This document shows positions 1 through 64,000 of a stretch of DNA of 64,000 bases, one piece after another (position 1 is the first letter of the stretch; every line of letters begins with the position of its first letter). The notes under the pieces were generated by a model. The model made no database searches and had not been told where the DNA came from. It saw nothing but the letters and a program-made list of their open reading frames with translations. Made by a program: the position numbers and the translations under genes. The DNA is from Paenibacillus swuensis. Its GTDB lineage: Bacteria > Bacillota > Bacilli > Paenibacillales > DY6. Location of the stretch: positions 3,252,501 to 3,316,500 of the forward strand of contig NZ_CP011388.1 of the NCBI RefSeq assembly GCF_001644605.1, in the 5' to 3' direction.

Positions 1-2
1 CT

Positions 3-512
3 GTGAATCAATATTTCAGGTACTTCGGGTTGGAAGGACTGCCGTGGCTTAACGATCCTTTTTGGGCCAAAGTGACTGTAATCCTGGTGAACATGTGGGT
101 GGGAATTCCGGTATCCATGGTGTTGGTGTTAGGCATTTTGACGACGATTCCAAAAGATTTATATGAAGCCGCAGAGATGGACGGCGCCTCGAATCTTCAA
201 AAATTCCGAAACATCACGTTTCCGTTCATCCTGTTCTCGACAGCTCCGATTCTGATCATGCAATTCGCGGGCAATATCAACAACTTTAATGTTATCTACC
301 TGTTGACCAAGGGCTTGCCGGCTAACGGCGATTATGCCTTTGCGGGCAGCACCGATTTGTTAGTCACCTGGCTATATAAGCTGACGTTGGATAATCAACG
401 CTATAATTTCGCTTCGGCCATCGGCATCATCATCTTTATCATTATTGCGGCGTTCTCTCTGTGGAACTATCGCAGATCCCGTTCGTTTAAAGAGGAGGAT
501 ATGGTCCAATGA
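3..512 (+). CDS. Sugar ABC transporter permease, MalF-type (5' end outside window)
   Basis: This is the C-terminal part of an inner-membrane permease of a binding-protein-dependent carbohydrate importer; the gene begins before the window. The cytoplasmic EAA loop that docks on the ATPase is visible as EAAEMDGASNLQKF, flanked by hydrophobic helices, and the tail ends in charged residues after a last membrane segment. The reading frame is open at the window edge, so the GTG at base 3 should not be taken as the start. Its stop overlaps the ATG of the next permease (ATGA). The substrate cannot be read from the sequence; the MalF/MalG pair plus a LacI regulator suggests an oligosaccharide. Confidence 0.9.
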   Translation: MNQYFRYFGLEGLPWLNDPFWAKVTVILVNMWVGIPVSMVLVLGILTTIPKDLYEAAEMDGASNLQKFRNITFPFILFSTAPILIMQFAGNINNFNVIYLLTKGLPANGDYAFAGSTDLLVTWLYKLTLDNQRYNFASAIGIIIFIIIAAFSLWNYRRSRSFKEEDMVQ

Positions 513-1354
513 CATCTGCCGGCAAAGTTATGAAGCTGACACTAAGCTATATTCTCCTCACGTTAATAGCTGTCGCGTGTCTCTATCCAGCACTATGGAT
601 CATCATGTCTTCCTTCAAAGTGGGGGACTCGCTGTTCAGTGAAACCCTGATTCCTTCCGAGTTAACCCTTCAGCATTACAGGGATCTGTTCCTGGTGCAC
701 TCGGACAAACAAATTCCATACGCCACCTGGTATTGGAACACGTTGAAGGTAGCTGTGATGAGCATGCTGCTGGGCACATTGTTTCAAATTATGACGGCTT
801 ACGCGATCTCCCGATTCCGGTTTGCCGGACGCAAGACATTGATGTCCACCCTCTTGGTGCTGGGCATGTTCCCGGGATTCATGTCGATGATCGCGGTATA
901 CATCATGCTGCTGCAATTGAATTTGTTAAATACACATTTCGCATTAATATTGGTGTATACGGCCGGTTCCGCCCTTCATATGTTTGTGGCCAAAGGATTT
1001 TTTGATACCATCCCGAAGAGTGTGGAGGAAGCCGCAAGAATGGACGGAGCCAGTCATACGACGATTTTCTGGCGCATCGTGCTCCCCTTGTCTAAGCCGA
1101 TCATCACTTATATTGCTTTAACTACGTTCTCCGGCGCATGGGTCGATTTCATTTTTGCTAAATTGATTTTACGCGCGCGGGAAAACTGGACTCTAGCAGT
1201 TGGCTTATTCGAACTGGTCGACAGTTATTCCAGCACAGAGTTCACTTTATTTGCCGCCGGAGCTGTGTTGGCAGCACTTCCGGTTGCAGCGCTCTTCATC
1301 TATTTGCAGCGTTTCCTGGTTGACGGGCTGACAGCAGGCGCAACGAAAGGGTAA
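509..1354 (+). CDS. Sugar ABC transporter permease, MalG-type
   Basis: This 281-residue partner permease of the MalG family has about six membrane helices and the EAA loop EEAARMDGASHTTIFWRIVLP, typical of carbohydrate importers. It overlaps the preceding permease gene by four bases, so the two are translationally coupled and should form one heterodimeric channel. A substrate-binding protein and any ATPase would lie upstream of the window. The length is normal for the family. The neighbouring LacI-type gene is the likely local regulator. Confidence 0.93.
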   Translation: MTSAGKVMKLTLSYILLTLIAVACLYPALWIIMSSFKVGDSLFSETLIPSELTLQHYRDLFLVHSDKQIPYATWYWNTLKVAVMSMLLGTLFQIMTAYAISRFRFAGRKTLMSTLLVLGMFPGFMSMIAVYIMLLQLNLLNTHFALILVYTAGSALHMFVAKGFFDTIPKSVEEAARMDGASHTTIFWRIVLPLSKPIITYIALTTFSGAWVDFIFAKLILRARENWTLAVGLFELVDSYSSTEFTLFAAGAVLAALPVAALFIYLQRFLVDGLTAGATKG

Positions 1355-1431
1355 TAGTGTTCGTCCGTGGGGATCGGGCCTTCGAATCTTGAAGGAACGG
1401 TCTCCATTTACTTTTTTTGATAAAAAGTTAT

Positions 1432-1460
1432 TTTACACGAAAGCCAATGTACGATAACAT
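1432..1460 (+). promoter_or_regulatory. Putative sigma-A promoter of the LacI-type gene
   Basis: A TTTACA (1432-1437) and a TAACAT (1455-1460) are separated by 17 bases, about 50 bases before the preferred start codon. It is the best match in the 130-base gap after the permease gene. A sequence match only. Confidence 0.45.
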
Positions 1461-1510
1461 CAAGATTAATTTATACATAGGTTCGCATGTCGTTTTGGAG
1501 GTTAAGCAGG

Positions 1511-2527
1511 ATGTCCGTAACCATTAAAGATGTTGCCCGAATCGCAGGCGTTTCTCCTTCCACCGTTTCCAGAGTAATTTCAAATCATCCCCGCATCAGT
1601 CGGGCCACAGCGGACAAGGTGAGAAAAATTATGAGTGATCTGGATTATCACCCCAACATCATGGCGCAGAGCTTGGTGTCCAAGACAACGAATACAATCG
1701 CCATCATTTTGCCGCGTCCGGCTGAAGAGCTGTTTCTAAATTTGTTCTTCGCCGAAGTGATTCGCGGCATTGTTTCCCAAACTTCGAAGGCCGGTTACGA
1801 TTTGTTGATGACTTCAGGTTCTTCCCAGAGGGAAGAAGTGGAGGCGATTACCCGTCTTGTCCGGGGGCGTCGGATCGATGGTGTATTGTTGCTGCATTCC
1901 CGCAACAACGACCCGTTGATCGCGTTTCTTCGTGAAGAAAACTTTCCTTTTGTACTCATCGGCAGAAGCCCGGATGACCAGGAGGTCCTGTCTGTAGACA
2001 CCGATAATGTACAAGCGTCTTATGATGCGGTTATGCATCTGGTTATGCAGAGGCATGAACGAATCGGCTTTGTGAACGGGCCGCCTAATCTTACCGTTTC
2101 TCAAGATCGGATGGCCGGTTACCGGAAGGCGTTGCAAGAACAAGGATTAGAAGGTAAGCCTGAGTGGATTGTGGAGGGGGAGTTTCTGCAGGAAAGCGGA
2201 TATCGGGCCATGTCCTTTTTGATGAATCTGTCTGAGCGCCCGACGGCTCTGGTCGTTACGGATGATGTCGTCACTTTCGGTGTTTTACGCGGTTTAATTG
2301 AATTGGGATACAAGGTGCCGGAGGACATCGCACTGGTTAGTTTCAACAATATCGCCCTGGCTGAGATGTCTACTCCGCCCATCTCATCGATTGACATAGG
2401 TATTTATCAATTAGGTTATACGGCATCCCACGCGCTGCTCGCTTCCATACAAAATGAAGGGGAAGGCAAGAAAAGGGTTATTATCCCCCATCGACTTGTA
2501 GTAAGGGAATCTTCTCTCCAAAAATAA
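1511..2527 (+). CDS. LacI/GalR family transcriptional regulator
   Basis: DNA-binding regulator of 338 residues. The N-terminal helix-turn-helix begins VTIKDVARIAGVSPSTVSRV, followed by the hinge segment (YHPNIMAQSLVSKTTNTIAI) and a periplasmic-binding-protein-like effector domain. The start is placed at 1511 because GGAGG at 1497-1501 gives a 9-base spacing; an in-frame ATG at 1487 has no ribosome site. It lies downstream of the ABC permease genes on the same strand with its own likely promoter, and probably controls them in response to a sugar. The effector is not identifiable by eye. Confidence 0.93.
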   Translation: MSVTIKDVARIAGVSPSTVSRVISNHPRISRATADKVRKIMSDLDYHPNIMAQSLVSKTTNTIAIILPRPAEELFLNLFFAEVIRGIVSQTSKAGYDLLMTSGSSQREEVEAITRLVRGRRIDGVLLLHSRNNDPLIAFLREENFPFVLIGRSPDDQEVLSVDTDNVQASYDAVMHLVMQRHERIGFVNGPPNLTVSQDRMAGYRKALQEQGLEGKPEWIVEGEFLQESGYRAMSFLMNLSERPTALVVTDDVVTFGVLRGLIELGYKVPEDIALVSFNNIALAEMSTPPISSIDIGIYQLGYTASHALLASIQNEGEGKKRVIIPHRLVVRESSLQK

Positions 2528-2534
2528 TACAAGC

Positions 2535-2560
2535 AAAGCGCGAGGAAATCCTCGCGCTTT
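2535..2560. terminator. Bidirectional terminator between converging genes
   Basis: A near-perfect hairpin has arms 2535-2546 and 2549-2560 (core GCGCGAGG/CCTCGCGC), flanked by A-rich and T-rich runs. It ends the LacI gene and carries part of the stop codon of the minus-strand gene. Confidence 0.85.
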
Positions 2561-2975
2561 ATTTGTGCATACTCAGAATCCATCCCGCCACCCATCCATA
2601 TAACGCATGACCGGTCATCCACCAGAAGAACGCCCCCAGATCCGTAAACGACGGAGTAACTTCAGATAACAGGGTGGTTGGATATAAAAGCGCACCTAAG
2701 CTGAGGCTGAAAAGAACAGCGTATAGAATACGACCTCGCCCTGTAATTCCCCTTTTGTGAAAACCGTAAGCAAAGCTGAGAGCAACGCTAACCGATAACA
2801 TCATATGAATGCTGAACTGTTGCCATTCTTGCGTGATCCAGCTTCGGAGGCCCGGAATGTAGTCCACATTCAGCAAAAGTACGTATACAAGATGATTAGT
2901 CCAAGCTTCTACCCCTTTGAACAAGGCTCCTAGGATTGCTCCTGCTGTCAAACCCGCAATGATACCGCGTACCAT
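2559..2975 (-). CDS. YqhR-like conserved membrane protein
   Basis: Small integral membrane protein of 138 residues with about four hydrophobic segments and few charged residues. The overall plan (glycine-rich first helix GLTAGAILGALF, last helix with HALYGWVAGWIL) resembles the YqhR family of spore-forming Bacillota, whose function is unknown. It stands alone on the minus strand between the LacI gene and the carotenoid operon, and its stop codon is inside the shared terminator. The family assignment is from memory of the pattern and is moderate; the membrane nature is clear. Confidence 0.6.
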   Translation of the reverse strand: MVRGIIAGLTAGAILGALFKGVEAWTNHLVYVLLLNVDYIPGLRSWITQEWQQFSIHMMLSVSVALSFAYGFHKRGITGRGRILYAVLFSLSLGALLYPTTLLSEVTPSFTDLGAFFWWMTGHALYGWVAGWILSMHK

Positions 2976-3080
2976 CCAATTTTTAAGGATCTTATTCCAC
3001 CTGCCTTCTATCTATTTTCTTCTTTATTTTAACCCCTTTCCTCCTTTTGTACAATACTTGTAGAATGTTTGTATAATCTA

Positions 3081-3089
3081 TGCTATAAT
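3081..3089 (+). promoter_or_regulatory. Possible extended -10 promoter of the carotenoid operon
   Basis: TGCTATAAT at 3081-3089 is an extended -10 element about 70 bases ahead of the first desaturase gene. A second TATAAT lies at 3072-3077 with a distant TTGTAC at 3047-3052 (19-base spacer). The gap is AT-rich, so several overlapping promoters are possible and none is proven. Confidence 0.4.
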
Positions 3090-3160
3090 TTTGTTATATT
3101 AGGGGCATACCTTGTAAGAATAAGGGTGTCCGGGCAGTAAATCTTCAGGAGGTGGCACAG

Positions 3161-4699
3161 GTGAGGAAGCGTGTAGCGATTGTCGGAGCCGGACCCGGAG
3201 GCTTGGCATCAGGAATGTTGCTGGCTTCGGCGGGATATCAGGTTACGGTCGCGGAGAAGCAACCGCATGTTGGCGGTCGATGTTCCCGGTTGACGTTAGG
3301 AGATTACTCGTTTGACATGGGTCCTACGTTTCTGATGATGCCCGATCTGTTGCGAGAGCTATTCCAGTCCGTAGGGCGAAATTTAGACGATTACATAACG
3401 ATGATGCCGGTTGATCCGCTATATCGGCTTAAATTCGGAGAAACGGAATTTACCCCGACGATGAATCGTCAAGAAACCAAAGAACGGATCGAGGCATTGT
3501 TTCCGGGAAACGGCGCAGGGTATGAACGTTTTCTTCGGGAAGAGGAACTGAAATTTAATAAAGTCATGCCGCTGTTGCAACAACCCTTTACCCGACTCAG
3601 CGATTATCTGAAAGGCAATGTTTTTGCCGCTTTGCCAAAGCTGCATCTGATGGATACGGTTCACAGCCGGTTGTCCAAATATTTCACCGATGAACGTTTA
3701 ATAACCGCTTTCTCTTTTCAAGCCAAATACTTGGGCATGTCGCCGTGGGATTGTCCCGGTACGTTTACGATTCTATCTTATCTGGAGCACGCCTATGGAT
3801 TATTTCATCCGATTGGCGGGGTAAACCGCATTTGTCATGCTATGGCGGAGATTATTAAAGAATACGGCGGCGAAGTGATGCTGGATGCCGGCGTTGAAGA
3901 AATTGTCGTCAGGAACGGGAAAGCAACGGGGATACGTCTTGAGAACGGAAAGACCGTGGATGCGGATGATGTTGTAATCAATGCGGATTTCGGAACAGCC
4001 GTAACGCAATTATTTGCCCCTGGTGTCATTCGTAAATACGGAACCCAATCGCTTGCGAAGAAGAAGTGGTCATGCTCCACATTTATGATGTATTTGGGGA
4101 TTGACGGCGAGGTTGATTTACCGCATCATAACATCTATTTTGCAGGCGATTACAGAACGAATGTAGAAGATATAACCAGGACGAAGATTCTATCAACAGA
4201 CCCATCGATTTATGTGCATAATCCAGGCAGGCTTGATTCGACGTTAGCTCCGGCCGGCAAGACAGCGCTCTATGTGCTGTTGCCTACGCCAAACTTGACA
4301 GGGCCTGTGGAATGGGATCAAGTCAAGAATAAGTTGAGAGAGCAGGTTCTTCTAAGATTGGAACAGGAACCCGAGCTTCGGGGGCTTTCTTCGAGAATCG
4401 AAGTGGAGAAGATCATTACGCCCCAACAATGGCAGGACGACGTGCATGTATATAAAGGGGCTACCTTCAATCTTGCTCACACGCTGGATCAGATGATGTA
4501 TTTGCGGCCTCATAACCGATTCGAGGAAGTGGACCGCTGCTGGCTGGTCGGCGGAGGAACGCATCCCGGCAGCGGTTTGCCAACGATTCTGGAATCCGCC
4601 AAAATCAGCTCCGGTATGCTCATGGAACGGGATCTTAAATCAGGATACCGGGCGACGACGGCGGTACCGGGCATGGCTAAAGGAGGGCGCATAGGATGA
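3161..4699 (+). CDS. crtN: CrtN-type carotenoid desaturase (first paralogue)
   Basis: FAD-dependent desaturase/isomerase of the phytoene desaturase family (512 residues), expected to introduce double bases into a linear carotene such as dehydrosqualene (4,4'-diapophytoene) at the membrane. The Rossmann dinucleotide motif VAIVGAGPGGLASG is at the N-terminus and the family signature GGGTHPGSGLPTILESAK near the C-terminus. An upstream in-frame GTG at 3152 overlaps the AGGAGG (3147-3152), so the GTG at 3161 with 8-base spacing is the better start. It opens an operon whose genes mostly overlap by a few bases. The C-terminal signature is closer to CrtN than to the oxygenase CrtP. The exact number of desaturation steps is unknown. 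Confidence 0.85.
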   Translation: MRKRVAIVGAGPGGLASGMLLASAGYQVTVAEKQPHVGGRCSRLTLGDYSFDMGPTFLMMPDLLRELFQSVGRNLDDYITMMPVDPLYRLKFGETEFTPTMNRQETKERIEALFPGNGAGYERFLREEELKFNKVMPLLQQPFTRLSDYLKGNVFAALPKLHLMDTVHSRLSKYFTDERLITAFSFQAKYLGMSPWDCPGTFTILSYLEHAYGLFHPIGGVNRICHAMAEIIKEYGGEVMLDAGVEEIVVRNGKATGIRLENGKTVDADDVVINADFGTAVTQLFAPGVIRKYGTQSLAKKKWSCSTFMMYLGIDGEVDLPHHNIYFAGDYRTNVEDITRTKILSTDPSIYVHNPGRLDSTLAPAGKTALYVLLPTPNLTGPVEWDQVKNKLREQVLLRLEQEPELRGLSSRIEVEKIITPQQWQDDVHVYKGATFNLAHTLDQMMYLRPHNRFEEVDRCWLVGGGTHPGSGLPTILESAKISSGMLMERDLKSGYRATTAVPGMAKGGRIG

Positions 4700-6168
4700 G
4701 CACGGCTATTATCGGAGGCGGCGTTGGCGGACTGACAACGGCGCTCCTTCTGTCCGCCAGTGGTGAAGAGGTTACGATATATGAACGCGGCAATCGTCTG
4801 GGCGGAAGGTTGGCTTATGAATCGAACGGCACCTATCGAATTGACCAAGGTCCAACCATTGTGCTTTTGCCGGAGATGTTGCTTGAAATCCTGGAAGAAG
4901 CCGGTATTTCGCGGGACCGAATTCCATTAATCCCTTGCGACCCGATGTATCGTATTCATTACGCGGACGGCACCTCTTTTGACAAATATAGTGATCCGAA
5001 GAAACAACAAGATGAAATTGAAAGCAAGTTCCCGGGCGAGTCCGGTGCCTTTCTTCGTTATATGGAAACGATGAAAGAACTGTTTATTCACGGGAAAGAA
5101 GCCTTTCTTGAAAGGGCTTTTCTGAAGAAATCACACTTTTTCACTTTCAAAAACGTCCGGCTTCTCCATAAGATGAGAGTTCATAAGAGTGTGCGTGCGC
5201 TGGCGGCAGAGTTCTATAAAGATTCACGGTTGGTAGACGCGTTCTCGCTACAAACCTTATACATTGGGGGGGCTCCTTTTCAATCGCCCGCATTGTATTC
5301 TCTGATTCCTTATGCGGAGCATGCGTACGGCATCTGGTACGTTAAGGGAGGATACGCAAGCCTCGTCGACCTGTTGGAAGAAGAGCTTGTGCGAAGAGGA
5401 GTGCATATTCGGCTTCAATCGGAGATTACGAGCATTAAAGTAGAGCATCAACGTTGTGAAGGGGTCGTACTTTCGGACGGTTCGGAACATGCGCATTTTC
5501 AGGTAGTCTACAACGGCGATTTTCCCCACTTGATGTCGTTGTTGCCAAACGTGACCAAGAGAATGAAACCGAAGCCGCGTTATATTCCGTCATCCGGCTG
5601 CGTTCTGGTCTACCTGGGCCTGGACAAACGATGGGAGGAAGCGCCTGCCCATCAATTTGTGCTCCCGCCTTCGCTTACGGATTCGTTACGGGCCGTGTTC
5701 GAAGAGGGACGCATTCCGAACGAGCCTTCATTCTACATGTTCAACCCGACCGCGTTGGATGATGGTGCGGCGCCTGAGGGTGAGAGTGTCATGTATATGC
5801 TGATTCCGGTTCCTCCAGCAGTCAGCGGAGTACACTGGGATGAAGAAGTGCCTGCGTTGGTGGATCGGGTACTTCAACTGGCAGAGGAAAGATTGTTTCC
5901 GGGACTCCGGGAAGCGATTGTCTGGCAACAAGTACGGACGCCGATCGACGCGGTAAGGGAAGGACTCTATGGCGGGGGAAGCTTTGGGCTTGCGCCGCTG
6001 CTGAGCCAATCCGGCGTTTTTCGGCCACAATTCGCACCCTTGCCGATTCAAGGATTATATACGGTGGGAGCATCGGTCCATCCGGGCGGAGGCATCCCTA
6101 TTGTTATGCAAGGAGCCAAATTATTGACCTCCCATTTGGAAAAGGAGAGAAAAGCATGGAACGCCTGA
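4696..6168 (+). CDS. CrtN-type carotenoid desaturase (second paralogue)
   Basis: Second FAD-dependent desaturase homologue, 490 residues, starting in the ATGA overlap with the first. The dinucleotide motif AIIGGGVGGLTTALLL and the C-terminal signature VGASVHPGGGIPIVMQGAK are intact. It shares the layout of its neighbour, including the motif around YAEHAYGIWYVKGGY versus YLEHAYGLFHPIGGV, so the pair probably arose by an old tandem duplication. Division of labour between two CrtN-like enzymes, for example successive desaturation or different ends of the molecule, is an inference. AGGAGGG lies at 4680-4686. Confidence 0.83.
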   Translation: MSTAIIGGGVGGLTTALLLSASGEEVTIYERGNRLGGRLAYESNGTYRIDQGPTIVLLPEMLLEILEEAGISRDRIPLIPCDPMYRIHYADGTSFDKYSDPKKQQDEIESKFPGESGAFLRYMETMKELFIHGKEAFLERAFLKKSHFFTFKNVRLLHKMRVHKSVRALAAEFYKDSRLVDAFSLQTLYIGGAPFQSPALYSLIPYAEHAYGIWYVKGGYASLVDLLEEELVRRGVHIRLQSEITSIKVEHQRCEGVVLSDGSEHAHFQVVYNGDFPHLMSLLPNVTKRMKPKPRYIPSSGCVLVYLGLDKRWEEAPAHQFVLPPSLTDSLRAVFEEGRIPNEPSFYMFNPTALDDGAAPEGESVMYMLIPVPPAVSGVHWDEEVPALVDRVLQLAEERLFPGLREAIVWQQVRTPIDAVREGLYGGGSFGLAPLLSQSGVFRPQFAPLPIQGLYTVGASVHPGGGIPIVMQGAKLLTSHLEKERKAWNA

Positions 6169-7031
6169 TATTTTTGCGGGAGTGCGAGAAAGTCATTCAA
6201 GCGAATTCGGAAACATTCTACAAAGCATTCGGCTTCTTGCCTAGCCCCAAGAAGGAAGCCGTTCATGTTATTTACGCGTTTTGCCGGTTGATTGATGATT
6301 CCGTAGATGAGCCGGAAACCTCGCCGTTCACGCTAGATGAACTGGAACAAGGTTTCGACCGTCTGGACCAAGCGGAAGGTCATTTTATTTGGGATGCGCT
6401 TCGCTGGTTGTTTCGCGAATTTCCGCAGCTGGATTCAGGACCCTTCCACCGGCAAATGGCGGGACAACGGGGAGATTTAACTTTTGAGTCGTTCGAGACG
6501 ATGGGAGAGTTAGAGGAATATTGCTATAAGGTGGCGGGTACCGTCGGCGAGATGCTGCTCCCGGTGCTGCATGATTGTCCCGATGCGAGGATCGCTGAAT
6601 CCGGCGTGTATCTGGGGAAGGCGATGCAAATCGCCAATATCGTGCGTGACGTAGGCGAGGATGTCCGCAGAGGGCGCCGCTATATTCCGTCCGAGTTAAT
6701 GCGTAAACACAATTACTCATTAGAGGAGTTCGCGGCAGGGAAAGTCAACCCGGCTTGGGTTCGGTTAATTGAGGATCTCAGCGAACGTTCCAGACTTTGG
6801 TTCCGGATCGGTCTTCGGGATATCGATACGTACCCGAAGAGCAGCGCCTTCTGCGTTTCTCTCGCAGCCAAATATTATCAAGCCATTTTGGACGCGGTTC
6901 AAGCCAAAGGTTATGATTCCTTCCGTCACCGGGCTGTAGTCAGTAACAAAACCAAGATCGGTATCTTTCTTGCGCTGAAGACGGACGGCGTCGACGCCTC
7001 AAAATCAGATGAAAGCTGGGACGTCTCATGA
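6156..7031 (+). CDS. crtM: Dehydrosqualene/phytoene synthase family (CrtM-like)
   Basis: Condenses two prenyl diphosphates head to head, the committed step of carotenoid synthesis. Both aspartate-rich metal-binding motifs are present: DDSVD at residues 47-51 and DVGED at 165-169, and the segment EYCYKVAGTVGEM matches the family. Length 291 is close to staphylococcal CrtM (about 287). The gene overlaps the preceding desaturase by 13 bases. Because the operon has no geranylgeranyl diphosphate synthase but does have IPP isomerase, farnesyl diphosphate (C15) is the likelier substrate, giving a C30 backbone. The C30 versus C40 choice cannot be settled from the sequence by eye. Confidence 0.88.
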   Translation: MERLIFLRECEKVIQANSETFYKAFGFLPSPKKEAVHVIYAFCRLIDDSVDEPETSPFTLDELEQGFDRLDQAEGHFIWDALRWLFREFPQLDSGPFHRQMAGQRGDLTFESFETMGELEEYCYKVAGTVGEMLLPVLHDCPDARIAESGVYLGKAMQIANIVRDVGEDVRRGRRYIPSELMRKHNYSLEEFAAGKVNPAWVRLIEDLSERSRLWFRIGLRDIDTYPKSSAFCVSLAAKYYQAILDAVQAKGYDSFRHRAVVSNKTKIGIFLALKTDGVDASKSDESWDVS

Positions 7032-7774
7032 CCAACCGTAAGCTGTTTTGGGGATGGTATGCCATTGGACTGGGCTTAATGTTGTTCTACCATGTACCGG
7101 GGCCGCTACAGTTTGCTAACGGCCTGTTTCTGCTTTTCTACGCAGCTTACGCGCTTTGGATCGGCAAGGATTATTATAGTACGCATCCCTTTATGGGATG
7201 GAGAATCGTGGCTTTGATTGTGCTTACTTACGCCTTGGAATATTGCGGCACGGTAACCGGGTTCCCCTTCGGGCCATATGAGTACACCCCGTTGCTCGGA
7301 TTCGCGCCTGTTAAAGTACCCATCGCGATTTCAAGCGCCTGGGTAGGGGTGATGGCCAGCGCATTGGCGCTTTCCCGTGCCCGCAGCGTAGCCATGAGGG
7401 CTGTGGAAGTAGGTGTTTATGCCGTCTTGTTCGATCTGGTGCTTGATCCTGTCGCGGCCGCGCGGGGCTTCTGGAATTGGCAGACCGAAGGCTGGTCATG
7501 GGTGTATTACGGGGTTCCCCTTCAGAACTTCGCAGGATGGTTTGCGGCCGCGGCACTGCTTTCTCTCCTATTTCCCATGAAGCGCAGGAACGACTTCACG
7601 ACTTCCTCTAAGCGGGAGGCGCTTCGTTTATATCAAGCCATGCTGCTCATGTTTGGCTTGCTGGCTATGAAGGAAGGTATGTTGTTACCGGGAGCGTTGT
7701 CGGTCGTGTTTTGTCTGGTTGCGGAAGGGGTACAGCAATATGGTTATTCAAGCTCAAAAAAGCAAGCGGTTTAA
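7028..7774 (+). CDS. cruF: CruF-like carotenoid hydratase (DUF422 family)
   Basis: Polytopic membrane protein of 248 residues with the DUF422/CruF signature blocks: Glu71 followed by GTVTGFPFGPYEY (74-86), DLVLDPVA (136-143) and GVPLQNFAGW (162-171). CruF enzymes of cyanobacteria and Deinococcus add water to the terminal 1',2' double bond of a linear carotene, making the tertiary hydroxyl that is later glycosylated. Here it follows crtM with a four-base overlap and precedes an acyltransferase and a glycosyltransferase, which fits hydration then sugar addition. Substrate in this organism is inferred, probably a C30 chain. Confidence 0.82.
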   Translation: MTNRKLFWGWYAIGLGLMLFYHVPGPLQFANGLFLLFYAAYALWIGKDYYSTHPFMGWRIVALIVLTYALEYCGTVTGFPFGPYEYTPLLGFAPVKVPIAISSAWVGVMASALALSRARSVAMRAVEVGVYAVLFDLVLDPVAAARGFWNWQTEGWSWVYYGVPLQNFAGWFAAAALLSLLFPMKRRNDFTTSSKREALRLYQAMLLMFGLLAMKEGMLLPGALSVVFCLVAEGVQQYGYSSSKKQAV

Positions 7775-8495
7775 CGCCATTTTTCGAAGGTATAATGAGT
7801 GGTATTTGCTGCGAAGACACTTTCACTCTTTCCATGTCAGGGGACAGGCGGATCCCCTTCGGTCGGGTCCGGTCCTGTATGTGATGAACCACAGTTCCTG
7901 GTGGGACGGTTTGCTGGCTTACCATGCCGAGCAGACTCTATCTGAGCGGGATCATTACATTATGATGGATGAGAAACAATTACAGAAATTTCGTTTTTTT
8001 TGCAAAATCGGCGCCTTTTCCATCGATAAATCGTCGGCTGCCGGAACCGTGCAGTCGCTTAAATACGCTTTAAAACTTTTACAACAAGGCCGCTCGGTTT
8101 GGATTTTCCCGCAAGGCGACATCAAACATCAGGAATTGCGGCCGTTGGAGCTTCATTCAGGCGCGGGGTATATGCTGGAACGTTGTCCGGATACAACCGT
8201 CATTCCGGTAACGTTATATTACACATTAGGTTTGCATCAAAAAGCGGAAGCATCCATGATGTTCGGTGAGGCATTGAATCATTCATGGGCTGAGCTTGGG
8301 CGAAAAGCCGCCATGAGCTTCATTCAAGAGAAACTGGAGGAGCAACTCGACAGGCACAAAAGCTGGATTGTGCAGGATCATCTGCAGGAGCTTGCCTTAT
8401 TTCGTCCTTATCTTGGTACCGGAAAATCAACGAGTGACCGTTTTGAACACTTTGGGAAGTGGGTGTCGAGATGGAATCCTTTCTCTGGGTCATAA
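7740..8495 (+). CDS. PlsC-type acyltransferase of the carotenoid operon
   Basis: Lysophospholipid acyltransferase-like enzyme of 251 residues. The catalytic HX4D box is HSSWWD at residues 51-56, preceded by VMN, with a later FPQG block (WIFPQGDIKHQ). The start at 7740 is chosen because GGAAGGGG at 7723-7730 sits 9 bases before it; the gene thus overlaps cruF by 35 bases. In this setting it most likely esterifies the sugar of a glycosyl carotenoid with a fatty acid. It is not related in sequence to the staphylococcal CrtO acyltransferase as far as can be judged. A general lipid role is the alternative. Confidence 0.8.
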   Translation: MVIQAQKSKRFNAIFRRYNEWYLLRRHFHSFHVRGQADPLRSGPVLYVMNHSSWWDGLLAYHAEQTLSERDHYIMMDEKQLQKFRFFCKIGAFSIDKSSAAGTVQSLKYALKLLQQGRSVWIFPQGDIKHQELRPLELHSGAGYMLERCPDTTVIPVTLYYTLGLHQKAEASMMFGEALNHSWAELGRKAAMSFIQEKLEEQLDRHKSWIVQDHLQELALFRPYLGTGKSTSDRFEHFGKWVSRWNPFSGS

Positions 8496-9628
8496 CCGCA
8501 CTATTAACAGTTCAATTGATGTTCGTCATATGGAACACGGCTCAATTTCCTAAGGCGGTCCTTCCGGACTCGAATAGTCCTGTGCAAACCGTTCACTCCG
8601 GGCAGGAGAGGATGACTAAAGTTTCGATATTAATTCCGGCCAGGGATGAGGAACGGAACATCGATTCATGTTTACGTTCCGTATCTCAACAACGAGCGGA
8701 AGGATTGGATTATGAAATTATTGTTCTTAATGACCGATCCTCGGACAAAACAGGTACGATTGCCGAGGAATACGCGAGAAAGTTTTCCCGAATCCGGGTG
8801 TTGGAAGGACGGGAGCCCGCGGCTGGTTGGACGGGGAAGTCTTACGCCTGCCATCAGTTAGCGGAAGAGGCTACGGGGGACATCCTGTTCTTTATGGACG
8901 CGGATGCGAGATTAGAGCCGGGTGCTTTATCCGCGCTCACGGCATTCGCAACCCGTCAAGGCAGCGGTATCGTGTCCGGGTTTCCCCGTCAGGAAACTGA
9001 AACACTCATCGAGAAGTTGGTGGTGCCCATGATGATGTACACCATCTCTTGTCACCTGCCTGTCGCCCTTGTTCACGGGACGCATGATCCGAAATTCGCC
9101 GCCGCACATGGAGCGGCTTTACTTATTCATAGGGACACGTATAGAGATATAGGCGGTCATGCGGCTGTCCGGAGCGACTTGGTCGACGATATGGCTATAG
9201 TTCGCAAGGCCAAAGAGGGCAAACATCCGGTGTCTTTAATCGAGATGTATTCGTGGGTAAGGATGCGCATGTATCGGAACGGATCGGAAGTATGGAACGG
9301 ATATAAGAAGAACCTGTTTCCGGGTGTAGGCCGCAACCCAGTGATTATGGCCGGTATTTTAAGCATATATACGATCCTGTATCTCGTCCCGCCACTGATG
9401 CTTCTTCCGGCCTTGTTCTTTGCGAACGATTGGATTATCCCGGCAATTCTCTCGAGCGTACTCGCAATGTTGACCAAAAGTTATTCCGACCGCAAGAACG
9501 GTTTATCCGGGTATTTGGGATTGGCTATTGCTTTGAGTGCGGGAATACTGATCTGTATTGCCCTCGACTCCTGGCTTAGCAGCGGTTCAGGCAAAGGTTA
9601 TGAGTGGAAGGGGCGGAGGTACCTATGA
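8471..9628 (+). CDS. Family 2 glycosyltransferase (CrtQ/CruG-like)
   Basis: Membrane-anchored GT2 enzyme of 385 residues: an N-terminal membrane helix, then the GT-A fold opening VSILIPARDEERN (51-63), the metal-binding DAD at 143-145 and a motif GWTGKSYACHQL typical of CrtQ/CruG-type enzymes, ending in several membrane helices. It would transfer a sugar to a hydroxyl or carboxyl of the carotenoid. The start at 8471 (ATG) is preferred over a GTG at 8459 that falls on the likely ribosome site; either start lies inside the preceding gene. Its stop overlaps the next start (ATGA). Confidence 0.83.
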   Translation: MESFLWVITALLTVQLMFVIWNTAQFPKAVLPDSNSPVQTVHSGQERMTKVSILIPARDEERNIDSCLRSVSQQRAEGLDYEIIVLNDRSSDKTGTIAEEYARKFSRIRVLEGREPAAGWTGKSYACHQLAEEATGDILFFMDADARLEPGALSALTAFATRQGSGIVSGFPRQETETLIEKLVVPMMMYTISCHLPVALVHGTHDPKFAAAHGAALLIHRDTYRDIGGHAAVRSDLVDDMAIVRKAKEGKHPVSLIEMYSWVRMRMYRNGSEVWNGYKKNLFPGVGRNPVIMAGILSIYTILYLVPPLMLLPALFFANDWIIPAILSSVLAMLTKSYSDRKNGLSGYLGLAIALSAGILICIALDSWLSSGSGKGYEWKGRRYL

Positions 9629-11133
9629 AGTATTCCTCAGACTCAAGAGTGGCAATTATCGGCGGGGGCCTTGGCGGTTTGGCATGCGCCATTCGATTGG
9701 CCGCATCGGGTTGCAAGGTCACCGTCTGTGAGCAGCAGCCCGAGCTTGGCGGAAAATTGCAGCGTGTACAGGATGCGGGTTATCGGTTTGACCGCGGACC
9801 CAGCACAATTACGATGTTGGATTCATTTCGCAGTGTATTTACATCCGCAGGGAAGCAAATGGACGAATATTTGACCTTTTATCCCATTCATCCGTTAACT
9901 CGCAACGTATTTGCTGACGGAAGCGTAGTGGATCTGGTGCAAGACCGAGGAGTCATGGAGGAGCAGATTGCCGCATATAGTCCCGAAGACGCCTTGCGAT
10001 ATCGCGGCTTTATGAAGGAGGCCGGCGAATTATACCGGATCGGCGAACAACAATTCATGAGCAAGCTGCTCGTGGACTGGAAGGACAAACTGAGCCTGCC
10101 GCTCGCGGCAAGTCTATTTCGTATACGTCCTTTTACTTCGTTACAATCATTGCTGAGCCGATATTTCCGGCACCCGAATACGCTTGCTCTATTCGGTCGT
10201 TATGCTACCTATGTGGGTTCTTCTCCCTATCAGGCACCTTCAATTTTCACGATGCTCGCATCCCTAGAAGCGGATCGAGGCATCTACGGGGTTTATGGAG
10301 GGACCTACGAAATTGTACGCGCGTTTGCGCGGTTAGCGACGGAGCTGGGTGTCGAGATTCTAACGGATACCAAGGTTCATCGTATTATTGTGGCTGCAGG
10401 GCGGGTTACCGGTCTTGAAACAAATCGCGGGGAAATTCAATCGGACATTGTAGTTGCCAATGGGGATGTTCTTTCCATTTCTGAGCATTTGTTGTCTCCG
10501 GCGGAACGCCCTTCCATGACTGACAACCGGATTAACAAATATGAGCCCTCCCTGTCAGGTTTCGTAACGCTTCTTGGCATTCAAGATAAGGACCCGCATC
10601 TCCGTCATCATACCGTATTTTACCCTGAAGATTATGAAGCGGAATTCGAAGATATTTTCAAGCGCCGGGTTGCGCCCCGCAAGCCAACCTTATATATTTG
10701 TTGTACATCGGAAACGGAGACAGATACCGCTCCCGAGGGACACAGCTCCTTGTTCGTGTTAGCCAATGCGCCTTATCTCAGCGACCAATGGAACTGGGAG
10801 CGGGAGAAATCGGCTTACGGCGACCTTATCGTTGAGCGGCTGGAGCGTGCGTGCGGACTGCGGGACCTCGCGTCCCGCACACATTTGCGAATGCACTATA
10901 CACCGCAGGATCTGCATCGAGACACTTCGGCTCACCGGGGCGCGATCTATGGAATCTCCTCTAACGGTTCCGCGCAGACTTTCACCAGGCCCTCTAACCG
11001 ATCAAAGGATGTTCGAGGCTTATGGTTTGTCGGCGGAACGACCCATCCCGGCGGGGGAACACCGGTGGTTACGGCATCGGGCCGCATGGTGGCTGAACGT
11101 ATTTTGCGTGATGAAATAGGGTGGAACCACTAA
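9625..11133 (+). CDS. CrtP/CrtNb-type carotenoid oxygenase-like flavoprotein
   Basis: Third FAD-dependent member of the desaturase family, 502 residues. The N-terminal motif VAIIGGGLGGLACAIRL is intact and the C-terminal signature reads GTTHPGGGTPVVTASGRMVAERI, whose GGGTPVV differs from the two CrtN-like paralogues and resembles the terminal-methyl oxidases (CrtP, CrtNb). The likely role is oxidation of a chain end to an aldehyde or acid. GGAGG at 9615-9619 supports the ATG at 9625 over an upstream GTG at 9604. No aldehyde dehydrogenase gene is in the operon. Assignment as oxygenase rather than desaturase is an inference from one motif. Confidence 0.75.
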   Translation: MKYSSDSRVAIIGGGLGGLACAIRLAASGCKVTVCEQQPELGGKLQRVQDAGYRFDRGPSTITMLDSFRSVFTSAGKQMDEYLTFYPIHPLTRNVFADGSVVDLVQDRGVMEEQIAAYSPEDALRYRGFMKEAGELYRIGEQQFMSKLLVDWKDKLSLPLAASLFRIRPFTSLQSLLSRYFRHPNTLALFGRYATYVGSSPYQAPSIFTMLASLEADRGIYGVYGGTYEIVRAFARLATELGVEILTDTKVHRIIVAAGRVTGLETNRGEIQSDIVVANGDVLSISEHLLSPAERPSMTDNRINKYEPSLSGFVTLLGIQDKDPHLRHHTVFYPEDYEAEFEDIFKRRVAPRKPTLYICCTSETETDTAPEGHSSLFVLANAPYLSDQWNWEREKSAYGDLIVERLERACGLRDLASRTHLRMHYTPQDLHRDTSAHRGAIYGISSNGSAQTFTRPSNRSKDVRGLWFVGGTTHPGGGTPVVTASGRMVAERILRDEIGWNH

Positions 11134-11160
11134 ACAAAACATACGGAATTAGGTGCGGAT

Positions 11161-12246
11161 ATGACTTACACAACGCCTGACCCAGCAGAAGCATTAAGGT
11201 TGCTCGGGGAAGGAACCGAGAGACGGAAATCACAACACATCGAAATATGCCTCAACGAGGATGTACAAGGCCGGAACATCACCACAGGCTTGGAACGATA
11301 TCGCTTCGTTCATAACCCTTTGCCGGAGTTGGCGTTCAGCGCTATTTCAACAGAAACGTCCTTCCTTGGAAGGGCGATGCGAGCTCCGCTGGTGGTCTCC
11401 TCCATGACGGGAGGAACGAAGCGGGCTGAACGGATTAACCGCGCCTTAGCGGAAGCGGCGCAGCACCGCGGCTGGGCCATGGGTGTTGGCTCTGTCCGGG
11501 CGGCGGTGGAAAATCAGCAATTGGCGGACACATTTCGTGTTCGCGAATATGCTCCCGATATCCCGATTTTCTCCAACGTCGGCGCGGTGCAGTTAAACTA
11601 CGGCTTCGGCGCGGAGGAGGCCAGGCGTGCGGTTGACCTCGTTCACGCCGATGGATTGGTGCTGCATTTGAATTCCATGCAGGAAGTGTTCCAGCCGGAA
11701 GGCGATACGGATTTCAGCGGCTTGCTTCGCCGGATCGACCGCCTCTGCTCCGTGCTGGAGGTGCCTGTCGGCGTCAAGGAGGTTGGCTGGGGCATCGACG
11801 GCGCGACGGCGCTGAAGCTGCTGGGCGCCGGCGTCCGGTTTATCGACGCGGCGGGCGCCGGCGGCACCTCCTGGAGCCAGGTCGAGAAGCATCGCTCGGG
11901 CGATCCGCTCCGGCAAGCGGCGGCGGAAGCGTTCGCCGGCTGGGGCATCCCCACCGCCGAGAGCGTCCGCGCCGTGCGTGCGGCGGTGCCGCAGGGCACG
12001 TTGATCGCGAGCGGCGGGCTCGCCACAGGCGTGGATGCCGCCAAGTCCATCGCGCTGGGCGCTGATTTGGCGGGCTTTGGCCGTCAGCTGCTGGCGGATG
12101 CGGACGGTCCGGATGCGACAGAGCGGCTCGTACGTCGTTTCGAGCAGACCGAGCTGGAGCTGCGAATCGCGATGTTCGGCATCGGCGTAAGCTGCCTGAA
12201 GGATCTGCGCGGGACGGAACGACTCGTGGCTATCGCGGAAAGATAG
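11161..12246 (+). CDS. fni: Type II isopentenyl-diphosphate isomerase
   Basis: FMN- and NADPH-dependent isomerase interconverting IPP and DMAPP, supplying prenyl precursors. The 361-residue protein shows RKSQHIEICL near the N-terminus, the SSMTGG flavin loop, HLNSMQE and KEVGWGI, and the glycine-rich AGAGGTSW of the TIM-barrel. It lies 27 bases after the last carotenoid flavoprotein gene and so closes the operon. The second half (about 11740-12060) is visibly richer in G and C than the neighbouring genes. Family assignment is firm. Confidence 0.95.
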   Translation: MTYTTPDPAEALRLLGEGTERRKSQHIEICLNEDVQGRNITTGLERYRFVHNPLPELAFSAISTETSFLGRAMRAPLVVSSMTGGTKRAERINRALAEAAQHRGWAMGVGSVRAAVENQQLADTFRVREYAPDIPIFSNVGAVQLNYGFGAEEARRAVDLVHADGLVLHLNSMQEVFQPEGDTDFSGLLRRIDRLCSVLEVPVGVKEVGWGIDGATALKLLGAGVRFIDAAGAGGTSWSQVEKHRSGDPLRQAAAEAFAGWGIPTAESVRAVRAAVPQGTLIASGGLATGVDAAKSIALGADLAGFGRQLLADADGPDATERLVRRFEQTELELRIAMFGIGVSCLKDLRGTERLVAIAER

Positions 12247-12321
12247 GCGGATGTACGCGTTACAGGGCGAGGGCGGAAGCATACACTATCTTAAATCCGA
12301 ATGGATAGGAGCCTAACGCGT

Positions 12322-12408
12322 ATGACTATGAAACACGAGACGCCTGTGGTCGTCATCCTGGTGCTATTCATCCTGTTAATTATGTTGTTGCTCGTTTTCG
12401 GTATATAA
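12322..12408 (+). CDS. YjcZ-like single-span sporulation peptide (28 aa)
   Basis: A 28-residue reading frame begins MTMKHETPVVVIL and continues as one uninterrupted hydrophobic span ending LLLVFGI. AGGAG at 12307-12311 gives a 10-base spacing. This layout matches the very short YjcZ/SscA-type peptides common in endospore formers, though the usual glycine/tyrosine-rich head is replaced by a charged one. A terminator follows. A CATACACT at 12290-12297 resembles the -10 box of sigma-E-type promoters but no convincing -35 was found. It sits just before the spoVA operon. Confidence 0.6.
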   Translation: MTMKHETPVVVILVLFILLIMLLLVFGI

Positions 12409-12432
12409 ACCGTAAATAAACCGTAGTTGAAG

Positions 12433-12460
12433 GCCATGCCGTTAAGGTATGGCTCTTTTT
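12433..12460 (+). terminator. Rho-independent terminator
   Basis: GCCATGCC (12433-12440) pairs with GGTATGGC (12446-12453), one G-T pair, followed by TCTTTTT. It ends the small peptide gene and possibly the carotenoid operon. Confidence 0.75.
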
Positions 12461-12540
12461 CATGTTCACCTGTAACATTATTCATAACATTACGCTTGAT
12501 GGCAAATACTGAAGAGACAGTTATCTGAAAGGAAGTTCTG

Positions 12541-13440
12541 ATGGTGTCAGATGAGCTGAATATTTTGATTCGGGCATTGGGATCCATCTTCTCATTGTTT
12601 ATACTTACCCGGATTCTAGGCAAAAAACAGATTTCACAGCTGACCTTCTTCGAGTACATTACCGGAATCGCTTTAGGCGAATTAGCGGGCATTATGTCTA
12701 CCGACTTGGAATTTTCTTATGTCCACGGGTTCATCGCTTTAAGTGTTTGGGCATTTGTTCCATTAGCTGTAGAGTTGTTAGCACTGAGAAGCAAAACGGT
12801 GCGCAATCTGCTTGAAGGACAAAGCAGGGTATTCATCCGAAACGGTGTGATCCTGAAAGAAAATCTGAAGAAAGAGCGATATAGCAGTGATGAATTATTG
12901 GAGCAGCTGAGGAAGAAAAGTGTGTTTAACGTAGCTGATGTGGAGTTTGCGTTGCTGGAGACCAGCGGCGAATTTAATATTTTGCTCAAAAAAGAGCATC
13001 AGACTCTCACCCCCCATATGTTGGGAATGCATGTCCAGCCGGAGCAAGAACCTCAAACCGTCATTATGGATGGTCAAATTTTAAGGAAAACTTTGGCTCC
13101 GAGGGGAATTACCGAAGAGTGGCTTCTGGGGGAGCTGGATCGTCGTAAAGTATCTAAGGAACAGGTCTATCTTGGACAATTGAATGCCAACAACCGGCTG
13201 TATCTCGATTTATATCATATGAAACCGGATGAAAGTATGGGGGAACTTCCTCAGGTTCGGTTACTGCATGAGCTGCGGTCCTGTACGGAGGCCGTAAACG
13301 CGTATTTAACCGATGCGGGTCAGGGACCGGTCAACGAGGAGTTGCTCCAATTCAGGAGGCAGACCGAGCAATGTATCAAGCTTCTGTTGCGTGATGATCA
13401 TTCCGAAATATCGGAACAAGGGGAATCATCAGAACCTTAA
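12541..13440 (+). CDS. DUF421/YetF-type membrane protein with extra C-terminal domain
   Basis: Membrane protein of 299 residues. The N-terminal half has three hydrophobic spans with the family block LTRILGKKQISQLTFFEYITGIALG, and the middle a cytosolic DUF421 domain including RNGVILKENLKKERYS. The last 50 residues (from about LLHELRSCTEAVN) form an added helical segment with two cysteines. It is directly upstream (16 bases) of spoVAC, so a role in the spore inner membrane is likely. DUF421 proteins joined to a second small domain (2Duf) occur with mobile spoVA operons and affect spore heat resistance; whether this tail is the same domain is not clear. Confidence 0.8.
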   Translation: MVSDELNILIRALGSIFSLFILTRILGKKQISQLTFFEYITGIALGELAGIMSTDLEFSYVHGFIALSVWAFVPLAVELLALRSKTVRNLLEGQSRVFIRNGVILKENLKKERYSSDELLEQLRKKSVFNVADVEFALLETSGEFNILLKKEHQTLTPHMLGMHVQPEQEPQTVIMDGQILRKTLAPRGITEEWLLGELDRRKVSKEQVYLGQLNANNRLYLDLYHMKPDESMGELPQVRLLHELRSCTEAVNAYLTDAGQGPVNEELLQFRRQTEQCIKLLLRDDHSEISEQGESSEP

Positions 13441-13456
13441 GGAAAGCAGGTGAATC

Positions 13457-13927
13457 ATGTCATTTGCAGATAGTAAAGAACAGAAGGATTACCAGAAGTT
13501 CGCCAAAGACAGGGAGCCTTCCCGGCCGGTGGTTCGAAACTGTATCATTGCCTTCTTCGTCGGAGGTATCATTTGCGTATTCGGACAACTGTTAATGGAA
13601 ATGTACCAACATTGGTTTGGCATGAGTGAGGAAGACGCAGGGAGTCCTACCGTGGCTACGTTAATTCTCATTTCCGTTCTTCTTACAGGATTTGGGGTGT
13701 ACGACAAAATCGCGCAATGGGCAGGTGCGGGTACGGGCGTTCCCGTTACAGGCTTCGCCAATGCGATGAGTTCCGCAGCCATTGAACATCGCAGTGAAGG
13801 ACTGGTGCTTGGTGTAGGGGGAAATATGTTCAAGCTGGCAGGTTCCGTCATTGTGTTCGGCACGGTGGCAGCGTTCTTCATTGCTTTAATTTACCTGATC
13901 TTCGGGATTGAGGTGAAGCATACATGA
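13457..13927 (+). CDS. spoVAC: Stage V sporulation protein AC
   Basis: Integral membrane protein of 156 residues, part of the SpoVA channel that imports dipicolinic acid into the developing spore and releases it in germination. Seen are an N-terminal soluble stretch, a first span with GGIICVFGQLLM, and the conserved GAGTGVPVTGFANAMSSAAIEHRSEG. It overlaps spoVAD by four bases. Sigma-G control would be expected in the forespore, but no clear promoter was recognised ahead of the DUF421 gene. Confidence 0.95.
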   Translation: MSFADSKEQKDYQKFAKDREPSRPVVRNCIIAFFVGGIICVFGQLLMEMYQHWFGMSEEDAGSPTVATLILISVLLTGFGVYDKIAQWAGAGTGVPVTGFANAMSSAAIEHRSEGLVLGVGGNMFKLAGSVIVFGTVAAFFIALIYLIFGIEVKHT

Positions 13928-14940
13928 CTCTGGCAGGCAAGCAATCCTGGATGTTCCCCAACCGTCCTGTAATCGTATCTTCCAGCGCGGTTGTCGGGCC
14001 TGATGAAGGCAAAGGACCGCTCGCGGAGGACTTTGATTATATTCAGGATGAGCTTCGTATGGAGAAGAAGAGCTGGGAAACGACTGAGAGACTCTTGCTT
14101 GAGAAAGCGGCAGAGATCGCGGTCTCCAAGGCGGGGCTCACCAATGAGGACATCCAGTTCTATATCGGCGGGGATCTGATGAACCAGATTATATCCAACA
14201 GCTTCGCCGCGCGTACGATGTCGATCCCCTATTTAGGCGTGTTCGGAGCTTGTTCCACCTCCATGGAAAGTCTGGCCTTGGCAGCGCAGTTTGTCGATAG
14301 CGGCGCGGCGCGGCATGTGCTTGCGGGAACGTGCAGCCATAACAGCACGGCTGAGAAGCAGTTTCGTTATCCGACGGAGTACGGCTCCCAGAAACCGCCA
14401 ACGGCGCAATACACGGTAACCGGAGCCGGCGCGGCGATTGTCGCAAGGGAAGGCGAAGGACCTGTTATAACAGCCGCCACCATCGGTAAGGTGGTGGATA
14501 TGGGCATAACCGATCCGTTTAACATGGGTGCGGCTATGGCGCCTGCCGCTGTGGACACCATTACTGCTCATTTCCGTGATACCGGTCGAACTCCGGCTTA
14601 CTATGATCTCATTGTAACCGGAGATTTGGCTAAAGTGGGACATCGAATCGCTTCGGATTTATTTATAGATCAGGGCGTGCCGATGCATGAGACGATTTTC
14701 AATGATTGCGGTCTGATGGTGTTTGACGTTGAGATGCAAGCGGTGCAAGCCGGCGGCAGCGGTTGCGGTTGTTCCGCGGTTGTGACCTACGGCCACATCC
14801 TGAAACGGTTACGTTCCGGAGATCTCAAGCGGGTGCTGGTCGTCGCCACAGGAGCCCTGCTATCTCCCATTTCCGTTCAACAAAAAGAAACGATTCCTTG
14901 TATTGCCCATGCTGTAGCTTTGGAAAGCGGGGTGCATTAA
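13924..14940 (+). CDS. spoVAD: Stage V sporulation protein AD
   Basis: Soluble component of the SpoVA dipicolinate channel, 338 residues, with a thiolase-like fold that binds dipicolinic acid on the inner membrane of the spore. The family block FGACSTSMESLALAAQFVDSGAARHVLAGTCSH is complete, as are ERQ-type TAEKQFRYP and GDLAKVGH. It starts inside the stop of spoVAC and its stop overlaps the start of spoVAEb (TAATG). Confidence 0.96.
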   Translation: MTLAGKQSWMFPNRPVIVSSSAVVGPDEGKGPLAEDFDYIQDELRMEKKSWETTERLLLEKAAEIAVSKAGLTNEDIQFYIGGDLMNQIISNSFAARTMSIPYLGVFGACSTSMESLALAAQFVDSGAARHVLAGTCSHNSTAEKQFRYPTEYGSQKPPTAQYTVTGAGAAIVAREGEGPVITAATIGKVVDMGITDPFNMGAAMAPAAVDTITAHFRDTGRTPAYYDLIVTGDLAKVGHRIASDLFIDQGVPMHETIFNDCGLMVFDVEMQAVQAGGSGCGCSAVVTYGHILKRLRSGDLKRVLVVATGALLSPISVQQKETIPCIAHAVALESGVH

Positions 14941-15290
14941 TGCAATTTCTGTGGGCTTTCTTGGTGGGCGGCGCCATATGCGTCATCGGTCAGCTTCTCA
15001 TGGATGTGTTCAAACGAACACCGGGTCATGCCATGAGTATTCTCGTTGTAGCCGGAGCTGTAGTGGACGGATTAGGTTGGTACGAGCCTCTCGTTAAATT
15101 TGCGGGAGCCGGGGCAACAGTCCCAATTACAAGCTTCGGAAACGCGCTGGTGCACGGAGCGATTACGGAGCTTAACGAAAGCGGATGGATTGGTGTCATT
15201 ACCGGGATATTCAAAATTACGAGCGGGGGTATTTCTTCCGCGATTATCTTCTCCTTCCTGGCGGCGTTGGTATTTAAACCGAAAGGCTGA
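14940..15290 (+). CDS. spoVAEb: Stage V sporulation protein AE (SpoVAEb)
   Basis: Small membrane subunit of the SpoVA channel, 116 residues, with about three spans and the repeated SpoVAC-like pattern GGAICVIGQLLMD and GAGATVPITSFGNALVHGA. An earlier in-frame codon lies inside spoVAD; the ATG at 14940 in the TAATG overlap is the expected coupled start. It ends the operon ahead of a terminator. Confidence 0.93.
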   Translation: MQFLWAFLVGGAICVIGQLLMDVFKRTPGHAMSILVVAGAVVDGLGWYEPLVKFAGAGATVPITSFGNALVHGAITELNESGWIGVITGIFKITSGGISSAIIFSFLAALVFKPKG

Positions 15291-15323
15291 AACCTTTTGC
15301 AACCCAATACGTTAATAATATAT

Positions 15324-15353
15324 GGCCTTCCGGTCTGCGGAGGGTCTTTTTTT
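15324..15353 (+). terminator. Terminator of the spoVA operon
   Basis: GGCCTTCCG pairs with CGGAGGGTC (with wobble pairs) across a GTCTG loop, followed by a run of seven T. Confidence 0.8.
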
Positions 15354-15445
15354 CGTCATACAGATTTTCACAAATTTTCTTGTAAATGATTTATAATAGT
15401 TGCATATGAAACGAATACACTATCTTCCCTGGAGGGACTGTCGTT

Positions 15446-16405
15446 ATGGAATCATCTTATATGGAGAATTATGCAATTCTGCGTAACATTCGCAACGTAT
15501 TACAAACTTGTATTCTTGGCAAAACCGATGAAATCAACATGATGCTGACCGCTTTGCTGGCCGGCGGGCATGTCTTGTTAGAAGATGTGCCTGGCACAGG
15601 TAAGACGGTGCTGGTGAAAGCGTTGGCCAAATCAATTCAAGGGCAATTCAGACGGATTCAATGTAACCCCGATCTGCTTCCTACCGATATTACAGGCGTT
15701 TCCATATATCATCCAAAGCAAGAAACGTTCATTTTCCGGGCGGGCCCGGTCATGACCAACATTCTACTGGCGGACGAAATTAACCGGGCGACAACGAAAA
15801 CCCAATCGGCCTTGTTGGAATCGATGGAGGAGCATAGTGTAACGGTCGATGGCGAGACCTATGAATTGCCTAAGCCGTTCCTATTGTTCGCTACACAAAA
15901 TCCGATTGATTTCGAGGGGACGTACGCATTGCCCGAGGCGCAACTGGATCGGTTTATGGTGAAGCTCAGCTTGGGCTATCCCGATGCCGCTTCCGAGCTC
16001 AAGATGCTTCAATCCCAGCAGCAAACCCATCCCCTGGATCTGGTTAAGGCGGTTACAGACGCTCAGCGTGTGCGTGAAATGCAGGAACAGGTGAAGTCGG
16101 TGCATTTGGATGACGCCGTAGCGGATTATCTTGTGGCTGTCACACGCAGGACCAGGGAGCATCCTTCGGTATTGCTGGGAGCCAGCCCGCGGGCAACCAT
16201 CGCCCTGTTTCATGCCGTGAAGGCGTATGCTTATATACACGAGAGAACCTTCGTGCTGCCCGATGATATTAAGGCGCTGACCCCTTACGTGTTGGGGCAT
16301 CGCCTCATGTTGCATACCGAAGCGCGAATTAACGGCGCAACCGTGGACTCGGTACTGCAGTCGATCCTGGAACAGGTTAAGGTGCCTGTAAGATTGGAGC
16401 GATAG
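15446..16405 (+). CDS. MoxR-family AAA+ ATPase
   Basis: AAA+ chaperone-like ATPase of 319 residues. Walker A is EDVPGTGKTVLVKAL, Walker B is ILLADEINRA, and sensor 1 sits in FATQNPIDFEGTYALPEAQLDRF. MoxR proteins typically act with a von Willebrand/DUF58 partner encoded beside them, as here, to activate or assemble a target. GGAGGG at 15431-15436 gives a 9-base spacing. First gene of a three-gene operon with DUF58 and transglutaminase proteins; the target of this trio is not known. Confidence 0.94.
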   Translation: MESSYMENYAILRNIRNVLQTCILGKTDEINMMLTALLAGGHVLLEDVPGTGKTVLVKALAKSIQGQFRRIQCNPDLLPTDITGVSIYHPKQETFIFRAGPVMTNILLADEINRATTKTQSALLESMEEHSVTVDGETYELPKPFLLFATQNPIDFEGTYALPEAQLDRFMVKLSLGYPDAASELKMLQSQQQTHPLDLVKAVTDAQRVREMQEQVKSVHLDDAVADYLVAVTRRTREHPSVLLGASPRATIALFHAVKAYAYIHERTFVLPDDIKALTPYVLGHRLMLHTEARINGATVDSVLQSILEQVKVPVRLER

Positions 16406-16406
16406 T

Positions 16407-17618
16407 ATGAGCGCGCGTTATTCGGCCAAGTTCTGGGCGGCCGGGATTTGCCTGCTGTCCAGCCTGCTCTTCGTTCTGTTGCAGGGCGGCAAAGTTTCAT
16501 CCATGCTCTTTATCGTATTATGCGTATTGATGGCCTATATCGCATTGGGGCGGTTTAGCGGCATCCAATCCGTTCAAGGCAAACGGACGGTAACCGGAGC
16601 GGGGCATGAACCGGTTGCTGCAGGGACCCAAGTGGAAATCAAACTGCAGGTTCATGTGCCCGGGTATTGGCCGATTCCTTACGTACTGCTCAAAGACAAG
16701 CTTCTCCGGCAAAATGGGGATGAATGGATCTTCGAGAACGCGGCCGCCATGGATTGGAAGCGAAACGGAGAGATTGCGTACCGTACGCCCCCGCTGTTGC
16801 GCGGCCGTTACAGCTATATGAATACCGAATGTGTCGTCAAGGATGTCTTCGGGTTGTTTTCTCATGAAGGACTTCTGCCTTCGGAACAGCAGTTCAGCGT
16901 TCTTCCCCAAACGGTTCATATTAAAGAATGGCGGAGTCTGGACCGGGCTGTGCGCGGACATCTGCAGCATTCTGCCGCGACTAGGGCGGTGAGGGAGACA
17001 ACACAAATTAACGGTGTGCGTGAATATATATACGGGGATAAGCTTTCCCGAATTCACTGGAATGCTACGGCCAAGACAGGCACGTGGAAATCCAAAGAGT
17101 TTGAAAGGGAAGCTCGCCCGAGAACGGTGTTGGTGTTGGATCGAAGCCATAGTTCCTATACCGGCACGGATACTTTCGAGCTTGCCGTATCCGTGGCCGC
17201 ATCCATTGTGGACTACAGCGCGCAGAAGGATTTGTCCGTAGGACTGATTTCAGCCGGAAAGAGCGCCACCATTGTGGAACCGAAGCAGAGCAAGGGTATT
17301 CACCGCTCGCTGAATGATCACCTGATCGGTGTGGAGGCGGATGGTGTCCAGCTGTTAAGTACGGTGCTGAAAGAACGGTTAACCCAGGAATTTCGCGGGA
17401 GCTTCGTTGTAATCATCTCGCCTGTGCAATCCCAGCACATGCTGGATACACTGAGCTGGCTGGAACAACGCCAGATGATTCCATGTCATATTCATGTCGG
17501 AGAAGAGATGTTCTCCAAGGAGGCTTGGCATAACATGCTGAGACGCTCTGGGTTCAGTTCGTACTCCATTCGCACCTTAGGAGATTTACCCGGAGCCTTG
17601 GGAGGTGGGGGAATATGA
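16407..17618 (+). CDS. DUF58 domain membrane protein
   Basis: A 403-residue protein with two N-terminal membrane spans and a C-terminal DUF58 region containing the signature DKLSRIHWNATAKTGTWKSKEF followed by a vWA-like VLVLDRSHSS. It starts two bases after the MoxR stop and overlaps the transglutaminase gene by four bases, so the three products are probably made together. Usual partner of MoxR ATPases. Confidence 0.92.
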   Translation: MSARYSAKFWAAGICLLSSLLFVLLQGGKVSSMLFIVLCVLMAYIALGRFSGIQSVQGKRTVTGAGHEPVAAGTQVEIKLQVHVPGYWPIPYVLLKDKLLRQNGDEWIFENAAAMDWKRNGEIAYRTPPLLRGRYSYMNTECVVKDVFGLFSHEGLLPSEQQFSVLPQTVHIKEWRSLDRAVRGHLQHSAATRAVRETTQINGVREYIYGDKLSRIHWNATAKTGTWKSKEFEREARPRTVLVLDRSHSSYTGTDTFELAVSVAASIVDYSAQKDLSVGLISAGKSATIVEPKQSKGIHRSLNDHLIGVEADGVQLLSTVLKERLTQEFRGSFVVIISPVQSQHMLDTLSWLEQRQMIPCHIHVGEEMFSKEAWHNMLRRSGFSSYSIRTLGDLPGALGGGGI

Positions 17619-19900
17619 TTCCGACCAGAAAGAATCGCAAATCAAGCGCAGGATTGTCAACATCCGTTACGGGCATAGCTTCAGTCAAGGAAGAGAAGCG
17701 CTCTTGGCCGCATCAATTAAATGCTTTGTTTATCGGCTTGATTCTTGTGCAATTTATTATTTGGTTCGATGAGTATTGGCTGAAAGATACCGTTTACCTT
17801 TCTTTCTTCGCGATCGGACTTACGCTAGTGCTGGAACTCTTAACCCTTGTGCCGGCACCTGTCAGGGTGTTGTTGCAATTGGTCGGTATTATCGCCGCTC
17901 ATTTTATATGGCTGGAGGGCTTCCTGCCCTGGAGCTATGTCGCAGACGGTATGGCGGGCAGGATGGAGCTTTTGCAATATAATTTAGGCATTATGGATCC
18001 CTTTATCTGGTATGTATTGGCGGTTTGGGCAATCTATGGTTCATTGCTGCGGGGATTAACTACTCAGTATAGGTTATTTTGTTTTATCTTGTTCAGTTTG
18101 TTCGCTTTTGCCATCATGGACTCTTTTTCCCCGCTGCAGTTATGGGATCAGATCGCGATCGTGCTGGGCTCGGGGCTGTGCATGTTAATAGTCAGACATT
18201 ATGCGGATTTGCAAAAGAAGCATCCTGTGTCTTGGCAAGCCATGTTGCGTAAACCTATGAGAATTTTGCTGCCGATTGTGCTTACGGGCGTTATCGTACT
18301 GAGTGCGGGATTCGCGGCTCCCACGTTGAGTCCGGTACTCACCGATCCCTATACAGCGTGGCAACATGCTAAAGGGGAACCCGTAGGCGGCAGCGGTAAA
18401 ACGGAAGGCAGCAACCCGGATTCGAAGGTGAGCGAAACAACGAAGAAGTCCAACACCAAGTCCGGCTACAGCCGAAATGACGAGAAACTGGGCGGCGGCT
18501 TCGACTATAGCTTTGAACCGGTCATGACGGTGACCTCCTCCGCCAAGAGTTACTGGCGCGGGGAGACAAAGTCGAATTACACCGGTAAAGGCTGGAAGAA
18601 GGGCAGTGATGAGGGGGACAGGGACTTAACTGGTTTCAACACTGAGCTTCCCAAATACAGCGGATTCAATGCTTCCAAACTGGAGACGGAAGAGGTTGTT
18701 CAACGCTTTGCTATGCTGAAGCCGCATAAGCCTATATTATTCGGGGCGAAGGGCTTGGAGCGGATGGTAGATGAAGATACGTCCGTTACCAGTAAAGAAA
18801 ACCTTAGGATTACCTGGATTCCCCGCGAAGAGGAGCTTCGCTGGTATGCGCCGGGTTACCCAGCTTCATATGAAGTGGTTTCCCAGGTGCCGATTATCGA
18901 TGAGGCGGCGCTCCGGAAAGTTCCTTTCCTGACCAACCCCGGGGAGGAGTTGCAGCCGTACTTGGAACTGCCCCGCATCCTGCCGGACCGGGTCGACAAG
19001 TTGGCAAAGGAAATCGTCAAAGATGCGAAGAATCCCTATGACCAAGCGAAAGCTATCGAAACGTATTTGAGCATAACGTATGCTTATAATCCTAAACCGG
19101 ATGTAGCAAAAGCGAAAAGTTATGATTTCGTGGATGGATTCCTTTTTGAAATGAAAGAAGGGTATTGCGATTATTTCTCCACGGCGATGGCGGTTCTGTC
19201 CCGCTCGGTCGGTTTACCCGCTCGTTGGGTAAAGGGCTACGCGTCGGGGACCACCCCGATCGAGAGCTATGACATCAGAGGTACGGTTCCCCCTGAGGCG
19301 TTAGCGGATGTTGACGGGGAACGCGAATATACGGTGCGGAACTCGGACGCGCATTCTTGGGTGGAGATTTACCTGGAAGGCTATGGATGGATTCCGTTCG
19401 AGCCGACAGCCGGCTTCTCCATGCCGCTTCCGATGCCGGAGGAAACGGCCGTAACGCCGGAAGTTGAGGAAACACCGGAGGCTGTAACGCCGGTTGTTGA
19501 AGAAACTTCCGCTTGGCCGAAAGCCGCATGGATCAGTGTGGCGGCGCTGCTGCTCTTGCTGGCGCTGGCCGGCGCGGCCGCCTATTTCTACCGCGATGCC
19601 ATTGCGGAGAAGCTTGGCGCTAAGCGCGGACCTGCGCAGGATCGGGCCAACCAGCGCGTGGTGGCCGAGTTCGAGCGCTACCTCCGCTTCGCGAGGAGGA
19701 AGGGCTACCCGCGCGGGGAACATGAAACCGCGCGTGAGACGGTTGCGCGCTGGAGCCGCGAGTACAGCTGGCTCGAGAAGGACTTGCTCGCGCTGTTGCC
19801 TTTATTCGAGAAGGCAAAGTATAGTCCCGCGGTGCTTTCCGACGAAGAACTGCATGCAGCCTTGGGCTCCATCCAGTCTTTACGGACCGCGATGAAATAA
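17615..19900 (+). CDS. TgpA-type membrane transglutaminase-like protein
   Basis: A 761-residue protein: about seven N-terminal membrane spans, an extracytoplasmic papain-like transglutaminase domain, another span near residue 640 and a C-terminal DUF4129-like cytosolic tail. The catalytic Cys is in KEGYCDYFSTAMAVL and the His in NSDAHSWVEIYL, followed by a conserved Asp/Glu context (WIPFEPTAGF). A low-complexity PEE/TPEVEE linker precedes the last span. The start is coupled to the DUF58 gene (ATGA). The C-terminal region is GC-rich. Substrates are unknown. Confidence 0.92.
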   Translation: MIPTRKNRKSSAGLSTSVTGIASVKEEKRSWPHQLNALFIGLILVQFIIWFDEYWLKDTVYLSFFAIGLTLVLELLTLVPAPVRVLLQLVGIIAAHFIWLEGFLPWSYVADGMAGRMELLQYNLGIMDPFIWYVLAVWAIYGSLLRGLTTQYRLFCFILFSLFAFAIMDSFSPLQLWDQIAIVLGSGLCMLIVRHYADLQKKHPVSWQAMLRKPMRILLPIVLTGVIVLSAGFAAPTLSPVLTDPYTAWQHAKGEPVGGSGKTEGSNPDSKVSETTKKSNTKSGYSRNDEKLGGGFDYSFEPVMTVTSSAKSYWRGETKSNYTGKGWKKGSDEGDRDLTGFNTELPKYSGFNASKLETEEVVQRFAMLKPHKPILFGAKGLERMVDEDTSVTSKENLRITWIPREEELRWYAPGYPASYEVVSQVPIIDEAALRKVPFLTNPGEELQPYLELPRILPDRVDKLAKEIVKDAKNPYDQAKAIETYLSITYAYNPKPDVAKAKSYDFVDGFLFEMKEGYCDYFSTAMAVLSRSVGLPARWVKGYASGTTPIESYDIRGTVPPEALADVDGEREYTVRNSDAHSWVEIYLEGYGWIPFEPTAGFSMPLPMPEETAVTPEVEETPEAVTPVVEETSAWPKAAWISVAALLLLLALAGAAAYFYRDAIAEKLGAKRGPAQDRANQRVVAEFERYLRFARRKGYPRGEHETARETVARWSREYSWLEKDLLALLPLFEKAKYSPAVLSDEELHAALGSIQSLRTAMK

Positions 19901-19925
19901 CCTTCCACATACAATCTAGGCAAAT

Positions 19926-19983
19926 AAGTAACGATTTTCTCTAATGTGTCCCCGGCGGAGTGCAGGAGAGAAAATCGTTACTT
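19926..19983 (+). terminator. Long inverted repeat, probable operon terminator
   Basis: Two perfect 17-base arms, 19926-19942 and 19967-19983 (core AACGATTTTCTCT/AGAGAAAATCGTT), enclose a 24-base GC-rich loop and run into ATTTTTT. It fits an unusually long terminator for the transglutaminase operon, though the AT-rich stem is atypical. Confidence 0.6.
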
Positions 19984-20037
19984 TATTTTTTCTAAATCAC
20001 ATATATTCTTAGTAATCGTTTAGTCAGGAGTGATGTA

Positions 20038-20355
20038 ATGAGTATTTTGTTAAGGGGAACAGGTGTAATTTTAATTATTATAGGTATAATTACCGGATTC
20101 CAGCAGGATTCCACCATGGCTGCCTTGTTTTCTATATTTATCGGAATCAGCTCAGGCGTACTCTTCTTTGCCGTGGGCCGTATCTTGGATATCGCTGAGG
20201 CTTTATATGAATCGCATTTTGTGCCCCCGTTGTCTCAATCTTTGCGTGAACAGTCATCCCGCACAGCCTCATTGGGAACCTCCCGCGCCAAACTGGACTC
20301 TCTCAAAGATTTCAAGATGAAGTCCGGTGATTCTGAGAATCATAAGGGTGACTAG
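20038..20355 (+). CDS. Small membrane protein of unknown function
   Basis: A 105-residue protein with two N-terminal hydrophobic helices (ILLRGTGVILIIIGIITGF and MAALFSIFIGISSGVLFFAVG) and a polar, serine- and lysine-rich tail. AGGAG at 20026-20030 with 7-base spacing supports the ATG. No recognisable family. It lies alone after the transglutaminase operon's inverted repeat and before a gene-poor kilobase. Confidence 0.7.
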   Translation: MSILLRGTGVILIIIGIITGFQQDSTMAALFSIFIGISSGVLFFAVGRILDIAEALYESHFVPPLSQSLREQSSRTASLGTSRAKLDSLKDFKMKSGDSENHKGD

Positions 20356-20503
20356 GATAGGAAGGGATTGGGGCGCTCCTACGTACATCGGAGATGCCGT
20401 TGTGTCAGCCGCATTCCTTCTGATTGTAACCATTCTAATAAATGCGATTACTGTGATCAGATCGCGACAGAACAGTAAAATAATAGGATGGAGGAATGAT
20501 TAA
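20348..20503 (+). CDS. Possible small membrane peptide overlapping the previous gene
   Basis: A 51-residue frame starting at GTG and overlapping the previous gene by eight bases encodes a short polar head, one hydrophobic stretch (AAFLLIVTILINAITVI) and a basic tail. There is no good ribosome site, so translation would rely on coupling. It may be chance. Confidence 0.25.
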   Translation: MTRIGRDWGAPTYIGDAVVSAAFLLIVTILINAITVIRSRQNSKIIGWRND

Positions 20504-20579
20504 CATTGCCAGTAACTGTTCAGTACTTTAAGTAAAATGACATAATACAGATGCACATTTGACTTGAGTAGGGAAGTAT

Positions 20580-20597
20580 CGCCTCCGGATGGAGGTG
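20580..20597 (+). promoter_or_regulatory. Hairpin masking the toxin ribosome site
   Basis: CGCCTCC (20580-20586) pairs with GGAGGTG (20591-20597) around a GGAT loop, burying the Shine-Dalgarno of the small peptide gene that starts at 20604. Confidence 0.55.
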
Positions 20598-20603
20598 ATG
20601 CGT

Positions 20604-20684
20604 ATGACGTTTACTTACTCGGAAGTGATGATGTTGGGGATGTTCATTCTCGCGTTATTAACATACTTGAAGAAACGAAAATAG
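20604..20684 (+). CDS. Candidate type I toxin peptide (holin-like, 26 aa)
   Basis: A 26-residue peptide starts MTFTYSEVMMLG, continues as one hydrophobic span and ends in a basic YLKKRK tail. The pattern (polar head containing Y-E near position 5-7, a single span, lysine-rich end) is that of the holin-like or TxpA/BsrG class of Bacillota type I toxins, which damage the membrane when expressed. A very strong GGAGGTGAT at 20591-20599 gives 8-base spacing but lies in a hairpin. A convergent antisense transcript is predicted over its 3' end. Recognition is by pattern, not by a search. Confidence 0.6.
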   Translation: MTFTYSEVMMLGMFILALLTYLKKRK

Positions 20685-20786
20685 TCCGCTCCGGTTGGCC
20701 CCTGCGCGGACTATCACTGACATGGATGGAGGTTCCCGCTCACAATTGTGTCGGGGGAGTGGTGTGGGCCACTCTCTCCTACTTCT
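20672..20786 (-). ncRNA. Predicted antisense RNA to the toxin 3' region
   Basis: On the minus strand a TTTACA (20822-20817) and TATGAT (20798-20793) are 18 bases apart, predicting a start near 20786. The transcript would run towards the toxin gene and meet a hairpin with 8-base arms 20713-20706 and 20689-20682, followed on that strand by ATTTTCGTTT. This gives an RNA of roughly 100 bases overlapping the end of the toxin frame. Entirely inferred from promoter and terminator patterns. Confidence 0.45.
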
Positions 20787-20792
20787 ATACTT

Positions 20793-20822
20793 ATCATATC
20801 ACCACAATTATATGCTTGTAAA
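20793..20822 (-). promoter_or_regulatory. Putative promoter of the antisense RNA
   Basis: Reading the minus strand: -35 TTTACA, an 18-base spacer and -10 TATGAT. It points into the toxin gene. Confidence 0.45.
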
Positions 20823-20894
20823 TCAGGGGGAGTCGCTTAGGTTTTCTTTAATATGCCCAATATAAGAGAAATATTCATGGGTGTACCTAAAATG

Positions 20895-20937
20895 CTCCGG
20901 TAACTTCGGTTCCAAGGTAGTTACCCAAGTTCCGGAG
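20895..20937. repeat. Imperfect inverted repeat in gene-poor region
   Basis: CTCCGG (20895-20900) and CCGGAG (20932-20937) are outer arms; inner AACTT/AAGTT and GGT/ACC blocks also pair. A stem of about 15 pairs with single mismatches could form in RNA. It is followed within 25 bases by a terminator-like hairpin. Confidence 0.5.
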
Positions 20938-20961
20938 TATACATTTCCTTCCCCAGAAAAA

Positions 20962-20998
20962 GCCCATCGATCTAGAGATGGGCTCTTTCCCTACCCCA
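20962..20998 (+). terminator. Terminator-like hairpin
   Basis: GCCCATC (20962-20968) pairs with GATGGGC (20987-20993), followed by TCTTT. It may end the toxin transcript or a transcript spanning the preceding inverted repeat. The region 20685-21377 holds no other gene that can be supported. Confidence 0.55.
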
Positions 20999-21122
20999 CA
21001 AACTTACGGAAGATTATAAAGTCACTCTATCCTGAAAGTAGAATAGAAGAGGGAACGGGGGTGAGGTGGAAAGTTTAAGCAGTTTCTTCCGATGCCAGCT
21101 TTCTTACGAAAGCTCTTAGCCT

Positions 21123-21172
21123 TTGACTTCGTGTTCCAACGACCTAACCTAATCCAAGGAACATGAAGTCAA
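21123..21172. repeat. Fifteen-base inverted repeat with one mismatch
   Basis: Arms 21123-21137 and 21158-21172 (TTGACTTC.TGTTCC and GGAACA.GAAGTCAA) enclose a 20-base loop. No T run follows, so it is not an obvious terminator. It lies in the gene-free stretch before yqeG. Confidence 0.6.
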
Positions 21173-21230
21173 GAGCGGTTGTAACCACACCCCCTTCCCT
21201 CCCCATGCGCCAGATGAACTCCCATGTCAC

Positions 21231-21258
21231 TTTAATCTTTAATCTTTAATCTTTAATC
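21231..21258 (+). repeat. Four-copy TTTAATC tandem repeat
   Basis: Four exact, adjacent copies of the heptamer TTTAATC lie about 120 bases upstream of the yqeG start. Such tracts can change copy number by slippage. Confidence 0.9.
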
Positions 21259-21377
21259 TCCTTTACATTCTTTCCATCCATGAAGTATGATGATGTTTTC
21301 GACATCGTCCGCTTTTTGCATGAAAATGGGCTGATATGGTATTATCTGACGTAAGACAAACCCCAGAGGTGACGACA

Positions 21378-21902
21378 TTGTTTGAACGGCTTTTACCGCA
21401 TTTGAGCGTGAAATCCATTTATGATATCGATTTGGACTCCCTGATCAAGCAAGGGATTAAAGGCATTATTACCGACTTGGACAACACGCTGGTAGGCGCC
21501 CGGGATCCGTTAGCCACTCCCGAATTGGTGGAATGGCTCGCAGGTCTGAAGCGGTTAGGCTTCAAAGTGACGATTGTATCCAATAACTCGCACGGTCGCG
21601 TGCATGCGTTCTCAAGTCCGTTGGACATTCCGTTTATCCATGCCGCCCGCAAGCCATCCACGCGTGCTTTCCGTAAAGCGCTGCAATTGATGGAGCTGGA
21701 ACCTGGGCAAACTGTCGTTATCGGCGATCAGATGCTAACAGATGTGCTGGGAGGCAAAAGAATTGGCATGTACACCATTCTCGTGGCACCCATTTCGCTG
21801 CCGGATGAAGGCTTTTTCACCAAAGTATTTAATCGAAATATTGAACGTCTCGCACTATCCAATCTAAGCAAAAAAGGTAAAAACCCCAGGGAGGGCCATT
21901 AA
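21378..21902 (+). CDS. yqeG: YqeG family HAD phosphatase
   Basis: HAD superfamily, subclass IIIA phosphatase of 174 residues with the nucleophile motif DLDNTL, motif II SNNS and a later GDQMLTDVLGG. The TTG at 21378 (RBS AGAGGTGA at 21365-21372) makes the protein begin FERLLPHLSVKSI, as family members do; an upstream ATG at 21336 has no ribosome site. First gene of the conserved yqeG-yqeH-aroE-yqeI-nadD-yqeK-rsfS-yqeM cluster. Substrate unknown. Confidence 0.92.
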   Translation: MFERLLPHLSVKSIYDIDLDSLIKQGIKGIITDLDNTLVGARDPLATPELVEWLAGLKRLGFKVTIVSNNSHGRVHAFSSPLDIPFIHAARKPSTRAFRKALQLMELEPGQTVVIGDQMLTDVLGGKRIGMYTILVAPISLPDEGFFTKVFNRNIERLALSNLSKKGKNPREGH

Positions 21903-23029
21903 TGGCAACTAGAGAAGGACAAAATACCGCCACATCCTGTTCGGGATGCGGTGTTAAATTACAAACAACGGATGCTTCCAAGCTTGGTTACATACCGGAG
22001 CAGGCGCTGGATCGTGAGCCGGTCATCTGCCAACGCTGTTTTAGAATCAAAAATTACAATGAAGCGGCAAACATCACCTTGGATCAAGGGGAGTTTCTGA
22101 AGATCCTCGGCCATGTCGCGGAGAAACAGGCGCTGGTCGTTAATATTGTGGATATTTTTGATTTTGAAGGCAGCATAGTCGGGGGGTTACAGCGCTTTAT
22201 CGGAAACAATCCCGTCGTTCTGGCTGTGAACAAAATTGATTTGCTGCCCCGCGGTATGAACATGAACCGAATTGTGAACTGGGTGCGCAAGCAGGCCAAG
22301 GAGCAAGGGCTGAAAGTTGTCGATATCGTCCTTTGCAGCGCCAAACGAAATATGGGCTTTGACAAGGTAATTGAAGTGCTCGACACACACCGTCAGGGCA
22401 GGGATGTGTATGTAGTGGGCGCTACGAATGTCGGGAAATCCACGCTGATTAACCGTTTGATTCAAGGTTACAGTGACTTAGACGCGGAGCTGACCACATC
22501 GCGGTATCCGGGCACCACATTGGATCTGGTGGAAATTCCGCTGGATGACGGCAAACATATCATTGATACGCCTGGGATCGTGTATACCTCCCGTATGACG
22601 GAATTGGTCTCGCGTAAGGATTTGGGCACCATTATGCCGGACAAGCCCATCAAACCGATTGTGTTTCAGTTAAATGAAGAACAGTCCTTGTTCTTCGGAG
22701 CTTTGGCGCGCTTCGATTTCTTGAAAGGCGAGCGTCAGTCGTTTACTTGTTATGTATCCAATGCGTTGCAAATTCATCGTACAAAGCTTGAGAAAGCGGA
22801 TGAACTTTACGCCAATCATGCGGGAGTCATGTTGCAGCCGCCGTCCAAGGATGAGCTGGAAGACCTGCCGAAATGGACGAAGCACCAAATTCGCGTGCCT
22901 AAGGGCAGTGAGTCGGACATTTTCATTTCGGGCATCGGCTGGATTCGGGTGAACAGTGATTTGGGAGCATTACTTGAAGTGCATGCGCCGAAAGGGATTA
23001 AAGTGCTTTTGAGGGACGCATTGATTTAG
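21902..23029 (+). CDS. yqeH: Ribosome biogenesis GTPase YqeH
   Basis: Circularly permuted GTPase of 375 residues needed for 30S subunit assembly. An N-terminal zinc finger has Cys13, Cys16, Cys43 and Cys46. The GTPase motifs occur in permuted order: G4 NKIDLLP first, then G1 GATNVGKS at 173-180 and G3 DTPG. The start overlaps the yqeG stop by one base. Confidence 0.96.
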   Translation: MATREGQNTATSCSGCGVKLQTTDASKLGYIPEQALDREPVICQRCFRIKNYNEAANITLDQGEFLKILGHVAEKQALVVNIVDIFDFEGSIVGGLQRFIGNNPVVLAVNKIDLLPRGMNMNRIVNWVRKQAKEQGLKVVDIVLCSAKRNMGFDKVIEVLDTHRQGRDVYVVGATNVGKSTLINRLIQGYSDLDAELTTSRYPGTTLDLVEIPLDDGKHIIDTPGIVYTSRMTELVSRKDLGTIMPDKPIKPIVFQLNEEQSLFFGALARFDFLKGERQSFTCYVSNALQIHRTKLEKADELYANHAGVMLQPPSKDELEDLPKWTKHQIRVPKGSESDIFISGIGWIRVNSDLGALLEVHAPKGIKVLLRDALI

Positions 23030-23067
23030 TGTAGTTTGCTTCAAGCACAAGGGGGAGCGTTTCAGTG

Positions 23068-23937
23068 ATGTTAAATGGGGATCAAGGGAGAATGGACAGC
23101 AATACAGTGTTATATGGCGTATTCGGCGATCCGGTGCGTCATTCCCGCTCGCCGCTCATGTTGAATTGCGCCTTTCGGGAAACGGGCGTTAACGGAGCAT
23201 ACGCTGCGTTTCATGTAAAGCCGGATGAACTTGAAGCCGCGGTATTAGGAATTCGGGCTCTCGGTTTTCGTGGGGTTAATGTGACCATCCCGCATAAGGT
23301 GAATGTCATGGCTTATCTGGACGAAATTGATGAAGGCGCCCGTTTTATCGGGGCCGTCAATACCATAGTGAACGAAAGCGGACGTTTGATTGGATATAAT
23401 ACCGATGGAATCGGCTATGTTCGTTCCTTGAAAGAGGAAACGGGAATCCGTCTTGAGGGTTCCAACATTGTAATTATCGGTGCCGGCGGCGCGGCAAAAG
23501 GCGTTGCATACGCGTTGGCCAAGGAAAATCCCCGGCATATGTATATCGTAAACCGTACAGCCGATAAAGCCGCTCAACTGGCCCAGAACTTGTATCCCCT
23601 TGTTTCCTCCGAAGGAATGGGATTAGATCAATTAGAAAACATTAAAGGAAAGATCGATCTTGTCGTAAACACGACTTCCGTAGGTATGCATCCGAATCTG
23701 GACGAAGTTCCGATCGCTTTGGATTGGCTGCAAGAAGGAATGACGGTCAGCGACCTGATTTACAATCCTTTGGAAACGCGATGGTTAAGGGAAGCGAAGG
23801 CCGCAGGTTGTCGAACGCATGGCGGACTGGGCATGTTTATTTATCAGGGGGCCTGCGCTTTTGAATACTGGACGGGCAAGAAGGCGCCGGTGGAAGCGAT
23901 GCGAGACATTGTATTAACTTCCCTTAGCCGTTCATGA
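23068..23937 (+). CDS. aroE: Shikimate dehydrogenase
   Basis: NADPH-dependent reduction of 3-dehydroshikimate to shikimate in aromatic amino acid synthesis. The 289-residue protein has the substrate block HSRSPLMLN, the catalytic Lys/Asp region NVTIPHK and YNTDG, and the cofactor loop IIGAGGAAKG followed by NRT. GGGGGAG at 23051-23057 favours the ATG at 23068 over the GTG at 23065; a further ATG at 23092 is also possible. Confidence 0.96.
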   Translation: MLNGDQGRMDSNTVLYGVFGDPVRHSRSPLMLNCAFRETGVNGAYAAFHVKPDELEAAVLGIRALGFRGVNVTIPHKVNVMAYLDEIDEGARFIGAVNTIVNESGRLIGYNTDGIGYVRSLKEETGIRLEGSNIVIIGAGGAAKGVAYALAKENPRHMYIVNRTADKAAQLAQNLYPLVSSEGMGLDQLENIKGKIDLVVNTTSVGMHPNLDEVPIALDWLQEGMTVSDLIYNPLETRWLREAKAAGCRTHGGLGMFIYQGACAFEYWTGKKAPVEAMRDIVLTSLSRS

Positions 23938-23961
23938 AAATAGAAGAATTGGGGTAATTAC

Positions 23962-24267
23962 ATGTTAACAGGTAAACAGAAACGTTTTTTGAGAGCGGAA
24001 GCGCATCACTTAACACCTACTTTTCAAGTAGGTAAAGAAGGGGTCAACGACCAGCTCATTAAACATATTGTGGAAGCGATTGAAAAGCGCGAGCTTATGA
24101 AAATCAACATTTTGCAAACATGCGCGGATGACCGGGATGAGATCGCACAGCAATTGGCTGAAGGATCGGATTCTGAATTGGTTCAAGTTATCGGACGCAC
24201 CATCGTTCTATATAAGGAATCCAAGGATCACAAAAAGCTGGAATTGCCAAGAGCGAGCAGATTATAA
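23962..24267 (+). CDS. yhbY: YhbY/YqeI family RNA-binding protein
   Basis: CRS1-YhbY domain protein of 101 residues that binds the pre-50S ribosomal particle. The motif LTGKQKRFLRAEAHHL and the GKEGVNDQLI loop (family GxxG region) are present. Position between aroE and nadD matches B. subtilis yqeI. Confidence 0.95.
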   Translation: MLTGKQKRFLRAEAHHLTPTFQVGKEGVNDQLIKHIVEAIEKRELMKINILQTCADDRDEIAQQLAEGSDSELVQVIGRTIVLYKESKDHKKLELPRASRL

Positions 24268-24280
24268 GCCGGAGGTACGT

Positions 24281-24868
24281 ATGATGCGCATCGGGATTAT
24301 GGGCGGTACGTTTAATCCGATTCATCTCGGCCACTTGATTGCGGCGCAGCGAGCTTGTGAAGGGATGGAGTTGGATCAGATTTGGTTCATGCCGACACAT
24401 ACCCCGCCTCACAAACCCGCGCCTGCGGGAACGACTCCGGAACAAAGACGGGATATGGTTCAGTTAGCCGTTTCAGGCTCGAATCGGTTCTGTGTCTCGG
24501 ATGCGGAGTTGCGCCGGGAGGGTGTTTCCTATTCATATGACACCGTGTGCCGACTGCAGCAAGACCATCCCGATGACCGGTTCTATTACATTGTTGGGGC
24601 GGATATGATACAGTTTTTGCCCAAATGGTACCGGATTGACGAGTTGGCAACCCGCATCGGATTTATCGGACTTCAGCGTAAAGGATATTCCGCTTCGCTT
24701 GAGGCGTTGCCGGAGAACATTCGCGCTGCGGTTACTTTGGTGCCGATGCCTGTTATTGAGCTATCATCCACGGAGATTCGGGAGCGACGCGCAAAGGGGA
24801 AGCCGGTGACCTATCTGGTACCGGCAAACGTGGAGCGTTATATGGAGGAGAATGGGTTGTATGCATAG
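24281..24868 (+). CDS. nadD: Nicotinate-nucleotide adenylyltransferase
   Basis: Makes nicotinate adenine dinucleotide from nicotinate mononucleotide and ATP. The nucleotidyltransferase motif GGTFNPIHLGHL is near the N-terminus and STEIRERRAKGKPVTYLVP near the C-terminus. The 195-residue length is typical. GGAGG at 24271-24275 precedes ATGATG; either ATG (24281 or 24284) is possible. It overlaps yqeK by eight bases. Confidence 0.96.
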   Translation: MMRIGIMGGTFNPIHLGHLIAAQRACEGMELDQIWFMPTHTPPHKPAPAGTTPEQRRDMVQLAVSGSNRFCVSDAELRREGVSYSYDTVCRLQQDHPDDRFYYIVGADMIQFLPKWYRIDELATRIGFIGLQRKGYSASLEALPENIRAAVTLVPMPVIELSSTEIRERRAKGKPVTYLVPANVERYMEENGLYA

Positions 24869-25448
24869 CATCACACGGGAAGCAATGATGAAAGCGGTTG
24901 AAGGCGCGATGCCTCTGAAACGGTGGAAACATACGTTGGGCGTCATGGAAACGGCCGTCACTTTGGCCCAGAGGTTTGGCGGTGATCCGCATAAGGCGGA
25001 TTTAGCAGCATTGTTGCATGATTATGCCAAATATTGGCCGACAGACCGAATGGAAGCCGTTATCCGCGAACAAGGCTTGCCGCACGAACTGTTGGAATTT
25101 GATAAAGAACTTTGGCATGCACCGGTAGGGGCTTACGCGGTACAGCGCGATTTTGGCATTGAGGATGAAGAAGTGTTGGACGCGATACGCTACCATACCT
25201 CCGGACGGGCGGATATGACGTTGCTGGACCGGATTGTCTGTCTTGCGGACTATATGGAGCCCGGGCGGGATTTTCCGGGAGTGGACCGCATTCGGGAGCT
25301 GGCTGAGGAGAATTTAAACCTCGCTTTAGTCGCGGGATTTGATTCGACGATCGGGTTGCTGGTGTCCAAAAATAAGCGTATTTTACCATCAACCGTTGAA
25401 GCTCGAAACTCATTAATTACAGAAGTAAGAACATCTAAGGAGGAATAG
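24861..25448 (+). CDS. yqeK: HD-domain hydrolase YqeK
   Basis: HD superfamily metal-dependent hydrolase of 195 residues, the family now linked to symmetrical cleavage of diadenosine tetraphosphate. Metal ligands are visible in KRWKHTLGV, LLHDYAK and RYHTSG. GGAGGAG at 24844-24850 supports the ATG at 24861 rather than one at 24852. Confidence 0.93.
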   Translation: MHSITREAMMKAVEGAMPLKRWKHTLGVMETAVTLAQRFGGDPHKADLAALLHDYAKYWPTDRMEAVIREQGLPHELLEFDKELWHAPVGAYAVQRDFGIEDEEVLDAIRYHTSGRADMTLLDRIVCLADYMEPGRDFPGVDRIRELAEENLNLALVAGFDSTIGLLVSKNKRILPSTVEARNSLITEVRTSKEE

Positions 25449-25450
25449 GC

Positions 25451-25798
25451 ATGGCAGCAACTTCAGAACAATTACTCGAAGCTGTGGTAAGAGCGGCGGA
25501 AGATAAAAAAGCAATGAATGTCGTTGCGTTAAACTTGGAGGGCATTTCCTTGGTCGCGGACTATTTCGTCATTTGCCACGGGAATTCCGACACGCAAGTA
25601 AACGCGATTACTACGGAAATCAAGAAGCAAGCCGACAGTGTCGGGGTAGCTTTGCGCGGCGTTGAAGGTACGGATACAGGTCGTTGGGTGCTGATTGATC
25701 TGGGCGACGTGGTTGTCCATGTGTTCCACCGGGATGAGCGTGAATACTACAACATCGAGCGTCTCTGGTCAGATGCGAAGGTGGTTGAGCTCGCATGA
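25451..25798 (+). CDS. rsfS: Ribosome silencing factor RsfS
   Basis: Binds uL14 on the 50S subunit and blocks subunit joining under starvation. The 115-residue protein has the family blocks DYFVICHGNSDTQVNAI and GRWVLIDLGDVVVHVFHRDEREYYNIERLW. Overlaps the next gene by four bases. Confidence 0.96.
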   Translation: MAATSEQLLEAVVRAAEDKKAMNVVALNLEGISLVADYFVICHGNSDTQVNAITTEIKKQADSVGVALRGVEGTDTGRWVLIDLGDVVVHVFHRDEREYYNIERLWSDAKVVELA

Positions 25799-26727
25799 GT
25801 CTGACAGCAGGCACAATCGTTAAGCTAAAGGTGAACCGTGAGGTTTCACCTTTCGGTTTTTTTGTGGGGGACGGCGAAGAGGAACTGCTCATGCCTTACT
25901 CTGATGCGAATACGAAAGTTCGGGTAGGCGACAATGTTGAAGTTTTCATCCACCACGATACCGATGACCGGATGATGGCAACGATGCGCAGACCCGTGCT
26001 TACGCTGGGAGAGATGGCGCTGCTGCAAGTAGCTGACATTCATCCGCGGCTAGGCTGCTTCCTTGAGATGGGGTTGGGCCGTCAGATGCTTCTGCCTAAC
26101 CGACAGCTGCCGGAGTTGCATGAGCTGCGCCCGCTTATCGGGGACCATGTCTATGCCGTCATGGGGCATGACAAGCAAGGGCGCTTGCTAGCCAAGCTAG
26201 CAACCGAGGACGAGCTGATAGAGCGCTGCTTTCACGCGCCTTCCTCGTGGAAGGGCCAATGGATGGAGGCTGTCGTGTACAAGCCTCTGCAGATGGGCAC
26301 TTTCGTCGTCGTGGAAGGCGGCGTGCTTGGTTTTGGCGCGATCGGCATGATTCATGCCTCGGAGCGTGTAGGTTTACCGCGCCTCGGTGAGCGCGTGAAG
26401 GTGCGTGTTGCCTTTATTCGTGAGGACGGACGCGTGAACCTATCGATGAAGCAGCCGAAGGAAGTCGGCCGGGATGATGACGCGGAGCTTCTGCTCGCGT
26501 TCATCAAGGAGCGTCCGAACGGCGGCATGCCGTATTCCGACGCAACGGCGGCGGATTTGATCCAGACGCGCTTCGGTATAAGCAAGTCGGCTTTTAAGCG
26601 GGCCGTAGGGAAGCTGATGAAGGAAGGCTTGGTATATCAGGAGGGCAGCTGGACGTACTTAACAGCGAACCGGGAGCAAGCCGGGCAGGGAGCGAATCAG
26701 GAACCGGGCGAGAGTGAGCAGGAGTAG
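25795..26727 (+). CDS. cvfB: CvfB-like S1 RNA-binding regulator (YitL)
   Basis: A 310-residue protein with tandem S1-like OB folds (for example SPFGFFVGDGEEELLMPYSD and VVEGGVLGFGAIGMIHASE) and a C-terminal winged helix (TRFGISKSAFKRAVGKLMKEGLVYQE), matching CvfB/YitL, implicated in virulence-factor and RNA regulation in staphylococci. It is coupled to rsfS by ATGA, an insertion relative to the B. subtilis order where yqeM follows rsfS directly. The middle is GC-rich. Confidence 0.9.
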   Translation: MSLTAGTIVKLKVNREVSPFGFFVGDGEEELLMPYSDANTKVRVGDNVEVFIHHDTDDRMMATMRRPVLTLGEMALLQVADIHPRLGCFLEMGLGRQMLLPNRQLPELHELRPLIGDHVYAVMGHDKQGRLLAKLATEDELIERCFHAPSSWKGQWMEAVVYKPLQMGTFVVVEGGVLGFGAIGMIHASERVGLPRLGERVKVRVAFIREDGRVNLSMKQPKEVGRDDDAELLLAFIKERPNGGMPYSDATAADLIQTRFGISKSAFKRAVGKLMKEGLVYQEGSWTYLTANREQAGQGANQEPGESEQE

Positions 26728-26817
26728 AGAGTAGCGTAAAAGAGATGCAAATGAAAGAAAATTCTTTCCTTAATCGTATACTGGTTTCAGCAAATCATGG
26801 AAAGGAAGTGCCTCCCG

Positions 26818-27627
26818 ATGTCTTATGGCCAATTCGCCTATGTTTACGACCGGCTTATGGAGGATATGCCTTATCCGGAATGGGTCGAATGGGCGCAGAC
26901 TTGCTGGACACGTCAGTTGTCGGATTTGCTCGGTCATGTCGAAGGACAACCCCATGTGAACTTTTCTCATTCTGTTATCCCCAAACACGTCGTAGATTTG
27001 GGATGCGGAACAGGTAGTGTCACGATTCCTTTGGCTAAAGCCGGCTATCGCATAACAGGTATTGACCTGTCCGAAGATATGTTGGCCGTGGCCGGTCACA
27101 AACAGTTGGAACAAGGCATCCCCTCTGAACAGATTCGCTGGTTGCAACAAGATATGAGGGAGTGGAAGCTGGCTGAACCTGTTGATGCCGTCATTTCTTT
27201 TTGCGACTGCCTCAACTATCTGCTTGAAGAGGAAGATGTGGTTTCTGCTTTTCGCCAATCCTATGAAGGTCTGAAAGAAGGCGGGATGTTCCTGTTTGAT
27301 GTGCATCATCCGAACCAGCTTCGCCGATATTATGAGAGTCAGCCGTTTATGCTCAATCTGGAGGATGTCGCTTATATTTGGACTTGCGATTACTTGGAAG
27401 ATTTGATGCAGATTGAGCATGAGCTTACCATTTTTGCGGAGGAACCGGGTTCATCGGGGTTATTTAGGCGTGTGGATGAGGTTCATACCCAGCGCGCATA
27501 TGCCTTGAAATGGTTGGAGCTGCAGTTAAAAGAAGCGGGCTTTCGCGAGGTGCGGATGTATGCGGATTTCAAGTTTGAGGCGCCTACGGAGGAATCGGAT
27601 CGAGTGTTCTTTGTGGCAGTCAAGTGA
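26818..27627 (+). CDS. yqeM: SAM-dependent methyltransferase YqeM
   Basis: Class I methyltransferase of 269 residues. The cofactor loop is VVDLGCGTGSVTIPLA, with motif II GIDLSEDML and FCDCLNYL following. AAGGAAG at 26802-26808 places the start at 26818, so the protein begins SYGQFAYVYDRLM as in family members. It closes the yqe cluster. Substrate unknown. Confidence 0.92.
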   Translation: MSYGQFAYVYDRLMEDMPYPEWVEWAQTCWTRQLSDLLGHVEGQPHVNFSHSVIPKHVVDLGCGTGSVTIPLAKAGYRITGIDLSEDMLAVAGHKQLEQGIPSEQIRWLQQDMREWKLAEPVDAVISFCDCLNYLLEEEDVVSAFRQSYEGLKEGGMFLFDVHHPNQLRRYYESQPFMLNLEDVAYIWTCDYLEDLMQIEHELTIFAEEPGSSGLFRRVDEVHTQRAYALKWLELQLKEAGFREVRMYADFKFEAPTEESDRVFFVAVK

Positions 27628-27632
27628 GCAGC

Positions 27633-27662
27633 TTGACATGGACTTGTATTATTACATATAAT
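27633..27662 (+). promoter_or_regulatory. Sigma-A promoter of leuS
   Basis: Consensus TTGACA (27633-27638) and TATAAT (27657-27662) with an 18-base spacer; the -35 lies just past the yqeM stop. The start point would be near 27669, at the head of the T-box leader. Confidence 0.85.
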
Positions 27663-27668
27663 TTGTAA

Positions 27669-27949
27669 TATCTGTTTGAATAGTCAGGCGTTGATGAGGA
27701 GCCCGAGTTTCGTCACCATCTTCAGAGAAGCGGTGTATTGGTGTAAGCCGCTGTTGGTCGAAGCAGGATCTCGCCTCGGAGTCTTACGGCCCAAAGTTTG
27801 CGTATACACGCAAATAGATAAGCCGGAACGTTTCACCCGCGTTAAGGGTTAGAGTGAGTAGGGGCAAAGAATGCCTTCTGCTAACTAGGGTGGTACCACG
27901 GGAATCAAACCTCGTCCCTAGCGATTACGCTAGGGGCAGAGGTTTTTTT
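27669..27949 (+). promoter_or_regulatory. T-box riboswitch of leuS
   Basis: The leader has the hallmark AGGGTGGTACCACGG at 27887-27901, the antiterminator sequence that pairs with the acceptor end of uncharged tRNA. A stem I with CAGAGAAGCGG and GGTGTAAGCCGC (AG bulge and terminal loop) lies at 27722-27752. A terminator with arms around CCTAGCG/CGCTAGG and a run of seven T ends at 27949. A CUC leucine codon at 27770-27772 is in the expected specifier area, but I could not fold stem I well enough to prove it. Low charged tRNA-Leu should allow read-through into leuS. Confidence 0.92.
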
Positions 27950-27962
27950 GTTTGGAAACGAA

Positions 27963-28092
27963 GCAAAACTCAGCTTATGCTTACGAAGTCAGTTTTGCTA
28001 AAGCAAAACTCAGCTTATGCTTACGAAGTTAGTTTGCCTAAAGGCAAAACTCAGCTTATGCTTACGAAGTCAGTTTTGCTAAAGCAAAACTC
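27963..28092 (+). repeat. Tandem hairpin repeat, three copies plus a partial, in the leuS leader
   Basis: Three units of 40-41 bases start at 27963, 28003 and 28044, each GCAAAACTCAGCTTATGC followed by TTACGAAGT and AGTTTTGC, and a fourth start (GCAAAACTC) lies at 28084. Neighbouring units form hairpins AGTTTTGC-TAAA-GCAAAACT. In the second junction the stem changes to GCC...GGC on both sides, a compensatory change. It lies after the T-box terminator and ends at the leuS ribosome site. The period is not a multiple of three, so it is not coding. Confidence 0.95.
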
Positions 28093-28109
28093 TCAGGAGG
28101 AAAACAAAC

Positions 28110-30545
28110 ATGGAAAAAGAACAAGGCTACATCCCCCAAACCATCGAACCCAAATGGCAGCAGCACTGGGATCAGAACAAAACATTCAAAGTGCTTGAAA
28201 ACAGCGACAAGCCCAAGTTCTACGCGCTGGATATGTTCCCTTATCCGTCCGGTGACGGCCTGCACGTAGGTCATCCTGAAGGTTATACGGCCACGGATAT
28301 CGTATCCCGCTATAAACGGGCGCGCGGCTACAACGTGTTACACCCTATGGGCTGGGACGCGTTCGGCTTGCCGGCGGAGCAATATGCTCTGAACACGGGG
28401 AACCACCCGCAGGGCTTCACAACCAAGAACATTGATAATTTCCGCCGTCAGATTAAATCCCTGGGGTTCTCCTACGACTGGGACTGCGAAATTTCCACGA
28501 CGGATCCGGCTTACTATAAGTGGACGCAGTGGATCTTCATCCAGTTGTACAATAAAGGTCTTGCTTACGTGGCTGAAGTGCCTGTGAACTGGTGCGCGGA
28601 GTTGGGTACGGTATTGGCGAATGAAGAAGTTATTGATGGCAAAAGTGAGCGCGGCGGCTTCCCGGTTGTGCGCAAACCGATGCGCCAATGGATTCTGAAA
28701 ATTACCGAGTATGCCGAGCGTCTGCTGGAAGATCTGGAAGAACTGGACTGGTCGGAGAGCATCAAAGATATGCAACGGAACTGGATTGGCAAATCCAAGG
28801 GCGCGGAGGTTGTCTTTGATATCGACGGTCACCAGGATGCGAAGCTAACGGTCTTCACAACTCGTCCAGACACACTGTTCGGCGCAACGTATGCGGTTCT
28901 GGCGCCGGAGCATGCTCTTGTGGAGTCGATTACAACAGCGGAGCAACAGGATGCGGTGAAGCAATATCAAGAGAAGGCGGCGCGCAAGTCCGACCTTGAG
29001 CGCACCGACCTTGCCAAAGATAAGACAGGCGTATTCACAGGCGCCTATGCCTTGAATCCCGCGAACGGTGCAAAGCTTCCGATCTGGATCGCGGATTATG
29101 TGTTGGCAGGTTATGGCACAGGAGCAATCATGGCCGTTCCGGGCCACGATCAGCGTGACTGGGAATTCGCCAAGCAATTCGAGCTGCCGATCGTTGAGGT
29201 GGTTGCGGGCGGCAATGTGCAAGAAGAAGCTTATACGGCCGCGGGTCCTCACGTGAATTCGGAATTCTTGAACGGACTCAACAATGAAGACGCGATTGCC
29301 AAGATGATTACCTGGCTGGAAGGCGAAGGAAAAGGTCAGGGCAAGGTGACCTATCGTCTGCGTGACTGGTTGTTCAGCCGTCAGCGTTATTGGGGTGAGC
29401 CGATTCCGATTCTTCATCTGGAAGACGGAACGATGAAGCCTGTTCCCGACGATCAATTGCCGTTAATGCTGCCGGAAACGAACGAAATCAAACCGTCCGG
29501 TACCGGTGAATCTCCGCTGGCGAACGTGACCGACTGGGTCAACACGATTGATCCGGAAACCGGCATGAAAGCGATGCGTGAAACAAACACCATGCCTCAG
29601 TGGGCAGGCAGCTGCTGGTATTACCTGCGGTTTATCGATCCGCATAACGACAAGGAGCTGTGCTCTCAAGACAAGCAGCAGCAATGGCTTCCCGTAGATC
29701 TTTATATCGGCGGTGCAGAGCATGCAGTGCTTCACTTGCTCTATGCCCGCTTCTGGCATAAAGTGTTGTATGACCTGGGTGTTGTCGCAACCAAAGAGCC
29801 GTTCCATAAGCTTGTCAACCAAGGTATGATTCTGGGCGATAACAACGAGAAAATGAGTAAATCCCGCGGCAATGTCATTAATCCGGATGATATCGTGAAG
29901 GAATTCGGCGCGGACACACTGCGGATGTACGAAATGTTCATGGGCCCGCTGGAAGCGACGAAGCCTTGGAACACGAACGGTGTGGAAGGAACCTACCGCT
30001 TCCTGAGCCGGATCTGGCGTCTGTTTGTATCCGACAATGGGCAATTGCATCCTAAAATTACAGAAGCGGATAATGGTACGGAAACCTTCCAGCGCACATG
30101 GCACAAAACGATCAAAAAAATAACGGAGGATTACGAGAACCTCCGCTTTAATACCGCGATTTCGCAGCTTATGATATTTGTGAACGAAGCCTACAAAGCA
30201 GATCATGTTCCAATGCAAGCCGCCAAAGACTTCGTTCAGATGCTGGCGCCTCTGGCTCCTCACATCGCGGAAGAACTTTGGGAGAAGCTGGGTCACAGCG
30301 AATCCATTACTTACGCGGCATGGCCGACGTACGACGAAGTGCGGACGGTGGAGAACGAAGTGGAAATCGTTGTCCAAGTCAACGGTAAAATCGTAGACCG
30401 GATTACGATCGCTGCCGATCTGAACGAAGCGGACATGGAAGCGAAAGCGATGGAGTCCGATAAAGTAATTGAAGCGATGAACGGGAAAGCCGTGCGCAAG
30501 GTCATTGCGGTTAAAGGCAAAATTGTAAATATCGTTGTTGGCTGA
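28110..30545 (+). CDS. leuS: Leucyl-tRNA synthetase
   Basis: Class I aminoacyl-tRNA synthetase of 811 residues charging tRNA-Leu. The HIGH-type motif HVGH is at residues 52-55 within [15 protein letters not shown], and KMSKS at 581-585; the editing domain lies between. CAGGAGG at 28094-28100 precedes the ATG. The bacterial-type length is normal. Its leader carries a T-box and the hairpin repeat. It separates yqeM from comER, which are closer together in B. subtilis. Confidence 0.98.
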
Positions 30546-30556
30546 TCAACATCAAC

Positions 30557-31390
30557 CTAGTCAACCTTTTGAACGTAAAATTGAGCTTCAACTTGTTCCA
30601 CATCTTCATAATATTTCTTGTGCGTCGTCTCAATTAATTCGTTGAAGACGCCGTGCAGCCTCACGCTCAACAAACGCAACGCTTCCTCGGTTATACCGCC
30701 GGGGACGCTGACGCGTTTCTGCAATGTCTCCGGGGTGAAGCCTCCGACCGTCAGCAGCTTACCGGTGCCAAGCACCATCTCTGATGCCAGTCTGGTCGCT
30801 TCCTCATGGGGAATGCCGGTTTCCTCGACTGCGGCATCGACGAATTTTTGCACGAAAAAGGCAAGAAAAGCCGGTCCGCAGCTCGACAAATCGGAGGATA
30901 CTCGCGTAAATTCCTCTTCTATTCGTATTGGCATCGACACATGCTCCAGCAAGTTCTCCAACAACAGTTGTTCTTCCGGCATAACCCTGGCTCCATGAAT
31001 ACATAACGTAGCCCCACTGCATACATAATTGGTTATACTTGGAATAATTTTGGACACCTTACTCGGCACTTCCGCTTCCAACTGTCGAATCTGGACTGGA
31101 CTTGTAATAGATACAAGCAATTGCTCCGGCTTCAGATCATCTTTAATTTCTTCAATGACTTTGCGGAACTCTTTAGGTTTCACACATAGGAATACGATAT
31201 CGGCTGTCATAGCAACCGTTGTATTATTGTGAACTGCCTGCAGGCCGGGATATTTCGTCGCCAATGTTTGCGCCTTAACGAATGTTCGGTTAGCAGCCAC
31301 GATTTTCTGGGGCAATACAGCACCGGATTGGATGAACGACTCAATCAGAATACTCCCCATGCTTCCCGTACCGATGAAACCAATTCTCAT
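30557..31390 (-). CDS. comER: ComER, pyrroline-5-carboxylate reductase-like protein
   Basis: A 277-residue ProC-family protein with the dinucleotide fold opening MRIGFIGTGSMGSIL and the C-terminal VSVPGGITEEALRLL. Divergent placement from comEA is the same as in B. subtilis, where comER has no proven competence role but is linked to sporulation. It converges on leuS with an 11-base gap and no clear terminator. GAGGAGG precedes the start. Confidence 0.92.
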   Translation of the reverse strand: MRIGFIGTGSMGSILIESFIQSGAVLPQKIVAANRTFVKAQTLATKYPGLQAVHNNTTVAMTADIVFLCVKPKEFRKVIEEIKDDLKPEQLLVSITSPVQIRQLEAEVPSKVSKIIPSITNYVCSGATLCIHGARVMPEEQLLLENLLEHVSMPIRIEEEFTRVSSDLSSCGPAFLAFFVQKFVDAAVEETGIPHEEATRLASEMVLGTGKLLTVGGFTPETLQKRVSVPGGITEEALRLLSVRLHGVFNELIETTHKKYYEDVEQVEAQFYVQKVD

Positions 31391-31560
31391 ATCAATCCCT
31401 CCTCAAGGAATAGGCCACGCAAGGCATGACAAAGCCAAAAAAACTTTTATAAATATATGCTATAGTTTTCCATTTCATTCCACAATACGCAGTTGAGGGT
31501 TTATGGATGTGATAAAGTCTATTTTTCGTGTGCACAAAGAAAGGGGAGATCATTATAGCT

Positions 31561-32121
31561 TTGTTATCGGGACGAGCAGCCAAAGGTTTATTGCTCGCAA
31601 TTATGCTATGCATTTGTGGATGGATCAGTTTTATTGTATTGGTTTCAAGGGAACAGGAAGCACCGCCGGGTTGGATGGCTGTCAATGAGGGTATGGAGGA
31701 AGCAATGAAGGATGCTCCTTTGGCAGCGGATAAGGAGAGCAATGTCAGTTCCGATGTACATTCCCCACAGTCTAAGTCTGCTCAAACACCTACAATTCGC
31801 GAAATCCAGACACCTGTGCTTGAAGCTTCAACTACCGCGAAGTCTCCCGCACCCGCGAAATCATCCTCAACCACCAAGCCCCCCGAACCCCCGCAGCCTA
31901 GGGCAGCGACCGGCGGTATCCTGAACATCAACGAGGCAACTGCGGTACAACTGGACACATTACCCGGGATCGGTCCTAGTAAGGCGGAGGCGATTGTGGC
32001 TTTCAGGGAACAAGGCGGCCCTTTTCAGAGCATTGAACAGATTCAGGATGTAAAGGGAATTGGCCCGAAGCTTTTTGACAAAATAAAAGGTTTGATCTCC
32101 GTGGAAAATATGAGAAAATAA
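31561..32121 (+). CDS. comEA: Competence DNA receptor ComEA
   Basis: Membrane-anchored DNA-binding protein of the uptake machinery. One N-terminal span (AAKGLLLAIMLCICGWISFIVLV) is followed by a long Ser/Thr/Pro/Lys-rich extracytoplasmic linker and a C-terminal helix-hairpin-helix pair (LNINEATAVQLDTLPGIGPSKAEAIVAFRE and VKGIGPKLFDKIKGLI). The start is uncertain: AAGGGGAG at 31541-31548 favours the TTG at 31561 (186 residues); a GTG at 31528 lies before the ribosome site. Confidence 0.92.
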   Translation: MLSGRAAKGLLLAIMLCICGWISFIVLVSREQEAPPGWMAVNEGMEEAMKDAPLAADKESNVSSDVHSPQSKSAQTPTIREIQTPVLEASTTAKSPAPAKSSSTTKPPEPPQPRAATGGILNINEATAVQLDTLPGIGPSKAEAIVAFREQGGPFQSIEQIQDVKGIGPKLFDKIKGLISVENMRK

Positions 32122-32156
32122 ACAAAACTATCATTTCGCAGGAGGTCTCAACGTCC

Positions 32157-32690
32157 ATGACGAATCAACACGCAACATTACCTGTCCGCAAAGATTGGGA
32201 CACCTATTTCATGGATATCGCACATATGGCGGCAACCCGCTCACAATGTCCGAGAAGGCATGTAGGCGCGGTGCTGGTTCAGGGCAAGAAGTTGCTCGGA
32301 ACAGCTTATAACGGCGCTCCCATGGGAGTTGACGACTGCTCCGAGGCTGGCTGCATGCTTGTTGAAGAATACGAGATGAAGCTGGCGGGAGACGGGCAGG
32401 AGATACTTGTCAAAAAGCAACGTTGCGTGCGAACCATTCACGCCGAACAGAATTTGTTGCTGTTTACCGATCGAAGCGACCGCGAAGGCTCAACGGTCTA
32501 TGTTACGGATCAGCCTTGCTGGACGTGTGCCAATCTGCTGGCTAACAGCGGTGTAAGCGAGGTAGTCTACCATCGCCCCTACATGAAAGACAGTGAGAAA
32601 GTGAAAGCCATGATGCATCAGCGCGGAATCGTGTTCCGGATGATGGAAGGCTATAAGCCTCCGATCGGTACTGAAATGCCTTTAACTTAA
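32157..32690 (+). CDS. comEB: ComEB, dCMP deaminase family
   Basis: Zinc-dependent deoxycytidylate deaminase-like enzyme of 177 residues. Zinc ligands and the catalytic Glu are in HAE (95-97) and PCWTC (120-124). As in B. subtilis it lies between comEA and comEC although it is not needed for DNA uptake there. GGAGGTC precedes the ATG. A terminator follows. Confidence 0.95.
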   Translation: MTNQHATLPVRKDWDTYFMDIAHMAATRSQCPRRHVGAVLVQGKKLLGTAYNGAPMGVDDCSEAGCMLVEEYEMKLAGDGQEILVKKQRCVRTIHAEQNLLLFTDRSDREGSTVYVTDQPCWTCANLLANSGVSEVVYHRPYMKDSEKVKAMMHQRGIVFRMMEGYKPPIGTEMPLT

Positions 32691-32720
32691 ACCTTATTAT
32701 TTAATTAGGATAGAGGAAGT

Positions 32721-32759
32721 ACCTCTTTTCCGCGGCATGCTGCGGGGAAGAGGTTTTTT
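32721..32759 (+). terminator. Terminator between comEB and comEC
   Basis: ACCTCTTTTCCGC (32721-32733) pairs with GCGGGGAAGAGGT (32742-32754), one wobble, followed by six T. It should lower or regulate transcription into comEC. Confidence 0.85.
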
Positions 32760-32791
32760 GTTCTGTCCGGGGATGGAGAAGGAGGAAACAC

Positions 32792-35298
32792 TTGAGAAGA
32801 CCTTTGGTTGTATTCACGGTTCACTGTGTGCTGGGATGTTGGGCGGCCTTGTCTCTTCAAGGTTTCAGCTATCTGTGGACGGCACTCCCGGTTGCCGGTA
32901 TGATTCCGCTGCTGTTGAAAACAGGCAGGCTAAGCTTCCCTCAGGCTTTGGTTTGCATGTTGGGTTTTCTTCTAGCGAGTATTTATGCGGACATCGTAGA
33001 TCAACAAAACTATAGTCTTATTAAAGCACCCGCTTACGTCGAAGAAATGGAAGTGGAGATCACAGGTATTGTCGTCTCGAAGCCCGAACGTGACGGCGAC
33101 CGTGTCTTGCTGAATGCTTATACGAAGTCAGTGGCAGCCGGGAGACAATACTCTTCCAAGCAACTTCGGGAAAAGGTGCAGGTATACATCAAGCTTGAAA
33201 GAGAAGATGAGATTAGCGTGGTTGAGACATGGAAGAGGGGGGACACCATATTCCTTAAAGGAGCGCTTCGGACATTCGGAAAGGCGCGAAATTTCGGGGG
33301 GTTTGATTATGGTGAGTATTTGCGCCTTCACCGCGTTACTGGAAAGTGCAAACCAAAGGTTTGGACAATGTCAGTGTATCTTCGCCAAAGGAACTGACTC
33401 TGAAGTTACGATTACTGCGTTGGAATGATGCGGTAAGAGATGTACTGGGAGAACAGACGGATCGGATTTTTCATCCCGATCAAGCCGGTTTTATGAAAAG
33501 TTTGATGCTCGGCATTACGGAAGACGTCGATCCCCTGCAGTTTCAGCAGTTTTCCAAGCTCGGTCTGACGCATATCCTTGCCATTTCCGGCATGCACGTA
33601 GCCGTTTTCGTGGGTGCTTGCAGCTGGTTGTTTCGCGGGTTTGGTCTTACAAGAGAACGAAACTTGGGACTGACTTTCATTCTCGTGCCGATTTACGTTG
33701 TTCTTTCCGGGGCTTCTCCTTCAGCCATCCGAGCAGGCATAATGGCGATGATTGCGTTGTACGCGGCCAAGAACAACGTGCTAAAGGACGGTCTTCATAT
33801 CCTTTGCGCAGCAGCTTTGCTCATGCTGATTTGGAATCCATATTACCTTCGTGATGTCAGCTTTCAATTATCTTTTATCGTAACGGCAGGCTTAATTCTA
33901 TGGGTACCCGCGGTAAATCAATGCTTGCCCCTCCGGTCCTCCATGCTGCGGAGCAGTGTTTCCATCACACTCGTGGCGCAATGCGTATCCTTTCCTCTGA
34001 CGGTGTATTATTTCAATCAATTCTCACTCTTATCATTCGCTGCTAATTTTGTGCTCGTTCCCTACATAAGCTTTCTGATCCTGCCGTTCGGAACTTTAAC
34101 GCTCTTGATCGGCAGTATCTTTCCCTCCGCAGGATTCTGCTTCGCGCGGATGACGGAGAAATTAAACGCTTTTTCCTTTCAATTCGTGGAACATTTAAAT
34201 GGTTTTGCTTTCTTTACGTCCATTTGGCCCAAACCTTCGGTGATGTGGATTCTCTGCTATTACGCGTTGTTGGCTTGGGTGATCCAAGGGACTTTATATC
34301 TCGCGGGGAATGCTCAATCCCTCCAGACATGGAAACGTTTAGGGTACGGCTCATTGCCTATCATCCTCATTATTTCTTTATTGTGGCTCGGTTACAGTCC
34401 TGAACGGTTTACGCGCGAAGGAAGTGTCCATTTTATCGATGTGGGACAGGGGGATTGCATCTTTATCCGAACCCCGGAAGGACGCACGATGTTGATTGAC
34501 GGGGGCGGAACGCTGCAATTTACAAAGTCCGGGGAAGAATGGCGTATCCGCAGGGATCCATATGAAGTGGGGCGCAAAATGCTTGTTCCGCTGCTGAAGC
34601 AAAGAGGGATCCATACGATTGATTATGTTGTGCTTTCGCATCAGGATCAGGACCATATCGGCGGTTTGCAGGCTGTGTTGGAAGACATCCCGGTGGGGAA
34701 CGTTGTTTTTAACGGCACGCTTAAAGAGCATTCGGAAGGAGTATATAAGCTTTTTCGAACAGCTATGGACAAGAGGAGCGTATTGATTGCGGCTGACCGA
34801 GGAAAGAAACTGACATTGGACCCGGATACAACGATTGAATTTCTCTTTCCTGAGGATGAGGACGGAAACGACAATACCATTATATCCGCACCTGAGCAGA
34901 ATGAAGTTTCCTTAATCATGCTCATGAAGATGGCGCAATCGACCTTTCTGTTTACAGGGGATGCGGGTATGCCTTCTGAAGATTTATTGATGAGCCTGAC
35001 ACCCCGACCGCCATTGTCTGCAAGTGGTGATGAGGAGAGCCCCCGACTCGATGTGCTCAAAATAGGGCATCACGGAAGCAAGAACTCCACTTCGGAGACA
35101 TGGCTTCAGTATTGGCACCCGCGAATGGCTGTGATTTCAGCCGGCTCCAACAATCTTTACGGTCATCCTCATCCGGATGTGTTATCCAAGTTGAAAGCGG
35201 AGGGAAGCGCCGTCTATCGAACGGATACGATGGGTGAGATCCAGATGCGGGTTGATAAAGTAGGCATCGCGGTCAGATCGAAATTACCGATACGATAA
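32792..35298 (+). pseudogene. comEC: ComEC DNA channel gene, split by a -1 frameshift
   Basis: ComEC forms the membrane channel for transforming DNA. The N-terminal part (32792-33397; TTG start after AAGGAGG) carries membrane helices and the OB-fold block ending NFGGFDYGEYLRLHR. The frame then shifts near 33336: continuing in the other frame gives YWKVQTKG, the natural sequel, and runs to 35298 through the Competence domain (LTHILAISGMHVAVF) and the metallo-hydrolase domain (FIDVGQGDCIF, SHQDQDHIGG, HHGSKNS). One T missing from GTTTAC (now GTTAC) explains it. All later motifs are intact. Either a recent mutation, a sequencing error or a slippage switch. Confidence 0.88.
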
Positions 35299-35380
35299 GT
35301 GTGGCTTGTAACATGATTACGGTTCAAATCGGGCAACCTCCTTATAGGGTATGTAGTGTAAAAAAAGAATGAAATTCGAC

Positions 35381-35424
35381 AAAGTTCGTGGTACACTAAC
35401 TTTGAGAACTTTTTCACAAAGTTC
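35381..35424. promoter_or_regulatory. Inverted repeats upstream of the menA-like gene
   Basis: GAACTTT (35406-35412) and AAAGTTC (35418-35424) form a perfect 7-base palindrome around TTCAC, and another AAAGTTC occurs at 35381-35387 facing AACTTT at 35398-35403. The sites lie 30-70 bases before the start codon and could bind a repressor. No factor is identified. Confidence 0.45.
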
Positions 35425-35450
35425 AAATATGTTTCGGGAGGTTATCCGTT

Positions 35451-36371
35451 ATGGACCAAATGCGTATGTTTCTTCGCGCGTCCAGATTTTACGTGTTGCC
35501 GGCCATCCTGATCCCGGTCATTCTTGGATCTGTAGCAGCTTATACTTGGACAGGAGAGTTTCATCCCGTCCTGTTGCTGATTACGTTGCTGGGTTCCGCG
35601 GCGGCTCACTTGTTTTCTAATATGATTAATGACTTATGGGATTATAGGAACGGCGTTGATGATGCGGCCAAAGAGACGGCTCAAGCCATATCTACCAATT
35701 CCGGATTTCTGACAAAGGGTATATACAGCGAGAAGAAATTCGCGTTCTATACTTGGTTGCTGTTCTTCGTAGCATTGCTGTGCGGCATCGCTCTAGCCGT
35801 TGCCACGGATGCCCTTGTACTGATATTCGCGGTACTGGGAGCGCTCATCGCCTATTTCTATGTAGCACCTCCCATTAAGTTCGGATATCGGGGCAAGGGT
35901 TACAGCGAAATCGGGATCTTTTTGGCGTTCGGAGCTATACCGGTGATGGGCAGTTACTATGTACAAGCCGGCCACATCAACTGGGAAGTGTTTCTCATTT
36001 CATGTCCTGTGGGCATCCTGACCACTTTAATTCTCTTCAACCATCATTTCCTTCATTGGAGGGCGGATGAAGCATCGGGAAAACGAACGTTAGTCGTCGT
36101 CTGGGGAGAGGAGCGGGCATTGAAATTTTCTATGGCGCTCGCCATATTGGCTTATGTCACTCTTATCGCCGGCGTGCTGTTTGGCGCTTTACATTGGCTC
36201 GCGCTTACCGGATTACTTACAGCCATTCCGTTGGCCAATAAATACAAGGTCATGAAGCCTGTTAATCCATCCGAGGCTTACCTTCCTTTAATGAAAGGCG
36301 CTTTGGATGCCGTGTTAAGCTGCGGATTAGTCATGATCGCTTCGTTGCTGATTCAAGCCTGGTTTTTGTAA
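35451..36371 (+). CDS. UbiA-type prenyltransferase, MenA-like
   Basis: Integral membrane prenyltransferase of 306 residues with about eight helices. The prenyl-diphosphate motif is NDLWDYRNGVDD and the second aspartate region is in YVAPPIKFGYRGKGYSEIGIF. These, and the length, fit 1,4-dihydroxy-2-naphthoate polyprenyltransferase (MenA), the step that attaches the isoprenoid tail in menaquinone synthesis. CGGGAGG at 35435-35441 supports the start. Another aromatic acceptor is possible because no other men genes are nearby. Confidence 0.8.
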   Translation: MDQMRMFLRASRFYVLPAILIPVILGSVAAYTWTGEFHPVLLLITLLGSAAAHLFSNMINDLWDYRNGVDDAAKETAQAISTNSGFLTKGIYSEKKFAFYTWLLFFVALLCGIALAVATDALVLIFAVLGALIAYFYVAPPIKFGYRGKGYSEIGIFLAFGAIPVMGSYYVQAGHINWEVFLISCPVGILTTLILFNHHFLHWRADEASGKRTLVVVWGEERALKFSMALAILAYVTLIAGVLFGALHWLALTGLLTAIPLANKYKVMKPVNPSEAYLPLMKGALDAVLSCGLVMIASLLIQAWFL

Positions 36372-36414
36372 TTCATAAATTTACTATTCCAACCATACTG
36401 GAGGCACACATCCC

Positions 36415-37146
36415 ATGGGTGAAAACGTGACAGAATTAGGCCAATTTCATACGATCCTTTCTGAAGGAGAAGTTTGGAAAATAGGAGGATTTCCCTTGCA
36501 GGACGGAACATTTTGGAGCTACCGTGAACCGAATGCCGTCGTTGTTGTTCGCAATGGATACCTGAGCGTAAAGGCTGCGTTAACACGTAAGCATGATCAG
36601 GTTCAAATTCTCGATAACGCCAAGCATATGTACTATTCAGCCGCTCCGGTCATCATTCCTGAAGAGGGAGAAATTTCGTTTGAGCTTGATATCAAGGCCA
36701 AGTCGTTCCAAACCGCGCCCGGAGATTTATACGACGGCTTCGTTTCATTGAATTTGCTGGATTTTACAACAGGTGCAGCAATCGACTTCTTTGTAAGCAA
36801 CGACAAGTATGCTTCCGTTTACGGCATTCTTCCTTTCCCGGAGGTACAGGTGCCCGAAACGGATAAGACGAAATACTTCTGTATCTTTAAAGAAGAAACA
36901 GATTTCAAGCCCAGAGAATTCAATACCTATAAAATTTCGTACAACCGAACTGAAAATGTATTGATATTTTATGTCAATGGCAATGAGGTACGACGGGAGC
37001 AGAACGTGCCCGTTAAACTCAATCAGTTTATCGTTGCGCTTGGCATTATGACGGAGAAAGATCTAACTGCGGAGGGAAGTGTCTCTGTGCACGGTCAAAC
37101 CGTGATTGGGGAATGGAGCCCGATTACCATTACTACCAGAGTATAA
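36415..37146 (+). CDS. Unknown protein, predicted beta-rich
   Basis: A 243-residue cytosolic-looking protein without signal or membrane segments, rich in aromatic residues and alternating hydrophobic patterns, for example FELDIKAKSF, GFVSLNLLDFTTGAAIDFFV and YKISYNRTENVLIFYVNGNEV. The pattern suggests a jelly-roll or lectin-like fold, perhaps DUF6081-like, but this is not a firm recognition. It follows the menA-like gene by 43 bases with its own GGAGG, so the two may be cotranscribed. It ends at a terminator. Confidence 0.65.
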   Translation: MGENVTELGQFHTILSEGEVWKIGGFPLQDGTFWSYREPNAVVVVRNGYLSVKAALTRKHDQVQILDNAKHMYYSAAPVIIPEEGEISFELDIKAKSFQTAPGDLYDGFVSLNLLDFTTGAAIDFFVSNDKYASVYGILPFPEVQVPETDKTKYFCIFKEETDFKPREFNTYKISYNRTENVLIFYVNGNEVRREQNVPVKLNQFIVALGIMTEKDLTAEGSVSVHGQTVIGEWSPITITTRV

Positions 37147-37159
37147 ATTTACGATACAC

Positions 37160-37202
37160 AAGCGATCCGGACAGCCTTAAGCTGTTAAGGATCGCTTTTT
37201 TG
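37160..37202 (+). terminator. Rho-independent terminator
   Basis: AGCGATCC (37161-37168) pairs with GGATCGCT (37189-37196); an inner ACAGC/GCTGT also pairs, and a T run follows. It separates the unknown gene from the germination operon. Confidence 0.85.
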
Positions 37203-37265
37203 GTTATACATGGATTTTGGTGCGCAGGGCAACCTAACCTCAAAAAGGGAAGAGGGCGTTGTTCC

Positions 37266-38825
37266 ATGCTTTTCAGAGCCCGAAGAAAAAAACAACACAA
37301 ATCGGAACTATCTGTGAATCCATCCGAGACCAACGGTGAATTGCCTTCGGATTCCACCAGGAAGGATCAGATGCCAGCCTCGCTGCAGGATGTCAGCCAT
37401 ATCTTATCCACCATTTTCAAGGACCACCCCAACTTCGTCGTAAAGACGCTTGAGCATCCTTCTGGGCAGCAAGTGGGTTTATTTTATATGAAAATCATCG
37501 TCAATTCCGCAATGCTAAGTAGGGAACTAATGGAACCGATCATGAGTTTCAGCGGTGAAATTACGTACGGTGATTTATTGCGTCGAATCCCAATTGGTCA
37601 GGTGAATCAGGTTCAATGCATAAACGATATTACGCAAGCGATTCTTCTCGGTTGGACTTATGTTCATCTCGACGGGGAAACAAAAGGAGCTGTCTTTAAT
37701 ACATCTCATCCGAAGCATCGGCAAGTATCCAAGCCTGAGATTGAAACTCAAATTCTTGGCCCGCAGGTCGCATTTACGGAGAGCATGGAAATGAACTCGG
37801 CTCTGATTCACTCTTACATACCGGATATTTCTCTTAAAGAAGTTTCCTTAAAAGCCGGGGAAAAACTCTCGACACCGATTAGTTTATTTTACATGGAAGA
37901 CCTATGTGATCCCGACTTGGTGCAGACCATCCAGGACAAGGTGGAATCGCTGAATTTAAAAGCAGTGTTGGATGCGGATATTCTCGCTCAGTGGATTGAA
38001 GACGGACCCACGTCCATTTTCCCTCAGCTCCTGTTGACAGAACGGGTCGATCGAGCCATCTATCCCCTCCTGGAAGGGAAAGCTGTTCTCATGGTCGGCG
38101 GAAGTCCTTTCGCAATTATCTGTCCATCCACATTTCTGGATTTTTTCAAGTCCGTAGAAGACTCCTACTATCGCTGGAACACGGGCAGCTTTCTCCGATT
38201 GATGCGCGTTCTGGCATTGTTGATATCCTTGTTTGGCACTTCCATTTATGTGGCGGCGTTAACTTATCATTATGAAACCATACCGCAGGCGTTTCTCGTA
38301 CCGCTTGCCCAATCCAGGGCTCGTGTTCCGTTCCCTCCCTTATTCGAAGCGCTGTTACTGGAGCTCATCATTCAGCTCTTAAGTGAAGCAGGGGCCAGGC
38401 TGCCGACTAAAGTGGGACAAACGATGGGTATTGTAGGAGGTATCGTAATCGGGCAAGCCGCCGTTCAAGCCGGTTTTACGAGTAACATCCTTATTATTAT
38501 CGTTGCTTTGGGCGCGCTCTCTTCTTTCACTACACCTGTATTCCAGATGGCCAATTCGATTCGTTCCACACGGTTTCCCATCATCATTCTGGCCGGTATT
38601 CTCGGGGCTGAGGGCATAGCTATGGGCATCGTTTTGTTGGTTCTGCACCTCTTGCGTCAGACAAGTATGGGGCATCCCTATTTCTATCCGATGTTTGCTG
38701 CTACCGGTGTGGATAAGCGCGACGGATTGTTAAGATCACCTTATTTACTCTTTCCTAAGAAGTCGATTTTTGTCCAGAAAGAGGGCAATTCGTCTAAGAA
38801 GCCAGGGGGAGACATTGATGACTAG
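37266..38825 (+). CDS. Spore germinant receptor A subunit (GerA/GerKA family)
   Basis: A 519-residue GerA-family subunit: a large N-terminal cytosolic region, about five membrane helices after residue 300, and a polar tail. Family blocks include DPDLVQTIQDKVESLNLKAV, FPQLLLTERVDRAIYPLLEG and PFPPLFEALLLELIIQLLSEAG. The ATG at 37266 has GGGAAGAGGG upstream; an earlier in-frame start at 37113 would run into the terminator and the preceding gene. A TATACAT...CAACCTA pair at 37205-37236 faintly resembles a sigma-G promoter. Overlaps the B-subunit gene by eight bases. The germinant is unknown. Confidence 0.93.
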   Translation: MLFRARRKKQHKSELSVNPSETNGELPSDSTRKDQMPASLQDVSHILSTIFKDHPNFVVKTLEHPSGQQVGLFYMKIIVNSAMLSRELMEPIMSFSGEITYGDLLRRIPIGQVNQVQCINDITQAILLGWTYVHLDGETKGAVFNTSHPKHRQVSKPEIETQILGPQVAFTESMEMNSALIHSYIPDISLKEVSLKAGEKLSTPISLFYMEDLCDPDLVQTIQDKVESLNLKAVLDADILAQWIEDGPTSIFPQLLLTERVDRAIYPLLEGKAVLMVGGSPFAIICPSTFLDFFKSVEDSYYRWNTGSFLRLMRVLALLISLFGTSIYVAALTYHYETIPQAFLVPLAQSRARVPFPPLFEALLLELIIQLLSEAGARLPTKVGQTMGIVGGIVIGQAAVQAGFTSNILIIIVALGALSSFTTPVFQMANSIRSTRFPIIILAGILGAEGIAMGIVLLVLHLLRQTSMGHPYFYPMFAATGVDKRDGLLRSPYLLFPKKSIFVQKEGNSSKKPGGDIDD

Positions 38826-39993
38826 AGACAGTTCTGCTCCTGCGAATTCTATTCAGACCCCATCTCGAAACTTCAAAGGTGCTCAGCCTGCGTTTATGTT
38901 TAGCGCCTATCTGCTGATGTTTGTGATACATGATGCCCAGGTCGGTGTGGGGTTGCCGGGATTCCAACGTGTTATTTATGAGGCTGCGGGACATGACGCA
39001 TGGGTTTCGGTGATTATCGCGGGTATTTATGTGCAAGTCTTAACTTGGATGATTATTAAGACGCTTGAGTTGTCGGGCGGGAAGGACCTTTTTGATATAC
39101 ATCGTCATGTTTATGGCAAAATCATAGGCGACACGTTTAACTTCGTGATGGTCTTGTATTACCTGTTTGCAACCATTGTTTCCGTCCGTAATTATGTGGA
39201 AATGGTACAAATCTGGCTCTTTCCGTATACACCTACATGGGTAATCAGTTTATTGATGACTTGCTTGGCCTTTTATGGCGTATCGGGTGGTCTTCGCACC
39301 ATTGTCGGTTCTAGTGTGGTCTTTGTCTCAATGACGTTATGGATGGCGGTCCTGCTGTACTTTCCATTGGTTTACTCCGATTGGGATCACTTGTTTCCGC
39401 TCTTAGAGTCGGATGTACCGCACCTTTTGGAAGGATCTATGAAGATGTCGCTGACCATTGTCGGCTTTGAAATATTATATTTTATTTACCCGTTTATCCG
39501 GAACAAAGAAAAAACTCAGCTTTACTCTCAGATCGGCGTCCTTAGTGTGACCTTGTTGAATCTGTTTGTCATGTTCGTGACTTTAGTGTTCTTCAGCGGG
39601 GGTGAATTGTTGAAAACAGGATGGGCGACGTTCACCATGTTGAAGGTGATTCAATTTCCGTTCTTGGAGCGATTTGAATATTTGGGTGTCAGTTTATGGT
39701 TGGTCATCGTAATTACAAACCTAATGGTGTTTAGTTGGATCGCGACCCGGGGGCTGAAACGTATCTTTTCCTGGAAACAAAAAAACAGTTTATACGGATT
39801 TATGGGTTTGGCCTGGATTTTAAGCTCGTTTATTGAAACAAGAATTGAAGTGGATATGTTAAATAATCTATTCTCCCAGTGTTCTTTCTATTTAATTCTC
39901 CTGTATCCTGTGGTACTGTATCTGCTCGTTCGGATTCAGGCCAAGTCAAGCAAGAATAAGGGAAAAGGGGAAATGAAGATTGAAAAAACCTAA
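38818..39993 (+). CDS. Spore germinant receptor B subunit (GerB/GerKB family)
   Basis: A 391-residue, ten-helix member of the amino acid/polyamine/organocation superfamily, the germinant-sensing subunit. The N-terminal block FMFSAYLLMFVIHDAQVGVGLPGFQRVIYEAAGHDAWVSV is typical. The start at 38818 overlaps the stop of the A-subunit gene; its own end overlaps the C-subunit gene by 14 bases. Confidence 0.93.
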   Translation: MTRDSSAPANSIQTPSRNFKGAQPAFMFSAYLLMFVIHDAQVGVGLPGFQRVIYEAAGHDAWVSVIIAGIYVQVLTWMIIKTLELSGGKDLFDIHRHVYGKIIGDTFNFVMVLYYLFATIVSVRNYVEMVQIWLFPYTPTWVISLLMTCLAFYGVSGGLRTIVGSSVVFVSMTLWMAVLLYFPLVYSDWDHLFPLLESDVPHLLEGSMKMSLTIVGFEILYFIYPFIRNKEKTQLYSQIGVLSVTLLNLFVMFVTLVFFSGGELLKTGWATFTMLKVIQFPFLERFEYLGVSLWLVIVITNLMVFSWIATRGLKRIFSWKQKNSLYGFMGLAWILSSFIETRIEVDMLNNLFSQCSFYLILLYPVVLYLLVRIQAKSSKNKGKGEMKIEKT

Positions 39994-41134
39994 GTTCAAC
40001 AGGAAGAGGTTTAACATTCTGTTCATTACGCTTCTATTCCTGTCCTTGCCGGTTACAGGCAACTTTGAACCGAAGATTCTTGAGCGATTGGGACTCATCG
40101 TCGCGGTAGGCTATGACAAGATGCCTAAGAATAAAATTCGGGCGACTTCCGTATTACATCAGGTCGATCCTCAATCCAAAAATTCAGTGATTGTACTTTC
40201 CAGTGAGGCGCTGACGAGTAAAGGTTCAAGAAATTCCTCTAATCGTAAATCCCATAAGCGTCTTGTATCGGGTCAGCTGCGTGTGGCTATTTACAATATA
40301 GACCTTGCCAAAGACGGGATTTTTCCATTGGTAGACACCCTGTACAGAGATTCTTCGATTGCTAATACGGTTTATCTGGCTGTTTCCAAAACGGACACGA
40401 AAGAACTGTTATCCCACGAGTACCCGGAAATTGGCAACATCGGTACGTTCATTGTGGATAATATTCGACAAAACATCATTCGCGAGCAAATGGTATCCAG
40501 TACGTTGCATGAATTTTTGGAGTCCTATTACTCTTTGGAAGATCCCATGATGCCGCTCTTAGACCGTAAAGACAATGTGGTGGAGCTTAAGGACGTGGCT
40601 TTGTTTCGGGACGGCCAAATGGTGGGCACCATCAATCCGACGGAAACGTTCCTGATGAAACTGATCCGGGATCGATACAGCGCAGGTAGTGTAGAGATAT
40701 CCATTGAGATGGAACGAATGAAGCGGAAACTTCCGCAATTGAAGAACATTAACGAAAAGTATTTACGGATGGTCATTGATAATATTAAGAATAACACCAA
40801 TATCCGATTAATGAGCCGCAAGCCTCTAAAATTCGGGATCACCGTAAAAATAGACGGCATTTTGAAAGAAACATCAGAAGAAATGTCTTTAGGAGATCCG
40901 AAGGTCATCCGTGTCCTTGAAGAGGAAGTGTCCCGTTATTTGAGATTGCGATCGGAACGTTTAATGACCAAGTTAACGGACTTAAACAGTGATCCAATCG
41001 GATTAGGCGAAGTATATCGGGCCAAAATATATCGTTCGGGACTTACAAATAAGAAATGGCGTCAAATGTATCCTGAAGCAGAATTTGATATTAAAGTGAA
41101 AACAACGATTGTCCGAACGGGTGAAATTGATTAG
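39980..41134 (+). CDS. Spore germinant receptor C subunit (GerC family), lipobox Cys absent
   Basis: A 384-residue Ger(x)C protein with a hydrophobic N-terminal helix (FNILFITLLFLSLPVTG) and the family opening ERLGLIVAVGYDK. These subunits are normally lipoproteins attached through a cysteine in a Gly-Cys-Trp-Asp context. Here the residue at that place is Asn28 (LPVTGNFEP; codon AAC) and no other cysteine follows the helix. It may be anchored by an uncleaved helix instead. TTG start coupled to the B-subunit gene, with GGAAAAGGGG upstream. The rest of the protein looks intact. Confidence 0.9.
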   Translation: MKKPKFNRKRFNILFITLLFLSLPVTGNFEPKILERLGLIVAVGYDKMPKNKIRATSVLHQVDPQSKNSVIVLSSEALTSKGSRNSSNRKSHKRLVSGQLRVAIYNIDLAKDGIFPLVDTLYRDSSIANTVYLAVSKTDTKELLSHEYPEIGNIGTFIVDNIRQNIIREQMVSSTLHEFLESYYSLEDPMMPLLDRKDNVVELKDVALFRDGQMVGTINPTETFLMKLIRDRYSAGSVEISIEMERMKRKLPQLKNINEKYLRMVIDNIKNNTNIRLMSRKPLKFGITVKIDGILKETSEEMSLGDPKVIRVLEEEVSRYLRLRSERLMTKLTDLNSDPIGLGEVYRAKIYRSGLTNKKWRQMYPEAEFDIKVKTTIVRTGEID

Positions 41135-41157
41135 AGGGAACATTGTATGAACTTGGG

Positions 41158-41182
41158 CCAATCCTGTGGATTGGTCTTTTTT
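41158..41182 (+). terminator. Terminator of the germination operon
   Basis: CCAATCC (41158-41164) and GGATTGG (41168-41174) with a TGT loop, followed by TCTTTTTT. Confidence 0.9.
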
Positions 41183-41309
41183 GGATGAAGCTTAGCGGGG
41201 AAATGATTCTATACGTTTATTTTTATTTTTGTTATTCTAGTGAAGTGCGTGTTTATAATACTATAGTTTCACAGGCGGAAATTTTACCAGTACTTTAGAT
41301 ACATGGAAC

Positions 41310-41348
41310 TGCAACCTTATGAAGACGCTTGACGTCTGTAAGGGTGCA
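41310..41348 (+). promoter_or_regulatory. Hairpin just before the sigma factor ribosome site
   Basis: Nested complementary blocks TGCA, CCTTA, AGACG on the left (41310-41327) and CGTCT, TAAGG, TGCA on the right (41333-41348) give a stem of about 14 pairs around CTTGA. It ends four bases before the GAGGGGG ribosome site and has no T run, so a leader structure is likelier than a terminator. Confidence 0.6.
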
Positions 41349-41365
41349 AGAGAGGGGGATGGAAG

Positions 41366-41914
41366 GTGGTAGAGCAACAACTCGTAAGAGCTGCTCAATC
41401 AGGCGATCGCGACGCTCTTATAACCCTTTTGCGAGAAATAGAGAACGGGGTGTATCGTACGGCCTATTATATTCTGGGCAATGAACAGGATGCTCTGGAC
41501 GCCTCCCAGGAAGCGCTGATTCGGATTTATACGAAGATCGGTTCCTATGAAGAGAAAGCGCAATTTAAGACTTGGGTGCAACGTATCGTGACGAACATCT
41601 GTATTGATAAATTCAGAAGGTCGAAGCCTTCCGTTTCCATAGATGAGCATGAGATGGTATTTACGGCAAACAGCAACGTGGAAGAGGATGTATTTTCCTC
41701 CTATGTGGCTCAGGATATACGGGAAGCAATCGATCAATTGCCGGAACATCACCGAGCCGTTGTCGTGCTCCGATACCTGCAAGACTTCTCTTACAATGAA
41801 ATAGCGGACAGTCTGGACCTCCCGTTGAATACGGTAAAGTCCTATTTATTCAGAGCAAGACAGCAGTTACAAACTTTACTCCAAGATTATCAGAAGGGTG
41901 GTGTACGCGGATGA
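41366..41914 (+). CDS. ECF-type RNA polymerase sigma factor
   Basis: A 182-residue sigma-70 family factor with region 2 (YRTAYYILGNEQDALDASQEALIRIYTKIGSYE and FKTWVQRIVTNICIDKFRR) and region 4 (LPEHHRAVVVLRYLQDFSYNEIADSLDLPLNTVKSYLFRAR). GTG start; GAGGGGG at 41352-41358. It overlaps the anti-sigma gene by four bases, the usual ECF arrangement. A hairpin sits in the leader. Target promoter not deduced. Confidence 0.94.
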   Translation: MVEQQLVRAAQSGDRDALITLLREIENGVYRTAYYILGNEQDALDASQEALIRIYTKIGSYEEKAQFKTWVQRIVTNICIDKFRRSKPSVSIDEHEMVFTANSNVEEDVFSSYVAQDIREAIDQLPEHHRAVVVLRYLQDFSYNEIADSLDLPLNTVKSYLFRARQQLQTLLQDYQKGGVRG

Positions 41915-43254
41915 ACTGCCAAGAGGTGATAGAAACGATGCATAGAGATCTCGATGGCGATCTGAGCAGCGGGGAGCGACAGGACATGTTGGTGCATTTC
42001 AGAAGCTGTTCAGAATGCGAAGCCGTCTACAAACGATTGCAAAGCTTATCCCTTGAGCTGGAGCAGCTTCCGAAGGTTGCCCCTCCGTTTTCCTTGGTTG
42101 ATTCCATTCTGCCGAGATTGGACGAGATTGAAGCGGAGCAGTCAGGAACGGTTCCCGGCCATAAGCCGGATCCCGTAACTACGCAACCCGCATTGCTGCC
42201 TCAGCGGGGTACGCAACGCTCAACAGGCCGAATGAAGCGTTGGAATTGGCCCGCCGCGTTTGGGACGGCAGCGGCTGGCGTGATGATTGGGTTGTTTATC
42301 ATAGCCAACCCTCCGCAATTAGGCGGGGGCAGCAATAACGATTCCGCAGCGAACAGCGCTGCAATGGACACGAATTCGGCTTCCGAGGGGGCTAAGAATG
42401 AAACCTTTAGCAGAGATAAAGCGGCTCCTGCAACGGACTCCATGGTTACGCAGGATCAATCTGGTCCTTTGGCTGCAGACAGCCTCAAATCAGATTCGAC
42501 ACTAGATAAGAAATTTACAGCAACAGAACCATCAGAAAATGGTAAATCGGCTCCCTCTTCTAATGCAGGTCAGGCCATGAACAAGGAATACCATGATAAC
42601 ACAGCTGCTGCAAGCGGGAATACCGGCTTGAAAGACACCTATGGCGCTCCGATTGTCGTGGGACCGGAAACAATCAAGGGCACCGGGAACGCGGAAGAGG
42701 GATCTGCCTTCAAGATGACGACTCAGGAAGATACTGATCAAAGTTCAACATCGGAAGTGGAAGCCACGGATTCTAAAGAAGCAACTAAAGAGGCACCTAA
42801 GGAAGATAGCCCGCCGCCCGAACAAGAGGGTTCCAATGAAGCTTTAAACGATGGGACAGAAGCGGATGTAGAGTTGAATACAGACGCCGGGAGCAATGCC
42901 GCGGATTCAGGGGGCGAAGTGCAGCCAGGGGTTTCCGGTCTAGACAAAGTAACGGATGCGAAGAAGAAGGCTGTTCCGCACCAGACGATTACTTTAACGC
43001 TTGGCGCGGAGACGCCGTCCGTGCTTACAACCGACGGTCTCTATGCAGCCGCGGTCACGTCGGATAACCGTATCGTACTCTATGAAACACTGAGCCGAAA
43101 GGCGCTCTTTCTTTCGCCAGTCCACATAGGAACGTTGGAACTTCATACTTGGTCTGAAGACGGACATACATTTGAATACACGGTGATGGCCGAGGAATCC
43201 AAGGCGACTTACGTGGTCGACCGCGTTTTGCAACAAGAAACGAATAAAAAATAA
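41911..43254 (+). CDS. Anti-sigma factor with zinc-binding N-terminus
   Basis: A 447-residue membrane anti-sigma factor. The N-terminal zf-HC2 module has His29, Cys33 and Cys36 (HFRSCSEC) plus Cys3; a membrane span follows (WPAAFGTAAAGVMIGLFIIA). The rest is a long extracytoplasmic region dominated by Ser, Asn, Glu, Ala and Thr, ending in a more ordered stretch with predicted beta strands. The long disordered sensor arm is much larger than in typical ECF anti-sigma factors (about 200-250 residues). Confidence 0.88.
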   Translation: MNCQEVIETMHRDLDGDLSSGERQDMLVHFRSCSECEAVYKRLQSLSLELEQLPKVAPPFSLVDSILPRLDEIEAEQSGTVPGHKPDPVTTQPALLPQRGTQRSTGRMKRWNWPAAFGTAAAGVMIGLFIIANPPQLGGGSNNDSAANSAAMDTNSASEGAKNETFSRDKAAPATDSMVTQDQSGPLAADSLKSDSTLDKKFTATEPSENGKSAPSSNAGQAMNKEYHDNTAAASGNTGLKDTYGAPIVVGPETIKGTGNAEEGSAFKMTTQEDTDQSSTSEVEATDSKEATKEAPKEDSPPPEQEGSNEALNDGTEADVELNTDAGSNAADSGGEVQPGVSGLDKVTDAKKKAVPHQTITLTLGAETPSVLTTDGLYAAAVTSDNRIVLYETLSRKALFLSPVHIGTLELHTWSEDGHTFEYTVMAEESKATYVVDRVLQQETNKK

Positions 43255-43342
43255 TTGTAAATAACAGCAAGGCATGCACACATCTGTTCATGGTTACGTA
43301 TAGTAAGGTATGAGTCAACGGCGAGCGCCATCGTCGTATGAC

Positions 43343-43450
43343 CACCCGTGAGCAAAGACACCTAGGGTCTTGCGCGGGTGTTGATATAGATGTGCTGGGA
43401 CAAAGGGATTGGGTCTGAATCCGCGAGGATTGGGACTTGATCCCTTTGTC
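43343..43450. repeat. Two neighbouring hairpins between the anti-sigma gene and holA
   Basis: CACCCG (43343-43348) with CGGGTG (43375-43380), containing inner GCAAAGAC/GGTCTTGC, forms one stem. GACAAAGGGAT (43399-43409) and ATCCCTTTGTC (43440-43450) form a perfect 11-base second stem with an internal GGATT/AATCC option. Neither is followed by a T run. The 272-base gap holds no supportable gene. Confidence 0.6.
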
Positions 43451-43527
43451 TTGCGTGAGGGTACATTCGAGGCTCAAAATGTAGTAAACTTAAATCTAAC
43501 AAGACTATCAGAATTAAGGGGATTGGA

Positions 43528-44547
43528 ATGAGCTATAAAGCCGCGGCTAGAGAAATACATCAAGGACAGGTTAAACCGGTATACGTATGCTACGGGACAG
43601 AGAAATATTTAATGGATGAGTTTGTGACGTACACGATTCATCAATTAATTGAACCGGATTATATGGACTTTGCCCTGAGCAAATTCGATATGGCGGAAAC
43701 ACGGCTCGAGGAAGTGATTGATGATGCCGAAACGCCTCCTTTTTTGGCACCGCGTAAGGTTGTCATTGCCAAAGACGCAACGTTCTTAACGGCGGCCAAA
43801 GATAACGGAAAGCTTGAGCATCGGATTGAGCGGTTGCTCGAATATATGGACAAGCCGGTCGAAGGTGCCGTCATTGTGTTCACGGTTGCCGCGGAGAAGC
43901 TGGATGAACGGAAGAAAATTGTGAAACAGCTGAAAGAACGCGCCGCGCTCATTCCGTTTCAGGCGCTGAGCGCGGAAGAGCTGGCGCAATGGGTAGAACG
44001 CAAGGCGGAACAGCTGCACTCGGTCATAACCCGGGTCACGGCCGAGCAGTTAATCCGAAACGCCGGCACATCGCTGCAGACCTTAAGCGCCGAGCTGGAA
44101 AAGATGTCGCTCTATGTAGGTAAAGAGGGCACCATAACCGGAGATATCGTGGAGAATATGGTCGTTCGTTCCACGGAACAGAATGTATTCCTGATGATTG
44201 AGGAACTTGCGCAGTTACGTACAGAGAAGGCCATGCGTATATTTTATGATCTGTTGAAGATGCGCGAGGAGCCCATCAAGCTGATTGCGCTGATCGCCAG
44301 GCAGTTCCGGATTATGCTGCAGGTGAAAGAAATGACGCAGCAAGGTTACTCGCAACAGCAGACGGCACAACAGCTTTCACTGCACCCATATGGCGTGAAG
44401 GTAGCCGCGGAGCAGGGACGCAAGTTTGAGATGAAGCGGTTGGCGTCCATTCTTTCCGAACTCGCAGAATTGGACTATCGCATGAAGAGCGGCAAGATTG
44501 ATAAGGTGTTGGGGTTGGAGCTGTTCTTGTTGCGGATGGCGGGATAA
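43528..44547 (+). CDS. holA: DNA polymerase III delta subunit
   Basis: Clamp-loader subunit that opens the sliding clamp, 339 residues. Recognised by GQVKPVYVCYGTEKYLMDEF, FLAPRKVVIAKDATFL and the C-terminal three-helix collar region with IARQFRIMLQVKEM. Placed before divergent rpsT as in B. subtilis (yqeN). Confidence 0.93.
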   Translation: MSYKAAAREIHQGQVKPVYVCYGTEKYLMDEFVTYTIHQLIEPDYMDFALSKFDMAETRLEEVIDDAETPPFLAPRKVVIAKDATFLTAAKDNGKLEHRIERLLEYMDKPVEGAVIVFTVAAEKLDERKKIVKQLKERAALIPFQALSAEELAQWVERKAEQLHSVITRVTAEQLIRNAGTSLQTLSAELEKMSLYVGKEGTITGDIVENMVVRSTEQNVFLMIEELAQLRTEKAMRIFYDLLKMREEPIKLIALIARQFRIMLQVKEMTQQGYSQQQTAQQLSLHPYGVKVAAEQGRKFEMKRLASILSELAELDYRMKSGKIDKVLGLELFLLRMAG

Positions 44548-44597
44548 CACGCGGAATCATAAACGATGGTTCAAACACAAACCTCACGGATACCAAA

Positions 44598-44628
44598 AAA
44601 GTCCTGCAAGCGATGCTTGCAGGACTTT
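44598..44628. terminator. Bidirectional terminator of holA and rpsT
   Basis: A perfect 14-base stem (AAAGTCCTGCAAGC, 44598-44611, with 44615-44628) has an A run on the left and serves both converging genes. Confidence 0.92.
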
Positions 44629-44643
44629 AGTCTGAAGATGTAA

Positions 44644-44925
44644 TTATTCCGCTGCAGTAATTGCGTTCAATCTCTTAGCAAGACGGGACTTCTTACGAGC
44701 AGCTGCGTTTCTGTGGATCAAACCTTTTGTTACGGCTTTGTCCAACTTCTTAGTAGCGTTGGCAAGAGCGGCTTTCGCAGTTTCAACGTCAGTACCGGTC
44801 AGGGCTGTGTCAGCGACTTTCACGGCTGTACGAAGAGCGGATTTATGAGAAGCGTTAAGTTGACGGCGCTTTTCGTTAGTTTTAACTCTTTTCACTGCGG
44901 ATTTAATGTTAGGCATTGCATTCAC
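44644..44925 (-). CDS. rpsT: 30S ribosomal protein S20
   Basis: Basic 93-residue protein with the family opening [18 protein letters not shown] and [19 protein letters not shown] near the C-terminus. A strong AGGAGGTG precedes the start on the minus strand. Converges on holA and diverges from gpr as in B. subtilis. Confidence 0.97.
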
Positions 44926-45043
44926 CTCCTACAAAGGACGTCATAAAGTGTATTCAGAAAACAACCGAATCTTGGATGTTTCGACACATAACTTAAAATA
45001 TTCTATCATGGGTATTCTCAAAATGCAATAGCATGACTGAATT

Positions 45044-45074
45044 TGAATAGAGTCTCCGTCCATACCGCATACTA
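45044..45074 (+). promoter_or_regulatory. Sigma-G promoter of gpr
   Basis: TGAATA (45044-45049) and CATACTA (45068-45074) separated by 18 bases match the forespore sigma-G consensus and lie 36 bases before the start codon. Control of gpr by sigma-G/F is established in Bacillus. Confidence 0.85.
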
Positions 45075-45109
45075 AATCTTACAGAATGTGTTTAGAGGGG
45101 ATGAGACGA

Positions 45110-46138
45110 ATGAATTCGCTGCACCAGCATGACCAGCATGATGACTTGCATTTGTACAATATACGTACGGATTTGGCCGTCGAAGCCAGAGAGTTGGCAT
45201 CAGAACAAGGAGAGGCCGGAGCGCTTCAAGGTGTTAAAGAAGAGTCTTATGAAGAAGACGGCATTTATATAACCAAGATTGACGTTATTACGGAAGAAGG
45301 CGCGCGAGCAATCGGCAAACTGCCAGGCTCTTATTTAACCATCGAGGTACCCAAGCTGCGGAATAAGGATTCCAAATTACAGAATCGGGTAGCCACGAAG
45401 TTTGCTCAGGAATTTGAACGTTTTCTCACCGCCGTAGGGATTACAGAAACGGCTAAAGTGCTGCTCATCGGGCTGGGAAACTGGAATGTCACGCCGGATG
45501 CGCTGGGACCTATTGTCGTTGAGAATGTGATGGTCACACGCCATTACTTCGAGCTGATGCCGGAACAAGTAGCGCCGGGATATCGACAGGTCAGCGCAAT
45601 CGCTCCTGGTGTTCTTGGATTGACGGGAATTGAAACGAGCGAGATTGTACAAGGTATTGTTGAAAAGTCGAAGCCCGATTTAGTCATTGCGGTAGATTCC
45701 TTGGCTTCGAGAGCGCTGGAGCGGGTGAATACAACGATTCAAATTGCGAATACCGGCATCAATCCCGGTTCGGGAATCGGCAACAAGCGCAAAGGCATAA
45801 CGAAGGATGTGCTGGGTGTTCCGGTTATCGCGATTGGGGTGCCTACGGTGGTTTTTGCCTCAACGATTGTGAACAACTCCATAGAAATGATGATCAATCA
45901 TTTCCGTCAAGAAACGAAAGACACGCAGAAAATTATGGGCATGCTGGATGCCTTGGAAGAAAATGAGAGGCTGACCCTGGTTAAAGAGGTATTGAGCCCG
46001 TTGGGACATGATCTTGTGGTTACGCCCAAAGAAATCGATGAATTCATTGAAGACATTGCCAACATCATAGCAAGCGGACTTAACGCGGCATTGCACGGCG
46101 CCATTGATTCGGATAATGTTGCCGCTTATACGCACTGA
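45110..46138 (+). CDS. gpr: Germination protease GPR
   Basis: Aspartic-type protease that degrades small acid-soluble proteins during germination, made as a zymogen (342 residues). The N-terminal YNIRTDLAVEA matches the region where the propeptide is removed, and LIGLGNWNVTPDALGP and NTGINPGSGIGNKRKG are family blocks. AGAGGGG at 45094-45100 favours the ATG at 45110 over 45101 or the GTG at 45086. Confidence 0.96.
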   Translation: MNSLHQHDQHDDLHLYNIRTDLAVEARELASEQGEAGALQGVKEESYEEDGIYITKIDVITEEGARAIGKLPGSYLTIEVPKLRNKDSKLQNRVATKFAQEFERFLTAVGITETAKVLLIGLGNWNVTPDALGPIVVENVMVTRHYFELMPEQVAPGYRQVSAIAPGVLGLTGIETSEIVQGIVEKSKPDLVIAVDSLASRALERVNTTIQIANTGINPGSGIGNKRKGITKDVLGVPVIAIGVPTVVFASTIVNNSIEMMINHFRQETKDTQKIMGMLDALEENERLTLVKEVLSPLGHDLVVTPKEIDEFIEDIANIIASGLNAALHGAIDSDNVAAYTH

Positions 46139-46150
46139 ATGACACATACG

Positions 46151-46179
46151 CCTGGTTCCTTAGGAACCGGGTATTTTTG
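46151..46179 (+). terminator. Terminator of gpr
   Basis: GGTTCC (46154-46159) and GGAACC (46163-46168) with flanking CC/GG pairs, followed by TATTTTT. Confidence 0.85.
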
Positions 46180-46318
46180 TGTGTTCGAATGACTTTAGTC
46201 CATTGGTGAATCTATTAAATGCTGGGGAATTTTTTTGCGAGGGCGGGTTCTATCATTTCTCGCCTTCTCATAAATTCTACTAGAGCAGGGTCAGCCAAAC
46301 GATAGGAGGACAGTCGAA

Positions 46319-47707
46319 ATGAAGTGGACATCGGTTACATTGAACGTCGGCAAGGTCAGGAGAATAGGAGAACGTGTCGGCCTGTTGGGCCGCATTTATA
46401 TTGGATTATCGTTGGGGTCCGCGATCTTTTTTGTGCTGTTGGGACTCGGGGGCATATATCAAGCCAAGGTGCATACGTCACCTGCCGCATCTATGCAAGG
46501 TTTGGCGGCCGTCATTTCCAGCCGTTTTTTTATAGATATGATAGGAATGGAAGTTCCTTATGCGCGTACGGAGGACGAGCAGCTTTCTACCTTCTCCAGC
46601 CGGAACGTATCTCAGTTTCTGTTTCAGTATCTGGCCAATATTAATCCTTATGATCCCAAAAGTTTGCTGGCCGGCGAAGTACCGCTATTGGAAACGGATG
46701 ACGCCTTTATATTGCGGAGCAGCTCCGGGACGGATTTAGCGGCGGCTCCTCAGGACCTTCAGCCGGGCAGTGTGAAGAACGGGGAGTCGTCGCCTGACGG
46801 TTCGGGTTCCCACGAAGTAGGCAGCAACGAGAACGGGAATACGAACCAGAACGGAAACGAGACGACAAGTAATGCGGATCCTGCGGGAAATGAAGATAAA
46901 CCAAGCGTTCCCGGTACAACGGACCCACGGGCGTCCAATGGGGGAACAACCGATAACACAGGGACGGCAACGCCAGGGGAAGTCAAGGCGACGACAGGCG
47001 GACGTAAAGTCGTGTTTATCTATAACTCGCATAACAGGGAGTCTTACTTTCCAATCTTGAAAAAAGGCGCCAAAATCCCGGAGGATTCTAAGAAAAATGT
47101 TACTTTGCTCAGTACAAGACTAGCCAAACGTCTGGAAGAACTCGGCATCGGAGCTCATGCCTCCAAGACGGATTATGCTTCAACGGTCAAGGGCTATAAC
47201 TGGAACTTTTCTTACAAATATTCGCTTAAAACCATTCAAGCCGCCGTCACCAGCAATCCTGACATTAAATTCTTATTTGATATCCATCGGGACAGCCAAC
47301 CGAAAAGCAAGACAACTGTCAGTATCAACGGCGTAAAATATGCTCAAGTGTTCTTCATTATCGGCCATATGAATCCGGATTGGAAGGAAAACGAGGAGTT
47401 CGCTTCGCAAATCCAAGTCGGAATGGAAACGAAATATCCTGGAATTTCGAGGGGCATTTGGGGCAAATCTTCGAAGAAAGGTAACGGGGAGTATAATCAG
47501 CATGTTTCACCGTATAGCACCATTATTGAAATCGGGGGCGTGGAGAACACCTTGGAAGAATGTTACCGTACCGTAGATGTGTTATCGAAGATTATTGCGG
47601 ATGTGTACTGGAAGGCGGAGAAAGTAGACGGGGTGCCGGACAAGAAGAATAAAGATATAACAGATAAAGGTAAACTAGCGATACAAGAAGACGGGAAGAG
47701 GGGATAG
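46319..47707 (+). CDS. spoIIP: Stage II sporulation protein P
   Basis: Cell-wall amidase and endopeptidase that thins septal peptidoglycan during engulfment. The 462-residue protein has an N-terminal span, a low-complexity Asn/Gly/Thr-rich linker (about residues 140-225) and the catalytic region with YNSHNRESYFP, FDIHRDS and a C-terminal Glu block (IIEIGGVENTLEECYR). Lies between gpr and the yqxA-like gene as in B. subtilis. Confidence 0.94.
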   Translation: MKWTSVTLNVGKVRRIGERVGLLGRIYIGLSLGSAIFFVLLGLGGIYQAKVHTSPAASMQGLAAVISSRFFIDMIGMEVPYARTEDEQLSTFSSRNVSQFLFQYLANINPYDPKSLLAGEVPLLETDDAFILRSSSGTDLAAAPQDLQPGSVKNGESSPDGSGSHEVGSNENGNTNQNGNETTSNADPAGNEDKPSVPGTTDPRASNGGTTDNTGTATPGEVKATTGGRKVVFIYNSHNRESYFPILKKGAKIPEDSKKNVTLLSTRLAKRLEELGIGAHASKTDYASTVKGYNWNFSYKYSLKTIQAAVTSNPDIKFLFDIHRDSQPKSKTTVSINGVKYAQVFFIIGHMNPDWKENEEFASQIQVGMETKYPGISRGIWGKSSKKGNGEYNQHVSPYSTIIEIGGVENTLEECYRTVDVLSKIIADVYWKAEKVDGVPDKKNKDITDKGKLAIQEDGKRG

Positions 47708-47709
47708 CG

Positions 47710-48105
47710 ATGAAAGCGAAGAAACAATCGTTAAAAACATTGTTGGTCATTAGCTTAATCGCGCTGGGGGTTTGTTACGGGCTTGAAATTGCCCAGAACG
47801 GGACGGAAAGTGTTCAAGGTCCGTTCACTCCCGTCACTGTTCAGCCAACGGCGGCCGGAACAACCATTATACTACAGACACCAACCCCTGCGATTACACC
47901 GGTGCCCGCGCCGACCCCGGCACCGGTTACCCCCCAACCATCTGCGGCGGAAACAACATCTCCGCAGATCGGCCCAGACAGTCCGCTTGTAACGGAGATG
48001 GCGACCACCAGCCAGATCGCCAATAAGACGGGTGACCTGCTTCAAGTTGTATCGCATCATGGCATTCAATGGGTGGTCGGCCTTTTTGATAAAGTGCTGA
48101 AATAA
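47710..48105 (+). CDS. yqxA: YqxA-like membrane-anchored protein
   Basis: A 131-residue protein with an N-terminal span, the motif [14 protein letters not shown] just after it (B. subtilis YqxA has a similar NNGMEKMKG), then a Pro/Thr/Ala-rich linker and a short C-terminal helix. Its position between spoIIP and lepA matches yqxA. The function is unknown. The proline-rich linker is not part of the B. subtilis protein as I remember it. It starts two bases after spoIIP. Confidence 0.65.
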
Positions 48106-48125
48106 CGGAGCTGTTGATGTAAACA

Positions 48126-48154
48126 TTGCTGGTAACTCCGCGAACTGGTATAAT
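48126..48154 (+). promoter_or_regulatory. Sigma-A promoter of lepA
   Basis: TTGCTG (48126-48131), a 17-base spacer and a consensus TATAAT (48149-48154). A start point near 48161 would exclude translation from the ATG at 48158 and supports the one at 48191. Confidence 0.75.
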
Positions 48155-48190
48155 GAAATGTATTTAATTCGGAGCAAGCGGGGGTTACGC

Positions 48191-50005
48191 ATGTCAGACG
48201 TCAGGGAGCGCCAATCGCGCATTCGCAACTTTTCAATCATTGCACATATAGATCACGGTAAATCTACATTAGCGGATCGCATTCTAGAATATACCGGTGC
48301 TTTAACGCAACGGGAAATGCAGGAACAAGTGCTCGACCAGATGGATCTGGAACGGGAACGGGGCATCACCATCAAGCTACAGGCCGTTCGTCTGCAGTAC
48401 AGAGCGGATGACGGTGAAATTTATTTGCTTAACTTAATCGATACACCTGGGCACGTCGATTTTACGTACGAAGTATCTCGCAGCTTGGCCGCCTGTGAAG
48501 GCGCATTGCTTGTCGTGGATGCAGCGCAAGGAATTGAAGCGCAGACACTGGCCAACGTTTACCTCGCCTTGGATAACAACCTGGAAATCATCCCGGTCAT
48601 TAACAAGATCGACTTACCGAGCGCCGATCCGGAGCGGGTGAAGCAAGAAATTGAAGATGTAATCGGTCTTGACACGAGCAACGCCGTTCTGGCATCTGCG
48701 AAATCAGGCATCGGGATTAAGGAAATTCTGGAAGAAGTCGTTAAGACAGTGCCTGCGCCTACCGGCGATCCGGACAGTCCTTTGAAGGCTCTAATCTTTG
48801 ATTCCCACTATGATCCATACAAAGGCGTCATTGTTTATGTACGGGTTATTGACGGAACGATTAAAGCAGGTACGAAAATCAAATTCATGGCTACCGGCGC
48901 TCAGTTCGAAGTTATCGAAGTCGGCGCGTTTAAACCGCGCATGGGCTCGGTGGACGAGCTGACCATCGGTGATGTAGGCTTCGTTGTTGCCGGAATCAAG
49001 AACGTGAAAGATACGCGTGTCGGGGATACCATTACGGACGCGAAGAATCCTACGCTGGAACCGCTTGCCGGTTACCGCCGGATTAATCCGATGGTATTCT
49101 GCGGTTTGTATCCGATTGAGACATCGGACTACAACGATCTGCGCGAAGCTTTGGAGAAATTGGAGTTGAATGACGCCTCGCTGCGTTATGAACCGGAAAC
49201 TTCCACGGCGCTCGGGTTTGGATTCCGCTGCGGATTCCTGGGGCTGCTGCATATGGAAATTATCCAAGAGCGGATTGAACGTGAATTTAACATTCCGTTA
49301 ATTACAACGGCCCCAAGCGTTATCTTTAAGGTTACGCTGACGAGCGGCGAGACACTTAACATCGACAACCCGTCCAACTTCCCGGACGTACAGAAGATAG
49401 ATTTCGTTGAGGAGCCATTCGTAAAAGCGGCGATCATTGTACCTAATGATTTCGTAGGAGCTATAATGGAGCTGTGCCAAGGTAAGCGCGGCGAGTTCAT
49501 TAATATGGAATACCTGGATACGAATCGGGTTACGCTTAGTTACGATCTTCCGTTGTCCGAGGTCGTCTATGATTTCTTCGATCAACTGAAATCCAGCACC
49601 AAGGGTTATGCTTCCTTCGACTACGAATTGTCCGGTTACAAGAAGTCCAATCTGGTGAAGATGGACATCCTGTTAAACAGCGAACAAGTCGATGCTCTGT
49701 CCGTAATCGTGCACAGAGATCGTGCGTTTAACCGCGGCCGCGTCATTTGCGAGAAGATGAAGGAATTGATCCCTCGCCAAATGTTCGAGGTGCCGATCCA
49801 AGCTTCCATCGGAACGAAAGTTATTGCCCGTGAAACCGTTAAGGCGATGCGTAAGAACGTATTAGCCAAGTGTTACGGCGGTGACATCTCCCGTAAACGG
49901 AAGTTGCTGGAGAAGCAGAAGGAAGGTAAGAAACGCATGAAGCAGGTCGGCAGTGTAGAGGTGCCGCAAGAAGCGTTCATGGCGGTGCTTAAGATCGACG
50001 ATTAG
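48191..50005 (+). CDS. lepA: Elongation factor 4
   Basis: Ribosome-associated GTPase LepA/EF-4, 604 residues. G motifs are [17 protein letters not shown] and [10 protein letters not shown]; the C-terminal LepA domain contains [15 protein letters not shown] and [27 protein letters not shown] at 48179-48184 precedes the ATG. Confidence 0.97.
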
Positions 50006-50047
50006 TCTCGGCTGAAATAGTCCGATGCATCAATAATGGATTCACCA

Positions 50048-50082
50048 GAGACTGTGGGATCACCCGCAGTCTTCGTGTTTTT
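50048..50082 (+). terminator. Terminator of lepA
   Basis: AGACTG with GGG (50048-50057) pairs with CCC and CAGTCT, followed by a T-rich tail ending in six T. Confidence 0.85.
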
Positions 50083-50117
50083 TGGATTCATTCTCACACA
50101 GAAAGGGGGGACAATAT

Positions 50118-51305
50118 ATGTCCGTTATTCAACCTACACAAAGAGCGATTACCCATAAAGACCCGAATGCGGTTTATCTACACATTCCTTTTTGCACGAA
50201 CAAATGTCACTACTGCGATTTCAACTCTTATGTTCTGAAAGGCCAGCCGGTCATGGATTATCTGGACGCAATGGAGCGGGAAATGGAGCTTACGGTGAAG
50301 AAGCTGCCGCCGGGGCGGATCGAGACAATCTTCGTGGGCGGTGGAACGCCGACGGTGCTTCTGCCGGATCAGATGGCGCACTTCCTGAAACTTGTTCGCA
50401 CGTATTTTCCCGATCAGGCGACGGATCTGGAGTTCTCCATGGAAGCGAACCCGGGCACAACGGATATCAATAAACTGCAAGCGATGCGTGAAGGCGGTGT
50501 AAACCGCATTTCGTTCGGCGTCCAGTCATTCGATAACGAGTTGCTAGAGCGGATTGGACGTATTCACAATACGGACGATGTATATCGTTCCATTGAGAAT
50601 GCAAATAAAGTAGGCTTCAGCAATCTGTCCATCGATTTGATGTTCGGCTTGCCAAAGCAGACGCTAGCGATTCTGAATGATACGCTCGACAAGGCGCTTG
50701 CTCTTGATCTTAAACACTATTCGATCTACGGACTGAAAGTCGAAGAGAGCACGTTGTTCCACGCGATGTATCAGCGGAATCAACTGCCATTGCCGGATGA
50801 GGATGAGGAAGTGTCCATGTACGAGACGATCATGGCGCGTCTTAGGGAGGCAGGGTTCCAGCAGTACGAAATCAGCAACTTCGCGAAGCCGGGATACGAA
50901 TCTCGGCATAACTCGAAGTACTGGAAGAATGAAGCCTACTATGGCATTGGTGCCGGTGCCCATGGGTATGCCCGCCGTCAACGGCATATCAATATTAAGG
51001 GCGTGCAGAACTACATTGATGCGACGCGCAACGGGCTGCCGTTACTGGACACATCGGAGGTGTCCGAGCAGGAAGCGATGGAGGACTTTATGATGGTCGG
51101 TCTGCGGCTGCTGGAAGGTGTCAGTGCAGTCGATTTCTCCGCTCAGTTCGGCGGCGCGTCGATGGAGGATGTGTTCGGCGACAAGCTGGCTCGACTATTA
51201 GGGCAAGGCTTGATTGAGCGTATCTCGGAAAGCGACGGATATCGGCTCTCCGAAGCAGGAATTATTTTGGGGAACGAAGTGTTTGGCGCATTTGTGGAAG
51301 GATAG
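50118..51305 (+). CDS. hemW: HemW, radical SAM heme chaperone
   Basis: Radical SAM protein of 395 residues related to oxygen-independent coproporphyrinogen oxidase but thought to deliver heme. The iron-sulfur motif is Cys26-x3-Cys30-x2-Cys33 (CTNKCHYC), followed by FVGGGTPT. HemW, rather than HemN, is indicated by the absence of a second upstream Cys and by the position after lepA. GAAAGGGGGG precedes the ATG. Confidence 0.94.
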   Translation: MSVIQPTQRAITHKDPNAVYLHIPFCTNKCHYCDFNSYVLKGQPVMDYLDAMEREMELTVKKLPPGRIETIFVGGGTPTVLLPDQMAHFLKLVRTYFPDQATDLEFSMEANPGTTDINKLQAMREGGVNRISFGVQSFDNELLERIGRIHNTDDVYRSIENANKVGFSNLSIDLMFGLPKQTLAILNDTLDKALALDLKHYSIYGLKVEESTLFHAMYQRNQLPLPDEDEEVSMYETIMARLREAGFQQYEISNFAKPGYESRHNSKYWKNEAYYGIGAGAHGYARRQRHINIKGVQNYIDATRNGLPLLDTSEVSEQEAMEDFMMVGLRLLEGVSAVDFSAQFGGASMEDVFGDKLARLLGQGLIERISESDGYRLSEAGIILGNEVFGAFVEG

Positions 51306-51317
51306 CGGCAGATGAGA

Positions 51318-51352
51318 AGACAGAGATGCGAGTTTGCATTTCTGTCTTTTTT
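51318..51352 (+). terminator. Terminator of hemW
   Basis: AGACAGAGATGC pairs with GCATTTCTGTCT (one mismatch) around GAGTT, followed by seven T. The 185 bases after it, before the next gene, show nothing recognisable. Confidence 0.88.
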
Positions 51353-51543
51353 TGTGTGCTTTTTATCCAGTCAGAGGAAAAAGAATCTGTTTCTTGAATA
51401 TTTAGGGTACAGCATTGGTTCCGGGGTGTAGTAATAATTGATGTGTTCGAGTTATTGTTCGGTTCGTGGATGGATAGAGTTATCCTGCAGTGGAAGAGAT
51501 TAAGAGGTAGGATGTTTTTTATTTTGGAAATGAAGGAGTGGCT

Positions 51544-52065
51544 ATTATACAATTTAACTTATACCATTTCAGCGAGGAACCCAATATCACGGTCTTCCAC
51601 CCTCGGGTGAAGGCAAACCGTCAAGATATGCCTCCAGTCGTGTGGGCGATTGATGAGGAGCATTCGTATTCGTTCTATGTTCCGCGCAACTGTCCCAGAA
51701 TTGTGTACACTCGAACAGATGGGTTAAGCGAGGAGACGGTCGATAAATTTTTCGGATGTACCTCGGCAGTTCGGATCATGACCATCGAGACCCGCTGGTA
51801 CAGCGCGATTAGCAACACGACATTGTATCGATATACGTTGCCTGGAGAGAGCTTCAAGTTATTCGACGAGACGGCAGGCTACTATATTTCTGAGCAAAAA
51901 GTAACTCCCATCGTAATAACCGCCATGGATCATTTGCTGGAAAAGTTATTGGAAATAAATATTGAAGTCCGTTTCACGCCTAGCTTGCATCCGCTTAGGG
52001 AAGCGATCTTGAACTCGCAGTTGGAGGATTTCGGTATTCACCGTTATGAGTACGCGGGGAGGTAA
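51544..52065 (+). CDS. DUF6886-like protein, start codon unclear
   Basis: A protein of about 173 residues opening LYHFSEEPNITVFHPR, the pattern of DUF6886 proteins, with many aromatic residues. The reading frame has no ordinary start in the right place: AAGGAG (51533-51538) overlaps the only GTG (51538), so initiation would have to use ATT at 51544 or ATA at 51547 with suitable spacing. First gene of a small cluster between hemW and hrcA. Function unknown; family naming is from memory. Confidence 0.65.
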   Translation: MIQFNLYHFSEEPNITVFHPRVKANRQDMPPVVWAIDEEHSYSFYVPRNCPRIVYTRTDGLSEETVDKFFGCTSAVRIMTIETRWYSAISNTTLYRYTLPGESFKLFDETAGYYISEQKVTPIVITAMDHLLEKLLEINIEVRFTPSLHPLREAILNSQLEDFGIHRYEYAGR

Positions 52066-52069
52066 TAGA

Positions 52070-52561
52070 ATGTCGCAAAAGGTTAAGTATCTTGTTATTA
52101 CACTTCTATTGCTCTTAGCGGTGATGAAATTCGGTGAGATGACTACAGCTACACCGGGTAGGTCATCGGGTAACGGTAATCCGTCTATTTTGCTTTTAGT
52201 GCCCATTACGGTTCTATGGGTGTTGCTGGTCGTCCAATGGAGGCGATGGCTCAGCGCCCGGGATCCTTCGAATCGGTTTCTTAGGGTAACGGTGGGAATG
52301 AGCTTACTGTACATGATCGCGGGTGTGGTGTATCAAATTCATCGGTTTAAGTTGTACAAGACTTTATTGGCCGAAGCCTATCAGAGCAAATTTGGTGAAG
52401 TAGATGAGACATACATTGACGCGATCACAACAGGCCTAACAATTCATGTGAATAATCAATATTTTAATGCGAATACATTCGTCATCACAGTTTGTTTAGC
52501 ATATTTTATAGCAGCATTTTTATATTTTGTCCAAAATGTAGATAAGCCTCATCAATTTTGA
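52070..52561 (+). CDS. Unknown membrane protein
   Basis: A 163-residue protein with four hydrophobic stretches (YLVITLLLLLAVM, ILLLVPITVLWVLLVVQW, VTVGMSLLYMIAGVVY, FVITVCLAYFIAAFLYFV) and a soluble stretch between the last two. GGGGAGG (52056-52062) supports the ATG, four bases after the previous stop. No family recognised. Probably cotranscribed with its neighbours. Confidence 0.75.
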   Translation: MSQKVKYLVITLLLLLAVMKFGEMTTATPGRSSGNGNPSILLLVPITVLWVLLVVQWRRWLSARDPSNRFLRVTVGMSLLYMIAGVVYQIHRFKLYKTLLAEAYQSKFGEVDETYIDAITTGLTIHVNNQYFNANTFVITVCLAYFIAAFLYFVQNVDKPHQF

Positions 52562-52575
52562 AAGGAATGAAAAAA

Positions 52576-53067
52576 GTGTTTGTACTCAAATGCACCCAGA
52601 AATTGCTCAAAGACATGAAAGTACCGCCATCCGAAATACATATTACCTCGCCCCTCAGCAGTTGGCATGTAAATATGTATAAGTTAAGAAATCGAAAGTT
52701 GATTATATTTGTAAATGATTATAGTCGCTTGTGTTTGATTATATCCGGGATCCGTTCTGCACAACCCGCAAAACTATTTGAAACGTTTCGAACTGAACTA
52801 AGGAGCTATATGCTAGCCGAAGAAATAGAAGAACACGTAGTGAATACATATTTGAGCAGCGCGGATGAGATATGGATTACGAAAACAGACAGTCGAAGTG
52901 TGCTGGGTACGATGAATGAAATGATGATATATACCGAAGTTTCTTATAATAAATCTGAAACAAACGAGGAGCGGCTGCGCTGGTTAAACCGTTCAATTTA
53001 TAGTCCTATCGATTATAAAGAGCCTATTCATGTCTTTAAAGAAGCGCTGCAACAAGCATATTCATGA
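52576..53067 (+). CDS. DUF6933-like protein
   Basis: A 163-residue protein opening FVLKCTQKLLKDMK with WHVNMYKLRNRKLIIFVND, the pattern of DUF6933 proteins of unknown function. AAAGGA at 52561-52566 gives a 9-base spacing to the GTG at 52576; ATG at 52567 is too close. No membrane segment. Family naming is from memory. Confidence 0.7.
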   Translation: MFVLKCTQKLLKDMKVPPSEIHITSPLSSWHVNMYKLRNRKLIIFVNDYSRLCLIISGIRSAQPAKLFETFRTELRSYMLAEEIEEHVVNTYLSSADEIWITKTDSRSVLGTMNEMMIYTEVSYNKSETNEERLRWLNRSIYSPIDYKEPIHVFKEALQQAYS

Positions 53068-53094
53068 TTCTATACTCAAAAAAGGAGTGACGAC

Positions 53095-53454
53095 ATGGCT
53101 TCAGCAATCACACCGATTTTTCGAATGTTTGATGAGACGAAGGCTAGAGAGTTCTATGTTGACCTCCTGGACTTTCAAGTGGATTGGGAGCACCGTTTTG
53201 AACCCGGTATGCCCCTGTACATGCAAGTGTCGAAAGGGAGTGTTACTCTACATCTTAGCGAACATCACGGAGACTGCTCCCCGGGTTCGGCCGTTCGAAT
53301 GGAGACGCCGGAGCTTCAGCAACTACATACCGATATTTTGAGCAAAAATTACAAGTACGCCAAACCGGCCATTGAGCGCACCCCTTGGGGGACCAGGGAG
53401 ATGACGTTGACCGATCCTTTTGGAAATCGAATTATATTTTATACAGAATCTTAA
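53095..53454 (+). CDS. Glyoxalase/bleomycin-resistance superfamily protein
   Basis: A 119-residue vicinal-oxygen-chelate fold protein with the pattern FRMFDETKAREFYVDLLDF at the N-terminus and TDPFGNRIIFYTE at the end. AGGAG precedes the ATG. Members include bleomycin-binding proteins and small metalloenzymes; which applies is not decidable. Confidence 0.85.
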   Translation: MASAITPIFRMFDETKAREFYVDLLDFQVDWEHRFEPGMPLYMQVSKGSVTLHLSEHHGDCSPGSAVRMETPELQQLHTDILSKNYKYAKPAIERTPWGTREMTLTDPFGNRIIFYTES

Positions 53455-53477
53455 TAAGGCAAAACGGAGTGATTATA

Positions 53478-53807
53478 ATGCTGGATCCATTCACCAAAAC
53501 AAGACTAACCAAAATTCTTGATAAATATTGCAACAAAATCCCAAAGCATCTTCAAGATGAATATCAGATTAAATACAAATTCAGAGGGGAAACAGTAACT
53601 TTATTTGAAGACAGACCCGCATTTCGCTCAGAATCGAGAGTCCAAATACCGATAGCGCAGTTCAGGCTGGATGAACAGATGTGGAAAGTGTACTGGAGTG
53701 ACAGCAAATCCAAGTGGCATCATGTGGGCGACATTAAACCGCATTCGGACTTCGAACGACAACTTAAGATTGTGGATGAGAATAACCAGGGAGTGTTTTG
53801 GGGTTAA
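53478..53807 (+). CDS. DUF3024-like protein
   Basis: A 109-residue protein with the DUF3024 features RVQIPIAQFRLD, WKVYWSDSKSKWH and an ending GVFWG. GGAG precedes the ATG at 53478; the frame is open further upstream without a ribosome site. Function unknown. Confidence 0.78.
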   Translation: MLDPFTKTRLTKILDKYCNKIPKHLQDEYQIKYKFRGETVTLFEDRPAFRSESRVQIPIAQFRLDEQMWKVYWSDSKSKWHHVGDIKPHSDFERQLKIVDENNQGVFWG

Positions 53808-53871
53808 AAAAGTATTGAATAAATATCACATTATATTGTATATTTATTCATATTACTTTTGAAGGCGGACG

Positions 53872-54354
53872 GTGGTGCGGGTGTTGGTATCTGTAGGTAC
53901 CCTATGTCGCAAGGCGACGGCAGATGACGTGGATACATTATACAAACTGATACAAGGTTATGCGGAACAGGGCATTATGCTGCCAAGATCACGGGAAGCG
54001 TTGCTGAGGATGATCGACACTTTTGTTGTTGCGGAGCAGGGCGGTACGGTAATCGGTTGTGGGTCTTTATGCAAACTCGGGCAAGATCTTGTGGAAATTC
54101 GTTCGCTCGGTATTACGGACGGTTACAAAGGGCAGGGCATCGGCGGCAAACTGGTGGACTTCCTGATCGAAGAGGCTAGAGCGCAAGGGATTCCCAAGGT
54201 GATGGCTCTCACGTATGAGGTTGCATTTTTCGTGAAAAGTGGTTTCACTGTTGTAGATAAAGAGATTTTTCCAGAGAAAGTCTGGACGGATTGTGTTCAT
54301 TGCAAGAAGCGGGATTGTTGTGATGAAATAGCTGTTTTGAAGATGCTGAACTGA
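53872..54354 (+). CDS. GNAT N-acetyltransferase, ArgA-like
   Basis: A single-domain GNAT enzyme of about 160 residues. The acetyl-CoA motif is GYKGQGIGGKLVDFLIEEARAQGI; LTYEVAFFVKSGFT and the C-terminal CVHCKKRDCCDEIAV match the short N-acetylglutamate-synthase-like family. The start is one of two adjacent GTG codons (53872 or 53875) after GAAGG. Arginine synthesis or another acetylation is possible; no arg genes are nearby. Confidence 0.82.
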   Translation: MVRVLVSVGTLCRKATADDVDTLYKLIQGYAEQGIMLPRSREALLRMIDTFVVAEQGGTVIGCGSLCKLGQDLVEIRSLGITDGYKGQGIGGKLVDFLIEEARAQGIPKVMALTYEVAFFVKSGFTVVDKEIFPEKVWTDCVHCKKRDCCDEIAVLKMLN

Positions 54355-54355
54355 C

Positions 54356-54384
54356 TTGACAACGTCAAGTTGGTTTGGTATTTT
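54356..54384 (+). promoter_or_regulatory. Sigma-A promoter of the hrcA operon
   Basis: TTGACA (54356-54361), a 17-base spacer and TATTTT (54379-54384). The -35 is inside a perfect hairpin ACTTGAC-AAC-GTCAAGT (54354-54370) that also directly follows the previous gene. The predicted start point falls just before the CIRCE operator. Confidence 0.75.
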
Positions 54385-54395
54385 TGTATTAAAGC

Positions 54396-54422
54396 TTAGC
54401 ACTCACTAAACTCGAGTGCTAA
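54396..54422 (+). promoter_or_regulatory. CIRCE operator
   Basis: TTAGCACTC (54396-54404), nine bases, then GAGTGCTAA (54414-54422): an exact match to the CIRCE consensus. HrcA binds this element and represses the operon until heat shock. It lies between the promoter and hrcA. Confidence 0.98.
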
Positions 54423-54474
54423 CGACAAGAAACGATGATCCAATCAAGCGCACAAAGAAGGAGGATTCCCGGTT

Positions 54475-55500
54475 ATGCTAACGGAACGGCAAAGGCTTAT
54501 TCTTAACGCAATTATAGATGATTACATTCGCTCTGCCGAACCGGTCGGTTCCAGGAGTATCTCCAAGCGCGGCGAAGTCGGGTTCAGTCCTGCTACAATC
54601 CGCAATGAAATGTCCGATTTGGAGGAGCTTGGGTTTCTGGAGCAACCTCACACTTCGGCTGGGCGGATTCCCTCCAATAAAGGGTATCGCTATTATGTAG
54701 ACCATCTTGTGAAATTAGGCGACGTGGGCAAGCATGAACTGGATGTGTTAAAGCTTTTTTTTGCTGAACGTATTCAGGAAATGGAGCATGTCATTCAGCA
54801 TGCCGCTTCCATTTTGTCCAATTTAACTAACTATACTTCCATCGTCCTGGGTCCCGAAGTTTTCTCTACGACGCTTCGTCATGTTCAGCTGCTTCCGCTG
54901 AATGAGGACACGGCCGTTGCGATTATCGTGACGAACACGGGCCATGTGGAGAACAAGACTGTGAAGCTGCCGGAGGGCATCCAGGCTTCCGAGCTCGAGA
55001 AGATTGTCTCCATTCTGAATAGCAAGCTGGCCGGTGTGCCGCTTCTGCACTTGAAATCCAAGCTTCACACAGAAGTAGGGCAGGAGCTAAGCCGGTATGT
55101 GACAGGTTACGAGGATATGCTGGGTATGCTGAACAGTGTATTTGCAGGAGAGCAGCATTCCAAGCTGTTTCTAAGCGGTACCACGAACATTATGGCGCAG
55201 CCCGAGTTCAAGGATGTGGACAAAGTGAAAACGATTCTGGACCTTTTTGAAGAAACGCCTACATGGGTTAAGATGTTTACATCGGCCCCTGAAGGAATTC
55301 AGGTCCGGATCGGCGCAGAGAATAACATGGAAGCAATCCAGGCCTGCAGCTTAATTACGGCAACGTATACGCTGGAAGGTCAACAATTAGGCACAATCGG
55401 AATTCTAGGTCCGACAAGAATGGATTACGCTAAAGTGATTTCACTGATGAACGTACTTTCCAAAGATTTGGCGCTGGTAATGGGCCGCTGGTATAAATAA
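54475..55500 (+). CDS. hrcA: Heat-inducible repressor HrcA
   Basis: CIRCE-binding repressor of 341 residues. The N-terminal winged helix opens LTERQRLILNAIIDDYIRSAEPVGSRSI and includes GFSPATIRNEMSDLEELG; the GAF-like region and the C-terminal PTRMDYAKVISLM follow. First gene of the heat-shock operon and autoregulated through the CIRCE site. GAAGGAGG precedes the ATG. Confidence 0.97.
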   Translation: MLTERQRLILNAIIDDYIRSAEPVGSRSISKRGEVGFSPATIRNEMSDLEELGFLEQPHTSAGRIPSNKGYRYYVDHLVKLGDVGKHELDVLKLFFAERIQEMEHVIQHAASILSNLTNYTSIVLGPEVFSTTLRHVQLLPLNEDTAVAIIVTNTGHVENKTVKLPEGIQASELEKIVSILNSKLAGVPLLHLKSKLHTEVGQELSRYVTGYEDMLGMLNSVFAGEQHSKLFLSGTTNIMAQPEFKDVDKVKTILDLFEETPTWVKMFTSAPEGIQVRIGAENNMEAIQACSLITATYTLEGQQLGTIGILGPTRMDYAKVISLMNVLSKDLALVMGRWYK

Positions 55501-55567
55501 CCGAATGGTGAAACGATGCATCCAGAATAGACGTACTATAGAAGTTACCTGAAGGGAACGAGAACCT

Positions 55568-57103
55568 GTGACCCAGAAGCAGATCAATCCAGACGGCGAA
55601 GAACGTTACGCCACGCTGACGAATAACGCAGGCGCGATTCGCGCCATATGCTCGGCGGTCGAGGGGACCCTCGGCCCCAAGGGGCTGGACACGATGCTTG
55701 TCGGCCCTCAGGGCGAAGTCATCATCACGAACGACGGGGTCACGATCCTGGAGAAGATGGATGTGACCCATCCCGCGGCGCGCCTGTTGATCCAAGTCGC
55801 GCATGCCCAGCAAGAGCAAGTGGGCGACGGTACAACGACCGCAACGGTGCTTGCAGGGGCGTTGCTGAACGAAGGCGTCGCCCAGGTGATGAAAGGCGTA
55901 CCCGCTGCCAAGGTGGTGCGCGGCATTGAACAAGCGGCTCTGCTGGCGGCAGAGTCGCTGAGAAGGCGGTCCATCCCCGTCGAGGGATTGGACGACCCGC
56001 TGCTCCATCGTACGGCGTTTATCGCCGGACGGGAGCACGCGGACATTGCGCGCCTCGTCATTGAGGCGGCGCAGGTGCTTGGCCCGGATCGGCTACGCGA
56101 TCCGGGACTTGTGTTCGCCGACGCGGTGACGTCGCACGAGAAGGCCGGCAATGAGGTATGGCCGGGACTCTTGCTGCACAAGAAGCCGATGAACATGCAG
56201 ATGGAAATCGACCAGGAAGACGCCCGCGTACTCGTTCTGCACGATGCGCTGGAGCCGGATCCGGTCGATGAAGAAGCGCTTTCCACGGAACTGGGATTCC
56301 GCCAGTACATGGAGAACAAGGAGCTTTTCCGCGCGAATCTTAAGAAGCTTGCCGAACTCGGCATCAAATTCATTGCGGCCGACCGCGGAGTTCATCAGGA
56401 AGCTGAGCAGTTCTTTACAGATCTGGGCATCATGGTGCTGCAACGCGTATCGAAGGCCGATTTACAGCTGATTTGCGAGCATACCGGCGCCAGACCGCTC
56501 AAGCGAATCGGTCTACATAAGACCAAAGATGATTTAAGTCGTTACCTCGGATTGGCTCTTAAAGTGTCCTATGACGAGAAGATCAGCAGAATACGGGTCA
56601 TTGGCGGAAGCAACATACCGATGGTGACAATCATCGTCGGCGCTTCAACACATGAAGTCGTGGGTGAGCGCGCTCGCATCGCCAAAGACGCGGCATCGGC
56701 GGTTCAAGCGGCGCTCCGCGGCGGCTACCTGCCCGGCGGAGGCGCCGTTGAGATCGCCGTGGCGCGGGAACTGGAACGCTACCGGGAAACCGTAAAAGAT
56801 ATGGAAGCGTTCGGTGTCGAAGCTGTCATTCAGGCGCTTCGCAAGCCGTTGGCGCAGATTGTCGTGAATGCCGGCTTCAATCCGTTAGAGAAGGTGGAGC
56901 AAGCTAAGGCGGCTCAACTCGCGCAAGATACGGACCGCATCGGGATTGATTGCGATACGGGCAAGTTGATGGACTGCCTGGAACAAGGCATTGTGGATCC
57001 GGCTTTGGTCAAGATTCATGCGTTGAAAGCCGCCAGTGAAGTAGCTGGAGCCATTCTACGAATCCATACGGTCATCAAGATGAAATCAATGCCGGAGCTT
57101 TAA
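55568..57103 (+). CDS. Group III (archaeal-type) chaperonin
   Basis: A 511-residue chaperonin related to thermosomes rather than GroEL. ATP-binding motifs are LGPKGLD (35-41), NDG (55-57) and GDGTTT (86-91), with GGGAVEI and the Asp of AKDA in the C-terminal equatorial part. The apical region contains the thermosome-type lid segment ([20 protein letters not shown]... then [14 protein letters not shown]), implying a built-in lid and no GroES partner. GTG start with GAAGGGA 10 bases upstream. Such chaperonins occur in some Bacillota inside dnaK operons. The first half is GC-rich compared with hrcA and dnaK. Confidence 0.88.
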
Positions 57104-57185
57104 GTTCTCAAGGGACTTATGCTTTAAATAGAGATAGTGCATACTGAATGCTGACGATTACCAGTTTAAGGAGGTGAAATGGAAG

Positions 57186-57800
57186 GTGAGTTTGAACGAT
57201 AATCAAGAAAATTCCCAATCCATAGAAACGCAAGAAGAGCAGAATACAGAGCATGCAGAGGTGAATGCGGAACAAGCAGACACGAATGCGGCTTCGCATA
57301 CAGAGGTGGAGGGTTCAGCGGAAGATTCACAGCAACCGGTTGAGCAAGATGAACTGGAGCGCTTAAGCGCGCTTGCGGAGGAGAATAACCAACGCTATCT
57401 GCGCACGCAAGCTGATTTTGAGAATTTCCGCCGCCGTACACGTCAAGAGAAAGAAGAACTGGCGAAATACGCTTCTTCGAAAGTGTTGGAGCAACTCGTG
57501 TCCGTGCTGGATAACTTCGAGCGCGCTCTTGCGGCAAGCAAGGACAACCAAGACTTTGAGTCTTTCGCCAAAGGTGTGGATATGATTTTCCGCCAGTTTG
57601 ACAGCGTGCTGACTTCTGAAGGACTGACTGCAATTGAATCGGTTGGCCAGCCGTTTAATCCGGAATTCCACCAGGCGATCATGCAAGTGGAAACGGATGA
57701 ACACGAAGAAGGAACCGTTGTGGAAGAGTTGCAGAAGGGTTACAGACTGAAGGACAAAGTATTGCGTCCGGCCATGGTTAAAGTAAGCACAAGAGCTTAA
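57186..57800 (+). CDS. grpE: Nucleotide exchange factor GrpE
   Basis: DnaK co-chaperone of 204 residues: an acidic, Glu/Gln-rich disordered N-terminus, a long coiled coil, and the head domain with FAKGVDMIFRQFDSVLTSEGL and FNPEFHQAIMQVE. AAGGAGG (57168-57174) favours the GTG at 57186. Separated from the chaperonin gene by 82 bases without a terminator. Confidence 0.95.
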   Translation: MSLNDNQENSQSIETQEEQNTEHAEVNAEQADTNAASHTEVEGSAEDSQQPVEQDELERLSALAEENNQRYLRTQADFENFRRRTRQEKEELAKYASSKVLEQLVSVLDNFERALAASKDNQDFESFAKGVDMIFRQFDSVLTSEGLTAIESVGQPFNPEFHQAIMQVETDEHEEGTVVEELQKGYRLKDKVLRPAMVKVSTRA

Positions 57801-57807
57801 ATATTGA

Positions 57808-59670
<1,863 letters not shown>

Positions 59671-59692
59671 TATGCTTAATGGATCTGTGAAC

Positions 59693-59735
59693 GGAAGTCA
59701 AAGTCAGGAAACGCCTTGGCTTTGACTTCCTTTTG
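59693..59735 (+). terminator. Partial terminator between dnaK and dnaJ
   Basis: GGAAGTCAAAG (59693-59703) and CTTTGACTTCC (59720-59730) form a perfect 11-base stem followed by TTTTGC. The short T run suggests attenuation, giving less dnaJ than dnaK. Confidence 0.75.
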
Positions 59736-59758
59736 CGGTTTTCTATGGGGGTGGAAGA

Positions 59759-60874
59759 GTGTCTAAACGTGATTACTATGAAGTGCTGGGCGTAGATAAG
59801 AACGCGTCGGCCGATGATATTAAGAAAGCTTACCGCCAAGCGGCGCGCAAGCTGCATCCGGACGTAAACAAGGCGGCGGATGCCGAAGATCAGTTCAAGG
59901 AAGCGAAGGAAGCGTACGACGTCCTTAGCGATGATCAGAAGCGCTCTACCTACGACCGTCACGGCCATGTGGATCCGAACCAAGGCTTTGGCGGCGGTGC
60001 GGATTTCAACGGCGGCGGTTTCGGGGACATTTTTGATATGTTTTTTGGCGGCGGCGGCAGACAGCGCGACCCGAATGCTCCGCAACGAGGGAATGATCTG
60101 CAATACTCGATGACGATCGAATTTAAGGAAGCGATTTTCGGCAAAGAAACCGACATCACGATTCCTCGGACAGAAGATTGCGACACTTGTCACGGTAACG
60201 GTGCGAAGCCGGGAACAAAGCCCGAAACATGTACGACTTGCAAAGGCTCCGGTCAGCAAGAGGTTGTGCAGAACACCGCTTTCGGACGTATGGTCAATCG
60301 CAGAGTATGTTCGACATGTTCCGGACGCGGCCAAGTCATTAAGGACCGCTGCAATACATGTCACGGCTCGGGTAAAGTGAAGAAGCAACGCAAAATACAT
60401 GTGAAAATTCCCGCTGGCGTGGATGAAGGAGCGCAGCTACGCATCTCCGGCGAAGGGGAGCCCGGTACACGCGGGGGGCCTGCAGGCGATCTATACATCG
60501 TTCTGCGCGTTAAGGCTCATGAGTTCTTCGAACGTGAAGGCGATGATGTGTACTGTGAAGTGCCGTTAACATTCGCGCAAGCGGCATTGGGCGATGAAAT
60601 TGAAATCCCTACCCTAACCGAGAAAGTGAAGTTGAAGATTCCTGCCGGTACCCAAACCGGAACTTACTTCCGTCTGAAAGGGAAGGGCGTGCCGCGTCTT
60701 CGCGGCTATGGCCAAGGCGACCAGCACGTGAAAGCGGTGCTCGTCACACCTACGAACCTGACGGAAGAACAGAAAGAGATGCTGCTCCAGTTTGGCGGTT
60801 CGATTAACGACACGACGCACTCGAATCACCAATCCATCTTTGATCGTTTGAAGAAGGCGTTCTTAGGGGATTAA
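59759..60874 (+). CDS. dnaJ: Chaperone DnaJ (Hsp40)
   Basis: Class I Hsp40 of 371 residues. J domain with HPD (LHPDVNK), a Gly/Phe-rich linker ([18 protein letters not shown]), four CxxCxGxG zinc repeats ([32 protein letters not shown]) and the client-binding domain. GTG start after GGGGGTGGAAG. Confidence 0.98.
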
Positions 60875-60900
60875 GGAATTGGATCCCTCTCCTCATAAAT

Positions 60901-60938
60901 CCCGTTTCAGAAGCTGAATAGCTGATGGAACGGGTTTT
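60901..60938 (+). terminator. Terminator of the dnaK operon
   Basis: CCCGTT (60901-60906) pairs with AACGGG (60929-60934), inner AGC/GCT blocks also pair, followed by TTTT. Confidence 0.8.
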
Positions 60939-61154
60939 ATGCTTTAATAAAAGGAACAAGCCTGTTGTTTAGGGAACGATATCCAGTGGTAATGATTGAC
61001 AACAAGCGGAAAGACGGTCCGAAATGACGCCTGGCCTGCGAATTTATGATCAGATGATGCGTCATCAGTAAATGTTAACGGAATTGTAACACTTTTTGAA
61101 ATTAAAGCTTGTACAATGAAAAGATCATCACGAAAGCGAAAGAGGTTATTACCA

Positions 61155-62201
61155 ATGTGGAAAAAAGTAGCGAAGTACACAGGCATCGTGCTTTTGCTGG
61201 TTATCTTGGGCACAGGTGTATATGCGGGTTACCTATACAGTAAAGCAGATGCGATGCTAGACAATATGGCTGTGAACAACGGCGGGGATTCTTCGTCAGA
61301 TGAGAAGCCTAAACCTAAGCCGGCTAATCTGAAACCTATGACAATCTTGTTAGCCGGTATAGACCATAGGGAGAAAACCGGAAGTATGAATTCCGATGTG
61401 TTAATGGCAATCTCACTTAATCCGAAGATGAAATCCGCCACGGTGGTTTCTATTCCCCGCGATTTGGAGTTGTCTCCCGAGGGACTCAGCAACCGTAAAG
61501 CAAACTATTATTTTCCACACTTTTACCTAAAAGATAAAGATACGGCTTTCGCAAAAACGAAGGAAGTATTTGAAGATGTGGTCGATCTGCCGATGGATCA
61601 TATGGTTACGATTGATTTCGAAGGTTTTGAAGAGATCGTGGATGAGCTCGGCGGTTTAACGATTGATGTGGATATGGATATGCGCTACGTGGATACCTGG
61701 GACGGCACGAATATAGATTTGAAGCAAGGGGTGCAGCATCTGAACGGAAAGGAAACGCTGGACTTTGTACGATACCGTAAATCCAATCGCGGAACGGAGC
61801 CTTCGACAGACGGTGAGCGTAATGAGAGGCAGCAACAGGTTTTAGGAAAGCTACTGGACAAAATGGCCTCCGTCGACGGTGTAGCTAAATTTGGTTCCAT
61901 GATGGACATTATGGGGAAACATGTAAAGACCGATTTATCTTCCGGTCAATTGAAAGATTTTATCCAAACCTATATGGGTGTTCACAAAGAAGATATTAAC
62001 TTTGTGCACTTGGAAGGGGATTGGGTTTCTCCCTACATTGTAGTCAAGCCGGAGGATTTGGATGCCGCTCACGACGCTTTGGATTATGAGCTTACAAAAA
62101 CGCCGGAATCCGAAGCGGCTGCGGCTGCGGAAGCGGCTAAACAAGCAGCTTTGAAGACTGAAACACAAAGTAATATTACAGATACGACAGACGTGGATTA
62201 A
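61155..62201 (+). CDS. LytR-CpsA-Psr family cell wall polymer ligase
   Basis: A 348-residue membrane-anchored LCP protein that would attach anionic glycopolymers to peptidoglycan. One N-terminal span (TGIVLLLVILGTGVYAGYLY) is followed by the LCP domain with LLAGIDHREKTGSMNSDVLMAISLNP, VVSIPRDLEL, and LDFVRYRKSNRGTEPSTDGERNERQQQVL. AGAGG at 61141-61145 favours the ATG at 61155; an upstream ATG at 61116 lacks a ribosome site. It occupies the place after dnaJ where prmA is found in B. subtilis. Confidence 0.92.
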   Translation: MWKKVAKYTGIVLLLVILGTGVYAGYLYSKADAMLDNMAVNNGGDSSSDEKPKPKPANLKPMTILLAGIDHREKTGSMNSDVLMAISLNPKMKSATVVSIPRDLELSPEGLSNRKANYYFPHFYLKDKDTAFAKTKEVFEDVVDLPMDHMVTIDFEGFEEIVDELGGLTIDVDMDMRYVDTWDGTNIDLKQGVQHLNGKETLDFVRYRKSNRGTEPSTDGERNERQQQVLGKLLDKMASVDGVAKFGSMMDIMGKHVKTDLSSGQLKDFIQTYMGVHKEDINFVHLEGDWVSPYIVVKPEDLDAAHDALDYELTKTPESEAAAAAEAAKQAALKTETQSNITDTTDVD

Positions 62202-62249
62202 TACAAAGAAGACCTGTGCCGATGAATTCGGTACAGGTCTTCTTTGTAT
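62201..62249. terminator. Long bidirectional terminator
   Basis: A 17-base perfect stem (62201-62217 with 62233-62249; core AAAGAAGACCTGT) separates the LCP gene from the minus-strand HAD gene. Confidence 0.92.
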
Positions 62250-62267
62250 TAGGGGGGCAATTGGAGC

Positions 62268-63077
62268 TCAACCAATCTTCTCTTCCATCGCGTTATAGCG
62301 ATAAACACGGGCGATCGCATCCGCAACGGAAGGAACCACAAAGTTAGCCGCTTGGCGAACCCCTTCAGCGGCGCCTTGCATGGCGTAGCTGTGCGGAGTA
62401 AATTCAAACATGGAAATATCATTAAAGGAATCGCCGATACATGCAATCTCGTCATTTCTTAACCCAAGCTCTTTAGCCAACATGGTCAATCCAGCCCCTT
62501 TGGAAATGCCTAGCGGCATGACGTCCAGACAATCGACATCCGCGATATACGTTTCAATTTTCCCGGGAAATTTCACGTTAAGTTGAGCTTGCAGGCGGCG
62601 CAAAGCGGTCAATTCTCCCAGGAAAGTAATTTTACAAGGTTCGATTTCCGCACGGCTCAGCGCACCTCTTAAATCTCTCAGTTCCGTACCGGGAATTAGC
62701 AAACGCTTCTCAATCGGAATCGTGCGTTCATTGCGCTCAGGGAAATAATAAGCATCATTATTACAATGAACGAAATGGACGAGGTCTAAAGTCTCCGCCA
62801 GGGTATATAGCTCGGAAGCCAACGCCGAGGGGAATTTAGACGAGCCTAGCAGTCTATCAAGGCGGTGTACGGTAGCTCCGTTCTGTCCGACAGCATGAAA
62901 CCGCAGACCAAACCGATCCATGACGGTTCCAAGTTCACCATACATTCGACCGGAAGCGAAACAGATTTCATAACCGTCGCGATGCGCCCTGGCAACGGCC
63001 TCCGCATCTTGGGGATGAATAGATCCTTCGTGTGTCAACAAGGTGCCATCCAAATCACTTACTATCATTTTTATCAT
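62268..63077 (-). CDS. Cof-type HAD phosphatase
   Basis: HAD superfamily, Cof/IIB subclass hydrolase of 269 residues. Motif I is SDLDGTLL, motif IV is IGDSFNDISMFEF, and the large cap domain lies between. GGAGG nine bases before the ATG on the minus strand. It overlaps the upstream DeoR-type gene by 23 bases, so the regulator and a sugar-phosphate phosphatase are likely coexpressed. Substrate unknown. Confidence 0.92.
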   Translation of the reverse strand: MIKMIVSDLDGTLLTHEGSIHPQDAEAVARAHRDGYEICFASGRMYGELGTVMDRFGLRFHAVGQNGATVHRLDRLLGSSKFPSALASELYTLAETLDLVHFVHCNNDAYYFPERNERTIPIEKRLLIPGTELRDLRGALSRAEIEPCKITFLGELTALRRLQAQLNVKFPGKIETYIADVDCLDVMPLGISKGAGLTMLAKELGLRNDEIACIGDSFNDISMFEFTPHSYAMQGAAEGVRQAANFVVPSVADAIARVYRYNAMEEKIG

Positions 63078-63846
63078 GCGTATTTTCCTCCGATACGATA
63101 ATCAGTTCGATTTGATGTTGTTCCAGGTAATTCATCATGTCAGGTTTAGGGGGGAGGTCCGTAATCATTAAGCTCACAGCTTCCAAATCGGCTATTTTGA
63201 AGAACATAGATTTATCGAACTTGGTATGATCCGCAAGCAAAATGACCTGTTTGGCCCGTCGAATCATCTCTCTTTTTACAAAACCCTCATCTTCATAGGG
63301 GAAAAAGAGTCCCTCTTCCGCAATCGCTCCTGCTCCCAACAACAATTTATCCGCGCGGTATTCCGCAAGCTTGGCGATCGTGGCAGGACCATAAAGAAAA
63401 CGGTGCCTCGGATGAAGCTCACCGCCCAACAGATAGGTTCGCACATTATCCTTGCCGGATAAAGTGTCCGCAATATCTATAGAATTCGTCACCGCGGTAA
63501 CGTTCAGACTCGTAATGCGTTCCGCCGCATACTGAACGGTAGTGGATGCATCCAGGATGACAGTATCCCCGTCTTCAATAAGTGAAGCCGCATAGCGCCC
63601 GATGTTTATTTTGCCGGTGGATTCGCGTGTGAGCCGATCTTTATAAGGGTAAATTTCCTTAGGTTTAAGGGGAAGGACTGCGCCTCCGTGAGTTCGTATA
63701 ATCAATCCAAGTTCATCCATCTTCACCAAATCACGTCTTGCCGTATCCCGTGACACTTCAAACAAGGTACAAATATCTCCGATATTCACTCGACCGTACT
63801 CCGCCATATGACTCAAAATGGCTTGAATGCGTTCCTCTTGATACAA
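63055..63846 (-). CDS. DeoR family transcriptional regulator
   Basis: A 263-residue regulator with an N-terminal helix-turn-helix (GRVNIGDICTLFEVSRDTARRDLVKMDELGLIIRTHGGAV) and a DeoR sugar-phosphate sensor domain (DGDTVILDASTT, LLGGELHP, KLLLGAGAI). TTG start giving the usual opening YQEERIQAIL. Probably controls its own operon with the phosphatase gene and perhaps a divergent gene beyond the window. Confidence 0.93.
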   Translation of the reverse strand: MYQEERIQAILSHMAEYGRVNIGDICTLFEVSRDTARRDLVKMDELGLIIRTHGGAVLPLKPKEIYPYKDRLTRESTGKINIGRYAASLIEDGDTVILDASTTVQYAAERITSLNVTAVTNSIDIADTLSGKDNVRTYLLGGELHPRHRFLYGPATIAKLAEYRADKLLLGAGAIAEEGLFFPYEDEGFVKREMIRRAKQVILLADHTKFDKSMFFKIADLEAVSLMITDLPPKPDMMNYLEQHQIELIIVSEENTHDKNDSK

Positions 63847-63870
63847 TTTGTTGCACCATCCCTTACAATT

Positions 63871-63937
63871 ACTTAATAATCTTAATATATTAATGAATTA
63901 TTAAGTGTATTAAGTGATTTATAAGTAATTATAAGTG
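63871..63937. promoter_or_regulatory. Candidate DeoR operator: palindrome plus phased TAAGT repeats
   Basis: ACTTAATAAT (63871-63880) and ATTATTAAGT (63897-63906) form a perfect 10-base palindrome. TAAGT cores then repeat at 63902, 63911, 63922 and 63932, about one helical turn apart. The array is directly upstream of the DeoR-type gene. It fits cooperative binding on one DNA face; the binding protein is inferred. Confidence 0.55.
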
Positions 63938-64000
63938 AATGTAAAAATGAATGCAATAAGTTGACTCTTTTATCATCATTAAAGTTTAAGGTTTGGTTTC

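Follow-up and report, generated by a model that had tools for sequence, protein, structure and literature searches.

A dispersed family of linker-and-hairpin repeats docked on Shine-Dalgarno sites in Paenibacillus and its relatives

In Paenibacillus swuensis a tandem array of hairpin repeats separates the T-box of leuS from its start codon, which raises the question of whether this array is part of the control of leuS or belongs to something more widespread. The array lies in a window of 64,000 nucleotides, the whole stretch of P. swuensis DNA analysed here (its own genome is labelled G000 below). The leader is laid out as follows, with unit scores given for two covariance models, R1 and R2.

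27682..27922 (+): T-box leader of leuS (Rfam RF00230, 89.5 bits, E 3.3e-20); context, outside the repeat family
27910..27949 (+): T-box terminator/antiterminator region, CCTCGTCCCTAGCG-ATTA-CGCTAGGGGCAGAGG then T7, read in the sequence
27963..27970 (+): partial copy, the bare 3' arm GCAAAACT without a 5' arm, read in the sequence
27971..28010 (+): unit 1 (R1 64.2 bits, R2 67.2 bits); linker 27971-27990, hairpin AGTTTTGC-TAAA-GCAAAACT 27991-28010
28011..28051 (+): unit 2 (R1 45.1 bits, R2 53.1 bits); linker 28011-28030, hairpin AGTTTGCC-TAAA-GGCAAAACT 28031-28051, with a bulged A
28052..28091 (+): unit 3 (R1 64.2 bits, R2 67.2 bits); linker 28052-28071, hairpin 28072-28091, ending 3 bases 5' of the Shine-Dalgarno site
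28095..28100 (+): Shine-Dalgarno (SD) site AGGAGG of leuS, in the context CTCAGGAGG, read in the sequence
28110..30545 (+): leuS, leucine--tRNA ligase, 811 aa (NCBIfam TIGR00396, 1160.6 bits against a cut-off of 548.4)

The array comprises three 49-base copies starting at 27963, 28003 and 28044, with start-to-start distances of 40 and 41 bases. Tandem Repeats Finder scored it 234 with 91% matches, the next best array of the window reaching 60. The first-pass annotation had described a tandem array with a partial copy between the T-box terminator and the ribosome site; its coordinates and spacing agree with the sequence, with Tandem Repeats Finder and with the whole units found by R1, what it called a partial copy corresponds to the lone 3' arm at 27963-27970, and the array does end 3 bases 5' of AGGAGG, ahead of the ATG at 28110. 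Upstream, the RF00230 match covers the whole model at slightly under the gathering score (89.5 against 93 bits), and the AGGGTGGTACCACG motif and terminator of a T-box are both present. No Rfam 15 family matched the window at or above its gathering score, and the best sub-threshold match of the array (E 0.51) is at chance level. Nor do the array hairpins qualify as intrinsic terminators, since the next linker or CTNAGGAGG follows them and not a direct T run.

Hairpins 1 and 3 both read AGTTTTGC-TAAA-GCAAAACT, with 8 perfect pairs each. The middle hairpin had been thought to differ in a matching way on both sides of the stem, and it does gain an extra C-G pair at the loop; its 5' arm, however, is one T shorter while the opposite side is unchanged, and this uncompensated loss leaves 8 pairs with a bulged A. 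The middle stem is probably the 9-pair variant AGTTTTGCC/GGCAAAACT, known from other sites, minus one T. Folding of the array is more stable than that of shuffled sequences (z = -2.6; 0 of 200 shuffles). The earlier expectation of three hairpins in every message corresponds to one of two competing folds: three separate hairpins are predicted only with pairing restricted to local (-34.8 kcal/mol), whereas the predicted minimum-energy fold engages units 1 and 3 in nested long-range pairing (-40.2 kcal/mol). In the predicted equilibrium ensemble the probability of being unpaired is 0.59-0.90 for the bases of the SD, and the site would be mostly open.

The position of the array between T-box terminator and SD is what one would expect of a regulatory add-on to this T-box. 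In the leuS leaders of 79 other Paenibacillales genomes, however, the T-box was found in 77 within the stretch read and the array in none, the single linker-like match (in G288) being a chance string at the SD. These leaders refute a conserved device specific to leuS and lend no support to a tie of the array to leuS or its T-box, which the title of the first-pass annotation had suggested. Units also precede unrelated genes and rRNA genes, and we regard any leuS-specific add-on as very improbable. With an occupancy of 1 in 80 genomes, the leuS array would most simply be a local gain in the lineage of G000, a gain not polarisable further with G000 as the only member of its family among the genomes compared. 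At other leuS loci of the order (L277, L305, L307, L309, L315 and L340) the interval from T-box terminator to SD contains different, unrelated repeats or else long insertions, and it seems to be a permissive landing place.

Beyond leuS, the picture is that of a family: the leuS array is one site of a dispersed repeat of about 40 bases in Paenibacillus and relatives, as read from the sequence of many genomes. Each unit consists of a conserved linker, AGCTTATGCTTACGAAGT, and a hairpin whose stem is variable yet paired. A DNA query matched 186 of 296 Paenibacillales genomes, which belong to 23 of 48 genera. Within the genomes listed, two large families and that of G000 had matches and the other families had none. 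Model R2, applied to no more than 150 candidates in each genome, gave 4 to 155 matches in ten further genomes, counts that include some reverse-strand echoes of the palindromes and whose high values mean at least that many; copies per genome reach about 150, in tandem arrays of 1-11 units. Within G000, two rRNA operons contain the array core unchanged over 40 bases (100% identity), and further, diverged copies lie elsewhere. The well-scoring R2 sites of this genome are leuS (three units), rpmJ, hpf, three before 5S rRNA and four after 23S rRNA. Two of the 5S-side copies, L381:752-791 (-) and L382:2319-2357 (+), are in sense orientation and end 5 bases before 5S, a distance measured for these two against the Rfam 5S boundaries. 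A dispersed palindromic family, which the first-pass annotation had suggested looking for in the full genome, is therefore present in G000 and order-wide. Exact linker matches outside Paenibacillaceae lack SD docking and look like chance.

Since the covariance model was built without the SD, the position of the element relative to this site provides an independent test. Among the 40 top-ranked arrays of two genomes (20 from G073 and 20 from G175), a sample of top-scoring copies that may favour intact ones, all 40 lie on the sense strand and in all 40 the last hairpin ends 1-5 bases 5' of the SD. The start codon follows 13-19 bases past the hairpin, against a chance of 0.35% per position in the same DNA; the start codons at L232, L242 and L249 were assigned by reading the sequence. 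One extra weak match, L255, is not an array of the linker-hairpin kind. Top-ranked copies of six further genomes are likewise docked, with one exception (L223 in G074); a sample ranked on score leans towards consensus stems. When arrays were chosen by the exact linker alone, 55 of 82 proved docked, with a distance of exactly 3 bases in 34; the undocked remainder comprises 16 in a longer element, mostly of P. contaminans, and 11 without an SD.

The docked arrays precede a broad set of genes: tcdA-like, purU, cinA, pheT, fni, gltD, dusB, hslU, ruvB, sigE, pyrR, NAD kinase, ribBA and mltG are among them. About 31 of the 40 sampled arrays have the end of a same-strand ORF no more than about 100 bases upstream, and from this gene order most docked arrays seem to be operon-internal.

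One reading is a translated leader peptide, running from the linker ATG to the SD (TAAGGAGG/TTAGGAGG) and coupling translation to the next gene. Of 138 last units, 129 have the linker ATG, and the SD is often overlapped by a TAA or TAG resembling a stop. No reading frame is maintained, however: the length from ATG to hairpin end falls 69/39/30 over the three classes modulo 3, and the stops are scattered. We find this explanation hardly credible.

The linker and the stem behave in opposite ways. Among 222 distinct units the linker ATGCTTACGAAG is almost invariant, with two G positions at 100% and several others above 98%, an invariance that is partly an effect of a search allowing two mismatches. 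The stems of the same units comprise 86 different 5' arms; 98.4% of cells are nonetheless paired, and two-sided changes occur in 8 of 8 pairs. Cells with two-sided changes number 84 against 11.5 in shuffles, a signal that collapses when the partners are slid by one column. These counts exclude the MAFFT alignment A1, where units of unequal length are out of register. Conservation of the fold over the stem sequence, a weak case within the window, thus becomes a strong one over the family. The alignment used for the pair counts was fitted to the structure, so the orthologous atpC site served as an independent look: here a copy occupies the same place in 15 genomes of several genera with 14 distinct stems, and pairing is 1.0 within a genome against 0.69 with arms swapped between genomes.

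The stem is also polar. The 5' arms are T-rich, with TTT in 69 of 84 distinct arms and AAA in none of the 84, unlike what is expected for a symmetric DNA palindrome.

Two additional structures involving the linker were considered and rejected. A mini-hairpin within it (GCUU-ACG-AAGU) is not kept, GATG replacing GAAG in 32 of 222 units. A helix enclosing the linker, formed by a 3' arm with the next 5' arm, pairs completely for only 32 of the 82 unlike neighbours; in this comparison the value of 1.0 for a unit's own hairpin arises by construction. Pairing of the linker with rRNA is likewise not supported: the longest exact complement is 8 bases and the best duplex (-12.8 kcal/mol) is weaker than those of 5 of 5 shuffled linkers.

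Covariation of this kind could in principle come from mutation without selection on RNA, with template switching (quasi-palindrome correction) perfecting the hairpins and slippage multiplying them. Such correction alters both arms together, and the wide variation in tandem copy number would follow as well; yet this mechanism explains neither docking at a fixed distance from the SD, nor a conserved unpaired linker, nor the restriction of T-rich 5' arms to the sense strand. A purely mutational by-product is accordingly improbable.

Individual copies come and go. The first-pass annotation had named uncompensated stem changes in related strains as evidence against its reading, and at some sites they do occur. 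In genus g27, G121, G125, G175 and G077 have an intact atpC element, G113 (one of the 15 copies above, reduced to a 4-pair stem) and G196 have a decayed one, and G099, G141 and G056 have none. These decayed copies indicate that single copies are dispensable, although pairing is kept across the family, and the patchiness at atpC and leuS points to a family that is maintained while its single copies turn over. As regards the terminal inverted repeats and target-site duplication of a MITE, each unit is its own hairpin, and the leuS and atpC sites compared yielded no pair of a filled and an empty site with clean borders. In the atpD-atpC spacer of G000 (L370), where relatives carry the element, another palindrome, GCTGCCCGTCTAACTTCAGGCGGCAGC, precedes a CTTAGGAGG ribosome site.

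Dispersal, docking on SD and start codon, covariation, stem polarity and patchy occupancy are all read from the sequence. An unpaired linker under constraint, a stem constrained in structure only, strand polarity and SD docking together suggest an element that is read as RNA. We propose, with a probability of roughly 0.55, that these linker-plus-hairpin modules, found across Paenibacillales, act in the mRNA on the gene that they precede, as 5'-leader modules. In each module the conserved single-stranded linker AGCUUAUGCUUACGAAGU leads into a hairpin whose 3' side stops 2-4 bases short of the SD. The hairpin would set a structured boundary beside the open SD and could shield the downstream cistron from 5'-to-3' decay after an upstream cut, located in the linker or in the preceding gene; as a result, the expression level of each operon gene would be tuned. 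The invariant linker may be read by a postulated nuclease, protein or small RNA. Slippage or recombination would produce the tandem copies, which would be largely redundant. In the leuS message, the array could be a stabilising or SD-insulating leader, acting after T-box read-through. The copies directly before 5S rRNA fit a role as processing boundary. Counting against the mRNA module, low site conservation (1 in 80 at leuS) together with decay at some sites implies that no copy is indispensable, no common pathway or function was found among the genes served, and undocked copies exist. A degenerate motif is reported for RNase Y sites (PMC11780869), and the linker is more conserved than such a site would need.

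A wider version of the mRNA-module reading, which we hold only tentatively, would be a genome-wide post-transcriptional system, in which a putative small RNA, nuclease or RNA-binding protein recognises the invariant linker AGCUUAUGCUUACGAAGU next to an SD-docked hairpin constrained in structure only, and thereby sets the output or stability of many cistrons at once, the number of units providing graded control.

Stabilising leaders have precedents. STAB-SD sequences and 5' stabilisers of Bacillus mRNAs are leader features that protect transcripts from 5' decay; they resemble the present element in being leader features at the SD, but they are not known to form a repeat family or to carry a linker with a covarying hairpin. 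Stabilising 5' hairpins following RNase Y processing are known in cggR-gapA and glnRA of B. subtilis (PMC11780869), and in the cip-cel operon stem-loops lie where the transcript is processed (PMC4423207). Like the element described here, these are hairpins 5' of an operon-internal cistron in Firmicutes, for which a role in setting the ratio of operon genes has been proposed. Unlike it, they are single-locus features of no shared sequence, whereas the present repeats form a family, share a conserved linker and dock on the SD. Hairpins that protect the product below a cut offer the closest working analogy, one that geometry alone suggests in our case.

The main rival to the mRNA-module reading is selfish spread: a palindromic repeat of REP, BOX or MITE type, with a postulated enzyme that targets or carries the SD (CTAAGGAGG/CTTAGGAGG), tolerated before start codons and of no benefit to the cell. 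Known small bacterial repeats are mostly parasite-like, intergenic and placed regardless of ribosome sites. Dispersal, a copy number that varies, tandem runs of 1-11 units and patchy, decaying orthologous sites would all suit such a repeat, as would the longer element, mostly of P. contaminans, which has the same core, inverted outer ends and a MITE-like look. Strand polarity of the stem speaks against it. So does orientation: none of the 40 sampled G073/G175 arrays is antisense or between convergent genes, where BOX, RUP and SPRITE are over-represented (PMC3049150). The BOX elements of Streptococcus pneumoniae, boxA-boxB(n)-boxC (PMC3049150), share dispersal, variable tandem middle units, an RNA-foldable sequence and the ability to affect downstream expression; they have fixed outer modules and are over-represented between convergent genes, while here a single unit type is sense and SD-docked. 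Judged by architecture rather than by BOX profiles, our arrays contain one unit type with no flanking boxA or boxC; the SD forms one border, and varied sequence lies beyond the opposite end.

REP/BIME elements, spread with RAYT (Y1) transposases, likewise are short dispersed palindromes with a conserved sequence beside the hairpin. They sit at 3' ends, however, whereas the present elements precede start codons and their stems vary freely within one genome. A Y1/RAYT transposase was rejected as a requirement, PF01797 being present in G073 but absent from G000 and from the copy-rich G175, in which the element has at least about 140 matches. We consider selfish spread without benefit possible but doubtful. 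Both readings may hold: being harmless or useful at SD sites would let a repeat spread.

The family is a kind of small interspersed palindromic repeat, to which SD docking is the distinguishing addition. Our literature search, with most subscription journals outside it, found no paper with the linker sequence or with such Paenibacillus repeats, and the family is apparently undescribed. It joins dispersal with exact placement at translation starts, and shows covariation and strand polarity as well. At tens to about 150 copies per genome in much of Paenibacillales, the family would put an unnoticed RNA module at many operon-internal ribosome sites of a major bacterial group, and the module could serve as a ready-made leader for expression tuning.

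Other repeats were seen alongside. P. contaminans carries the longer dispersed element sharing the linker core, GGTAAACGCG(N4)GTCC..AGCTTATGCTTACGAAGTCGCTTTCTTCGAAAGCGTTTAGGACGGCGAAGCCGTTTATCCTTG, whose outer ends are able to pair and which is not SD-docked (L079, L085, L101, L102, L103, L106, L110, L124, L138, L139, L145, L149 and L167). Within the window, a weak, diverged single unit at 21077-21114 (+) scores 24.1 bits with R1 and 19 bits with R2, its hairpin being AGCTTTCTTACGAAAGCT with no SD downstream. At 21230-21259 lies a perfect tandem of the 7-base unit CTTTAAT, in 4.3 copies.
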